Of a stretch of DNA of 42,432 bases, positions 1 through 42,432 are shown piece after piece. The position numbers were made by a program, and so were the translations under genes. The notes below the pieces were generated by a model. The model was not told the DNA's origin, ran no database searches, and saw only the letters and a program-made list of their open reading frames with translations. The stretch lies in NCBI GenBank assembly GCA_903905065.1, contig CAIVEW010000090.1, positions 1-42,432 on the forward strand, given 5' to 3'. The number at the start of each line of letters is the position of its first letter. The stretch's first letter is position 1. The stretch is from an uncultured Bacteroidota bacterium. Lineage in GTDB: Bacteria; Bacteroidota; Bacteroidia; Chitinophagales; Chitinophagaceae.

Positions 1-892
1 ACCAGAACAAGTGCTGGTAAAGGATAGCCGAACCGCCGATGTGCGGTAATGCCTTGCCACCAATGAATATCTCAGAAAGGTAGAAGCTGGTGCCAAGGTT
101 ACGGTCGAATATGAGGAGCACAACACCTGAGAACAGCACAGGGAATGAAAGTACGCCTAATACCGCTGTAAACAGCAGCGCCCAACAGGTGAGTGGCATG
201 CGCGTCATGGTCATACCCTTAGTACGCATATTCAATATGGTAACAATGTAGTTGAGACCGCCGAGAAGAGACGACACAACGAAAAGCGCCATACCCATCA
301 ACCAAAGATCCATGCCCACACCTGAGCCAAGAGATGCTTCTCTCAGCGCACTCAGCGGAGGATAAGTTGTCCAGCCACCTGATGCAGGCCCTGTTTCAAC
401 GAACAGGGAAGCGAACATAAGGATACTTGCCGCAAAGAAGAACCAGTAGGAAAGCATGTTCATGAAAGGAGACGCCATGTCACGGGCACCTACCTGAAGA
501 GGAATGAGCAGGTTCGCAAAAGTACCGCTGAGGCCAGCTGTAAGTACAAAGAACACAAGTATGGTACCGTGCATGGTAACCAATGCGTAGTAAAACTCAG
601 GAGACAGCTTGCCACCCTTCGCCCAGTCGCCAAGGAACTTCTCCAGAATAGGAAACGTAGAATCAGGGAAACCAAGCTGCAGACGGAAAAATACCGAGAA
701 CAATGCGCCTATGATCGCCCAGATAATACCGGTAACCATGAACTGCCTGGAAATGATCTTATGATCCTGGCTGAAAATGTATTTCCAGACAAAATGCTGT
801 TCGTGATGCTCATGGCCATGATGATCTGTAGGTGCGGAATCTCCGCCGTGCGCTACGTTTGGCCCTTCAATGATAATTCCTTCGTTATTCAT
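1..892 (-). CDS. coxA: Cytochrome c oxidase subunit I, N-terminal part (runs off left edge)
   Basis: Haem-copper oxidase catalytic subunit, which reduces O2 to water and pumps protons across the inner membrane. The ATG is at 892 and the frame stays open to base 1, giving about 297 residues. After a His-rich N-terminus (several HH/HEH clusters, residues ~24-33) come hydrophobic helices. The TMHGT motif near residue 107 carries the His expected to ligate the low-spin haem. Phe/Leu-rich helices follow, and the visible part ends at QHLFW, the start of the conserved W-x-x-QHLFWFFGHPEVY block with the Cu(B) ligand region still outside the window. It is the last visible gene of the act-cox operon, 97 bases after coxB. 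The family is certain from motifs. Haem type and proton-channel class cannot be judged because the second half is missing. Confidence 0.95.
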   Translation of the reverse strand, partial: MNNEGIIIEGPNVAHGGDSAPTDHHGHEHHEQHFVWKYIFSQDHKIISRQFMVTGIIWAIIGALFSVFFRLQLGFPDSTFPILEKFLGDWAKGGKLSPEFYYALVTMHGTILVFFVLTAGLSGTFANLLIPLQVGARDMASPFMNMLSYWFFFAASILMFASLFVETGPASGGWTTYPPLSALREASLGSGVGMDLWLMGMALFVVSSLLGGLNYIVTILNMRTKGMTMTRMPLTCWALLFTAVLGVLSFPVLFSGVVLLIFDRNLGTSFYLSEIFIGGKALPHIGGSAILYQHLFW

Positions 893-989
893 TTTTTGCA
901 CTTTTGTGGCTAAATATTCTTAGCCGATTATTTCATCTGAATATTATTTTTCTTTTCTTCTACTCACTATTCTATCACCTTTCAAATGG

Positions 990-2039
990 TCATTTCATCG
1001 TTACTTGTTTCTTCAAGCTATCGGCCTTGGGCGCTTTTGAACTGTCCATAGCAGGCGCTGCAGAAGGGTTGTTAGCGGCGTAGTAAGTCTGCTGGGTGGC
1101 CATCCACTTATCATAGTCGGCCTGGGTTTGTACGATAACAGTACCACGCATGGAATAGTGGCCCTTTCCGCAAAGCTGGTCACAAGCTATTTCATAAACG
1201 AAATCAGGATTTTTGGTGATCTGCTTCATGGAATCAGTAGTGATAGTAGGGATGAACCACAGCGTGGTAGTGATACCAGGCACGGCGTCCATTTTCATTC
1301 GGAAGTGCGGCAGACCTACATCATGTATCACGTCACGTGAATTGATAAGCAGTTTCACCGGCTTGTTAACAACGACGTGCAGTTCACCATTCTGTGAAAT
1401 GATATCATCCATGTTATGCGGGTCGCTCCAGTCGAGACCCATTACGTTGTTCGCATCATTGATCTTGCGAAAATCCCTCTTACCCAACTCATTGTCTTTA
1501 CCAGGGTAACGGATCATCCAGTTGAACTGCTTGCCCATTACTTCTACTACAGTTGCATCAGGAGGCGCAGGAGAAGTTACATCGTACCAGTTACGAAGGC
1601 CGATAGCCACCAGGATAGCCATTGCAATAGCGGGGATAGTTGTCCAGATCAACTCCAGCTTATTATTGTGCGCGAAGAAGAACGACGTCCGTTTTTCAGT
1701 TGACTGGTATTTAAAGCAAAACCAAAAAAGAACGCCTTGCGTAAGAAAGAACACAATACCGCAAACCATAGTTGTCGTCAGGAACATCTTATCGTAGTTC
1801 ACACCAGTGCGGCACGCAGCAATAGGAAGGAGTCTGTCCTGGAACATCGCATTACATTCCCAAATACCCCAGCAGCCCAGCGGGAACATCAGCAATAACA
1901 GGACGGCAATAACACGGTTGGTCTGTGCTTTTACTTTTTCCTGTCCGCGCAATACCCCTGCGTATTCGCTCGCTTTACCGATCTGGTATATGACGATGAA
2001 TACCAGGATTATCAATGCAATTGTTATAAATGCCGACAT
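990..2039 (-). CDS. coxB: Cytochrome c oxidase subunit II with Cu(A) site and four TM helices
   Basis: Subunit II accepts electrons from the upstream alternative complex III or a cytochrome c and passes them to subunit I through the dinuclear Cu(A) centre. The protein has 349 residues. The C-terminal cupredoxin domain carries the complete Cu(A) signature: an upstream His (HDVGLPHF, ~residue 240) and CDQLCGKGHYSM (~285-297) with two Cys, His and Met. The N-terminus shows four hydrophobic segments (about residues 5-25, 43-63, 86-108 and 128-148), two more than the classical subunit II hairpin. There is no C-terminal cytochrome c domain, consistent with direct supply from ActA/ActE. It lies 55 bases after actF. 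An A-rich repeat sits immediately 5' of the ATG at 2039. Confidence 0.95.
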   Translation of the reverse strand: MSAFITIALIILVFIVIYQIGKASEYAGVLRGQEKVKAQTNRVIAVLLLLMFPLGCWGIWECNAMFQDRLLPIAACRTGVNYDKMFLTTTMVCGIVFFLTQGVLFWFCFKYQSTEKRTSFFFAHNNKLELIWTTIPAIAMAILVAIGLRNWYDVTSPAPPDATVVEVMGKQFNWMIRYPGKDNELGKRDFRKINDANNVMGLDWSDPHNMDDIISQNGELHVVVNKPVKLLINSRDVIHDVGLPHFRMKMDAVPGITTTLWFIPTITTDSMKQITKNPDFVYEIACDQLCGKGHYSMRGTVIVQTQADYDKWMATQQTYYAANNPSAAPAMDSSKAPKADSLKKQVTMK

Positions 2040-2043
2040 AATA

Positions 2044-2085
2044 TATTAAAATTCAAAAGTCAAAATTCAATGAAATCAAAAAACA
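2044..2085 (-). repeat. Degenerate 7-nt-period element 5' of coxB
   Basis: Plus strand reads as repeated AAATTCAAAAGTCAAAATTC-type units, so in the sense of coxB it reads TTTTGA(C/A)TTTTGAATTTT. It fills most of the actF-coxB spacer and touches the coxB start. The same kind of element precedes actE/actD/actC/actB spacers, the SDR gene and the SpmAB gene. Confidence 0.6.
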
Positions 2086-2094
2086 CAATTATTA

Positions 2095-3321
2095 CTAGCT
2101 TAAATGCACTACTGTTTCTTTCAACAACAGGTTATTAGCCGGTACCAGCGACGATTTTGTGAGTGTACGTGATACACAAAATATCAGGATACCTGCAAAG
2201 CCCATAAATATGCCAATTTCGTACCAGTTGATGTGCCAGTTCTCGCCAAGCGGGCCGGGCATTACCATCTGGAAATAATCTAACCAATGGCCGAATATGA
2301 TAACCATCGCCATGAACGTAACTGTAAAGTAGTTGCGCTTGCTGGGACGAGCCATCAGTATCAATATCGGCATGCAGAAGTTGATGATGAAGTTAGCATA
2401 GAATATGATGCTGTAAGGCCCCTGCTGGCGCATCTTAAAATAGAAGGTCTCATCGGGCTGGTTGGAATACCATATCAGCATGTACTGTGCGAACCACAGG
2501 TATGTCCAGAAGATACTGAATGCAAACATGAACTTACCGAGGTCATGCATGTGCTCCTTAGTAACCAATTCCAAGTTGCCCTGGTTCTTGAGATACACAA
2601 CCCACAACAGTATTAGGGACATGCCGCTTACAAATGCGCTTGCAAAAGTGTACCAGCTAAACAGCGTGGAGTACCAGTGTGCCTGCACACTCATGATCCA
2701 CAACCATGGGCCGGTGCTCATCTGGGTAAGTGCGTATACCAAAAGGAACAGACCAGACAAACGGAAAACCTTCCAGTATATCTTTGTATCATTTTTAGGT
2801 GCGCTCTCCTGTGCAATGGACATCGCCCGGAATTTGCGACCGAAGAAAGACCAAAGCGCTACAGTAACGAGCGTAAAGCCGACAAACATCCCCTTATTCA
2901 GGAAAACCTTTTTACCGAAAAGGATCTTGTCTTTGCCCGGCTCTGCTTCAGTAACCCATTTGTAAATGGTATTTACACCATTAGCATCTTTGAAAGTAAA
3001 TACGATCATGAACATAACCACCGCAGCGATGGTACCAAATACCCACACATTAGCACCAATGGCTTCCGGAACACGGCGGTACGCAACCAGCCACGAACCT
3101 TGTGCCAGGGAAACAGCAGCCTGGATAAATATGCTTACGGTAGTAATGAGCAGAAAAAATACGCTGTCGTGCAGCAACACCGCCCAAAAGCGGGCGCGCT
3201 CTACATCGTTGTGGCTCATCGCCAGGCAAGCAATACCACCTACCAATGCCGCTATCCCAACAACTATGAGGAAGAGGCTGGTATTTCTTAAGCGTGCGGG
3301 TATCTCAAAACGGTCATTCAT
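2095..3321 (-). CDS. actF: Alternative complex III subunit ActF (quinol:cytochrome c oxidoreductase membrane subunit)
   Basis: Integral membrane subunit of alternative complex III, related to the NrfD-like ActC and proposed to line quinol-binding or proton-translocating helices. The start is the ATG at 3321, giving 408 residues; a TTG four codons upstream is less likely. About ten hydrophobic helices are visible, beginning near residue 14 (SLFLIVVGIAALVGGIACL) and ending near residue 390. Aromatic- and charge-rich loops such as FWTYLWFAQYMLIWYSNQPD (~275-295) are typical of this family. It sits 25 bases downstream of actE and 55 upstream of coxB, so it is clearly inside the act-cox transcription unit. 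The assignment rests on position in the canonical actABCDEF order and on the helix pattern. Confidence 0.93.
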   Translation of the reverse strand: MNDRFEIPARLRNTSLFLIVVGIAALVGGIACLAMSHNDVERARFWAVLLHDSVFFLLITTVSIFIQAAVSLAQGSWLVAYRRVPEAIGANVWVFGTIAAVVMFMIVFTFKDANGVNTIYKWVTEAEPGKDKILFGKKVFLNKGMFVGFTLVTVALWSFFGRKFRAMSIAQESAPKNDTKIYWKVFRLSGLFLLVYALTQMSTGPWLWIMSVQAHWYSTLFSWYTFASAFVSGMSLILLWVVYLKNQGNLELVTKEHMHDLGKFMFAFSIFWTYLWFAQYMLIWYSNQPDETFYFKMRQQGPYSIIFYANFIINFCMPILILMARPSKRNYFTVTFMAMVIIFGHWLDYFQMVMPGPLGENWHINWYEIGIFMGFAGILIFCVSRTLTKSSLVPANNLLLKETVVHLS

Positions 3322-3355
3322 TGTATGCAACTTTTATTAAAATACGTTCTAAAAT

Positions 3356-4012
3356 TTACTTAGTTTTCTTGTCTTCCAATTTTGCCATCATCGGTGCCTT
3401 AACTGAATCAGGCTTAGCAGTTGCTTCACCAAGTGTAAAAGCGTCGCCGCCGTTCTTAGACTGGAACTGCTTGATATAGGCAATTACCATCCAGCGTTGT
3501 TTAGCATCGAGCTGAGCCGCATATGAGCCCATCATGTTCTTGCCATATTTAGCGGCAGCAAACATCTGGCCAACCGGCATATGCAGGTATTTTGCGTCCT
3601 TAAAATTAGCAGGCATTGATGCAAATTTTCCACTGGCATAAAGAGGGCCCTGTCCGTCAAGGTTCGTCCCGTGGCAGATACCGCAGTAGATATTGAATAA
3701 CCGGCGGCCTTCGTTCAGCTCGTCTGCATTAAACCGCATAGAAGTAGTGAATGTTTTATAAGCGGTAGTGTCGCCTTCTTTCAGGTGATCTGGCAGCTGG
3801 TGGCCACGTGCAACGGCACCGGTAACCGGCAGACGGCTGGTCATGCTGTCTGCGAAATTGGGATTGGAAGTATAGGCATCGTAAGCACGCGAGTAGGTCA
3901 TATCCGGTGCATATATATGGCCCGGAGTACGGCGTATGTTACCTGAGTCGCACGACACAAGCGATACGGTGAGTACCAGGCATGCTATCAATATGCTTTT
4001 AATCTTGTTCAT
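3356..4012 (-). CDS. actE: Alternative complex III subunit ActE, monohaem cytochrome c lipoprotein
   Basis: Periplasmic c-type cytochrome of alternative complex III, 218 residues. A signal peptide ends in a lipobox (LTVSLVSC, Cys21), so the mature protein should be lipid-anchored. One CxxCH haem motif (CGICH, ~residue 112) is followed by a Met-rich stretch (KNMMGSYAAQL, ~160-170) that can supply the axial Met. The fold is a class I cytochrome c (cytochrome C oxidase cbb3-type/III-like domain). In the complex this haem is thought to lie on the electron exit route together with ActA. Spacing is 52 bases after actD and 25 before actF. Confidence 0.94.
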   Translation of the reverse strand: MNKIKSILIACLVLTVSLVSCDSGNIRRTPGHIYAPDMTYSRAYDAYTSNPNFADSMTSRLPVTGAVARGHQLPDHLKEGDTTAYKTFTTSMRFNADELNEGRRLFNIYCGICHGTNLDGQGPLYASGKFASMPANFKDAKYLHMPVGQMFAAAKYGKNMMGSYAAQLDAKQRWMVIAYIKQFQSKNGGDAFTLGEATAKPDSVKAPMMAKLEDKKTK

Positions 4013-4052
4013 AATTATAAATCAAAATTCAAAAATCAAAAATCAAAACTAA
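4013..4052 (-). repeat. Degenerate 7-nt-period element 5' of actE
   Basis: Plus strand carries AAATCAAAATTCAAAAATC-type units between the actE start (4012) and the actD stop (4065). Same family as at 2044, 4651, 9423, 12734 and 20545, and in the same orientation relative to the downstream gene. Confidence 0.6.
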
Positions 4053-4064
4053 CCTCCTCCTGCG

Positions 4065-4646
4065 CTACCCTGCGTTCAACGCTTCATAAGGTTCTTTTTT
4101 ATCCCAGCGGCCATACCACCAGCCCGCTTCAGCCATTTGCACATTTACTTCCTTAGCTCCTGTCGCCTTTAGAAAAGCTGTGGTTTCCTGCTCAGACATA
4201 TGACTATTGATCTCGATAGCCATTACAAACAGATCATCACTCTGACGGGGATGAAAAACGTGTTTCTTAACACCCGGCATGATTTGGTTGAGGTAGCAGA
4301 AAGTAAGCGTCATACCTACTGCTGCGAAAAGAACTGTAAGCTCGAACGTGATCGGTATCCAGGCTGGTAATGCAAAGTGAGGTTTACCACCGTAGATAAT
4401 GGGCCAGTCGGAGCAGAATATCCAGGAAATAAAACCTACCGCCGTGGACGTACCGCACAGGCCGTAGATGAAACCCGCAATGTGCAGGTCTGTACCTTTC
4501 AGGCCCATAGCCTCATCAAGCCCATGCACTGCAAATGGTGTGTAGATATCGTGTATCTTATAACCGCTGCTGCGCACCTTTTTAACCGCAGGAAACAATA
4601 CTTCCTCGTCATCGTAAGCCGCTACTGCAAATTTTTTTATAGCCAT
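4065..4646 (-). CDS. actD: Alternative complex III subunit ActD (DUF3341)
   Basis: Subunit of alternative complex III, 193 residues, DUF3341 family. The N-terminal soluble part (residues ~1-55) has the family's ferredoxin-like pattern (FAVAAYDDEEVLFPAVKKVR, then YDIHTPF-like IHDIYTPFAVHGLD). Two TM helices follow (~58-80 and ~97-120), then a C-terminal soluble tail with the conserved GAKEV...E phrase. The ATG at 4646 is the only sensible start. It packs against ActC/ActF in the known complexes and carries no cofactor. Spacing is 48 bases from actC and 52 from actE. Confidence 0.94.
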   Translation of the reverse strand: MAIKKFAVAAYDDEEVLFPAVKKVRSSGYKIHDIYTPFAVHGLDEAMGLKGTDLHIAGFIYGLCGTSTAVGFISWIFCSDWPIIYGGKPHFALPAWIPITFELTVLFAAVGMTLTFCYLNQIMPGVKKHVFHPRQSDDLFVMAIEINSHMSEQETTAFLKATGAKEVNVQMAEAGWWYGRWDKKEPYEALNAG

Positions 4647-4650
4647 TTTA

Positions 4651-4686
4651 TTGAAAATTCAAAAATCAAAAGTCAAAAATCAAAAC
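4651..4686 (-). repeat. Degenerate 7-nt-period element 5' of actD
   Basis: Four tandem TCAAAAN-type units on the plus strand between the actD ATG (4646) and the actC stop (4695). Confidence 0.6.
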
Positions 4687-4694
4687 CTACTCAA

Positions 4695-6158
4695 TTAATG
4701 TGCTGCATCCAACACATGCTCTTCATCATGATGGGTTGTAGCAATATGGATGAAATCTTCAGCGCTTTGGTTGTCGATCTTCTCCATGCCCCTCTTATAG
4801 TTATCGCCAGATGTTTTGAGTATGAACTTGATCTCATGAACGGCAACAACAGGGAAGTACTTGGCGAATAAGAAATAGCAGGTAAAGAACAGGCCAAACG
4901 TACCAAGGTAGAAACCAACCTCAGGCCATGTGGGGCTGTAGTAAGACCAGCTGCCCGGAACCCAGTCGCGGTAAGTAGAGGTAACGATGATCACGAAACG
5001 CTCGAACCACATACCGATGTTCACCACGATAGACATTACAAAAGTGAACGGTACATTACGGCGGAGTTTCTTAACCCAGAAGAGCTGAGGTGAAACCACG
5101 TTGCAGGTCATCATCGCCCAATAGCTCCACCAATATGGACCCATGATACGCCACTGGAACGCAGCCATTTCGCCCCATGACTGAGAGTACCACGATATGA
5201 ACAGCTCGGTAAGGTAAGCCACACCTACTATAGAACCGGTAAGCACAATGATCTTGTTCATTGCCTCCAGGTGGCCTATGGTAATGTATTCTTCAAGGTG
5301 AAGTATTTTACGTGTAAGTACCAAAAGCGTATTCACCATCGCGAAGCCGGAGAATACCGCACCAGCCACAAAGTATGGCGGGAAGATGGTAGTATGCCAT
5401 CCCGGTATAACCGAGGTAGCAAAGTCAAAAGATACTATGGTATGCACCGAAAGCACAAGTGGCGTAGAAAGACCAGCAAGTACCAGCCACAGCGCCTCAG
5501 CACGCTGCCAGCTCTTTGCAGTACCTGTCCAGCCGAAAGAAGCCAAGCCGTAAGCCATCTTGCGGAATTTAGTCTTGGCACGATCGCGGATAAGCGCAAA
5601 GTCAGGGACAAGGCCAGAATACCAGAACAATAAGGAAACGGTGAAGTAAGTAGAGATCGCGAACACGTCCCATAACAGCGGAGAATCGAAGTTTGGCCAA
5701 AGTGTACCACGTGTGTTAGGCAAAGGAAGTACCCAGAAACCATCCCATACACGACCCATGTGGAAGATAGGGAACTGGCCCGCACACATTACCGCAAAGA
5801 TCGTCATCGCTTCGGCGGCGCGGTTCACACCCGTACGCCAGCCCTGGCGGAACAGCAAAAGGATCGCAGAGATCAGTGTACCGGCATGGCCGATACCGAT
5901 CCACCATACGAAGTTGGTGATATCCCAGCCCCAACCCACGGTACGGTTAACGCCCCAGGTACCAAGGCCCCAATACACCGCCCAGGTCACAGAAAATATA
6001 CCATAGCCTAACAGTAATACTGAAAAGATGAATCCAACATACCACATGCGGCCCGGTTTACCCTCAATAGGCTTTATGATGTCTTCTGACACCTGGTGAT
6101 AATCCTTATCACCATCTACAAGCGGTTCTCTTACAAACGATTCGTACTTTAAATGCAT
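4695..6158 (-). CDS. actC: Alternative complex III subunit ActC (NrfD-like quinol-oxidising membrane subunit)
   Basis: Polysulfide-reductase/NrfD-family integral membrane protein, 487 residues with about ten TM helices. It is the expected quinol oxidation site of alternative complex III, passing electrons to the Fe-S clusters of ActB. Family signatures include the WWIGIGHAGTLISAILLLFR stretch (~105-124), MCAGQFPIFHMGR (~145-157), with His in helix positions used in the quinol pocket, and HTIVSFDFA (~240-248). The C-terminal tail is cytoplasmic-like and His/Asp-rich (HHDEEHVLDAAH). The start ATG at 6158 gives the family's usual N-terminus. It lies between actB (117 bases upstream) and actD (48 downstream). 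Confidence 0.95.
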   Translation of the reverse strand: MHLKYESFVREPLVDGDKDYHQVSEDIIKPIEGKPGRMWYVGFIFSVLLLGYGIFSVTWAVYWGLGTWGVNRTVGWGWDITNFVWWIGIGHAGTLISAILLLFRQGWRTGVNRAAEAMTIFAVMCAGQFPIFHMGRVWDGFWVLPLPNTRGTLWPNFDSPLLWDVFAISTYFTVSLLFWYSGLVPDFALIRDRAKTKFRKMAYGLASFGWTGTAKSWQRAEALWLVLAGLSTPLVLSVHTIVSFDFATSVIPGWHTTIFPPYFVAGAVFSGFAMVNTLLVLTRKILHLEEYITIGHLEAMNKIIVLTGSIVGVAYLTELFISWYSQSWGEMAAFQWRIMGPYWWSYWAMMTCNVVSPQLFWVKKLRRNVPFTFVMSIVVNIGMWFERFVIIVTSTYRDWVPGSWSYYSPTWPEVGFYLGTFGLFFTCYFLFAKYFPVVAVHEIKFILKTSGDNYKRGMEKIDNQSAEDFIHIATTHHDEEHVLDAAH

Positions 6159-6170
6159 ATTAGTATTTTT

Positions 6171-6195
6171 AACCCCAAACCCCTGAAGGGGCTTT
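6171..6195. repeat. AAGCCCC...GGGGTTTGGGGTT palindromic repeat in the actB-actC spacer
   Basis: AACCCCAAACCCCTGAAGGG continues into GCTTT; its reverse complement matches the element at 34071-34097 (AAGCCCCTTC...GGG...TTGGGG). The core CCCCTGAAGGGG forms a short hairpin. It sits inside the operon, so it is not expected to be a strong terminator. Confidence 0.55.
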
Positions 6196-6275
6196 ACTTA
6201 AAATTACATTCTCAACTTATTTAAGGCCATGCCTCTCTTTAACTCAAATACGCTTTTCACCTCTCCACCTATCTC

Positions 6276-9200
6276 TTAAATATGATACTTTAAGAAGTCG
6301 TTCTTGTTCTCATCGAGCGCGTTGATTTCTTCTGTGTTCCTGATCTTCGCGAGGTAGTTAATGTTTGGCAGCGTATGTATATGCTCCAGCACGTAGAACG
6401 TACGCTCCATCTGCTCCTGCCTGCGCAGCTTGAATATATTGCTCTCCTTATCTTTCACATTACCAAACGTGATCGCATCAGTAGGACAAGCCTGCTGGCA
6501 AGCTGTCTTAGCCGCGCCATCCTTCATCGGGCGTCCTTCTTTCTTGGCAGCAAGCTTGGCTTCCTGCAGACGCTGAACGCAGAATGTACATTTTTCCATT
6601 ACACCGCGGCTGCGCACCGTTACATCCGGATTGAGCACCATACGGGTAAGGTCATCATTCATGTCATCACGGCGACCGTCTTCATAGATGTTATCTTCAA
6701 AACAATCTGCACCGTTCCAGTCCATCCAGTTGAAGTGACGTACTTTGTATGGGCAGTTGTTAGCGCAGTATTTGGTACCGATGCAACGGTTATAAGCCAT
6801 CTGGTTGAGGCCTTCCGAGCTGTGGTTGGTAGCTGATACCGGGCAAACGTTTTCGCAGGGTGCGTTATCGCAATGCTGGCACAGCATAGGCTGGAACACG
6901 GTCTGGATGGTGTCCGGATCATTCGGCATACCGCTGAAATAACGGTCGATGCGTATCCAGTGCATTTCATGTGCTTTCAGCGCATGATCTTTACCAACTA
7001 CAGAAATATTATTTTCAGCCTGGCAGCCTACAACGCAGGCCCCGCAACCTATACAAGTATTGAGGTCTATGGACATGCCCCACTTAACACCCTCGTAAGG
7101 ATAGTTAGGGTACATAGTGCCATGCTCACGATATCCTTCTTCACTGTTAGAATCTATAATCGGCTCTTTCGCTTCCTTACCTTCTTCCACCCAAGGATCG
7201 TGTGTGAACTCGGCTATTTCCTTTCCACGCTCTTTCAGCAATACATTCGGATCCTTCTTAAACTCGTCAAGTGTGTATTCATGCACCACAGGGCGCGCCT
7301 CATAGCTGTTGTGTGTCTGAATAACAGCTATTTCATATTTATCTTCTGTCTTTGCAACAGTTACCTCGGAGTGATGCTCCATGGTAAGCCCGTTGAAGGA
7401 CATAAACGGATAAGCATTCTTACCACCTTTGGTTGCATCGCTGGCTGCAGCACGGCCAACTTTTGCGTCGCGGCCATAGCCTGTAGCAATAGCCACCACT
7501 TCATTGTGCATACCGGGCACTACGATCACCGGCATAGTAACCGAATAACCGTTTGCGCCTTTGACAGTAACAACACGTTTTTTAGTATCTACTTCCGAGA
7601 AGCCGTTCAGTTCTGCATCCAGCTCTTTCGCGCGCTTGGGAGACACGCACAGGTAGTTGTCCCATACGGTCCTGGTGATCGGATCCGGCATTTCCTGCAG
7701 CCATGGGTTATTGCTCCATGCACCACCATGCCCTATGCCTATTTTCTGGTAAACAACAAGCTCAACGCCGCCCGTACCTTTCTTAGCTTGTATTTTCCCT
7801 ACTGCATCACCAACATTGCCTGCGAATTTCACGCCTCCATTTGGCATGTCACCTGCAGGCTCTACAATACCATCCTGCAATGCTTTGTCAAAAGCTTCCT
7901 GGCTGCCGAGTTTCTTCATCCAGTAGTCCTTCCAGAAATCAGCGTACGTCGTTGTCGCACCTGCCCAGGTAAGGAGTGTATCCTGGATAGCACGTGTCTC
8001 GAACAACGGTGCAATACCGGGCTGCATGAGGCTGAAATAATTTGGCTTCGGCTCTGCATCTCCCCAGCTTTCCAGGTAGTTATGGTCGGGTATTACGAAT
8101 TTGCATTTTTGCGCGGTCTCGTCCATGCGGTCAGCAAAAGAAACGGTCACCGGTACTTTTGCAAGTGCCGCAGTGAATTTTTTGCTGTCGAAATAATCAT
8201 ATACCGGGTTCACGCCGTGCAGGAATACAGAACCAACGGTTCCGGCATCCATAGCGGCGATCATATCGGCCATGTCCTTGTCAATACCCTGCTTGTAGTT
8301 GCTGGTACTAACCCAGTTTACAGTGACACCATTAGCGCCAATGCTGTCGTTGATGGCATTGATAACTGTCTGGATATTAATATCGTTGCTGCTGCCTACT
8401 ACAAGGCCATTGCCTTTCTTCAGGTCAGCCGCCGCTTTGGTAACAAGGCTGTTCAGCTTAGGGCTGCTCAGCGATGGCTGTGCTCCGTTAGCTATTGCAT
8501 TATACAACGCAACCGCCACTGCACCCATTTCAGAAGGCTTGCAGGTAGCGCGCTCATCTGCTACACCACCGGTGATCGTTTGCAGCGCTTCTATCTGGTA
8601 GTGTTTGGAAAGCTTAATGTTCTTAGCATTGATCTTACGGCCTTTTGAATATGCTTTTGCGTATTCGATCGGAGCGATCCATGTGCCCAGGAAGTCAGCG
8701 CCTATGCTTACAATCGTGCTTGCCTTATCGAAATGATAAGAAGGCAAAGTGCGCTTGCCGTAGCAGGCCTCATTTGCCAGGAGCATACCGGAATAAGAAT
8801 ACGCATCATATACGATGTGCTTTATATTCGGGTATTTGGCAAGGAACTGTGTGATGATCTCTTTTGTAGTAGGGCTAAGTATGGAAGCGGTAACCAGGTA
8901 GCCGGGTTTGCTGCTGATACCTTCCTTTACCAGGCGGTCGATCGCGTCAAATGTCGCTTCAGCGCCATCGGCATGTGGATGACGGATACGGGCTTTGTCG
9001 TAAAGATTCAGCACAGAAGCCTGCACCCTTGCAGAGGTACCGCCATGTGTAATAGAAGACATTTCATTACCTTCTACTTTAATAGGGCGGCCATCTCTTG
9101 TCTTAATAACGATGGGGCAATACTCGCCGCCATCAACGAAAGTAGATGCGTAATAGTTAGGGACGCCGGGAACAATGTCTTCCGGCTTAATAGCATAAGG

Positions 9201-9422
9201 AATTGCTTTGCGCACAGGCATTTCGCAACTTGCTACCAGGGTAGCGGCCAGTGTGCTGAAACCAAGGAATTTTAGAAAGTCGCGGCGTGGCGTGGTAGCG
9301 CCGAACATGCTGTCGCTCAGATCGAACGGCAACTCTTCTTTAAACTCATCACCTGCCACTTCTAAGTTGGCATTGATATTACTGAGTTCTTCCGGGCCCG
9401 ACCAATATTGTTTTTGACTCAT
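6276..9422 (-). CDS. actB: Alternative complex III subunit ActB (molybdopterin-oxidoreductase-like + 4Fe-4S ferredoxin fusion)
   Basis: Periplasmic Fe-S subunit that carries electrons from the quinol site to the cytochromes, 1048 residues. The N-terminus has a twin-arginine-like motif (RRDFLKFLGF, residues 46-55) followed by a hydrophobic stretch and lipobox-like ASC (Cys66), consistent with export and lipid anchoring. Residues ~70-740 are homologous to molybdopterin oxidoreductases, a domain known to have lost the Mo cofactor in this complex. The C-terminal ferredoxin part holds four Cys groups: CIGCGACVVGC (~787), CQHCDNAPCENVCP (~850), CIGTKYCANNCP (~880) and CTFC...CQQACP (~944-978). Fusion of the two parts is normal for ActB. 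The gene is 75 bases after actA. Confidence 0.96.
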   Translation of the reverse strand: MSQKQYWSGPEELSNINANLEVAGDEFKEELPFDLSDSMFGATTPRRDFLKFLGFSTLAATLVASCEMPVRKAIPYAIKPEDIVPGVPNYYASTFVDGGEYCPIVIKTRDGRPIKVEGNEMSSITHGGTSARVQASVLNLYDKARIRHPHADGAEATFDAIDRLVKEGISSKPGYLVTASILSPTTKEIITQFLAKYPNIKHIVYDAYSYSGMLLANEACYGKRTLPSYHFDKASTIVSIGADFLGTWIAPIEYAKAYSKGRKINAKNIKLSKHYQIEALQTITGGVADERATCKPSEMGAVAVALYNAIANGAQPSLSSPKLNSLVTKAAADLKKGNGLVVGSSNDINIQTVINAINDSIGANGVTVNWVSTSNYKQGIDKDMADMIAAMDAGTVGSVFLHGVNPVYDYFDSKKFTAALAKVPVTVSFADRMDETAQKCKFVIPDHNYLESWGDAEPKPNYFSLMQPGIAPLFETRAIQDTLLTWAGATTTYADFWKDYWMKKLGSQEAFDKALQDGIVEPAGDMPNGGVKFAGNVGDAVGKIQAKKGTGGVELVVYQKIGIGHGGAWSNNPWLQEMPDPITRTVWDNYLCVSPKRAKELDAELNGFSEVDTKKRVVTVKGANGYSVTMPVIVVPGMHNEVVAIATGYGRDAKVGRAAASDATKGGKNAYPFMSFNGLTMEHHSEVTVAKTEDKYEIAVIQTHNSYEARPVVHEYTLDEFKKDPNVLLKERGKEIAEFTHDPWVEEGKEAKEPIIDSNSEEGYREHGTMYPNYPYEGVKWGMSIDLNTCIGCGACVVGCQAENNISVVGKDHALKAHEMHWIRIDRYFSGMPNDPDTIQTVFQPMLCQHCDNAPCENVCPVSATNHSSEGLNQMAYNRCIGTKYCANNCPYKVRHFNWMDWNGADCFEDNIYEDGRRDDMNDDLTRMVLNPDVTVRSRGVMEKCTFCVQRLQEAKLAAKKEGRPMKDGAAKTACQQACPTDAITFGNVKDKESNIFKLRRQEQMERTFYVLEHIHTLPNINYLAKIRNTEEINALDENKNDFLKYHI

Positions 9423-9456
9423 ATTGCAAATTCAAAATTCAAAATTCAAAATTTTT
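9423..9456 (-). repeat. Tandem AAATTCA element 5' of actB
   Basis: At least four near-perfect AAATTCA units in tandem on the plus strand, abutting the actB start codon at 9422. It is the most regular copy of the family. Confidence 0.65.
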
Positions 9457-9497
9457 ACACTTCCTGGCAGCTATTGCGCTACCAGCTTTTGCCCAAA

Positions 9498-10781
9498 TTA
9501 ATAGTGGCATTTCTGACATTCTGTACCGCCCATTTCAGCCTCAGTTACGCCTGTGCGCTTGCCGGACTTGAGCTCATCATGGTATTTTTCAAAAATGTCG
9601 TAGTATTTGTTGTTGGTGAACTGCACTTCAGTCTGGCGGTGACAGTTGATACACCAGCCCATAGAGAGTGGAGCGAACTGGTAAACCTCATCCATTTCCT
9701 GGATGTCGCCATGGCAGCGCTGGCACTGTATCTGGCCAACCTTTACGTGCTGTGAGTGGTTGAAATAAACGTGGTCTGGCAGGTTGTGAATCTTAACCCA
9801 TTGTATTGGCGTAGCGAGAATGTTGCCAGCGGCATCGCGGTTGTAGTCTTTCTTCACTGGGTCCCAGCCAGCATATTTGTACAGCATCTGGATCTGCTCG
9901 GTACCGTTGATTGTCTTTCCTTCCGCTGTTTTCAATGCATGCTCGCCCTCACCGCTGTAGGAGTTGATCTGCTTGTGGCAGTTCATACAGATATTGGTAG
10001 AAGGGATCATAGCCTGGCGGCTCTTTTCAGCGCCTGCATGACAATAAAGACAATTGATCTGGTTGATACCCGCATGTACTTTGTGAGAGTAGAAAATAGG
10101 CTGCAGCGGCTGATAGTTTTGCTGACGGCCTTCGTTCACCGCGCCATTCACCAGCCAGTAACCCGCCATGATGAACAAAATGATAGATACCAGCGCGATA
10201 ACAAATTTGCTGCGGTAAAGTGGTATTTCTTTTTCATTAGCAACGCCTTCTACATCATTAGCAGCGCGTTTCAGGCCCTGGTTTGCACGCCACAGGATAA
10301 CTACCAGTACTAAAAGAGACAAAGTGATGATGGTATACAGCCAGCCGTTGCTTTCTGCGGGTTGCTCGCCTGTAGCAGCACCAGCAGCCGGAGCAGCAGC
10401 AGCCGGGGCTTTATACTCGTCAACATACTTCAGGATCGCATCAATATCAGCGTTTGAAAGCTGAGGAAATGCGGTCATCGCTGTTTTGTTGAACTTATTG
10501 AAGATGTCGTTGGCAGTCTTATCGCCGCTGGCAATCACCTTAGCGGAGTTGTGCACCCAGTTGTATCCCCATTCCTTATCAGGGAATGACTTATCAATGT
10601 TTTGCAGCGCCGGGCCGGTCGCATCCTTTAGCGGATTGTGGCACGATGCACAATTCGACATGAATAAGGCCTTCCCATCGGGATCCGCGAATGCAGTAGT
10701 GTGGCCTAAAAGCAAAACGATAACTAGCGTGAATATACCCCGGGAGCATATTCTATACAGTGGCTTAAATGATTCTGGCAC
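9498..10781 (-). CDS. actA: Alternative complex III subunit ActA, hexahaem cytochrome c (monohaem domain fused to pentahaem domain)
   Basis: Multihaem cytochrome c of alternative complex III that takes electrons from ActB and passes them to cytochrome c or oxidase. No ATG precedes the signal peptide. I chose the GTG at 10781 (427 residues, signal ending TTAFA before DPDGK); a TTG at 10829 would add 16 residues. Six CxxCH motifs are visible: CASCH in an N-terminal monohaem domain, then CLYCH, CMNCH, CQRCH, CINCH and CQKCH in the C-terminal domain. A proline/alanine linker and two hydrophobic helices (WLYTIITLSLLVLVVILW and FVIALVSIILFIMAGYWLV) separate the two parts. Pentahaem ActA is the textbook form, so the extra haem domain is notable. 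First gene of the operon. Confidence 0.93.
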   Translation of the reverse strand: MPESFKPLYRICSRGIFTLVIVLLLGHTTAFADPDGKALFMSNCASCHNPLKDATGPALQNIDKSFPDKEWGYNWVHNSAKVIASGDKTANDIFNKFNKTAMTAFPQLSNADIDAILKYVDEYKAPAAAAPAAGAATGEQPAESNGWLYTIITLSLLVLVVILWRANQGLKRAANDVEGVANEKEIPLYRSKFVIALVSIILFIMAGYWLVNGAVNEGRQQNYQPLQPIFYSHKVHAGINQINCLYCHAGAEKSRQAMIPSTNICMNCHKQINSYSGEGEHALKTAEGKTINGTEQIQMLYKYAGWDPVKKDYNRDAAGNILATPIQWVKIHNLPDHVYFNHSQHVKVGQIQCQRCHGDIQEMDEVYQFAPLSMGWCINCHRQTEVQFTNNKYYDIFEKYHDELKSGKRTGVTEAEMGGTECQKCHY

Positions 10782-10967
10782 AGGAATAAATTTGAAAATT
10801 AACTTTCCTTTATATAAAAGCGTGGGCAAAACTACAACACAATCCCGAAAATCTATAACATTTGATAAAAAAAATTTCCCAGTACTGGCGCGGGTTTCAG
10901 GGCTTTTTCTGTTATAAATTTATTTGTAATCTTTTTATTTGTCACAAAAAAGTAAGATGAAAATTTG

Positions 10968-10999
10968 CAAATTATAAAATCATAATTTCGAAATGCAAA
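10968..10999 (-). promoter_or_regulatory. Possible Bacteroidota-type promoter of the act-cox operon
   Basis: On the minus strand TTTG (10999-10996) is followed after 20 bases by ATAATTTG (10975-10968), close to the TTTG-N19-21-TAnnTTTG consensus but with the TA out of register by one. The 341-base space between actA and the next gene (10782-11122) is otherwise AT-rich, with no supported gene. Confidence 0.35.
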
Positions 11000-11122
11000 C
11001 ATCAGATTTCAAAACCAAAGTCTCAAGAAGGAAATTTCAAATCGAAAAAAAATCACCGAAATGTGCGCCTTCATTTAGCCGTAACCAAATTAACGCCTTG
11101 ATTTCCCAAGCAAAATTATCTG

Positions 11123-11917
11123 TTATGGGTCACGATCGTCACCGGAGGCGGATGCCCCGTGAATATGAACGTCAATAGTATCCATCGGGATGCCAGATGT
11201 GCAGAGTGTATTGATAAACGACGTGATCACACTGTCATTGAACGTCCAATTGATGGTATTCAGGCCTTCACCATCGTAAAACTTCACTTTGTAGTGAGGA
11301 GCGTAGTGTTTCCTGTTATGAGCATCCGTATAAGATTTGTAGTAGGTAATGTTCTTCACATGGCGCGTCTCATACGTATGCGGCAATAACTGGTAGCACT
11401 GCCGGACCTTAAAATACGCGCCGCCGATCGAAATGAAAGAAGTGGCGAAAGGCAGCAAGACCACTATCGAAATGAGCAGAAATAAACGGGTGAAATGCCT
11501 GTTGGCTTTATTCCCGTCATAGCCCTGTGTGGTAAAGTAATAGTCATTGTAGACCTCGTATTTATCGCCCATGAGCATACGCTGCAGGCCCTCCAGCGGA
11601 TACATTATTGTGGCACAGGCAAAGAACAAACCGGGTATGCAAAATACCGGCCAGCTATACAGGAACAGCGGTTGAGGCAACAAGAACCGGAATGCAGCTG
11701 CATAAATGTAATGCAATACCCAGCCAAAGGCTGCAGTAAAGGCTGCGAGAAAAACAAGGGTAAGAAAGGTAAACAGCGCATACCAGCGCGCGAACTTCCT
11801 TTTGATTACATCGAGTTCCTCGGGGCTATGATGAAAAACAGGCGTGTATGGATATCGCCGGCTATAGTAGCTCCTGGTCATGTCTGCCGCACTGGAGGAT
11901 AGATTTTGGTAGGCCAT
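11123..11917 (-). CDS. Membrane protein of unknown function
   Basis: Unrecognised 264-residue protein. The N-terminus (~1-45) is Tyr/Ser-rich and polar. Three or four hydrophobic helices follow (about 48-72, 76-105 and 145-170); the first two are very aromatic. The C-terminal ~90 residues are soluble, with alternating hydrophobic/polar beta-like pattern (HYAPHYKVKFYDGEGLN and following) and end in a polar DDRDP tail. No catalytic motif is evident. It is the last gene before the act operon on the same strand, 27 bases downstream of the SDR gene, so it may share its transcript. The act promoter region lies just beyond its stop codon. Confidence 0.7.
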   Translation of the reverse strand: MAYQNLSSSAADMTRSYYSRRYPYTPVFHHSPEELDVIKRKFARWYALFTFLTLVFLAAFTAAFGWVLHYIYAAAFRFLLPQPLFLYSWPVFCIPGLFFACATIMYPLEGLQRMLMGDKYEVYNDYYFTTQGYDGNKANRHFTRLFLLISIVVLLPFATSFISIGGAYFKVRQCYQLLPHTYETRHVKNITYYKSYTDAHNRKHYAPHYKVKFYDGEGLNTINWTFNDSVITSFINTLCTSGIPMDTIDVHIHGASASGDDRDP

Positions 11918-11944
11918 AATCTGCGTTACTGTTTTCTTGTATCG

Positions 11945-12733
11945 TCAGATACTTCCCGTCCGTCCTCCATCTACCGGTATCGATGTTCCGTTGACATAGG
12001 AGGCCGCGGGGCTCGCAAGAAAAGCAACCATTGCGGCGATCTCTTCCGGCTTGCCAAAACGGCGGGCTGGTATTTCTTCCATCATCTCTTTTTCCACTTC
12101 TTCTACGCTCTTGCCTGTTTTTGCAGATTTGTTGCCGAGTATGGTAGAGAGGCGCTCTGTGGATGTAGCGCCGGGCAACACATTGTTTACCGTAATGCCA
12201 AACTGCCCGAGCTCATTGGCCATGGTCTTGGCCCATGAAGCTACAGCGCCGCGCACGGTATTAGATACACCCAGGTCTTTCAAGGGTATTTTTACTGAGG
12301 TCGAGATAATGTTGATGATACGCCCATAACCTTCCTGCTTCATGCCTTCGGCTACGAGCAGCGTAATGATGTGGTTGCAGATAAGGTGCTGGTTAAAAGC
12401 TGCTAAAAACTCTTCCGGCTTTGCTTTGCTGGCAGGGCCACCTGCCGGGCCACCGCTATTATTCACCAGGATGTGGACGGTGTTGTCCTTCACAAAAGAA
12501 GTGACCACATCGCGCACGTGTTCAGGATTTGAATAGTCGGCGACGAGGTAGGTATGCTTTTGTCCGGCTGCAGTGTCCAGTGTTTTTACGGCGGCCTGCA
12601 GCTTTTCTTCATTACGGGAGATCAGTACACAGCTTGCGCCGAGCGATGCCAGCGCTTGTGCCGAGGCTAATCCGATGCCTTGTGTGCTGCCGCCGATGAG
12701 GGCTGTCTTTCCGGTGAGGTTGAGTGATAACAT
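11945..12733 (-). CDS. SDR-family oxidoreductase with atypical active site
   Basis: Short-chain dehydrogenase/reductase of 262 residues. The N-terminal Rossmann motif is intact (TGKTALIGGSTQGIG, residues 7-21), as is NNSGGP (91-96, the NNAG equivalent) and a C-terminal VNGTSIPVDGG cofactor/substrate stretch. The catalytic S-x12-Y-x3-K is altered: after Ser144 the expected Tyr is Ser157 and the expected Lys is Arg161 (LGVSNTVRGA). A sub-family of FabG-like proteins shares this SxxxR pattern, so it may be a functional variant rather than a decayed enzyme. Substrate unknown. The start ATG at 12733 gives the canonical N-terminus; an A-rich repeat lies directly upstream. Confidence 0.88.
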   Translation of the reverse strand: MLSLNLTGKTALIGGSTQGIGLASAQALASLGASCVLISRNEEKLQAAVKTLDTAAGQKHTYLVADYSNPEHVRDVVTSFVKDNTVHILVNNSGGPAGGPASKAKPEEFLAAFNQHLICNHIITLLVAEGMKQEGYGRIINIISTSVKIPLKDLGVSNTVRGAVASWAKTMANELGQFGITVNNVLPGATSTERLSTILGNKSAKTGKSVEEVEKEMMEEIPARRFGKPEEIAAMVAFLASPAASYVNGTSIPVDGGRTGSI

Positions 12734-12769
12734 GTTACAAATTCAAAAGTGAAAATTCAAAAGTAAAAA
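12734..12769 (-). repeat. Degenerate 7-nt-period element 5' of the SDR gene
   Basis: AAATTCAAAAGTGAAAATTC-like units directly abutting the SDR start codon, same orientation relative to the gene as in the act operon. Confidence 0.6.
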
Positions 12770-12780
12770 AGGAGCGGCAC

Positions 12781-12805
12781 ATTGTTCCGACGGTGTCGGA
12801 ACAAT
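12781..12805 (-). terminator. Perfect 11-bp inverted repeat, likely terminator of the TonB-domain cluster
   Basis: ATTGTTCCGAC / GTCGGAACAAT with a 3-base loop (GGT), ten bases past the stop of the last TonB-domain gene. On the minus strand a T6 run follows about ten bases later (12768-12763), so it is a reasonable but not textbook intrinsic terminator. It could instead be a palindromic operator of the SDR gene. Confidence 0.55.
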
Positions 12806-12815
12806 TTATCTCCCA

Positions 12816-13193
12816 TTACTCCGCTTCCAGAATTATAGGAAGCACAAACCAAACCTTTACAGGAATACCTTTTTGCATGCCCGGCTTCCACTTGGGCATT
12901 TTATTTATGACCGCAGATACTTCGGTTTGTATTTCCTTTCCTTTTACAAACTGGATATTGCTCAGTGAGCCATCTTCATTCACGATAAACTTTACGATCA
13001 CTGTCCCGATGTCTTCCTTTACTGAATCGGAGCAATTCAAATTTTTACTTACAAACGAAGTCAGATCAAAACCCGGCTCGGGCATTTGGTCTACGTGCGT
13101 GTAAACAGAATCGTGTGCGGGAGGTGCACTAGTTGTTTGCGAAAATGAAAGCGTTGCAAACAAAAGGCAAGGCAGCAAAAAAAGCAACTTCAT
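12816..13193 (-). CDS. Secreted single TonB C-terminal-domain protein (divergent)
   Basis: 125 residues from the ATG at 13193 (MKLLFLLPCLL signal peptide, cut after FSQ). The rest is one TonB C-terminal-like domain: Y-T-HVDQMPEPGFDL entry motif, VIVKFIVNEDGSLSNIQ strand, MPKWKPGMQKGIPVKVWF end motif. It lacks the YP...A...QGRV phrase and the GCDEEALRV phrase that its neighbours keep, so it is the most divergent copy. Unlike a true TonB it has no retained membrane anchor and no Pro-rich spacer. Last member of a four-gene paralogous cluster, 127 bases after the two-domain gene. Role unknown; it could bind outer-membrane receptors or another periplasmic partner. Confidence 0.8.
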   Translation of the reverse strand: MKLLFLLPCLLFATLSFSQTTSAPPAHDSVYTHVDQMPEPGFDLTSFVSKNLNCSDSVKEDIGTVIVKFIVNEDGSLSNIQFVKGKEIQTEVSAVINKMPKWKPGMQKGIPVKVWFVLPIILEAE

Positions 13194-13320
13194 ATTCCAA
13201 GTCATTTGCCTTGTAAGTTAAAGCTAATGAAAGCGCTTACCAAATTTAGCTTGTCAATTACCACATAATGGTGCCATAGTTCATACTCATGTGCCGTAGT
13301 CAAGAACGGGATTTTCGCTT

Positions 13321-14058
13321 TTATATTGATTCCACCACAACATCCCCGGTTAAGCGCACATATCTTATGCGAATGCTTGAATAGGTCCTCGCAGGTTGGC
13401 CACTTTGCCTGCCCGGTTTCCAGTGCGGCATACTCTTTAGCACCCGGTATACTTCATACCGGCAACCGGCATCCACTCCGGATATGATGGATGGATCGCT
13501 GATACTGCCATCCTCATTTACAACGAAACGAACCACGCCATCATCAAACGACTCCTTACACTGAAAATTATCTCTGAAATAATTACTTACGCTGTACTCA
13601 GGATAGGGCGGCTGGTCGATAGTCGTATATATCGGCCTGGGCGCCTTCTTTTTTTCGCTTAATGTAAAAGTCACCGGCAACATTGTCAACACCTTAACCG
13701 GCTTCCCGTTATGGATACCCGCCTTCCACTTAGGCATATTTTTCAGCACATCCAACGCTGCCTTATCACAGCCGCCTCCAATGCCTTTCTCTACCTTGCA
13801 ATCGCTGAGCGAACCATCTTCGTTTACTATAAATTTCAGGATCACGCGGCCCTGTATATTATGGTCGGCGGCAGAATCCGGATAGCGAAGGTGGTTATTT
13901 AAATAAGCGGTAATGTCAACACCGGGCTCGGGCATCTGCTCTACGTAGGTGTAGATTGAATCGTTCGGCTGCACACTGGTTTTTGTTTGGCAATAAGCAG
14001 GAAGCGCGAAAGAAAAGCATGACAACAAAAAACCAACAGGAATCAAAAGATATTTCAT
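13321..14058 (-). CDS. Secreted protein with two TonB C-terminal-like domains
   Basis: 245 residues from the ATG at 14058; a TTG two codons upstream is rejected. Signal peptide to about residue 24 (ALPAYCQ). Domain 1 (~36-135) is canonical: YVEQMPEPGVDI, LRYPDSA, QGRVILKFIVNEDGS, GIGGGCDKAALDVLKNMPKWKAG. Domain 2 (~140-245) is degenerate: it keeps VRFVVNEDGS and MPHWKPG but has lost the YP and QGRV phrases, and GCD is replaced by GCRYEVYRVLK. No transmembrane anchor or Pro-rich linker. It starts 12 bases after the three-domain gene and is clearly co-transcribed with it. Confidence 0.82.
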   Translation of the reverse strand: MKYLLIPVGFLLSCFSFALPAYCQTKTSVQPNDSIYTYVEQMPEPGVDITAYLNNHLRYPDSAADHNIQGRVILKFIVNEDGSLSDCKVEKGIGGGCDKAALDVLKNMPKWKAGIHNGKPVKVLTMLPVTFTLSEKKKAPRPIYTTIDQPPYPEYSVSNYFRDNFQCKESFDDGVVRFVVNEDGSISDPSIISGVDAGCRYEVYRVLKSMPHWKPGRQSGQPARTYSSIRIRYVRLTGDVVVESI

Positions 14059-14070
14059 AGACAATTTTAA

Positions 14071-15117
14071 TTATTCTATTTTAAACTGAATAGGTAGTGT
14101 AAAATAAACCTTTACTGGTTTGCCTTGTTGCATACCCGGCTTCCAGGGAGGCATGTTATTTACTACCCTCAAGGCCTCTTCGTCGCAACCTCCGCCAACA
14201 CCCCCTAAAACTACCGCGTCGCTGACATGTCCATCCTCATTTATCACAAATTTTACGATGACTCTACCTTGCATATTATGGTCCCGGGCGTACGAAGGAT
14301 AATGAAGATTTTTTGACAAATATGCGGGCAAGTCAAAACCGGACGTCGGAGGAGCCTCATTGTAGCTCTTAGCCGCTGATATCTTCGCATCAACCGACCA
14401 AACGAATGGAACACTGATCGGCGTCCATGCACGCACTGCCTCTCCTTTATTAATTCCGGGCATCCAATTCGGCATTTTTCCGATCAATTCTTTTGCCTCT
14501 TTATCACAATTAAAATCCAGGGGTTTTTGAGAAATGATGTCGCTTATTGAACCATCCTTTTCCACCAGGCATAGCAAAGTGACTGTACCTTGTACTTTCT
14601 TTTCCCATGCGATCCTCGGGTACTCCAAATGTTCCCTTATATACTTATCAAAATCATAATCTGGTTTAGGCAACCTCTCTAATTTGTCAATTGCGGTATT
14701 GTAAACAATCTCCTTTTTTTTTATAGCAAACGGTACCGGCATTGTACACCATACCTTTACGGGGGTTGCGTTATGTAACCCAGCTTTCCACCTCGGCATA
14801 TTTTTCACAAGCCGCAAAGCCTCTTCGTCGCAACCGCTTCCTATTCCTTTAAGCACCTGGCAGTTAGTGATATCACCGTCTTCACTTACAATAAACTTCA
14901 CGATCACTCTGCCTTGAAGGTTCAGTTTATAAGCATCATTCGGGTACTGTAAATGGCTGTTTAAATATTTGTGTATATCATATGCAGGCTCGGGCATAGT
15001 CTCCACGTAATTAAAAACCGAGTCGGTGTCTGTAGCAGAATTTGTGACTAAAGTTTTATGCTGGGCCACAGCCGCGTTAGCAGTCATTAAACCTATAAGC
15101 AAAAGGATGTGTCTCAT
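14071..15117 (-). CDS. Secreted protein with three TonB C-terminal-like domains
   Basis: 348 residues; signal peptide ends near AAVAQ (residue 19). Three successive TonB C-terminal domains of about 100 residues each: domain 1 (~35-140) and domain 3 (~245-348) keep the QGRVIVKF, GCDEEALR and MPxWKPG/KAG phrases. Domain 2 (~142-244) is drifted (QGTVTLLCLVEKDGS, FNCDKEAKELIGKMPNW). Known TonB proteins carry one such domain after a membrane helix and a Pro-rich spacer; both are absent here. Five bases separate it from the preceding single-domain gene, indicating one operon. Confidence 0.84.
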   Translation of the reverse strand: MRHILLLIGLMTANAAVAQHKTLVTNSATDTDSVFNYVETMPEPAYDIHKYLNSHLQYPNDAYKLNLQGRVIVKFIVSEDGDITNCQVLKGIGSGCDEEALRLVKNMPRWKAGLHNATPVKVWCTMPVPFAIKKKEIVYNTAIDKLERLPKPDYDFDKYIREHLEYPRIAWEKKVQGTVTLLCLVEKDGSISDIISQKPLDFNCDKEAKELIGKMPNWMPGINKGEAVRAWTPISVPFVWSVDAKISAAKSYNEAPPTSGFDLPAYLSKNLHYPSYARDHNMQGRVIVKFVINEDGHVSDAVVLGGVGGGCDEEALRVVNNMPPWKPGMQQGKPVKVYFTLPIQFKIE

Positions 15118-15122
15118 TCGCG

Positions 15123-15506
15123 CTAGTAATCTACTAATTTAAACACAATAGGCAGGGTAAAATATACTTTTACTGCTCTCCCATCCTTTTCCCCGGGATC
15201 CCACTGAGGCATACTTTTTACCACCCGCAGTGCTTCTTCATCGCAACCGTGCCCAATACCCGACACAACAGTACAGTTACCGATACGGCCACTCTCGTAT
15301 ACCACAAACTTTATCAGTACCCGGCCCTCAATATCGTGCGTGCGCGCAGCCTCAGGATATTTGATATTCAGATCGAGATATTGCTTGAGGTCATAGTCTG
15401 GCTTGGGCATCACGTCTACGTGGCTGTATATCGAATCGTTCCTGGCATTCTGCGCAGATACGTTGATCGCCAATAATACACAGACCAAAAGCAGGAGCTG
15501 TTTCAT
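15123..15506 (-). CDS. Secreted single TonB C-terminal-domain protein
   Basis: 127 residues: signal peptide (LLLLVCVLLAINVSA, then QNARND) and one canonical domain with YSHVDVMPKPDYDL, KYPEAARTHDIEGRVLIKF, GIGHGCDEEALRVVKSMP, QWDPGEKDGRAVKVYFTLP. It is the first gene of the four-gene TonB-domain cluster. The DNA upstream (15507-15558) is short and shared with the terminator of the next gene. No retained TM helix is seen, so ExbB coupling of the classical kind is not expected. Confidence 0.85.
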   Translation of the reverse strand: MKQLLLLVCVLLAINVSAQNARNDSIYSHVDVMPKPDYDLKQYLDLNIKYPEAARTHDIEGRVLIKFVVYESGRIGNCTVVSGIGHGCDEEALRVVKSMPQWDPGEKDGRAVKVYFTLPIVFKLVDY

Positions 15507-15558
15507 TTGCTATGACTTTTACTTCTCCTAAAAGTATTACTAATTCTTAAATAATTCA

Positions 15559-15586
15559 AAAGGCCACCCCGGAAGGGATGGCCTTT
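15559..15586 (-). terminator. Intrinsic terminator of the DUF4394 gene
   Basis: AAAGGCCA / TGGCCTTT stem extended by a 3-bp CCC/GGG inner stem, located 27 bases past the stop codon at 15613. On the minus strand the downstream arm ends in TTT and continues into a T/A-rich run. Confidence 0.7.
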
Positions 15587-15612
15587 ATCATTATACTAAA
15601 CCTACTCAAAAA

Positions 15613-17691
15613 CTATTCTTTGACCACTTTGAGATTGAAATACCCGCTTGTGGGGTCATAAACCCGCACACTGTAGAGGCCGGTAGGAAGCCCACCGAGG
15701 TCTACCTGAAGTTGCATCGCACCAGGTGCATACTGGAAAGAACGGTCGATGCGACCATTCAGATCGATCACATCTACCTGCACGGTGGTTATAGCCATCG
15801 CTGGCAGTACCACATTGGTATTGGTGATAGCCGGGTTAGGATATACCAGCAGGTCATTTACTTGAGCCACCGGAGTCCCGATAGCTGTAGTGCCTAAACC
15901 CGACCTTCTGATTGCTATATCTTTCACGGGTGTGCCGTAGCCGATAGTACCAACTGGCACAGGCGAAACTGATGTGCCCCTGTGGTAACCGGTGAGCATA
16001 TCACTCATATCATACATTACTGAGTAATTCTGCTGCAGGCTGCTGTCGCCGAGATAATTAGCCGCTATGAAACCTATGTTACTATTTGTTGCTGCATCAT
16101 AGGCAATGTTCATATAAGCATTGTTATAAGCTGCAGTGCCGGAAAGCAAAGACAATACCGAACCTAAACCAAGGCTTGTATTGATGTAACCGCTGGATCC
16201 TATGCCGAAACCTGTGGCTGTGTTATTGTTATCGAACATTACCATAGCGCCGGTGTTGGCATCAAATCCGAACATATGGGTACTTGTATCCCCGCTAAAG
16301 CCGGTATAGGCCATAGAAGTGATGCGCGGAGTCAGCCCGAAACTGGCGTCGCCTGTTATATACTGCAATGCCGTGTCTGTTTCTATTACAGCACCGGTGT
16401 TCGCATCAATTACGCTGTTCACTGAGCCATTGTTTCCTATCACCCTGATCAGGTTATCGCTGGTAGCCATAAAACGGAAACCGGTGTTAACATAGTTTCC
16501 GGAGCCATCATCAGAGCCAAGATTGAGACTCATTGGTGTACTGTTGACAGCTGTAACGGTACCTGTGGCCGAATCAATGGTATAAACCTGGTAAGTATGA
16601 CTGCCTGAATTATAACCAAGGCCGTATAAATTACCATTTGCGGAATAATCGATCCCCACCATAGACTGGCCGGACGCCATTCCGCGTAAGGAAACTACTT
16701 TGCTGATATTAGCAGGATTCTGCGAATCAAAATAAATGAGCTTGCGAACGTTAAGCGATAGACCCGTAACCAGATGGCCAGCCAAAGAACCCGTCTTAGC
16801 GCCCAATGCCCCAAAGGCAATATCGCGTACATTCAGCGACCCGCTTCCTATTGCGCCGAGGTCCGTTAGTGTACCGGTAGCAGAAGTGAGGTCGTATTTA
16901 TACAAATGAGCCCCGCTCAGCAGGGTGCTGCCCGTCATAAAAACAGTGTTGTTGTGTGTGGTGCTATCATACCATGCATCCATGCCAATGCTACCTGTTG
17001 CATTAAAAACAACACCGGTAGTTATACCAATGGAATGCAGTGTATTCGACGTGTTCAGGAAGCCATTCAGGTAGCTGCCGGCATCCATTTTTACTAATAC
17101 GTTGTTTACGGCATCATACCCTACTTCGTCGGTCGCGTCTGCGCCATAATAGCTGTTGGTATAGGCAGTGGCGGCCAGTGCTGAAGTTAACCCCGAATAA
17201 AGGTCTCCGCCTGCAAAGGACAAGCCACTGGTGCCCGTAGACATTACCGTTCCGCTGTCAGCGTTCATTAAATAGTTGTTGCCATTCCGGCCAACAACCC
17301 TTATCTCATTGTCGGCAGTGGATACGAAGTCAAGCGCTGCGTTGTTTGTGCTGCCAAGATTCATACTCGCCAGCGTGCCCGAAACTGCATTTGCGGTATA
17401 AACAGTGCCCGAGTTGCTTATTGTATATAATTCAGCCATTTGTGTAACTGAATCATATCCCAAGGCGTACAGCGCGCCATTTCCCGGCCTGGCATCCAAA
17501 GCCGCCAGCACTTGCCCGGATGCAACCCCCGAAATGGCGTAAGGGCCATTGATGGTGCCGGGTGTGTTAACATTACTAATTGTAAAAATCTCATTGGCCG
17601 TCGTAACGCCATAAAGTGTTGTCTGCGCCTGCGCAGCACCGGAAACCAGCAATCCCGCCACAATTCCCGTTCTAAGTACATTCTTTCTCAT
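15613..17691 (-). CDS. DUF4394 repeat protein with type IX secretion C-terminal tail
   Basis: 692-residue secreted protein. Signal peptide (~1-22, ending AAQAQ). Two copies of a DUF4394-like unit are readable: residues ~25-300 (LYGVTTANEIFTIS, ALDARPGNGALYALGYDS) and ~305-590 (VRKLIYFDSQNP, GIDYSANGNLYGLGYNS). The C-terminal ~75 residues form a T9SS sorting domain: YPNPA motif (~620), VDVIDLNGR, LPTGLYSVRVY, ending FNLKVVKE. It is therefore expected at the cell surface or in the medium after removal of the tail. The protein is rich in Gly, Ser, Thr and Asn. The function is not known; related DUF4394 proteins resemble beta-propellers. It is followed by its own terminator and seems monocistronic. 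Confidence 0.88.
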   Translation of the reverse strand: MRKNVLRTGIVAGLLVSGAAQAQTTLYGVTTANEIFTISNVNTPGTINGPYAISGVASGQVLAALDARPGNGALYALGYDSVTQMAELYTISNSGTVYTANAVSGTLASMNLGSTNNAALDFVSTADNEIRVVGRNGNNYLMNADSGTVMSTGTSGLSFAGGDLYSGLTSALAATAYTNSYYGADATDEVGYDAVNNVLVKMDAGSYLNGFLNTSNTLHSIGITTGVVFNATGSIGMDAWYDSTTHNNTVFMTGSTLLSGAHLYKYDLTSATGTLTDLGAIGSGSLNVRDIAFGALGAKTGSLAGHLVTGLSLNVRKLIYFDSQNPANISKVVSLRGMASGQSMVGIDYSANGNLYGLGYNSGSHTYQVYTIDSATGTVTAVNSTPMSLNLGSDDGSGNYVNTGFRFMATSDNLIRVIGNNGSVNSVIDANTGAVIETDTALQYITGDASFGLTPRITSMAYTGFSGDTSTHMFGFDANTGAMVMFDNNNTATGFGIGSSGYINTSLGLGSVLSLLSGTAAYNNAYMNIAYDAATNSNIGFIAANYLGDSSLQQNYSVMYDMSDMLTGYHRGTSVSPVPVGTIGYGTPVKDIAIRRSGLGTTAIGTPVAQVNDLLVYPNPAITNTNVVLPAMAITTVQVDVIDLNGRIDRSFQYAPGAMQLQVDLGGLPTGLYSVRVYDPTSGYFNLKVVKE

Positions 17692-17756
17692 CGCTTTCTT
17701 TTGTTTAAGTGAACTTTTTTTAAGTCACTACGAACTAAAAAGAACCATGCCATCGT

Positions 17757-17807
17757 ACTAATTTGAAAATGTGAAAATTTGTCCCGATAGTTATCGGGAT
17801 GCAAATG
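17757..17807. repeat. Composite element: TTTGAAAAT units plus TCCCGATA palindrome (copy 1)
   Basis: ACTAATTTGAAAATGTGAAA followed by ATTTG, the palindrome TCCCGATA-GT-TATCGGGA (17782-17799) and GCAAATG. The same composite order occurs at 24575-24626. It lies in the divergent spacer between the DUF4394 and DUF2911 genes. Confidence 0.7.
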
Positions 17808-17911
17808 ACTCTTTGTATGTGAAAAACGGCTTTGAGAAATGCCTATGTAAATGACAAATGGAAATGGGGAAATGAACAAAACCCCTTACCTTGCATAAAA
17901 ATATTCAACGT

Positions 17912-18436
17912 ATGAAAAAACTATTCTCACTCACACTGGTATTATTGATTGCTGCATCCGGGGTCTTTGCCCAGGGCAATGCAAAAAAAGGAAATTATGT
18001 TGGCAAGGGCGGTACTCCCCACGAAGTAATAAAGGGGAACAACATGACCATCAGCTATGGCCGGCCGTATAAAAAGGGCCGTGATATTTTTGGCGGGCTG
18101 GAAGCCTATGGCAAGGTATGGCGCACGGGCGCAGACGAAGCTACGGAGATCACTTTTGAAAAAGGCTGCGTGTTTGAAGGCCACCAGGTGAGTGCAGGCA
18201 CCTACACTTTATTTACTATACCGGGAGTAAAGGAATGGACGGTTATACTGAATAAGGAGCTTAACCAATGGGGCGCTTATGGCTATGACAAGGTAAAAGA
18301 CAAAAACGTGATGCAGGAGCAGGTACCGGTGTCACATACTGATAAAGTGGTGGAGCAGTTCACAATAACCATAAAAGACGACGGCATCTTGCTGGCATGG
18401 GATACGACAGAAATATTCATCCACACCAAGTTCTAA
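17912..18436 (+). CDS. DUF2911 family secreted protein
   Basis: 174 residues from the ATG at 17912; a TTG at 17891 is in frame but adds only seven polar residues. Signal peptide MKKLFSLTLVLLIAASGVFA then QG. The mature protein matches DUF2911: an ISYGRPYKKGRDIFGGL phrase (~50-66), VWRTGADEATEI (~73-84), AGTYTLFTIPG (~100-110), WTVILNKELNQWGAYGYD (~113-130). Members are common in Bacteroidota; their biochemical role is unknown. The gene is monocistronic, with a strong terminator 20 bases downstream. TACCTTGC just before the start (17887-17894) resembles a -7 element but lacks one T, so I do not call a promoter. Confidence 0.88.
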   Translation: MKKLFSLTLVLLIAASGVFAQGNAKKGNYVGKGGTPHEVIKGNNMTISYGRPYKKGRDIFGGLEAYGKVWRTGADEATEITFEKGCVFEGHQVSAGTYTLFTIPGVKEWTVILNKELNQWGAYGYDKVKDKNVMQEQVPVSHTDKVVEQFTITIKDDGILLAWDTTEIFIHTKF

Positions 18437-18456
18437 GAGATACTTCCAAAATTGCG

Positions 18457-18487
18457 AAAGCCCTGCATCATTCTGCAGGGCTTTTTT
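18457..18487 (+). terminator. Strong intrinsic terminator of the DUF2911 gene
   Basis: Perfect 11-bp stem AAAGCCCTGCA / TGCAGGGCTTT with a 6-base loop, followed by T's. It starts 20 bases after the stop codon and may also stop transcription from the opposite gene. Confidence 0.88.
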
Positions 18488-18499
18488 ATGTCTTGACTG

Positions 18500-18517
18500 T
18501 CCCGATAGCGATTGGGA
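18500..18517. repeat. Degenerate TCCCGATA-family palindrome
   Basis: TCCCGATAGCGATTGGGA: left arm intact, right arm with two substitutions. Located between the DUF2911 terminator and the beta-barrel gene. Confidence 0.55.
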
Positions 18518-18560
18518 TTAGACAGGTGTGGTATACTCAGCAGTGTCTCACCCGCACAGG

Positions 18561-19154
18561 CTAAAAATTAAAGTTCAGGCCGATGCGAAGCAGGGAAACA
18601 TCGAAGCCCACTTCTGCAAACGCGCCAACATGTTCTGCGAAATTATACTTGGCGCCGACAAAGAGTCCTGCCGCCGGGCTTACGCTGCTGGTATTGACAT
18701 TGTTGTATCCGTTCCTGGCACTGAAAAACCGTAGGCCCACCATTACCCCGCCATATGGGTCAAACTTATTGTTCTTGTCCTTCAGCAGGGTAAGATGCCA
18801 GGTGCCCCTTGCGCCGATCACATAATTCGTGTAAGACAATGTGGAACCGTAGAGGCCGTAATGTGCGAATTGTGCATCGAGTATGCCGCCGATACCGACA
18901 ATGCCGGGGCCGGCCTCAATAATGCCCTGATCGTAAGTAAGCCCGAACGCGGGTAATACTACAGGAACATAGCCATAGTAATAGTTGTAGTTATAGTCGT
19001 TGCCAAATCCGATAGATATCCCGATGGTTTTGTCACCGATGTCGAAAGCAGGGCTGTTGTCTTTAGCTATTTTTCGATCTTCCTGTGCGTGGGAGGCGGT
19101 GCAAAAGAACACCATCGCGAGTAAAATTAAAGAGGTAACACTCGTTTTTTTCAT
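18561..19154 (-). CDS. Outer-membrane beta-barrel protein
   Basis: 197 residues. Signal peptide with AxA-type site (CTASHAQ, cut near residue 23). The mature part alternates hydrophobic and polar residues in short strands separated by Gly/Asn/Tyr-rich turns (NDYNYNYYYGYVP, GGVMVGLRFF, GLFVGAKYNF) and ends with a terminal aromatic strand LLRIGLNFNF. This is the usual form of a small 8-stranded outer-membrane barrel. No enzymatic motif is seen. It is monocistronic by spacing; the downstream region contains palindromes rather than a clear terminator. Confidence 0.82.
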   Translation of the reverse strand: MKKTSVTSLILLAMVFFCTASHAQEDRKIAKDNSPAFDIGDKTIGISIGFGNDYNYNYYYGYVPVVLPAFGLTYDQGIIEAGPGIVGIGGILDAQFAHYGLYGSTLSYTNYVIGARGTWHLTLLKDKNNKFDPYGGVMVGLRFFSARNGYNNVNTSSVSPAAGLFVGAKYNFAEHVGAFAEVGFDVSLLRIGLNFNF

Positions 19155-19231
19155 GTACGTTTTTGATTTAGATTATAATATAAAAATAATATAGTGATCG
19201 TACAAAAACAATACCACCAGCCTGAACCTTG

Positions 19232-19253
19232 ACCTGCCTGCCGGTAGGCAGGT
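19232..19253. repeat. ACCTGCCTG-CCGG-TAGGCAGGT palindromic repeat
   Basis: 22-base imperfect palindrome (arms ACCTGCCT/AGGCAGGT, one G-T pair inside). Related elements occur at 31935-31958 and, more distantly, 23440-23465. Confidence 0.65.
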
Positions 19254-19293
19254 GCGCTTGACTAAAAAGATTCTCATGATTTTGACCTACGCA

Positions 19294-20544
19294 CTAGCCA
19301 AAAAACATATACCCAACTACGATCGCCGCCGTGATACCTATAGCATCTGCGATGAGGCCGCAAGCCAGCGCGTGGCGGGGATTTTTCACCTGTACACTGC
19401 CGAAGTAAACAGCGAGGACGTAGAATGTAGTTTCGGTGGAACCCTGTATCACTGCCGCCAGCTTGCCTTGTATGGACGCAGCCCCGTAGTGCCGCATCAC
19501 ATCTACCATAAGGCCCCGGGCTGCGCCGCCGCTCAGTGGCTTCATCATGGCTATTGGCAGGTCGGCGACAAACTCTGTACGCAGGCCGCATAACGCGACC
19601 ACTTTTGAAATACCCCCTATCAGGTAATCCATACAACCTGATGACCGGAACACGCTAATGGCTATGAGCATACCCACCAGGTACGGAATGATGCGCACCG
19701 CAACAGTAAATCCTTCTTTGGCGCCTTCTATGAAATGATCGTAAACATTCTGCCGCTTCAGCATGCCGGCGGTAATGAACAGGACTATGATAAACAAAAT
19801 GACACCGCTGCCTATAGCGCCTATCGTTTGGTTCATCTTATCGGCCGGCATGCCGGAGAGCGAATAATGCAGCAACCAGATCAGGCCTGCAAAGCCGCAG
19901 ACAAAAAGGATCACCGGCAACCGCAGTAAATTGATGCGCTGGTATATGGATACGATGGTGATGCCTGCCAGAAAAGCTATGAATGTGGCAATAAGTGTAG
20001 GCAGAAAAATATCAGCAGCATTAAAGTTCTGTATGTGCTGCTCCAGTGCCACTGTCTGCCTGATAGCTATTACAGAGGTAGGGATCAGTGTGATGCCCGC
20101 AGTATTCAGCACCAGGAACATGATCTGTGCATCACTGGCGGTGTCTTTTACAGGGTTCAGCTCCTGCAGCTCTTCCATGGCCTTGAGGCCAAGCGGTGTG
20201 GCTGCATTATCCAGCCCCAGCATATTTGCCGACAGGTTCATCATTACGCTGCCATACGCAGGACTATCTTTTGGAATGCCCTTGAATAAAACCCGGAACA
20301 ATGGCGATACCGCCCTTGCAAACACCCTGATCACGCCGGCCTTCTCCCCTATCTTCATGATGCCCAGCCACAGCGTCATAACTCCTGTAAGGCCAATGGA
20401 TATTTCAAAGCCATTCTTTGCGGCATCAAACAGGGCATTCAGCATTTCTGCCAGCAAACCGGTCTGGCCAAGGAATATGACCTTGCATATCGCAACCACA
20501 AACCCGATAAGAAAGAATGCTATCCAGACGTAGTTGAGTGCCAT
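19294..20544 (-). CDS. SpmA-SpmB fused nucleoside-recognition (Gate) domain membrane protein
   Basis: 416 residues, about ten TM helices, with two Gate domains in tandem. Residues ~1-200 correspond to SpmA (GVMTLWLGIMKIGEKAGVI, MMNLSANMLGLDNAATPLGL, the NxxxxDNAxTP core). Residues ~240-416 correspond to SpmB (IPYLVGMLIAISVFRSSGC, LPIAMMKPLSGGAARGLMVD, QGSTETTFYVLAVYFGSV). In Bacillus the separate proteins are needed for spore core dehydration. This organism's lineage does not sporulate, so the fusion presumably transports or gates a small solute. No operon partner is evident. The start ATG at 20544 is preceded by an A-rich repeat. Confidence 0.92.
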   Translation of the reverse strand: MALNYVWIAFFLIGFVVAICKVIFLGQTGLLAEMLNALFDAAKNGFEISIGLTGVMTLWLGIMKIGEKAGVIRVFARAVSPLFRVLFKGIPKDSPAYGSVMMNLSANMLGLDNAATPLGLKAMEELQELNPVKDTASDAQIMFLVLNTAGITLIPTSVIAIRQTVALEQHIQNFNAADIFLPTLIATFIAFLAGITIVSIYQRINLLRLPVILFVCGFAGLIWLLHYSLSGMPADKMNQTIGAIGSGVILFIIVLFITAGMLKRQNVYDHFIEGAKEGFTVAVRIIPYLVGMLIAISVFRSSGCMDYLIGGISKVVALCGLRTEFVADLPIAMMKPLSGGAARGLMVDVMRHYGAASIQGKLAAVIQGSTETTFYVLAVYFGSVQVKNPRHALACGLIADAIGITAAIVVGYMFFG

Positions 20545-20581
20545 TTTACAAATTCAAAAATCAAAAGTAAAAAATCAAAAA
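20545..20581 (-). repeat. Degenerate 7-nt-period element 5' of the SpmAB gene
   Basis: AAATTCAAAAATCAAAAGTA-type units abutting the start codon at 20544, same orientation as the act operon copies. Confidence 0.6.
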
Positions 20582-20611
20582 CTCCAGGTAGCAGGCTGCC
20601 AAAGAAAACAA

Positions 20612-22186
20612 TTACTGACCTGGCCTCTCTGCGGCATCAGCACCATCGCTGCCGCTCTTTGCAGCGTCGTCTTTCGAGAACTGCACGTGCCACTTCCCTT
20701 TTTCTTTTACAAGATACAATGTTTGCGCTTTACCGGGGTTATCAGATGTAGCATAGCTAACCGTAGCATTATCACCGCTTTCCATGGGATCTATTACTGC
20801 CACTTTAATGCTCATCATCTCCTGTTTTGAAGAATCGGGCATGAGGTTGGTAACGCCGGCAAACTGGTCGATGAGGTTTTTAGTATCGTCGGTAGAGAAT
20901 GATTTCGCCGTTTCAAAATCCATCTGGAAAAAGCGGGTGAGCCATTTGTAGGCAACAAACAGAGGTTGATTTGCATTCGTGATGACGCTGCTGGCCGACG
21001 AAATACCCACAAAATAATGGGTGTAGTAGTCTGGTGACATATCGTCGAAAGAAATAGGAACAGAAAGATTGCCGGACTCATTGATAAAGCCTTCTTTATG
21101 GTTTTGCTGCACCAGCGCCATATTACCGTCGAACCCGAATGCAAAATCGTACTGTGGTTGCACGACCATCTTGCCAGAGTGGTCTATATAGCCCCATTTA
21201 CCACCGGATCTTACAGGGGCCAGTTTGCCGCCATTGAAGGGAAATGCACGCTCGAATTGCGGTGAAATAACCACTTTCCCGGTATTGTCCAGCCAGCCGA
21301 ACTTATCGCCGTCGGCTACCACGAAACCATCCTTATCCATGTGCATATCCCCGTATTTCGGGTCTATGATATACTTGCCGGTATTATCAATCGCGCCCCA
21401 CTTCCCGTCTACGCACACCGCGGCACGGTTACTCATAAAAGCAGCTACATTGTCATATTGATACCCGATCTTCAGATCGCCCTTCTTATCAATGAAGCCC
21501 CACCTGCCCTCGTCATTAATAACCGCACACATCCCTGCTGAAAAGAAGCTGACGCCCGCGAATTGCGCTGCGATCTTCGTCTTTCCTTCCTTGTCCATGA
21601 AACCCCACCTTTCCCCGGCATCTGTAAGCAGGCTGAAAGCGGCATACCCCTCACAGAAGTACCCTACCTCCTCCACGTCTTTCGTTTGGAATTTTACAGC
21701 ACCTGTTTTATCAATAGCCACCGGACCCCCATCCTCTGAAACCACAAAAGCCAGGCCTTCGCTGAATGAGGTGCCATTCCAGTAGGTGGGCTCTATGACG
21801 AACTTGCCGGTAGTGTTGATATAACCCCATTTATCTTCCCCGGTAGCAGCATAGGCAATACCATCATTAAAACAGCCTGCTTGCAAAAACTGTGGCGCTA
21901 TCACCATTTTGCCTGTGCGGTCCATGTAGCCGAATTGTGAGCCAACTTTTACAGGGAACAATTCTGTGACAGACGCGTTGCCGGAAGGCTTGCAGGAAGC
22001 GATAAAGAGAAGGAGGCTGAGTAAAAGGAGAAGAGACCTCTCCCCGCTCCTCTCTGACGGAGCGGGTGAGTCCGCCTGTCCGGTAGGCACGGTAGAATGA
22101 GTTGCGCAGCCCTTATTATTTCTTGCAAAGGGTTTGTATGATGCAATTTTCTTACTCACCAAGATGTATTTATTTATCGGAAACAA
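20612..22186 (-). CDS. WG-repeat lipoprotein with C-terminal NTF2-like (DUF4878-type) domain
   Basis: Up to 524 residues. No ATG precedes the lipoprotein signal (RSLLLLLSLLLFIASC); possible starts are TTG 22186, GTG 22159 and GTG 22090. The body contains about nine WG repeats of the form xKWGYIDxxGKxVIxPQF (for example DKWGYINTTGKFVIEP and GGKWGYIDHSGKMVVQP). The C-terminal ~110 residues (YKWLTRFFQMDFETAKSFST, then ATVSYATSDN) repeat the domain of the neighbouring 167-residue lipoprotein. Expected to be periplasmic and membrane-anchored; WG repeats are presumed ligand- or protein-binding. It lies five bases downstream of that paralogous gene. Coding bases for ~residues 30-50 overlap palindromic repeat DNA (22040-22100), which may have displaced the original start. 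Confidence 0.85.
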   Translation of the reverse strand: MFPINKYILVSKKIASYKPFARNNKGCATHSTVPTGQADSPAPSERSGERSLLLLLSLLLFIASCKPSGNASVTELFPVKVGSQFGYMDRTGKMVIAPQFLQAGCFNDGIAYAATGEDKWGYINTTGKFVIEPTYWNGTSFSEGLAFVVSEDGGPVAIDKTGAVKFQTKDVEEVGYFCEGYAAFSLLTDAGERWGFMDKEGKTKIAAQFAGVSFFSAGMCAVINDEGRWGFIDKKGDLKIGYQYDNVAAFMSNRAAVCVDGKWGAIDNTGKYIIDPKYGDMHMDKDGFVVADGDKFGWLDNTGKVVISPQFERAFPFNGGKLAPVRSGGKWGYIDHSGKMVVQPQYDFAFGFDGNMALVQQNHKEGFINESGNLSVPISFDDMSPDYYTHYFVGISSASSVITNANQPLFVAYKWLTRFFQMDFETAKSFSTDDTKNLIDQFAGVTNLMPDSSKQEMMSIKVAVIDPMESGDNATVSYATSDNPGKAQTLYLVKEKGKWHVQFSKDDAAKSGSDGADAAERPGQ

Positions 22187-22191
22187 AAACG

Positions 22192-22695
22192 CTAGTGCTT
22201 ACCCGTGTCTGCATGGTTACCATCTGCCGACATGGTCGTGTCCTGCGGCGCACCGGCAGCGCCTGTACTGTCTGATCCCGATGCCTGGTCGGACATGCTG
22301 TCCGGCACTTCTGCCATAAGATCGACCTTTGTAAATTGTGCGTGCCAGTTGTCCCCTTCTTTTACCAGGTTAAGTACCTGCTCCTTGGTCGGATTGTCGG
22401 AAGCGGTATAAGTGGCAACTGCCTTGTCCCCGTTCACCTTTACATCCTTAATGGTAATGGTTACTTTTTTCAGATCTTTTTTATTGGAATCGGCTACATT
22501 ATCGGTGAGCATCTGCAAAGAGTACAGCAGGTTCTTGGTATCGTTAGTGGATAATTTTTTGGCCGCATCGAAGTCGAGATGGTTGAAGGCGGTAAGCCAG
22601 TTGTATGCTACATCTTTCGGTGTATTCTTACTGCAGCCAGCCCACATAAACGCTGCCGTTATCAATGCCAAAGATGTAAACATTATTTTGTTCAT
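22192..22695 (-). CDS. Lipoprotein with NTF2-like (DUF4878-type) domain
   Basis: 167 residues from the ATG at 22695. Lipobox WAGC (Cys21). A single small alpha+beta domain follows: DVAYNWLTAFNHLDFDAAKK, STNDTKNLL, then VTITIKDVKVNGDKAVATY and QVLNLVKEGDNWHAQF, the helix-plus-sheet layout of DUF4878/lumazine-binding-like proteins. The last ~40 residues are disordered and Ser/Gly/Asp-rich. The same domain forms the C-terminus of the WG-repeat lipoprotein encoded five bases downstream, so the two probably act together in the periplasm. A near-consensus promoter ends 20 bases before the ATG. The exact function is unknown. Confidence 0.85.
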   Translation of the reverse strand: MNKIMFTSLALITAAFMWAGCSKNTPKDVAYNWLTAFNHLDFDAAKKLSTNDTKNLLYSLQMLTDNVADSNKKDLKKVTITIKDVKVNGDKAVATYTASDNPTKEQVLNLVKEGDNWHAQFTKVDLMAEVPDSMSDQASGSDSTGAAGAPQDTTMSADGNHADTGKH

Positions 22696-22715
22696 GCGTG
22701 TTTTCCAGTTTGCGG

Positions 22716-22746
22716 CAAAGTTATTACTTAAATGCTGTTTGCCAAA
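22716..22746 (-). promoter_or_regulatory. Consensus Bacteroidota promoter of the DUF4878/WG operon
   Basis: On the minus strand TTTG (22746-22743), 19 bases, then TAACTTTG (22723-22716): a full match to TTTG-N19-21-TAnnTTTG. The start of transcription would be about 14 bases before the ATG at 22695. The -33 box lies within the 3' end of the papain-like hydrolase gene. Confidence 0.75.
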
Positions 22747-23422
22747 CCATATGTGCGTGAGGGTTAACAAACAGATTGTCGGTTCCTACGAACCGTAAAC
22801 CTGCCACGGAGGTGGTACCAATGTAAGCGGTATCATGCGCCGCCTTATTTACGGCTTTAAAGACGAATTCGGAACAATAGAGCTTATCATCAGTGCGAAG
22901 ATCGAATTTCATATCAAATTTCGGTCGTCGTTTGTAGTATTCCCGAACGATGTTTCCCAGTTCCCCTAGCCTGCCCGGATCAAGATCATAGCGCACCACC
23001 GCAATAGCAGTATTGTAAACCGGGGAGAAGAAGAAATTAGCGGAATCGCGCCTGAGCCGCTCATCGGGATTATTTTCTCCGCCTATACTGTGATATACAA
23101 AGGGGTATCCGTTTTCGACCATTACAATTCCGCAGTGCGAGTAGGATTTGTTTTTCCGGTTCATCTGTGCCAGCAGGCGGCTATCGGCACCAAGCCCCAT
23201 ACGCAATACTATGTATCCCGACCTCAGCAAGGAAACAGCGGTATCAACCAAGTGTTTGTTTATCGTATCAGCCTCTTTCTTTACTGCCCCTTCTATCGCA
23301 GTCGGCTTTGGTTGCGGCTGATGACAGGAATACAATCCATTTGCGAGGAATAGCATAAGCCCTGCAAAACAACATAGAAAAAATGCGCCGGCGAACCTAC
23401 GCCTCACGGACTTACGACTCAC
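22724..23422 (-). CDS. YiiX/C92-type permuted papain-like cysteine hydrolase, lipoprotein
   Basis: 232 residues from a GTG at 23422; GTG at 23407 is an alternative, and there is no upstream ATG. Arg-rich n-region, hydrophobic core and lipobox LYSC (Cys33). The catalytic order is permuted relative to NlpC/P60: His96 in SYSHCGIV first, Cys183 in KLYCSEFVFK later, as in the YiiX/YebB-like peptidase C92 family. The intervening VVRYDLDP and the RRPKFDMKFDL phrase fit that family. Such enzymes cleave amide or thioester/ester bonds of lipids or peptidoglycan peptides; the substrate here is unknown. The GTG falls inside a short AGTCGTGAGTCGTAAGTC repeat. Confidence 0.85.
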   Translation of the reverse strand: MSRKSVRRRFAGAFFLCCFAGLMLFLANGLYSCHQPQPKPTAIEGAVKKEADTINKHLVDTAVSLLRSGYIVLRMGLGADSRLLAQMNRKNKSYSHCGIVMVENGYPFVYHSIGGENNPDERLRRDSANFFFSPVYNTAIAVVRYDLDPGRLGELGNIVREYYKRRPKFDMKFDLRTDDKLYCSEFVFKAVNKAAHDTAYIGTTSVAGLRFVGTDNLFVNPHAHMVWQTAFK

Positions 23423-23439
23423 GACTTATGATTTATTTA

Positions 23440-23465
23440 CCTGCCGTAGCTTCGGCGAAGGCAGG
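23440..23465. repeat. CCTGCC...GGCAGG imperfect palindrome downstream of ychF
   Basis: CCTGCC-GTAGCTTCGGCGAA-GGCAGG, eight bases beyond the ychF stop. Same outer arms as the CCTGCC family, but with a different interior. Confidence 0.5.
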
Positions 23466-23473
23466 CGACTAAA

Positions 23474-24574
23474 TTATACGTTAAACCGGAAATGCATCAC
23501 ATCGCCATCATTCACCACATACTCCTTGCCCTCTATGCGCAGCTTACCACTTTCGCGGCAGGCAGCTTCGGTCTTGTATTGCACGTAGTCGTTGTAGGCG
23601 ATCACCTCTGCTTTGATAAATCCTTTTTCAAAGTCAGTATGGATAACACTGGCAGCCTGAGGCGCCTTCCAGCCTTTGTGAATGGTCCATGCACGCACTT
23701 CCTGCACACCAGCGGTGAAGTAAGTAATGAGGTTCAGCAGCTTGTAGGTGCTGCGAATGAGGCGGTTAAGGCCAGGCTCGGTAAGGCCGTATTCAGCAAA
23801 GAAGAGCTCTTTGTCTTCCACGCTTTCCAGCTCGGAGATCTGCGCTTCGATGGAGTTATTCATTACAATGACCTGTGCACCTTCTTCATTTGCGGCCTTT
23901 ACCAGGGCATCAGAATATTTGTTACCGGTAAGCAGGGCTGCTTCGTCCACATTGGCCACGTAGAGCACCGGTTTATCGGTAAGCAGGAAAATATCGGCTA
24001 TCGCTTCCCTATCCTCTCCTTCCAGTTGCAGGCCGCGTATGTTCTTGCCCTCACCCAGGTGTTTCAGGCAAGTATTCAGTACTTCATGAGCTCTTTTTAT
24101 TTTAGCATCTCCCGCTTTCAGCATCTTTTCCACACGCTGCAGTTTCTTTTCTACGCTGTCCATATCCTTCAGCTGCAGCTCGGTATCTATGATCTCCTTA
24201 TCGGCTATCGGGTTGATATCGCCTTCATCGCGCAGTATGTTCTCATCTTCAAAGCAGCGGATTACATGCACAATCGCGTCTACCTCGCGTATATTGGCCA
24301 GAAACTTGTTGCCCAGCCCTTCGCCCTTGCTGGCACCCTTTACGAGGCCGGCAATATCTACAAATTCAAAACTCGTAGGCACTATGCGGTCTGGTACTAC
24401 CAGCTCCGCCAGTTTAGCAAGCCGCTCATCCGGCACATCCACCTGGCCCACATTGGGCTCTATAGTACAGAAGCGGTAGTTGGATGCCTGCGCCTTGGCG
24501 CTGTTGCTCACCGCGTTAAACAATGTTGATTTTCCTACGTTTGGTAATCCTACTATACCTGCCTGTAAAGCCAT
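23474..24574 (-). CDS. ychF: Redox-regulated ATPase YchF (Obg-family P-loop protein)
   Basis: 366 residues. P-loop GLPNVGKST (residues 8-16), switch-region phrases YRFCTIEPNVG (33-43) and DIAGLVKGASKGEGLGNKFL (71-90), and the ATP-specifying NxxE-type base-recognition region in VIVMNNSIE (~230-238) instead of the GTPase NKxD. A TGS-like C-terminal domain follows (VRAWTIHKG, then ...VVNDGDVMHFRFNV at the end). YchF/OLA1 proteins bind ribosomes and take part in translation and oxidative-stress responses. The length is normal and the gene intact. A TACCTTTG promoter element lies ~95 bases upstream, and a composite palindromic repeat occupies the leader. Confidence 0.97.
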   Translation of the reverse strand: MALQAGIVGLPNVGKSTLFNAVSNSAKAQASNYRFCTIEPNVGQVDVPDERLAKLAELVVPDRIVPTSFEFVDIAGLVKGASKGEGLGNKFLANIREVDAIVHVIRCFEDENILRDEGDINPIADKEIIDTELQLKDMDSVEKKLQRVEKMLKAGDAKIKRAHEVLNTCLKHLGEGKNIRGLQLEGEDREAIADIFLLTDKPVLYVANVDEAALLTGNKYSDALVKAANEEGAQVIVMNNSIEAQISELESVEDKELFFAEYGLTEPGLNRLIRSTYKLLNLITYFTAGVQEVRAWTIHKGWKAPQAASVIHTDFEKGFIKAEVIAYNDYVQYKTEAACRESGKLRIEGKEYVVNDGDVMHFRFNV

Positions 24575-24626
24575 ACTAATTTGAAAATTTGAAAATGTGG
24601 TCCCGATAGCTATCGGGATGAAAATG
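24575..24626. repeat. Composite element: TTTGAAAAT units plus TCCCGATA palindrome (copy 2)
   Basis: ACTAATTTGAAAATTTGAAA, ATGTGG, then the perfect 18-base palindrome TCCCGATAGCTATCGGGA (24601-24618) and GAAAATG. It abuts the ychF start codon and would be in its 5' leader. Confidence 0.75.
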
Positions 24627-24668
24627 CCCCTATTAGTTGATAGTCGCCATTTTTGCGCAAAATGTGTG

Positions 24669-24701
24669 CAAAGGTAATAAGAAAATAGCCCAATAGCTCA
24701 A
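24669..24701 (-). promoter_or_regulatory. Probable ychF promoter
   Basis: TACCTTTG on the minus strand (24676-24669), a perfect -7 element, with TTG (24701-24699) 22 bases upstream, one base beyond the usual spacing. It directly follows the terminator hairpin of the upstream gene. Confidence 0.5.
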
Positions 24702-24717
24702 GGATGAGCCATTGGGC
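24688..24717 (-). terminator. Intrinsic terminator of the nuclease-like gene
   Basis: GCCCAATAGCTC / GAGCCATTGGGC stem (12 bp, one mismatch), 6-base loop, followed on the minus strand by TATTTTCTTATT. It begins 23 bases after the stop at 24740. Confidence 0.75.
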
Positions 24718-24739
24718 CATTAAGTAATTGAGCTATTAA

Positions 24740-25477
24740 TTAGTTATTCGGAGTAACGGTTACGTAACTGGCGGAGATAACGCCGTTTACGAAATGCACA
24801 CCCGCCAGTGATTCGATGGCGTTGATATCCACCTTGTGGTTGGCCAGGTTATCCTTGGTGTTATTTGGATTGTAGTCAGGTTGTGATGGCTGCACGTTGT
24901 GGAACTCATAGCACAGGTACTCATCAGTGCTGGGGATGTAAATCACCTTCCAGCAGTACTCAGGAACTACTACGTTGTGATTAGCACCTATTACCCAGTT
25001 GCGGCCTACGGTGCCTGCAAATACCTTCACTTTCTTGAATTTCTTAGCCTTTACCATCTCTTTTTCCTGGAGCTTCTCCCACAGTGATTTGTAGAGGTCC
25101 TTTGGCATCGGCATAATGTTGGTAAAGAAGTAGCTCTCGATGAAGGCATCTTTGTCACAGCTATTTTCATCTGGCGACATCATATGCGCGTTGTCGAACA
25201 AGGTATTTGTGTAATCGTCTCTGAGGTCGGTAACTTCTGGCAGTTGCGGGTCTGTATCCATCTTAACGCCATTTTCACCCTTCATCCTGATGCAGTTAAA
25301 CATGTCCGGCGTCAGTGAATAAACAACCAGTACAGGAATATGCTGAGACTTGGAAAAATAAGAAGTAAAATTCTGGTTCCTTATTTTCACAATGTCCTGG
25401 CCATAAGAGTTAAAACTGAAAACAGTGAACAATATTGCTATCAGTACTGAGGTGCTTTTTACTATTCCTTTTTGCAT
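24740..25477 (-). CDS. Secreted DNA/RNA non-specific endonuclease homologue, active site degenerate
   Basis: 245 residues, signal peptide ending NSYGQ (~27). Aligning by eye with NUC1/Serratia-type beta-beta-alpha-Me nucleases: FTSYFSKSQHIPVLVVYSL, the DRGH block appears as DNAH (95-98), then SYFFTNIMPMPKDLYKSLWE, PEYCWKVIYI, and a final VDINAIESLAGVHF that matches the usual VSVDEIEALTG-type ending. The general-base His98 is kept, but the Arg of DRGH is Asn96, the Mg-binding Asn of the LNxGxW phrase is Tyr129, and the following Glu is Gln137. So the fold is probably retained while nuclease activity is doubtful. Monocistronic with its own terminator. It could be a binding or decoy protein. Confidence 0.75.
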   Translation of the reverse strand: MQKGIVKSTSVLIAILFTVFSFNSYGQDIVKIRNQNFTSYFSKSQHIPVLVVYSLTPDMFNCIRMKGENGVKMDTDPQLPEVTDLRDDYTNTLFDNAHMMSPDENSCDKDAFIESYFFTNIMPMPKDLYKSLWEKLQEKEMVKAKKFKKVKVFAGTVGRNWVIGANHNVVVPEYCWKVIYIPSTDEYLCYEFHNVQPSQPDYNPNNTKDNLANHKVDINAIESLAGVHFVNGVISASYVTVTPNN

Positions 25478-25692
25478 ATAAACCTTTTAGTTCAAGTTAA
25501 CATTTTTAGAAAAACAGATTACCAAGCGATAAAAATATGACTTTCACCGAATTTTTTATAATTAAATTCCATTTTTTGCAAGTTTAATTAAATTTTAAGC
25601 GTTTTAAGCCCCTTTAGAGGCATCGATAAAGTTGGTTTATACCGCAAGTATACGTGTTTTCAGCTTTACCAGCGCAATTCGTTGTTCTGTGA

Positions 25693-26430
25693 TCAGGCGT
25701 TTCTGTATTTTATCAACCCCTGTTCCATCATCGAATATACCTTTTGTTTTAGTTCCGGCAGATCAGCCAGAGTCATATTCTGCACCGGAACGGGGTCGAG
25801 ATAAACAACCCTGTTGCGGCCGGGCCATATCTTCCACCAGGCACTGTAGTGCCACCGGTCGAGCGTATCGGGAAAAATAACGGGCAAAACCGGCGTCTGT
25901 GTATCGATCGCGAGCCGGAAGGCGCCATCATAAAAGCTTTTTAGCGGGTTGCCGGTCTCATTAAAAGTGCCCTCCGCGAAAATGAGAATGTCTGACTCCT
26001 TTTTCAGCACCCGCCACATGAGCCGCATACTTTTGGCCCGGCTATGGTCGCTGCTCCGGTCCACCATGATCACCACCTGCCGGTAGAGAAATCCCATGAG
26101 TGGCACTTTGGAAAATTCTTTTTTCCCTAAAGCCCTGAAATAACCCGGAAGGCCTGCAAACACTACTACAGCGTCCAGGTAGGAAATATGATTGGCGACC
26201 ACAACATACCTGCCGGCTGGTGGTTTTGCAGACAATACCTTCATGGGCATGCCTACCAGCCATAACCAACTTTTTGCCCAATACCGGATAACAACATAAA
26301 GCGTCCGCCTGGCCGCTATGTTATTGCCAATACTGATGAGCAGGAAAAAAGGGAAATTAATAAACAACCCAATAAGAAAAACGATCACCGCATAAACGGC
26401 GTAAACAGGCTGCACTATCTTCTTGAACAT
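25693..26430 (-). CDS. plsC: 1-acyl-sn-glycerol-3-phosphate acyltransferase (PlsC family)
   Basis: Transfers an acyl group to lysophosphatidic acid (or a related lysolipid) at the inner membrane, in phospholipid synthesis. 245 residues with an N-terminal hydrophobic region (~8-38). Acyltransferase motif I is NHISYLD (80-86, the H-x4-D dyad), motif III is FAEGTFNE (151-158, the EGT box), and PVLPVIFPDTLDRWH (~175-190) corresponds to motif IV. The start ATG at 26430 is 11 bases after the stop of the 4-TM gene, so the two are co-transcribed. Other members of this family acylate ornithine lipids, so the exact acceptor is inferred. The downstream 215 bases (25478-25692) are AT-rich, with a partial AAGCCCC repeat near 25607. 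Confidence 0.9.
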   Translation of the reverse strand: MFKKIVQPVYAVYAVIVFLIGLFINFPFFLLISIGNNIAARRTLYVVIRYWAKSWLWLVGMPMKVLSAKPPAGRYVVVANHISYLDAVVVFAGLPGYFRALGKKEFSKVPLMGFLYRQVVIMVDRSSDHSRAKSMRLMWRVLKKESDILIFAEGTFNETGNPLKSFYDGAFRLAIDTQTPVLPVIFPDTLDRWHYSAWWKIWPGRNRVVYLDPVPVQNMTLADLPELKQKVYSMMEQGLIKYRNA

Positions 26431-26441
26431 ACCTGCCCGGA

Positions 26442-26915
26442 CTAATTCAAATGAGGGATATTGGGGCGGCCTACCAGCTGCTTTCCTTCCCAGGGTATGG
26501 TGGCAACAAAGATGACCAGCGCTACAAAAATGAACCAGAACATGCGTTTGAATTTCCGGTCGTCGTCCATGTTCTTCTTGGCGACTGTATAGCCCATATG
26601 CACCAGGATTATCGCTATGATCATGCCCACGCTATGCTCCACGGCCCAAAAGCGCTTATATGGGTCTTTCATTACGTCTCCGCCATTAAGCAGGCCCACA
26701 GCATATACTTTGAAATAATAAAGCAGCAATCCAAATAGCAACTGCAGGTCACAGCAGATCAGCAGTACCAGTGCTGTTTGTTTATTGCTGCTTTTGAATT
26801 TCTTCTTCCCCAACATTCCCACGAGGCTTTGCACCACTACGATAAACGCAAAAAGTAAAATCAGGTAACGGAGTATACTATGGAAATAAAGAAAGTAGTT
26901 CACAGAAGATTGCAT
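26442..26915 (-). CDS. Four-helix membrane protein with conserved His, cytochrome b561-like
   Basis: 157 residues and four TM helices (about 8-33, 47-72, 92-110 and 122-142). His12 (YFHSILRYL) and His94/His106 (VEHSVGM, LVHMGY) sit in helices in positions that could ligate haem; similar Bacteroidota proteins are often labelled cytochrome b. There is no CxxCH or other cofactor motif. A C-terminal WEGKQLVGRPNIPHL tail follows the last helix. Function unproven. It is upstream of plsC in the same transcription unit and has no clear promoter motif. Confidence 0.72.
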   Translation of the reverse strand: MQSSVNYFLYFHSILRYLILLFAFIVVVQSLVGMLGKKKFKSSNKQTALVLLICCDLQLLFGLLLYYFKVYAVGLLNGGDVMKDPYKRFWAVEHSVGMIIAIILVHMGYTVAKKNMDDDRKFKRMFWFIFVALVIFVATIPWEGKQLVGRPNIPHLN

Positions 26916-27007
26916 ACCAGATATTTTATATGATAAAGATAATATTGATTTTTGACTTTGTATGTAAAAATGGGTAAAGATTACAGCAACGGGGGAGAAT
27001 AAAAAAA

Positions 27008-27535
27008 TTACCAGTTCATCCTTTCGCGCAACTGCCGGATGTGCTCTGTGTGATGCTTACCATGCCACGCATACAGCGCCACCATCTCCCATAACGGAAA
27101 GCTGCGGTTGTGCTCCGGGTGAATATAGGTACGCTGCCAGTCGGCGGGGCTCATATTGCGGAGAACGGACACCATCCTGCGGTGCATGGTATGCAGCATG
27201 GTCACAGAAATATTCACCGGCACAAGCTGCACATCAGGCAGCGCCGCCCATGCGTTCTCGTCATAAGGCTTTACGATGGGGCTGTCTTCAGTAAGCGCCA
27301 GCTTCAGCCTGATGTATGCGTTCATATGGCTGTCTGCCACATGATGCACCACTTGCTGAATGGTCCAGCCGCCCTCGCGGTAGGGTACCTGTAGCTGTTT
27401 TTCGTCCAGGTTTTCAATACAGGCATCCATCCATGATGGCAGTACCTCCAGTATCTTTATCCATTCCGCGATCAGTTCGGGAGTTGCGCCGTCAGGCTTC
27501 TGGTAGCGCCCGATCGGGTATTTCAAATGCTCCAT
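27008..27535 (-). CDS. YfiT/BstA-like DinB-family metal-dependent protein (putative bacillithiol transferase)
   Basis: 175 residues from the ATG at 27535 (MEHLKYPIGRY matches the family's MxxLxYPIGxF start; in-frame upstream ATGs at 27547 and 27553 are less likely). DinB four-helix bundle with metal-binding His: HH64-65 in VVHHVADSH and HGKHHTEH (158-165) near the C-terminus. Known YfiT/BstA relatives are Zn/Ni hydrolases or thiol S-transferases using bacillithiol; whether this organism makes bacillithiol cannot be told here. It lies 23 bases downstream of the SGNH-like lipoprotein gene. Confidence 0.88.
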   Translation of the reverse strand: MEHLKYPIGRYQKPDGATPELIAEWIKILEVLPSWMDACIENLDEKQLQVPYREGGWTIQQVVHHVADSHMNAYIRLKLALTEDSPIVKPYDENAWAALPDVQLVPVNISVTMLHTMHRRMVSVLRNMSPADWQRTYIHPEHNRSFPLWEMVALYAWHGKHHTEHIRQLRERMNW

Positions 27536-27558
27536 GCTATCTTCCATAAGCACTTTGT

Positions 27559-28545
27559 TTAGTTGAGATGTTCGTAAAATTCCACTTCGTTGTCCGATGG
27601 CCGGTAAACTTTCTGTATTCTCGAAAACCGGTTACGCTGGGTAAAGAAATAGTTCAGTATGTCTTCGCCACTGGTGCAAACGATCAGGATATCGGGCTCG
27701 GTGAATCTTGCTTTTTGCATGTAGAGGTCCAGGTAATCTTCCATGGTGTAGTTCTGATAGCCGGCATTGATGATCTCCTTTGTCGGATACTTTTGCTGCA
27801 GCAGGTACGTAGGGATCAGCTTATCATCAAGATCGGGACAGGAGACTCCGGTGTTTCCCATGATCAGCACCCGTATTTTCTTTTTCGGAAAGGTAAGGTC
27901 GTGGTCCATACGCAAACCCTGAGAGTTCGTAGTGATGTGATACTTCACATTCTTGTCGGCATCGATTACCTCATCTTCTTTAGGCGGCATATCACCGAAC
28001 GTAACTGGCTTGGGGCCGGGAGGAAACTTCTTGTTATTCTTGAAACAATCGTAGCCGGCCATCAGGTAGGTAAGCTGCTCACCAACGAACGCAGCGCCAT
28101 CTTTCGACCAGTTATCATCTGACGCCATTTGCGAGATGGCCTCCGCCTTTTGTGCCAGTATAGCCGGGGTCATATCCAGGTATTCAATACCCATCATGTT
28201 ACAGGATTGCGTGATAAACGGGATCCCATAAGTATTGGCTAGGGTTAGCGACTTGCCAACATTGGGCGACATGACCAGCACAACGAGCTTTACCCCGTCC
28301 CGGTCTGTTTCGGTAGCCAATGCACGGAGTGATTGTTTATATCTTTCCTGCAGGTCTTTATACAGCTTTTCTCCGTTAGGCTGCCGTAATATTTCATCGG
28401 TAGGCATTTTAGGATATTTCTCTGCGAGCGACTTCCTGGCCATATCAAGCGTGAGGCTGCCAAGGCTCTTTTTGCCGGAATTACCGCCGCAGGAGAGCAA
28501 CAGGAAAAAAGCAGGCAGCAGTAAAATTGTTTTTGTGATGCGCAT
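27559..28545 (-). CDS. Lipoprotein with SGNH/GDSL-like hydrolase domain, nucleophile motif degenerate
   Basis: 328 residues from the ATG at 28545. Lipobox LLLSC (Cys19), so lipid-anchored. The N-terminal half is helical and rich in Lys/Asp; the C-terminal half (~195-328) has an SGNH-like layout: NSQGLRMDHDLTFP, then RVLIMGNTGVSCPD where block I GDSxT should be, INAGYQNYTMEDYL as block II, and PDILIVCTSGEDILNYF where GxND should be. The nucleophile Ser position and the Asn/Asp of blocks III and V are not clearly kept, so hydrolase activity is uncertain. It is upstream of the YfiT-like gene in one unit. The domain could bind rather than cleave glycans or lipids. Confidence 0.62.
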   Translation of the reverse strand: MRITKTILLLPAFFLLLSCGGNSGKKSLGSLTLDMARKSLAEKYPKMPTDEILRQPNGEKLYKDLQERYKQSLRALATETDRDGVKLVVLVMSPNVGKSLTLANTYGIPFITQSCNMMGIEYLDMTPAILAQKAEAISQMASDDNWSKDGAAFVGEQLTYLMAGYDCFKNNKKFPPGPKPVTFGDMPPKEDEVIDADKNVKYHITTNSQGLRMDHDLTFPKKKIRVLIMGNTGVSCPDLDDKLIPTYLLQQKYPTKEIINAGYQNYTMEDYLDLYMQKARFTEPDILIVCTSGEDILNYFFTQRNRFSRIQKVYRPSDNEVEFYEHLN

Positions 28546-28641
28546 AAAAAGCAGGAGGATACAGGCAATAACGCTGATAAAAATAAGCATAAAAAGCCGA
28601 AATCCTAAACAGGACTATATTGACCTCGTATTATGCTCTTG

Positions 28642-28667
28642 TAGGGGCGCTATGCATTGCGCCTCTA
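28642..28667. repeat. TAGRGGCGCWATGCAT palindromic repeat
   Basis: 26-base imperfect palindrome centred on ATGCAT with arms TAGGGGCGC / GCGCCTCTA (one mismatch each side). Resembles the GTAGAGACGTTGCA palindrome at 31788 in layout (TAGAG ... TGCA ... CTCTA). Confidence 0.6.
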
Positions 28668-28702
28668 AGTCTTTACAAATATTTGGCGCCCTCATAAAAA
28701 CG

Positions 28703-28729
28703 GAAAAGCTGCCCGGTGGGCAGCTTTTC
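28703..28729 (-). terminator. Strong terminator of the PstS-like/TPR unit
   Basis: Perfect 12-bp stem GAAAAGCTGCCC / GGGCAGCTTTTC with a 3-base GGT loop, 15 bases beyond the TPR gene stop. Confidence 0.82.
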
Positions 28730-28744
28730 AATTATCAGGAGTTC

Positions 28745-30361
28745 TTATTTTTTAGTTTTGGTGGCCGGTTGCTTTTTAGGTGCATTTGCGGCCTTTTCCA
28801 TTTCTTCCAGGTCCTTCAGGGCTTTGTCGTTAGGGTCTATCGCCTTGATCTTTTCTTTGTAAATATTCATATTCTCTTTGTCCTTCTTGTTGTAGAAGTA
28901 ATACATCAGGTATTCATAGGGCCCTTTCAGCTCATTCTTCTTTTCATAGTTATCACCGCCCACTTTGTCAAACCACTTCATGAAGTAAGGAACAGCTGCT
29001 CCCGAAGTCGCATCAGAGTCAATAGCTTCTGCTATACGTCCCTGCCAATAAGGGATAGACGGCTGGTCAGGGTACTTAACTGCAAAATCGTTGTATGATT
29101 TCATGGCATTATCATAGTTCTTGCAGTAATAGTACATGATACCCCTCCAGGCATAGTCGGCAGGCTGGGTTCCTGGGTTAGCTTTGATCAGGTTATCATA
29201 CCATGCAGCAGAATTGCAATAGTCTTTTCTGGTCTTAAAGGCTTCTGCTATCTGGCGGTAGATGTCAGTTTTGGTTGCCCCGGTATCGCCCGCTACGCCT
29301 TTGTTGTAATAAGCCACTGCAGAATCAAGCATACCCATTTTCAGGAAGAGCTTTCCAACGTTCACGTAATCGGACGGGAGTATTTTTGACTGGTCTTTGC
29401 GCGATAGCCAAATACGAATGTTCTTGATCGCATCTACCGAATCGCCGCATTGTGCTTCTGAGAAACCGAGTATACCATACAATTCGGTTTTCTTTTCCAT
29501 GTCCGTAATGTCGTTGATCATGCTCTTAGACATAGTCACAGCATCGCAATAGCTCTGCGCCAGGAATTCGGCTTCCATATAATTGATCTTATCTGTAGGT
29601 GTTTTATCAGAAAGTTCAAAGTACTTCTGGATGTTGTCCAATCCTTGTTTGTACTTGCCTGAACTGCCAAAAGCCCTGGCCAGCGCCTTGTAAGGCAGCG
29701 GGTTCGTAGCATCTGCATCCTTCGCTTTTGCGTAGTTGTCCAGTGCGCTCTGGTAGTTCTTGGCTTCATACCACAGGTCACCAATGCGGGTAAAGGCCAG
29801 CGAGTTCTTCGCGTCCTTTTCTGTTACCGACTCATAGTTGGTCATGGCATCGCCGCCGCCACCCGGAATCTTACGGAAAGCATCGGCCAGGCCAATGTGC
29901 GTGCTTGCTTCGTCAGGGTTCTTTGTTAGTACGTCTTTGTACCAAAATATGGCCTGCTGATAGTCGCCGCCCTGTGTATAAGTGATCGCATCAGCAGCGT
30001 ATTTCTCTGCCTGCCATTCCTTCTTTCTCGACTTAGCCGCCAGGTCCCTAGCTATCTGCATCCCTTTTGCCGCTTCTTTATTTACAAATGCCACGCGCGC
30101 AGTGCCGGAAATGTTGGCTATGTCTTCCGGAAATTTGGAGAAGGTGGCAGCCGCCTTTGCTGCATCGCCGTCCTGTATATAACACAGGCCAAGATAATAA
30201 TTGGCAAGCGGGTCTGAGGCAAGCGGCAAAAGAATGCGCTCTGCACTCTGGAATTTCTCGTAATTGTACATTTTAATACCGTCCTGCACAGACTGTGCTA
30301 CGGCGCCTATGCTGAAGACCATCGCGATAAGCATCATCATTACTTTTCTGTTGTTGTACAT
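28745..30361 (-). CDS. Tetratricopeptide-repeat protein, secreted
   Basis: 538 residues. Signal peptide (MLIAMVFSIGAVAQ, to ~23). About ten TPR-like units follow, each with the A-x2-Y...G/A-x3-A spacing, for example YYLGLCYIQDGDAAKAAATF, AIFWYKDVLTKNPDEASTHI and YAWRGIMYYYCKNYDNAMKSY. The C-terminus is basic and Ala/Lys-rich (APKKQPATKTKK). TPR proteins of this kind are scaffold proteins of the Bacteroidota envelope. It starts 33 bases after the PstS-like gene and ends at a strong terminator, so the two form a unit. A phosphate- or envelope-sensing role is only a guess. Confidence 0.9.
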   Translation of the reverse strand: MYNNRKVMMMLIAMVFSIGAVAQSVQDGIKMYNYEKFQSAERILLPLASDPLANYYLGLCYIQDGDAAKAAATFSKFPEDIANISGTARVAFVNKEAAKGMQIARDLAAKSRKKEWQAEKYAADAITYTQGGDYQQAIFWYKDVLTKNPDEASTHIGLADAFRKIPGGGGDAMTNYESVTEKDAKNSLAFTRIGDLWYEAKNYQSALDNYAKAKDADATNPLPYKALARAFGSSGKYKQGLDNIQKYFELSDKTPTDKINYMEAEFLAQSYCDAVTMSKSMINDITDMEKKTELYGILGFSEAQCGDSVDAIKNIRIWLSRKDQSKILPSDYVNVGKLFLKMGMLDSAVAYYNKGVAGDTGATKTDIYRQIAEAFKTRKDYCNSAAWYDNLIKANPGTQPADYAWRGIMYYYCKNYDNAMKSYNDFAVKYPDQPSIPYWQGRIAEAIDSDATSGAAVPYFMKWFDKVGGDNYEKKNELKGPYEYLMYYFYNKKDKENMNIYKEKIKAIDPNDKALKDLEEMEKAANAPKKQPATKTKK

Positions 30362-30394
30362 CTTAGTACGTTTATGATTTTTGTTTGTTAATAA

Positions 30395-31300
30395 TTACTG
30401 ATTCTTGATCTCTGCCTCTCTTATTATCATCTCCGATCTCAACGGGAACATATGCGCATATTTGAAGATCAATTGCCCGCGCTGCTCCGCTAAAAAGTTT
30501 GCAAAACCCGTGCCGAGACCCGGGTAACTTTCCCTGTTGATATAATATAACGTGCGGTACAGCGGATATGTTTTAAGTGCCAGGTAAGCCTGGTAAGGCT
30601 TTAAAAACTCCCCGGTACTATCATTTTTTATCGCCACAACTCTTACAGAATTAACAAATGCACCCGTATTATTGGGGTCGTTCTTATCACTTACATAGTT
30701 AAGGCCCACAAAACCGATCGCGTTGGGATTTTTGGCCACATAATCCACGACCTCATTATTTCCTTTAGCCGCGAATACATTGCTCCCAAGCTTATCACCT
30801 CTCAGCAAAGAATCCATCACATAGCGCACCGTGCTGGATGCCTGGTTGTCGAAAACTACTGTGTACTTTGTTTTATAAACACCGGTCAGTATCCCTCTGA
30901 GTACGTTCTTGTCCAAAATGCTGTCCGCCGAACTATTGTTCACAATAACCGCTATTGCATCCCGGGCTATACCCATTGACGTTACATATATTTTCTGCTG
31001 CACACACTGGTCCTTTTCCGCCTTGGTCAGCGGCCGGGCAACAACTATGATACGTGCTTTATTATCAAAATAGTCCTTAAAGCACTCTGCCTCAGGCTTG
31101 TAATGTATGTTTATTTTAGCATCAGGATAACTGCTGTCAAAGACCTTCAATTGCTCATCGATCACCGGCTGATAGGTTTCATCCACCGAAATATCTATCG
31201 TCCCTTTGCCCAGCGTATCCGTATTCTTTGGCGCATCATCCCCACACGAAAACAGGGCAACTACACACATTAAGAAAAGAATATTTTTTAGCAAATGCAT
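30395..31300 (-). CDS. PstS-like phosphate-binding-family lipoprotein
   Basis: 301 residues from the ATG at 31300; an upstream TTG at 31312 is rejected. Lipobox LFSC (Cys19). Periplasmic binding protein type II fold of the PstS family: GTIDISVDETYQPVIDEQL (~36-54), IVVARPLTKAE (~91-101), GIARDAIAVIVNN (~118-130) and GLGTGFANFLAEQRGQLIF (~263-281) near the C-terminus. No pstC, pstA or pstB accompanies it. It is followed by a TPR gene and preceded by a small 2-TM protein. Bacteroidota often keep such orphan PstS-like lipoproteins near TonB/TPR genes. The ligand is unproven; phosphate is inferred from the family. Confidence 0.85.
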   Translation of the reverse strand: MHLLKNILFLMCVVALFSCGDDAPKNTDTLGKGTIDISVDETYQPVIDEQLKVFDSSYPDAKINIHYKPEAECFKDYFDNKARIIVVARPLTKAEKDQCVQQKIYVTSMGIARDAIAVIVNNSSADSILDKNVLRGILTGVYKTKYTVVFDNQASSTVRYVMDSLLRGDKLGSNVFAAKGNNEVVDYVAKNPNAIGFVGLNYVSDKNDPNNTGAFVNSVRVVAIKNDSTGEFLKPYQAYLALKTYPLYRTLYYINRESYPGLGTGFANFLAEQRGQLIFKYAHMFPLRSEMIIREAEIKNQ

Positions 31301-31436
31301 AAGGGGACGCAATTTTACTTATTAATTTAAAGAATAAAGATGCTGATATCTGTTGTAACAATTATTTAACAGCGGTAGCGGCCTCCGGGCCTTTTGGCAT
31401 CAATTATCAGCGGGTTCGCCCCATTTTGTTGCATCA

Positions 31437-31691
31437 TTATTTTTTTCTATTCTGTAAAATATCCTGCCAACCACGGTAGAAACGGAAACAACCACCCACT
31501 ATCATCATCCCACACAATACATAAGTGATCGTCGTGTACAGCACACCAGGAGGAATACTATAAACACCAAAAGACCTCGTAACCATTATCACAATGCCTA
31601 TAGCCACATAGAATACCCCCATTCCTAAATCTAGCGGAGTGCGAAAACCCCTCCGTGACCTTTGCCGTTCATTGCTTTCTCCGTAACTCAT
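31437..31691 (-). CDS. Small two-TM protein of unknown function
   Basis: 84 residues from the ATG at 31691 (MSYGESNERQRSRRGF); a longer in-frame opening to 31823 would run through the GTAGAGACGTTGCA palindrome and is not credible. The N-terminal ~20 residues are basic and polar. Two hydrophobic helices follow (about 24-40 and 51-67), then a short basic tail (QDILQNRKK). No family recognised. It precedes the PstS-like gene by 136 bases and has its own consensus promoter, so it is likely expressed. Confidence 0.75.
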   Translation of the reverse strand: MSYGESNERQRSRRGFRTPLDLGMGVFYVAIGIVIMVTRSFGVYSIPPGVLYTTITYVLCGMMIVGGCFRFYRGWQDILQNRKK

Positions 31692-31708
31692 TTTTTTAAA
31701 TTGGGTTG

Positions 31709-31742
31709 CAAAATTACTATTTATAATATCCTGTGAACAAAA
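31709..31742 (-). promoter_or_regulatory. Consensus promoter of the small 2-TM protein
   Basis: Minus strand TTTTG (31742-31738), 21 bases, TAATTTTG (31716-31709); full match to TTTG-N19-21-TAnnTTTG. Transcription would start about ten bases before the ATG at 31691. Confidence 0.65.
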
Positions 31743-31787
31743 TTTATTTGATGGTATCCGCCTCAATTTTTTGGTACCCCACCCTAC

Positions 31788-31816
31788 GTAGAGACGTTGC
31801 ATTGCAACGTCTCTAC
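31788..31816. repeat. GTAGAGACGTTGCA perfect palindromic repeat
   Basis: 14-bp perfect arms GTAGAGACGTTGCA / TGCAACGTCTCTAC with a single central T. Intergenic, between the 2-TM gene promoter and the MuiA-like gene. Confidence 0.8.
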
Positions 31817-31934
31817 ACACCACAACACACCATTATTGTACAAGATGCCCACCTGCCTAAATTCCACAGAAAATACTACAACTCACGAAAAAAACTTTCT
31901 ATTGCGTCGCGAAACCTTCTGGTTTTCACTTTTG

Positions 31935-31958
31935 AACCTGCCTGCCGTCAGGCAGGTT
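31935..31958. repeat. AACCTGCCTG-CCGT-CAGGCAGGTT palindromic repeat
   Basis: Perfect 10-bp arms with a 4-base loop; same family as 19232-19253. Lies 107 bases upstream of the MuiA-like ATG. Confidence 0.75.
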
Positions 31959-32064
31959 TTGACTTGATCCAAAGACATAAATAATTGTTAACTATTTGAA
32001 ACTGCTGATATACTACTTATGGAATTTCTACCTTTCTATCTCTCTTTCTAAAAAACCACACTTT

Positions 32065-33714
32065 ATGGCACAGGCACGCATCACTTTAACCGGATCATTC
32101 CTATTGTTTGCAGGCTGCCTTTATGCACAGCCGCAACAGAAACTGAACATTGAGCAGGCAACGGTATTCCTTAGTGGAGCAGAGCTCACCAGCACCGCGA
32201 AAGTGACACTGGTAAAAGGCGAGAACGAATTCATATTCACCAATGTAGCCGGCGACGTAAACAGCCAGAGCCTTACAGTAAGCGCCACAAATGGTGTGGT
32301 GGTAGAGGCGGCCACTTTCCAGAACAACTACCTGGCAGCCGAGGTGCTCTCTCCCCGCGCTACCATACTAAAAGACAGTATAGAGCAGCTCGGTGTGGAC
32401 ACCCAACTGGTGCACAATAAACTAATGGTACTGGGTCATGAGAGTGGTTCGATATGGAAGAACTCGCAGGTGAGCGGGGCTAACACCGGCCTGTCGGTGG
32501 CAGAATTGCAAAAATACCTGGACCTCATAGACACGAAAATGGAGGCGATACTTGACAAGCAGGATGTGGAAAAAGCTAAACTGAAGAAACTGAAGGACCA
32601 CCTCACAAAGCTGGGCCAACAACTCACCGAAGAGCAAGGCAAGGGCTACCAGCCCGGTGGGCAACTACTGGTGAAGTTTTATGCTAAGGAAGCCACCACC
32701 GCAGACATTGCCGTGGACTACGTAGTGCCGCACGCAGGTTGGAGCCCCACCTACGATATTTTTGCGGATGATGCCAACGGGCCTGTGAAACTGTTTTATA
32801 AAGCCAATATCTTTCAGAACAGCGGTGTAAAATGGAACAATGTGCGGCTTAGCCTATCCACCGGGGACCCTAATGAGGGCGCTCAGGCACCTACTATGAA
32901 TCCGTGGTACCTGGCTTTTTATTATCCACAAACTAATGGTTATGCAAATATGTCTGCTAATGCACCCGGAATGTATAAAAGCAAGAGAGCTGAAGAAGTT
33001 AACATAGGTGGAGGAAGAACTAGCGGCACAGAATATATGATTGATGGATTAATAGTTCAGGGAACATCTGGCATGAACGAATATGTATCTGTTGACAATG
33101 CGGGAATAAATACCTCTTTCGACATAGACCTCCCCTACACAATCCCCAGCGATGGCCAGCAGCACCTGGTAGCTATAAAGAAGTATGAGCTGCCGGCTAC
33201 TTACCGCTACTATGCTGTACCGAAAATGGATAAAGACGCCTTCCTGCAGGCGCAGATCACCAACTGGGAAGACCTGAACCTCCTGCCCGGCAAATCCAAT
33301 ATTTTTTATGAAGGCACCTACGTAGGCCAGGGAAACATTGACGTGCGCAACGTCACCGATACCATGACCCTCTCACTGGGCAGGGATAAAAAAATAGTGG
33401 TAAAAAGAAACCGCGACACCAAGCTGCGCAGCGTGAAAACAATAGGCACCAACATTCGGGAAACTTTCTCCTATACCATCACCGTGCGCAACACCCGCAA
33501 AGAAGCCATAAACCTGATCGTGCAGGACCAACAGCCCGTGAGCAATGACAAAGACATTGTAATAGACGAAAAAGACGCCGGCACCTCAGAGTATAACGAT
33601 ACTACCGGCATGATGAAATGGGCATTGCAATTGGTGCCGAATGAAACAAAGAATGTTTCGTTTGGGTATACTGTAAGATACCCGAGGGGGAAGACAGTGG
33701 TGGGTTTGAGATAG
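32065..33714 (+). CDS. MuiA-family DUF4140/DUF4139 protein with TonB-plug-like insert
   Basis: 549 residues from the ATG at 32065; a codon at 31996 in the same frame gives an implausible leader. Signal peptide to ~24 (GCLYAQ). N-terminal DUF4140 domain (QATVFLSGAELTSTAKVTL, ~33-51), a charged coiled coil (~150-205), and a DUF4139 domain beginning DYVVPHAGWSPTYDIFADD (~220-238), LSLSTGDP (~272-279) and continuing after an insert to the C-terminus. Residues ~290-350 interrupt it with GGGRTSGTEYMIDGLIVQG, which resembles the plug region of TonB-dependent receptors. The DNA there is AT-richer than its flanks. The mucoidy-inhibitor role of MuiA is a family label only. Confidence 0.88.
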   Translation: MAQARITLTGSFLLFAGCLYAQPQQKLNIEQATVFLSGAELTSTAKVTLVKGENEFIFTNVAGDVNSQSLTVSATNGVVVEAATFQNNYLAAEVLSPRATILKDSIEQLGVDTQLVHNKLMVLGHESGSIWKNSQVSGANTGLSVAELQKYLDLIDTKMEAILDKQDVEKAKLKKLKDHLTKLGQQLTEEQGKGYQPGGQLLVKFYAKEATTADIAVDYVVPHAGWSPTYDIFADDANGPVKLFYKANIFQNSGVKWNNVRLSLSTGDPNEGAQAPTMNPWYLAFYYPQTNGYANMSANAPGMYKSKRAEEVNIGGGRTSGTEYMIDGLIVQGTSGMNEYVSVDNAGINTSFDIDLPYTIPSDGQQHLVAIKKYELPATYRYYAVPKMDKDAFLQAQITNWEDLNLLPGKSNIFYEGTYVGQGNIDVRNVTDTMTLSLGRDKKIVVKRNRDTKLRSVKTIGTNIRETFSYTITVRNTRKEAINLIVQDQQPVSNDKDIVIDEKDAGTSEYNDTTGMMKWALQLVPNETKNVSFGYTVRYPRGKTVVGLR

Positions 33715-34093
33715 ATGTATTCCTATTAAACATCAAATTTTGGCAGTCTAATTGGATTTAGAAATTTTCCTCTTGGGACCCCTCTCAGCCCCACTGGTCC
33801 TCGTTTGCAACAGCCTGTCCCGAAAGCTTTCGGGAGTGCCACACCTTAGTATGCAGAATATTCAAAGAATCAGGAGAGAAGCATTAGGGCAGAAAAAGCG
33901 CAAAACCGGGAAGCAAAAGCGCAATGAAATACAGTATTGTTTTCTTCTAACTAAATAAAAATCAGCAACTTATAAAAACAGGAAGCGAAAAAAATAAAAT
34001 TTCTAATGAAAAATGCGTAATTTAAACACTAGCCGGGAGAAGGAAAATAGTCGAAGTTCGACAGCAAGCTAAGCCCCTTCGAGGGCTTGGGGG
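33715..34093. other. Intergenic stretch with repeats, no supported gene
   Basis: Contains the TCCCGAAAGCTTTCGGGA palindrome (33818-33835), an A-rich segment (33880-34020) and the AAGCCCC repeat (34071-34097, overlapping the end of the next gene). A 68-codon plus-strand opening here runs through the palindrome and has no coding character. Confidence 0.6.
33818..33835. repeat. TCCCGAAAGCTTTCGGGA perfect palindrome
   Basis: 18-base perfect palindrome, two changes from TCCCGATAGCTATCGGGA at 24601. Confidence 0.75.
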
Positions 34094-34097
34094 TTAA
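34071..34097. repeat. AAGCCCCTTC...GGGCTTGGGGG repeat
   Basis: AAGCCC-CTTCGA-GGGCTT hairpin followed by GGGGGTTAA, matching the reverse complement of 6171-6195. It abuts the DUF4783 stop and could act as a weak terminator. Confidence 0.55.
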
Positions 34098-34492
34098 TTT
34101 TCCTTATTCAGTCTTAACTCCTGGAGCATATAATCTCCGGCCTTGGTCTTCATAAGGATATAGACGCTGTACTTGGTGCCGTTTGGCTCTGTGAAGCTGC
34201 CTATGAGGAATTTGGAGGTATTATCAGGTGAGCCATTGTCCATGATCACAAAATCGCGGGCGCTGTTCTTATCAAAAAAATCCTGCAATACCACCTGCGC
34301 CTGGTTGTGACTGTAAATCTGCTGGTTGTTATTGATAGTGATAGGAACGAAGTTATCAAAGTACTTTACCATATCCACAACACGGTCGGTCCTGATAGCG
34401 TTCACCATGTCCTCCATGGGAGAACGGCTGCTCTGGCCCTTTGCTGTAAACAACAACAAAATAAATGTTATGGATAGTAAAGCTTGTTTCAT
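34094..34492 (-). CDS. DUF4783 family secreted protein
   Basis: 132 residues. Signal peptide (LLSITFILLLFTAKG, cut before QSS). The mature domain has the NTF2-like pattern of DUF4783: MEDMVNAIRTDRVVDMVKYF helix (~26-45), FVPITINNNQQIYSHNQAQ (~48-66), VLQDFFDKN (~68-76) and SVYILMKTKAGDYMLQELRL (~108-127). Proteins of this family are widespread in Bacteroidota, with no known function. Monocistronic by spacing: 600 bases to the next minus-strand start upstream and a repeat downstream. Confidence 0.85.
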   Translation of the reverse strand: MKQALLSITFILLLFTAKGQSSRSPMEDMVNAIRTDRVVDMVKYFDNFVPITINNNQQIYSHNQAQVVLQDFFDKNSARDFVIMDNGSPDNTSKFLIGSFTEPNGTKYSVYILMKTKAGDYMLQELRLNKEN

Positions 34493-34748
34493 ATAAAATT
34501 TCTTCCCGATACCTCAATATTTTCAATCACTAGTAGAGCTATCGCAAAAACTAAGCCAAATTTTAAAATAGTGGGATTTTCAACCTAAAAACTTCCATCT
34601 ATTGAAAATTATCTGGTAACAGGTACGCCTCAATACCAGGTCCTTAAGACTAGGTAGCAGACAGCAGAAACAAATATAAGAAAAAAGGAACTGGGAGTGG
34701 AATTTTGTTGCGGACGGACCAGGAACATCAGCCGAAGCATAATAAAAA
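34493..34748. other. AT-rich intergenic DNA
   Basis: Together with the terminator that follows, this makes a 311-base space without genes (34493-34803). No palindrome, promoter match or credible reading frame was found. Confidence 0.5.
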
Positions 34749-34784
34749 ATGAATAATCAAGGGTTCCTACCCTCAATTATTCAT
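34749..34784 (-). terminator. Terminator of the TPR-VF530 unit
   Basis: 15-bp stem (two mismatches) ATGAATAATCAAGGG / CCCTCAATTATTCAT, 6-base loop, followed on the minus strand by T6 and more A/T. It begins 19 bases past the small ORF stop at 34804. Confidence 0.75.
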
Positions 34785-34803
34785 ATAATATTTCAAATAA
34801 ATA

Positions 34804-34992
34804 CTATGCTGTGCGCCTGTAAACCGGTGCGCGGAGCTCAAGCAACGTATTCTGGATATGTTTCTTTACTACCCGGCTTTGCGAAATCGCAAATGTAGCG
34901 CTAAGTAATGTTTGCAGGTCTGACTGCATAGGGTGCTCCAATATTTTTAAGGCTCTGGCCTTGCTGAAATAACGTATGGTTCTGTGTGTCAT
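34804..34992 (-). CDS. Small basic protein of unknown function (62 residues)
   Basis: Starts at the ATG at 34992 (MTHRTIRYFSKARALKILEH); an earlier in-frame ATG at 35088 would overlap the VF530 gene by 35 bases. Rich in Arg, Lys, His and Leu, with no signal peptide or TM segment. It lies 61 bases after the VF530 stop and ends just before a good terminator, which supports inclusion in that transcript. No family recognised. It could be an unexpressed opening; moderate to low certainty. Confidence 0.4.
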   Translation of the reverse strand: MTHRTIRYFSKARALKILEHPMQSDLQTLLSATFAISQSRVVKKHIQNTLLELRAPVYRRTA

Positions 34993-35053
34993 AACTCTTC
35001 GTTTTTTAGGTATATACAAAAGGTGTGCCACAACTTCAGAAGAAGTGTTACAA

Positions 35054-35269
35054 TTACTTACGAAGACTTTCAAGATACAGATTTTCAACCTTTTGGCGTG
35101 CCCAGGGAGTAGCCCTTAGAAACTTGAGGCTGGATTTGATGCTTGGATTTTCGAAGAAACAATTTATGCGAACGCGATCATTCATTTTTTCCCAGCCATA
35201 ATGAGCTACAAGGTGATTGAGCATCATCTCCAGTGTAACGCCATGAAGGGGGTTGTTCTTTTGCTCCAT
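35054..35269 (-). CDS. VF530 family DNA-binding protein
   Basis: 71 residues. Matches the VF530/DUF2132 signature almost throughout: [20 protein letters not shown] (5-24), [20 protein letters not shown] (25-44), [18 protein letters not shown] (45-62). Members are small helical proteins, found in gamma-proteobacteria and Bacteroidota, reported to bind DNA in structure-based annotation. Length is normal. It starts eight bases after the TPR gene stop, so it is co-transcribed. Confidence 0.93.
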
Positions 35270-35277
35270 ACGGGTGG

Positions 35278-37098
35278 CTATGGTATTGGGGCTGCATTTA
35301 GTTCGGCGAGCCGCTGCCGCGCAGTTTGTATATAGGTACTGCCGGGATAGTCAATGATCAGTTGCTCGTAGTAATGCTTTGCCTGGTCATTCTGGTGCAG
35401 GTTGTTCTTGTATATCTCCGCCATCTTAAAAACGGCATCATCGCCAAGCACGTCCTGCCCGTATTTTTCATAAATGGTTTTCAGGTGGGCAAGCGCTTTG
35501 GCGTAGTCGTGATGTTTGAGGGCCAGTTCGGCGCGGGCCATTATTATGTCGTCATTGAGCGGGTGCTTCGGAAAAGCGATATTGATGCTGTCCAGCAGGG
35601 CTTCAGCTTCTTTATCCTTGTTCTGGAATAAAAGTAGGCCGGCATAGGCAAAGCGCTCCAGCGGCACATAGTTGCTGTCTTCCACATTTTCCGTGATCTG
35701 CACAGATAGGTAAAGTGCATCATTGGCTATGAGCTCTGAAGTAGACGCTTTCAGTATAGATAGCTGGCGCTGCGCCCATACGAAATCACCCCGGTAGTAA
35801 GCGAGTTTTGCATTCCGGAAGCGGGCATCCTCTCCCAGCACATCCTGCTTGAACTCTTTATCTACCTGGCTATAGGTAAGCGAGGCATCCCAGAGCTGGC
35901 CGGTGAGCACATAGTAGTCGCCCATCTGCAATTTAAAAGCGCCGGCCATATTTTGGCGGATACCCGGTTCTATAAGCGCCCGTTGCAGAATATCTATAGC
36001 CTTAGGCGCATTACCGGCATACTGCGCTTCCAGCATAGCATAGTCTGCAGCAGCTTGCGTAGTATATTGGTTAGGATACTCTGTGAGGAAGCTGTCGTAT
36101 AGCTTGATGAGGCCATTGACTGCAGTGGCACTTATCACTGAGTCACTTTTTATCGTCTCGAACGCGGCCGCTAATTTTCCCGCCCTCGCGGCGAGATAGT
36201 AAGGCAACTCTTTACCCTGTGCAACGACGTCGTCATACGCTTTGCCTGCTGCTTCAAACTGTTTTGCATTCATAGCCAAGGCGGCCAGCGACATCAGCCT
36301 TCTGCCGTTTTCTTTGTTGCGTTCGTCCACAGCTTCTATCTGCACGAGCGCGCCATCCCAGTCGTTCTTTTGCGTGTAGACCCAGGTGAGGAGTTCGGCA
36401 TAGTAAATGTTGTTTGGCTCATCATTTATTTTTTTGACAATGCCGCGCTGCATAGCCCGTAGCTTGTCGGGGTCGGTACCCAGCATCTCCAGTAGCTGCG
36501 CTTTAACGGTCTCTATATTACCTCCCTGCGACTGCACCCCGATCAGCACCATTTCTATGGCCTTGTCCAGCCGGCCACATTTGTCGTAAAGGCGGGCAAG
36601 GGGCATGCAGTAGTAGTACATAGCATTGGTCATACCCACCGCTTTTTCGAAGGTGCGGATGGCATAGTCGTCATTGCCGCTTTCGGTGAATGCTTTGGCT
36701 ATGCGCTGGGTAAGTGCGTCATCACCGGTCATTATGTCCAGCAGGCTGTCATATTGCTGTTTGGCCTTATCGTATTTCTTCTCCCATGCATATACATCAC
36801 CGAGGTCTATATGTAAAAAGGGATCCTGGTTGGTGTGGTTTCTTTGGGTTTCCACCACTTTCTCGGCTGTTTTGTATTGCCTTTCACTGATCAGCAGGTG
36901 GAGATACTCGATGTAAACAGAATCCGGGTTTTTATTGTACAGATCGGTAAAAGAAGCCGCTGTTTTTACAGGAGTTTTTGCAACGGTGTCGGTATGCGGC
37001 GCATCGGTGATCATCTCGATACCCACATGCTGGGCAAAAAGAGGGGCGCTGGCAAAAAGCCCCGGTATAGCCAATAAAACCAACTTCACTATGTTCAT
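35278..37098 (-). CDS. Large TPR protein, secreted
   Basis: 606 residues. Signal peptide ([17 protein letters not shown], to ~23). At least ten TPR-like units, for example [58 protein letters not shown], and the final group [20 protein letters not shown] (~577-596), which resembles the BamD/YbgF type of outer-membrane TPR. The ending RQRLAEL fits that family too. It is the first gene of the TPR-VF530-small ORF unit. Likely a periplasmic scaffold; a precise role cannot be given. Confidence 0.9.
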
Positions 37099-37119
37099 TC
37101 CTGTTCCTTAAAGATTAGT

Positions 37120-37127
37120 CAAATGTA
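37120..37127 (-). promoter_or_regulatory. Possible -7 element of the TPR-VF530 unit
   Basis: TACATTTG on the minus strand (37127-37120), a perfect TAnnTTTG, 22 bases before the ATG at 37098. No TTG box at the expected distance. Confidence 0.4.
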
Positions 37128-37273
37128 GCGCTTATTATTATTTGATATTCTTATGAAAAGCATAATTGTTTTGCACGACTGACAACGTGTTCAAAAGTGT
37201 ATGGACCTGATACTGACCAGGATCAGAAAAATGGCGGCTAAAAAAGGTACCTTCGCGCCTCAATAAGAATTGT

Positions 37274-37858
37274 ATGAAACTGGAAGACGTATTAAAAAGC
37301 AGGAGCGGCAATAAATGTGAGCTATGCAACTCTGAGAGCGGACTGAGACTTTATGAAGTGGGGCCGCAGGACCGCTATAACGAGGACAATACCATAATGA
37401 TCTGTGGTAAGTGCGAAGCGCAGATAATGAAGAAAGAAGAACTGGAAAACAAGCGTTGGGACTGCCTGGGCACAAGTATGTGGAGCGAGGTGCCGGGTGT
37501 GCAAGTGGTGAGCTGGCGTATGCTGAACCGGCTGCGCAATGAAAGCTGGGCTATGGACAACCTGGAAATGATGTACATGGACGACGATAAACTGGCATGG
37601 GCTAAGGCCACGGGCGACCACGAAAATGACAGCGCGGTAGACCTGCACAAAGACAGCAACGGCACCGTACTTAATAACGGCGACACGATAGTACTCACAA
37701 AGTCACTGGACGTAAAGGGTACGACCCTGAATGCAAAGCTGGGCACCGTGGTAAAGAACATCCGCCTGGTAGAAAACAATACCGAGCAGATAGAAGGAAA
37801 AATAGAAGGACAAGTGATCGTGATACTTACAAAGTATGTAAGGAAGCAGGGGGCATGA
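37274..37858 (+). CDS. PhnA/YjdM-like zinc-ribbon protein
   Basis: 194 residues. N-terminal zinc ribbon with C15-x2-C18 (KCELCNS) and C44-x2-C47 (ICGKCEA). The C-terminal YjdM domain has the typical DSNGTVLNNGDTIVLTKSL (~125-143), DVKGTTLNAKLGTVVKNIRL (~144-163) and EGKIEGQVIVILTKYVRK (~172-189). The PhnA name comes from its position near phosphonate genes in E. coli, but the protein is not a phosphonoacetate hydrolase and its role is unknown. The middle (~55-120) is longer than in E. coli YjdM. Start ATG at 37274. Monocistronic. Confidence 0.9.
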   Translation: MKLEDVLKSRSGNKCELCNSESGLRLYEVGPQDRYNEDNTIMICGKCEAQIMKKEELENKRWDCLGTSMWSEVPGVQVVSWRMLNRLRNESWAMDNLEMMYMDDDKLAWAKATGDHENDSAVDLHKDSNGTVLNNGDTIVLTKSLDVKGTTLNAKLGTVVKNIRLVENNTEQIEGKIEGQVIVILTKYVRKQGA

Positions 37859-38017
37859 TGAAAGTTGAAAGGGTAAAAGGTTAATTGGTCAAAAGCCGGG
37901 CGACATCCTTCTTTCAATAAGTAAATATTATGCATTATTTACTATTGGGTGCTATGCCTTGAAGGTTCCTTGCCCGTATATCAGTATATTAGATTTATGG
38001 CTTAATGCCCTATCGAT

Positions 38018-38587
38018 ATGGACAAACTTTTGCGGGAAGTAAGAAAATGCGTCGTGTGTGCGAAATTCCTGCCCGGTGCACCCAACCCCATTGTCCAGGC
38101 AAGTATCCATTCAAAAATTGTTATTATAGGTCAGGCGCCGGGACAAAAGGTAGATAGCAGCGGGAACCCATGGGACGACCAAAGTGGTAATGAACTAAGA
38201 CGTTGGCTGGGCGTTACAAACGAACAATTCTATGACAGCAAATTATTTGCACTCATCCCGATGGGGTTTTGCTATCCGGGTAAAGGCAAGTCGGGCGATC
38301 TGCCCCCAAGGCCGGAATGTGCCCCACTCTGGCATCACCAGCTATTAGAACGAATAAAAGGAAAGAAACTAACGTTGCTGATCGGGCAATACTCGCAGAA
38401 ATATTACCTGGGGGCGCGATTTAGCCCTACACTGACTGAAAATATAAAGAACTACAAAGAATTTCTCCCCGACTTTTTACCGCTTGTGCATCCATCTCCC
38501 AGGAACAAGATCTGGCAAAAGAAAAATCCGTGGTTTGAACAGGAAATCATTCCCGCATTGCAGCTTATAACGGCCGCTATGCTGTGA
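38018..38587 (+). CDS. Uracil-DNA glycosylase family protein with possible Fe-S cysteines
   Basis: 189 residues. UDG superfamily motifs: GQAPGQKVDSSGNPW (38-52, motif A position) and LVHPSPRN (156-163, motif B). Four Cys in a C11-x2-C14 ... C85-x15-C101 pattern resemble the [4Fe-4S] ligands of family 4 enzymes. Motif A reads GQAPG rather than GEAPG, so the water-activating acidic residue is not in its usual place. A role in excision of uracil or another damaged base from DNA is inferred. Start ATG at 38018; the upstream TTAGATTTATGG is only loosely promoter-like. No operon partner is obvious. Confidence 0.83.
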   Translation: MDKLLREVRKCVVCAKFLPGAPNPIVQASIHSKIVIIGQAPGQKVDSSGNPWDDQSGNELRRWLGVTNEQFYDSKLFALIPMGFCYPGKGKSGDLPPRPECAPLWHHQLLERIKGKKLTLLIGQYSQKYYLGARFSPTLTENIKNYKEFLPDFLPLVHPSPRNKIWQKKNPWFEQEIIPALQLITAAML

Positions 38588-38617
38588 TGGTAGTAGATGG
38601 CGGGGCCGCCTAAAGAA

Positions 38618-38649
38618 TTTGCCGTAGCGCACCTTTATACTTAACTTTA
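38618..38649 (+). promoter_or_regulatory. Probable promoter of the Crp/Fnr gene
   Basis: TTTG (38618-38621), 20 bases, TAACTTTA (38642-38649); one mismatch in the last base of the -7 element. The start would be about ten bases before the ATG at 38666. Confidence 0.55.
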
Positions 38650-38665
38650 TAGCCAATCGAATTTA

Positions 38666-39250
38666 ATGACCGAACACGAGATCCTGGCGGAGCATATAAG
38701 GAGACGTATTGCTGCAACAGATGCAGAAATGACAGAATTCCTCTCTTGTTTTAAGCTCACTAAAGTGAGGAAAAGGCAGTATATCATTCAGCCCGGCTTT
38801 GTAGCCCATCACAAAAATTACGTGATCAAAGGCGCTTTCAGGGCTTATGTGGTAGGCGACGAAGGCCAGGACCATACGATACAGATCTCTATAGAAGACT
38901 GGTGGATATCTGACCACAACAGTTACGTGTTTCAAAAGCCCGCGACTATGTTTGTGGAAGCACTTGAAGATGGGGTGATCCTGCAGATACACTATGATGA
39001 TGAAGCAAGGCTGAAAAAGGAATATCATAATTTTGAAACATTTTTCCGGATAATGGCGGAGCGCTCGATGGCCCATATGCAGCGCCGCATCATTACTAAT
39101 CTCACCAAAGACGCCGAAGAACGATATAAAGAGTTTGAAGCGCAGTACCCCGAAATAGTGCAACGAGTGCCTCAGTATGCGCTTGCTTCTTACCTGGGTA
39201 TGAGTACCGAATACTTATCGCGGCTGCGAAATAAGCGGGCTAAAAAATGA
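38666..39250 (+). CDS. Crp/Fnr-family transcriptional regulator
   Basis: 194 residues. N-terminal cNMP-binding-type beta-roll (~25-115): KVRKRQYIIQPGFVAHHKNYVIKG pattern then FRAYVVGDEGQDHTIQISIE, DWWISDHNSY. A dimerisation helix follows (~120-140), then a C-terminal winged-HTH with IVQRVPQYALASYLGMSTEYLSR (~165-187). The cAMP-contacting Arg/Glu signature of Crp is not seen, so the ligand, if any, is unknown. Cys clusters of Fnr are absent. The gene ends (TGA at 39248) inside a TGAAC-N2-GTTCA site, the first of three spaced 23 bp apart before the next gene. The regulator is therefore a good candidate to bind those sites. Confidence 0.9.
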   Translation: MTEHEILAEHIRRRIAATDAEMTEFLSCFKLTKVRKRQYIIQPGFVAHHKNYVIKGAFRAYVVGDEGQDHTIQISIEDWWISDHNSYVFQKPATMFVEALEDGVILQIHYDDEARLKKEYHNFETFFRIMAERSMAHMQRRIITNLTKDAEERYKEFEAQYPEIVQRVPQYALASYLGMSTEYLSRLRNKRAKK

Positions 39251-39305
39251 ACTGGTTCAACTTTTTTTGATGAACCCGTTTATGCTTATTTCCTGATCCA
39301 GTTCA
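39248..39305 (+). promoter_or_regulatory. Three TGAAC-N2-GTTCA-like sites phased at 23 bp
   Basis: TGAACTGGTTCA (39248-39259), TGAACCCGTTTA (39271-39282) and TGATCCAGTTCA (39294-39305): inverted half-sites TGAwC / GTTyA with start-to-start spacing of 23 bases twice. The third copy directly abuts the -33 TTG (39306). The first overlaps the crp stop codon. Interpretation as an operator array is an inference. Confidence 0.6.
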
Positions 39306-39337
39306 TTGGAAACGGCCCTCTCCTGAGGCCATCTTTG
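39306..39337 (+). promoter_or_regulatory. Probable promoter of the AhpD-like gene
   Basis: TTG (39306-39308), 21 bases, CATCTTTG (39330-39337); one mismatch to TAnnTTTG. Confidence 0.5.
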
Positions 39338-39375
39338 CATTGTCAATAACGACTAAAAAACTAAAAAAAAAGACA

Positions 39376-39927
39376 ATGACAAACACAGCAACCAGGACGT
39401 TCAGCGTACCTACACGCGAAGAAGTATCTGCCAATAACCAGGCAATTTTTGACAACTTAAAAAAAGCTATCGGCTTCACACCAAATCTGTATGCGTATTT
39501 TGCAAAAAGTGAGACCGCTCTGGGCGACTATGTAGCTTTCCAGAACCGCAAAAGCACACTGCGTGCAAAGGAACGCGAAGTGATCAACCTGGTGACGAGC
39601 CAGATAAACGGATGTCGCTATTGCCAGAGTGCACATACTGCCATAGGCAAGATGAACGGCTTTACCGATGAGCAGGTACTGGAAATACGCACCGGCGCGG
39701 CATCGTGGGACAGCAAGCTGGATGCACTTGCAAAATTCACTGCCTCGGTAGTAGAAAACAAAGGCCGGGCGACCACCGATTCAAAAGAAGCCTTCTTTGA
39801 TGCCGGCTATACTGAAGCCAATCTTGTAGACGTGGTAATAGTGATAGGCGACAAAATAATAAGCAACTATATTCATAACCTCACCGGTTTCGAAATAGAC
39901 TTTCCTTTGGCCGATGAGCTTGCTTAA
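39376..39927 (+). CDS. AhpD-like peroxidase-related protein (carboxymuconolactone decarboxylase family)
   Basis: 183 residues from the ATG at 39376; a TTG at 39340 would add a Lys-rich leader. Catalytic C80-x2-C83 and His87 (INGCRYCQSAHT), preceded by the helical REVINLVTSQ. This is the redox-active motif of AhpD-type alkylhydroperoxidases and uncharacterised peroxidase-related enzymes. The usual helical bundle extends to ~170 (NYIHNLTGFEIDFP). It probably removes organic peroxides or transfers reducing equivalents, but the partner is not in the window. Adjacent to the Crp/Fnr gene, with a phased operator-like array between; a strong terminator follows. Confidence 0.9.
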   Translation: MTNTATRTFSVPTREEVSANNQAIFDNLKKAIGFTPNLYAYFAKSETALGDYVAFQNRKSTLRAKEREVINLVTSQINGCRYCQSAHTAIGKMNGFTDEQVLEIRTGAASWDSKLDALAKFTASVVENKGRATTDSKEAFFDAGYTEANLVDVVIVIGDKIISNYIHNLTGFEIDFPLADELA

Positions 39928-39946
39928 GACTTATGTCTTTTGAGTG

Positions 39947-39982
39947 AAGGGCCGCTATGTGTTTGAGATAGCGGCCCTTTTA
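39947..39982 (+). terminator. Strong terminator of the AhpD-like gene
   Basis: Perfect 12-bp stem AAGGGCCGCTAT / ATAGCGGCCCTT, 9-base loop, then TT. Also lies 37 bases beyond the helicase stop, so it may serve both strands. Confidence 0.85.
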
Positions 39983-40018
39983 TAGTACTGTTCAACGCGG
40001 TAGTAGAATACCCGGCAG

Positions 40019-41923
40019 CTACCAGTTCTCCTCCCAGGCGCTCTTGTAAGCATCATGCTTTTCGGCATAGGCAATGAAACCGGCATAAAAAGGATGACGG
40101 GATAGTGTGGCGCTGTCGCCAATGATCACCAGTTTTTTACGGGCGCGGGTCATGGCCACATTCATTCGGCGGGTGTCTGATAGGAAGCCGATGATACCGT
40201 CGGTATTACTCCTGGTCATGCTGATATAAACAATGTCGCGCTCCTGGCCCTGGAAGCTGTCTATTGTATTTACAGATATGTTTTGCAGGTAAGGTTGCAG
40301 TTCAGGTACATGCAGTAGTTGTTCTTTGAGCACATGCAGTTGCTCCTTGTAGGGAGAAATTATGGCGATAGAAGGAAAGTGTGCCGGCTTGTAGTGTGCA
40401 CCCAATTCGGTGACCAGCCTCGAAAGGTGTTTGAATAAGAACGCTGCCTCCTCCGGATTGGATATGCTTTTGTTCTCGTTCTTTTCATCAAAGCCACAAC
40501 CGGCAGTGTCGATGAAGACGAGTGGCATATCCTCCGCGAACAACAAATGCTTTGCGACCGAGCCATGCGCCAGCAGCTTGTTTTCGTAAAATACTGCCGA
40601 CGAGTAGCCCATGATCTTTTCGTGCATGCGGTATTGCTCGCCCAGCATGGATACTGCTTCCGGGTGCAGGCTGATGACTTTCTCCAGCAAGGTATTGCTA
40701 AGCCCACCTTTTGCAGCCGCATCGGACTTGGTGGTGGGCGATAACTGGAAGTGGTCCCCGGCGAGGATGAGCTTCCTGCCTTTTAAAATGGGTATCCAGC
40801 AGGCGGGCTCGAGGGCCTGTCCTGCCTCATCGATAACGACGGTTTTGTAGCGCAGGCCTCGGACAGTATAGTGGTTGGCTCCCACTAGTGTGGCAGCGAT
40901 GACCTGGGCTTTTGAAGTGACGTCGTCAATAATGTATTGCTCCATTTTGTCCACGTCCTTCATGATCTTGTAGGCCTCATCAAACAGGGCTTTTCGTTGC
41001 TCCCGCTCTGCCCGGCCAAAGCTGCGCTTGTATTTATGCGCCATCTCTTTGAATTCGCCGGCCTGCTTCTTCAGTCGCTTTATCTCTTTCACAGAGCTGT
41101 GGGCGGCCACCTTGCTATCCAGTGTTAGTGCCATAAGCCGCTCAGACACCCTAGCAGGGTTACCGACCCGGAGCACGTTAAGACCCTCTTCGGCGAGCTT
41201 CTCGCTGAGCAGGTCTACGGCGGTATTGCTGGGTGCGGCTACGAGTATTTGTTTTTCACCAGCTTTAATAAGTTTTTTTATGGCTTGTACGAGCGTGGTG
41301 GTTTTGCCGGTACCGGGCGGGCCATGGACAATGGCCAGTTCATTGGCCAGTACTATTTTGTTTACTGCGGCCTGCTGGGTGGGGTTTAGTTTTGGGTTGT
41401 CGTAAAGAGGTGAGTCCTTATTAAAGGTGGGTGCGGTGGCACCCGTGAGTATATTAATGAGACGGCCTTCTTCCTTCTTCTCGCTGAGGGTCATTGCCAG
41501 CTTCAGGGCGGACTGCATTTCATCATAGCTGTTGTCGTCAAACAGCAGGTCTATGCCCAGCTTGCCATCGCTGGCCCAGTCGGGGAGCTCATCTGTCCGG
41601 AAGGATATTTTGAGGCGGTTGCCTCCTGAAAAAGTAATGGTGCCTTCGAGGAAATTATTCTTTGCATCCAGGTTGGAGAACAACATGGCCGATACGCCAA
41701 AACGAAGCTGGTGGGAGACATCTGTGTGCGTGGTGCGCTCTACTTCTACGGTTATGTATTCTGCTTTGTTCAGCTCCGTGCCCCTGATAGCTATGGGATA
41801 CCAGGCAAGGCCATTGGCCCTGCGCTCGGCGACAGTAGAGGAACGTGTTAGCTCCAGGTAGGCCTGCTTGTCCACCTCCCGCTCTATCTTCAGCAGCTCC
41901 AGCAGCTTTTTGAAATAATCCAT
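40019..41923 (-). CDS. Superfamily 1 DNA/RNA helicase (IGHMBP2/Upf1-like)
   Basis: 634 residues from the ATG at 41923 (MDYFKKLLELL); an in-frame ATG at 41998 would add 25 residues. Helicase motifs: Walker A GPPGTGKTT (~200), QILVAAPSNTAVDLL motif Ia (~225), Walker B VIDEAGQALEP (~360, DEAG box), motif III LAGDHFQLSP, motif IV region LGEQYRMHEKIM, motif V VNTIDSFQGQERDIVYISMTR and motif VI NVAMTRARKKLVIIGD. An N-terminal accessory domain (~1-180) precedes motif I, as in the IGHMBP2/SMUBP-2 type. Unwinds nucleic acid with ATP; the bacterial role is unclear. Monocistronic. Confidence 0.95.
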   Translation of the reverse strand: MDYFKKLLELLKIEREVDKQAYLELTRSSTVAERRANGLAWYPIAIRGTELNKAEYITVEVERTTHTDVSHQLRFGVSAMLFSNLDAKNNFLEGTITFSGGNRLKISFRTDELPDWASDGKLGIDLLFDDNSYDEMQSALKLAMTLSEKKEEGRLINILTGATAPTFNKDSPLYDNPKLNPTQQAAVNKIVLANELAIVHGPPGTGKTTTLVQAIKKLIKAGEKQILVAAPSNTAVDLLSEKLAEEGLNVLRVGNPARVSERLMALTLDSKVAAHSSVKEIKRLKKQAGEFKEMAHKYKRSFGRAEREQRKALFDEAYKIMKDVDKMEQYIIDDVTSKAQVIAATLVGANHYTVRGLRYKTVVIDEAGQALEPACWIPILKGRKLILAGDHFQLSPTTKSDAAAKGGLSNTLLEKVISLHPEAVSMLGEQYRMHEKIMGYSSAVFYENKLLAHGSVAKHLLFAEDMPLVFIDTAGCGFDEKNENKSISNPEEAAFLFKHLSRLVTELGAHYKPAHFPSIAIISPYKEQLHVLKEQLLHVPELQPYLQNISVNTIDSFQGQERDIVYISMTRSNTDGIIGFLSDTRRMNVAMTRARKKLVIIGDSATLSRHPFYAGFIAYAEKHDAYKSAWEENW

Positions 41924-42062
41924 GCGCGAAGGTAGGGGAAGGCGGTAATCTCTTGCCTTGTTTTTATGCTGCATAAAGTAAGTACGTGGGATATCCACAA
42001 AGAGAACAACGAAAATATTATGGTACTAACATTTATTTATAGCTTTATATCGTAATAATTAA

Positions 42063-42432
42063 AAAGATGAAATTAAATTTTCTAATCTTGATCCGATAAA
42101 TTGTGTTGTAGCAAATATTGAAAAGAAGGACTGCATATTTGGAATAAGCCAAATAAAAGATGGTTTTTCGTCTGTAACAACGGTTTATGAATTAACCAAA
42201 ATGTCTGAAAAATGGCAAGTTGAAACAAAAAAAAACATTTTGAATGATTCATTTGTTTTTTGTGATGTTTATAAAAATTTAGAAATAGCAAATGTGAACA
42301 ATGTGCAATTCCTTTATTTTATTTATAAAGAGCGTCAACAAGGCAATATTATTACTTCTGAAGATATTCACTTTTCCTTATTATCATTAAGCGATTTTAA
42401 GATAACTTCATTAAACTATCAATGTGATGGCG
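42063..42432 (+). CDS. Partial, AT-rich reading frame of unknown function (runs off right edge)
   Basis: One frame is open from 42063 to the window end and translates as a compositionally normal but unrecognised protein (for example NIEKKDCIFGISQIKDGFSS, NLEIANVNNVQFLYFIYKER). A stop (TAA at 42060) lies immediately upstream and the first ATG is at 42201, so the 5' part is either missing or the start is at 42201. By hand count the bases near 42181-42300 are about 25% G+C, far below the neighbouring genes. This suggests foreign or truncated DNA starting near 42000. The rest of the gene is outside the window. Confidence 0.45.

Follow-up and report, generated by a model that had tools for sequence, protein, structure and literature searches.

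Putative operators at 23-bp intervals between a Crp/Fnr-superfamily gene and an AhpD-like gene in Bacteroidota

To our knowledge, the operators, targets and signals of Crp/Fnr-type proteins of the Bacteroidota are largely unknown. A locus in an uncultured member of the phylum (family Chitinophagaceae) poses this question in a compact form. In a stretch of 42,432 nucleotides (contig CAIVEW010000090.1 of assembly GCA_903905065.1; referred to below as the window), a gene for a Crp/Fnr-superfamily regulator (38666..39250, + strand, 194 aa) is followed on the same strand by a gene for an AhpD-like protein of the carboxymuconolactone decarboxylase family (39376..39927, 183 aa from the ATG at 39376), and regularly spaced inverted repeats lie between the two. 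What binds these repeats, and which of the two genes do they serve?

The repeats are three sites resembling TGAAC-N2-GTTCA, as the preliminary description of this DNA had proposed. Site 1 (TGAACTGGTTCA, 39248..39259), site 2 (TGAACCCGTTTA, 39271..39282) and site 3 (TGATCCAGTTCA, 39294..39305) are all on the + strand and, read directly, are 23 and 23 bp apart from start to start. The reported overlap of the first site with the regulator gene was also borne out: the TGA at 39248-39250 is both the stop codon and the first three bases of site 1, so the stop triplet doubles as the left end of the operator. An operator started exactly at the regulator stop codon in 42 of 65 homologues (identity of at least 44%). 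Site 3 directly abuts a TTG (39306..39308, + strand), a possible -33 element, and a -7 element of the Bacteroidota TAnnTTTG type, CATCTTTG (39330..39337, + strand), follows 21 bp on, again as described.

The window alone provided a moderate argument for the array. The pattern TGAWCNNGWTCA with at most one mismatch had 14 matches in the window against 4.26 expected, and none of 100 shuffles reached 14. The self-similarity of the three sites was 26; when the intergenic stretch of 135 bp was shuffled 5000 times with dinucleotides preserved, the maximum was 25. The argument is moderate because loose, equally spaced triples of inverted repeats are common by chance, occurring in 4437 of 5000 shuffles of the same stretch. 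The single-site pattern TGAWCNNGWTCA was found at 44 places in the genome of the window, three of them in the window (5249, 39248 and 39294). We used these places to look for a wider regulon and rejected the idea: of the 41 places elsewhere, 15 were examined, and all 15 fell within open reading frames of 100 aa or more and had no partner at 23 or 46 bp. The reversed TGAWCNNGWTCA control (6 places) contains CTAG-like words, and we therefore claim no enrichment from 44 versus 6.

Conservation is a strong argument, and a stronger one than the shuffle statistics. We fetched 110 AhpD loci (30, including that of the window, plus 80), of which 102 remained after identical 400-base stretches were dropped; 99 were counted, leaving out L098, L118 and L129 (less than 200 bp upstream), and L031, with a Crp homologue that is 37% identical, was placed among the loci without the regulator. 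A site pair meant two sites at a spacing of exactly 23 bp, both within 250 bp of the ATG and neither with more than one mismatch to TRAWCNNSWTCA. Among the 99 loci, window included, such a pair preceded ahpD in 31 of 39 with a Crp/Fnr gene nearby versus 2 of 60 without one (Fisher test, 5.6e-16, uncorrected for kinship, which inflates such counts of sequences). With the window and two near copies removed, the pair was present in 28 of 36 Crp-linked loci. Eight of the 39 had no 23-bp pair at one mismatch. A site of any kind (one mismatch, 250 bp) was found in all 39 Crp-linked loci versus 6 of the 60 without the regulator. Random control windows from the same loci gave 0 of 1787. Spacings among the Crp-linked loci were 23 bp in 35 cases and 46 bp in 7. 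Conservation of the sites and their spacing at homologous loci had been chosen beforehand as the test on which the array would stand or fall; both were conserved, which upholds the proposed linkage of a phased array to the neighboring Crp/Fnr and AhpD-like genes.

The sites were also at the ahpD promoter where the gene order differed. This was the case where crp is divergent (L021, L097) and where another gene lies between crp and ahpD (L060, L061, L070); L061 has two ahpD genes, with a site before each. A strict two-site pattern, used with no protein query in two overlapping sets, 197 relatives and 395 genomes of the class, was found at 6 and 3 places, one of them shared. These 8 distinct places were all beside a Crp/Fnr gene, and the reversed pattern gave no places in the same genomes. 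The strict pattern misses many arrays, including that of the window.

The regulator has the architecture of the Crp/Fnr superfamily, with an N-terminal beta-roll and a C-terminal helix-turn-helix of the Crp/Fnr fold. Its AlphaFold model (pLDDT of 93.4) matched best PDB 3dn7, a cyclic nucleotide binding regulatory protein of Cytophaga hutchinsonii, followed by FNR and CRP-type proteins, and also GlxR and NtcA. The matches to FNR and MtbCRP spanned residues 1-194, and the HMM alignment to FNR covered the helix-turn-helix. We know 3dn7 from its structure entry alone, and our literature search found no paper on it. The cNMP-binding domain scored 25.2 bits with PF00027, below the cutoff of 27.5, and the CRP equivalog NF008732 (NCBIfam) scored 20.8 versus 266 bits.

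The sites are compatible with such a protein. The preliminary description had set them apart from the Crp/Fnr pattern, and this was wrong: TGAAC-N2-GTTCA contains TGA-N6-TCA, and both the fold and the HMM alignment place the regulator in the superfamily. The same core is common to the CRP consensus TGTGA-N6-TCACA (as given in an excerpt of PMC2633013) and the FNR consensus TTGAT-N4-ATCAA (as given in an excerpt of PMC1802743).

We found that the recognition helix and the operator vary together. The helix of the window's regulator reads STEYLSRLR, and its Glu182 was aligned by HMM to the glutamate of the FNR motif ETISR, which we take to be the residue that reads the C of TCA in the CRP and FNR structures. 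The comparison covered 61 of 84 Crp homologues, the other 23 having no pair that scored at least 14, with pairs defined on the left half and the center. At position 11 of the proximal operator, C was present in 53 of 55 homologues with Glu182, the two exceptions being L012, a picking artefact, and L002, a distant paralogue from the window's own genome. With Gln or Val at 182, position 11 was G in six of six. The pair of L154 is weak. The Fisher value of 5e-7 is post hoc, as the pattern had first been noticed in these data by eye. With column 182 left out of the tree, the residue changed four times and the operator five, and in the two pairs on supported branches the operator shift had the same direction in nearly all pairings and was reversed in none; with only two to four pairs, this test cannot reach 0.05. 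For the tree test, C was entered manually as the operator state of L012, for which the automatic choice had fallen on the two upstream sites. Glu182 thus appears, in six of six cases and post hoc, to change together with the operator base expected to be its contact.

The position of the proximal site relative to the promoter was nearly constant. Loci were anchored on a proximal site with at most two mismatches, followed 36-45 bp from its start by a TTTG; where several distances tied, the one closest to 40 was taken. This anchored 39 of 41 loci, window included; L101 and L116 lacked a TTTG at the expected position. From the start of the proximal site to TTTG was 39 bp in 23 loci, 40 bp in 15 and 44 bp in one. 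The proximal site had at most one mismatch in 37 of the 39, partly by construction of the anchor. At that stringency, for which the background rate was 0.0008, a site was present at -23 from the proximal one in 30 of 39 loci and at -46 in 8 of 39, neither count being imposed by the anchor; the window has both. In flavobacteria, TAnnTTTG boxes are located at -12 to -5 (PMC9723704), which puts the inferred +1 of the window at 39342 and the centers of the sites at about -42.5 (site 3), -65.5 (site 2) and -88.5 (site 1, an additional upstream site). With +1 placed in this way from the -7 element, the proximal center was at -41.5 in most loci and at -41.5 or -42.5 in 38 of 39. CRP and FNR, when acting as class II activators, are centered about 41.5 bp before the transcription start. 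Given a proximal site near -42 from the inferred start, class II activation of ahpD by the regulator is likely.

Based on the linkage, the co-variation and the promoter geometry, we consider it highly probable that the neighboring Crp/Fnr-superfamily protein is a dedicated local regulator of the AhpD-like gene, acting through TGAwC-N2-GwTCA operators 23 bp apart. A dimer of the regulator would bind the TGA-N6-TCA-type operators between crp and ahpD; the proximal dimer, at about -42 and beside an often poor -33 region, would activate through class II contacts with RNA polymerase, with the dimers at -65 and -88 adding occupancy. Because 23 bp is about 2.2 helical turns, neighboring dimers would be rotated by about 70 degrees and would not be on the same face, and cooperativity between them is only a possibility. 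With less confidence, we propose that the regulator would be turned on by a ligand or stress signal acting in its beta-roll domain, and that the AhpD-like enzyme would remove a reactive compound, be it a hydroperoxide, a quinone or another electrophile.

The same regulator and operators might instead repress ahpD, or switch it both ways, with a proximal dimer lying over the -33 region until the signal releases it. Site 3 abuts the -33 TTG, so that a dimer bound there would overlap the footprint of the polymerase. However, a center at -41.5 or -42.5 is where CRP and FNR bind as class II activators, and the three bases after the proximal site were TTG in only 12 of the 39 anchored loci (TTT in 22), as might be expected of an activator-dependent promoter. 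We regard repression as unlikely, although it deserves to be kept in mind beside the class II activation that we favor.

It is quite improbable that a different regulator binds the array and that crp and ahpD are merely inherited together. Two loci (L068, L089) have the pair and no Crp homologue in the fetched DNA, which would suit such a regulator. But the sites track the Crp gene, being missing from 54 of the 60 AhpD loci without it, and they also occur beside many Crp homologues that are followed by other genes; moreover, the recognition helix co-varies with the operator, and TGA-N6-TCA is the Crp/Fnr register. We give still less credence to the repeats acting as RNA, in the form of a terminator or hairpin in the 3' end of crp or the leader of ahpD. 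The stretch folds better than its shuffles (z of -3.24, with 1 of 200 as good), as expected of an array of mutual inverted repeats. There was no terminator-like site on the + strand and no Rfam match near the gathering score (best E of 0.44), and the inferred ahpD start is downstream of the sites. Where crp is divergent (L021 and L097), the array should be outside any crp transcript, yet the sites persist, and both spacing and letters are conserved beyond what pairing alone would call for.

It is the downstream gene, and not crp itself, that the array appears to serve. We considered autoregulation through the array and found no support for it: upstream of crp, paired sites were present in 0 of 54 homologues with at least 50% identity, and single sites in 5 of 54.

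The operator often persists beside the regulator even when the next gene changes. Among regulator homologues with at least 50% identity, a site was present within about 250 bp downstream in 52 of 56, a pair at 23 or 46 bp in 45 of 56, and the 23-bp pair specifically in 40 of 56. At 44-50% identity, a site was found in 8 of 9 and a pair in 3 of 9; at 36-44%, 7 of 14 had a site and 2 of 14 a 23-bp pair. Families of the next genes were assigned by Pfam, except for L177-L187, which were named by reading the sequences. A pair at 23 or 46 bp preceded genes for MFS proteins (L143, L177, L178, L180, L184-L186), SDR proteins (L161, L167, L181, L182), AhpC/TSA proteins (L162, L166, L176, L187), an FMN-reductase or flavodoxin-like protein (L158), a zinc alcohol dehydrogenase (L164), a pirin (L172), an OYE-like protein (L183) and an NHL-type protein (L152). 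Single sites, with one mismatch, preceded genes for SDR (L151), AhpC/TSA (L157), Flavodoxin_2 (L154), HIBADH-like (L156, L168) and DoxX (L165) proteins. There was no site at one mismatch at the OYE loci L171 and L174 (and L173, named by reading), the FMN reductase locus L170, or the SDR locus L188 (named by reading), where the operator is altered. L160 (52% identity) has the regulator but lacks both a site and a gene downstream on that strand, and at L150 (57%) and L179 (58%) the stop codon bears a site with no target gene close behind.

The genome of the window has seven Crp/Fnr-type genes that matched at an E value of 0.001. At one mismatch, the roughly 250 bp downstream of the paralogues L003-L006 contained no site, and L007 was scanned only as a whole locus. 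Downstream of the closest paralogue (L002, 37% identity, C68:2941-6462 of the same genome) there is a degenerate 23-bp pair, TAATCTACATTA and TAAACCAGGTTA, and the gene behind it reads like an NADP oxidoreductase. This pair makes L002 unsuitable as a clean negative control, and suggests that the architecture is wider than the subfamily to which the window's regulator belongs.

We looked to the protein and to the next genes for the signal. No cysteine column was conserved in 39 regulator orthologues, window included; Cys28 was present in 12 of the 39. This argues against both FNR-type iron-sulphur clusters, for which the cysteines are absent, and thiol switches, and we rejected FNR-type sensing and cysteine redox sensing. 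The preliminary description had suggested a redox or peroxide-response module. Most of the next genes encode oxidoreductases, peroxiredoxin-like enzymes or transporters, so a quinone or another electrophile is a fair guess at the ligand, and peroxide is just one option. We tentatively suggest, with more doubt than conviction, that such loci are portable cassettes found across the Bacteroidota, in which a Crp/Fnr activator without a conserved cysteine travels with its own array (its stop codon often being the first operator triplet), the next gene is swapped (AhpD, AhpC/TSA, SDR, OYE-like, FMN reductase, pirin, DoxX or MFS), and an electrophile or quinone is sensed as a ligand bound directly in a cNMP-type pocket.

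Several known regulators resemble this one in part. MhqR, YodB and NemR, local regulators of electrophile or quinone responses, are MarR/TetR-type repressors. They likewise are beside genes for oxidoreductases or for OYE, AhpD/AhpC or DoxX-type proteins, whereas the regulator described here is of the Crp/Fnr type and probably an activator. The proximal site is near -41.5, as at class II promoters of Escherichia coli CRP. Unlike CRP, which is global, the window's regulator is apparently local, with two or three operators at 23-bp intervals, and its cNMP domain and equivalog scores fall below the cutoffs. It shares with CRP the fold and a TGA-N6-TCA core in the same register, with a half-site of TGAAC versus TGTGA for CRP (from the excerpt of PMC2633013). 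With FNR/FixK-type proteins it shares the core, and its helix (E-x-x-S-[R/K]) aligns to ETISR; it differs in having no conserved cysteine and so no FNR-type iron-sulphur sensor, and the C next to the center in TGAAC is absent from the FNR consensus (in the excerpt of PMC1802743). That excerpt also tabulates an FNR site at 41.5, with an ambiguous reference point, and this value is not part of our argument. We found no account of this regulator-array system in the open-licence PMC literature, in a search that probably missed papers writing Crp/Fnr with a slash. The analysis names together, for one Bacteroidota Crp/Fnr-type protein, a candidate operator, spacing, promoter geometry, target and specificity residue. 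The array would also serve as a rule for reading other such regulator loci, and the swapped target genes as a natural experiment on what the regulator senses.

The probable target is an AhpD-like enzyme of the carboxymuconolactone decarboxylase family, scoring 57.3 versus 23 bits with PF02627 and 47.7 versus 27.8 bits with TIGR00778, and it contains E-x11-C-x2-C-x3-H, presumably the AhpD core motif. It scored 57.5 bits with the peroxidase-related model TIGR01926, below the cutoff of 81.8. The AhpD loci without a Crp gene often had an AraC-type gene nearby (the largest neighbor cluster, 41 of 58, with one member checked by Pfam). Another tandem element, GGGAA-N-TTGCCAAC-like with a 21-bp repeat, was present in 33 of 58 Crp-less loci, a count made without a control; it lies about 100 bp before the ahpD ATG in L074, L078, L085, L094, L130 and others. 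Perhaps the AhpD-type enzyme is under another local regulator in these loci. A third upstream element, GAAAATTGTCCATC...TTCTCCATTTT-like, was seen in L031-L035, which are distant AhpD homologues without the operator.

The window has a short inverted repeat, TGTCAATAACGACT (39341..39354, + strand), at the inferred transcript start. The repeat (TGTCAATAANGACA) starts 3 nt downstream of the TTTG in the -7 element and recurs at exactly this offset, with at most two mismatches, in 29 of 39 loci. Within 90 bp of the ATG, it was present in 34 of 41 Crp-linked (or site-bearing) loci versus 6 of 58 other AhpD loci. This repeat might form a stem at the 5' end of the mRNA or serve as one more operator.

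Two loci, L058 (an Epilithonimonas tenax record) and L059 (a Flavobacteriaceae record), have identical operator regions over the stretch compared. Their AhpD proteins are 80% identical to that of the window and the records are titled as Flavobacteriaceae-type organisms, a likeness consistent with horizontal transfer or record contamination. A gene of the uracil-DNA-glycosylase superfamily, which precedes crp in the window (38018..38587, + strand), is a neighbor in five Crp-linked loci; it is between crp and ahpD in L060 and L070 and recurs in L053 and L054.
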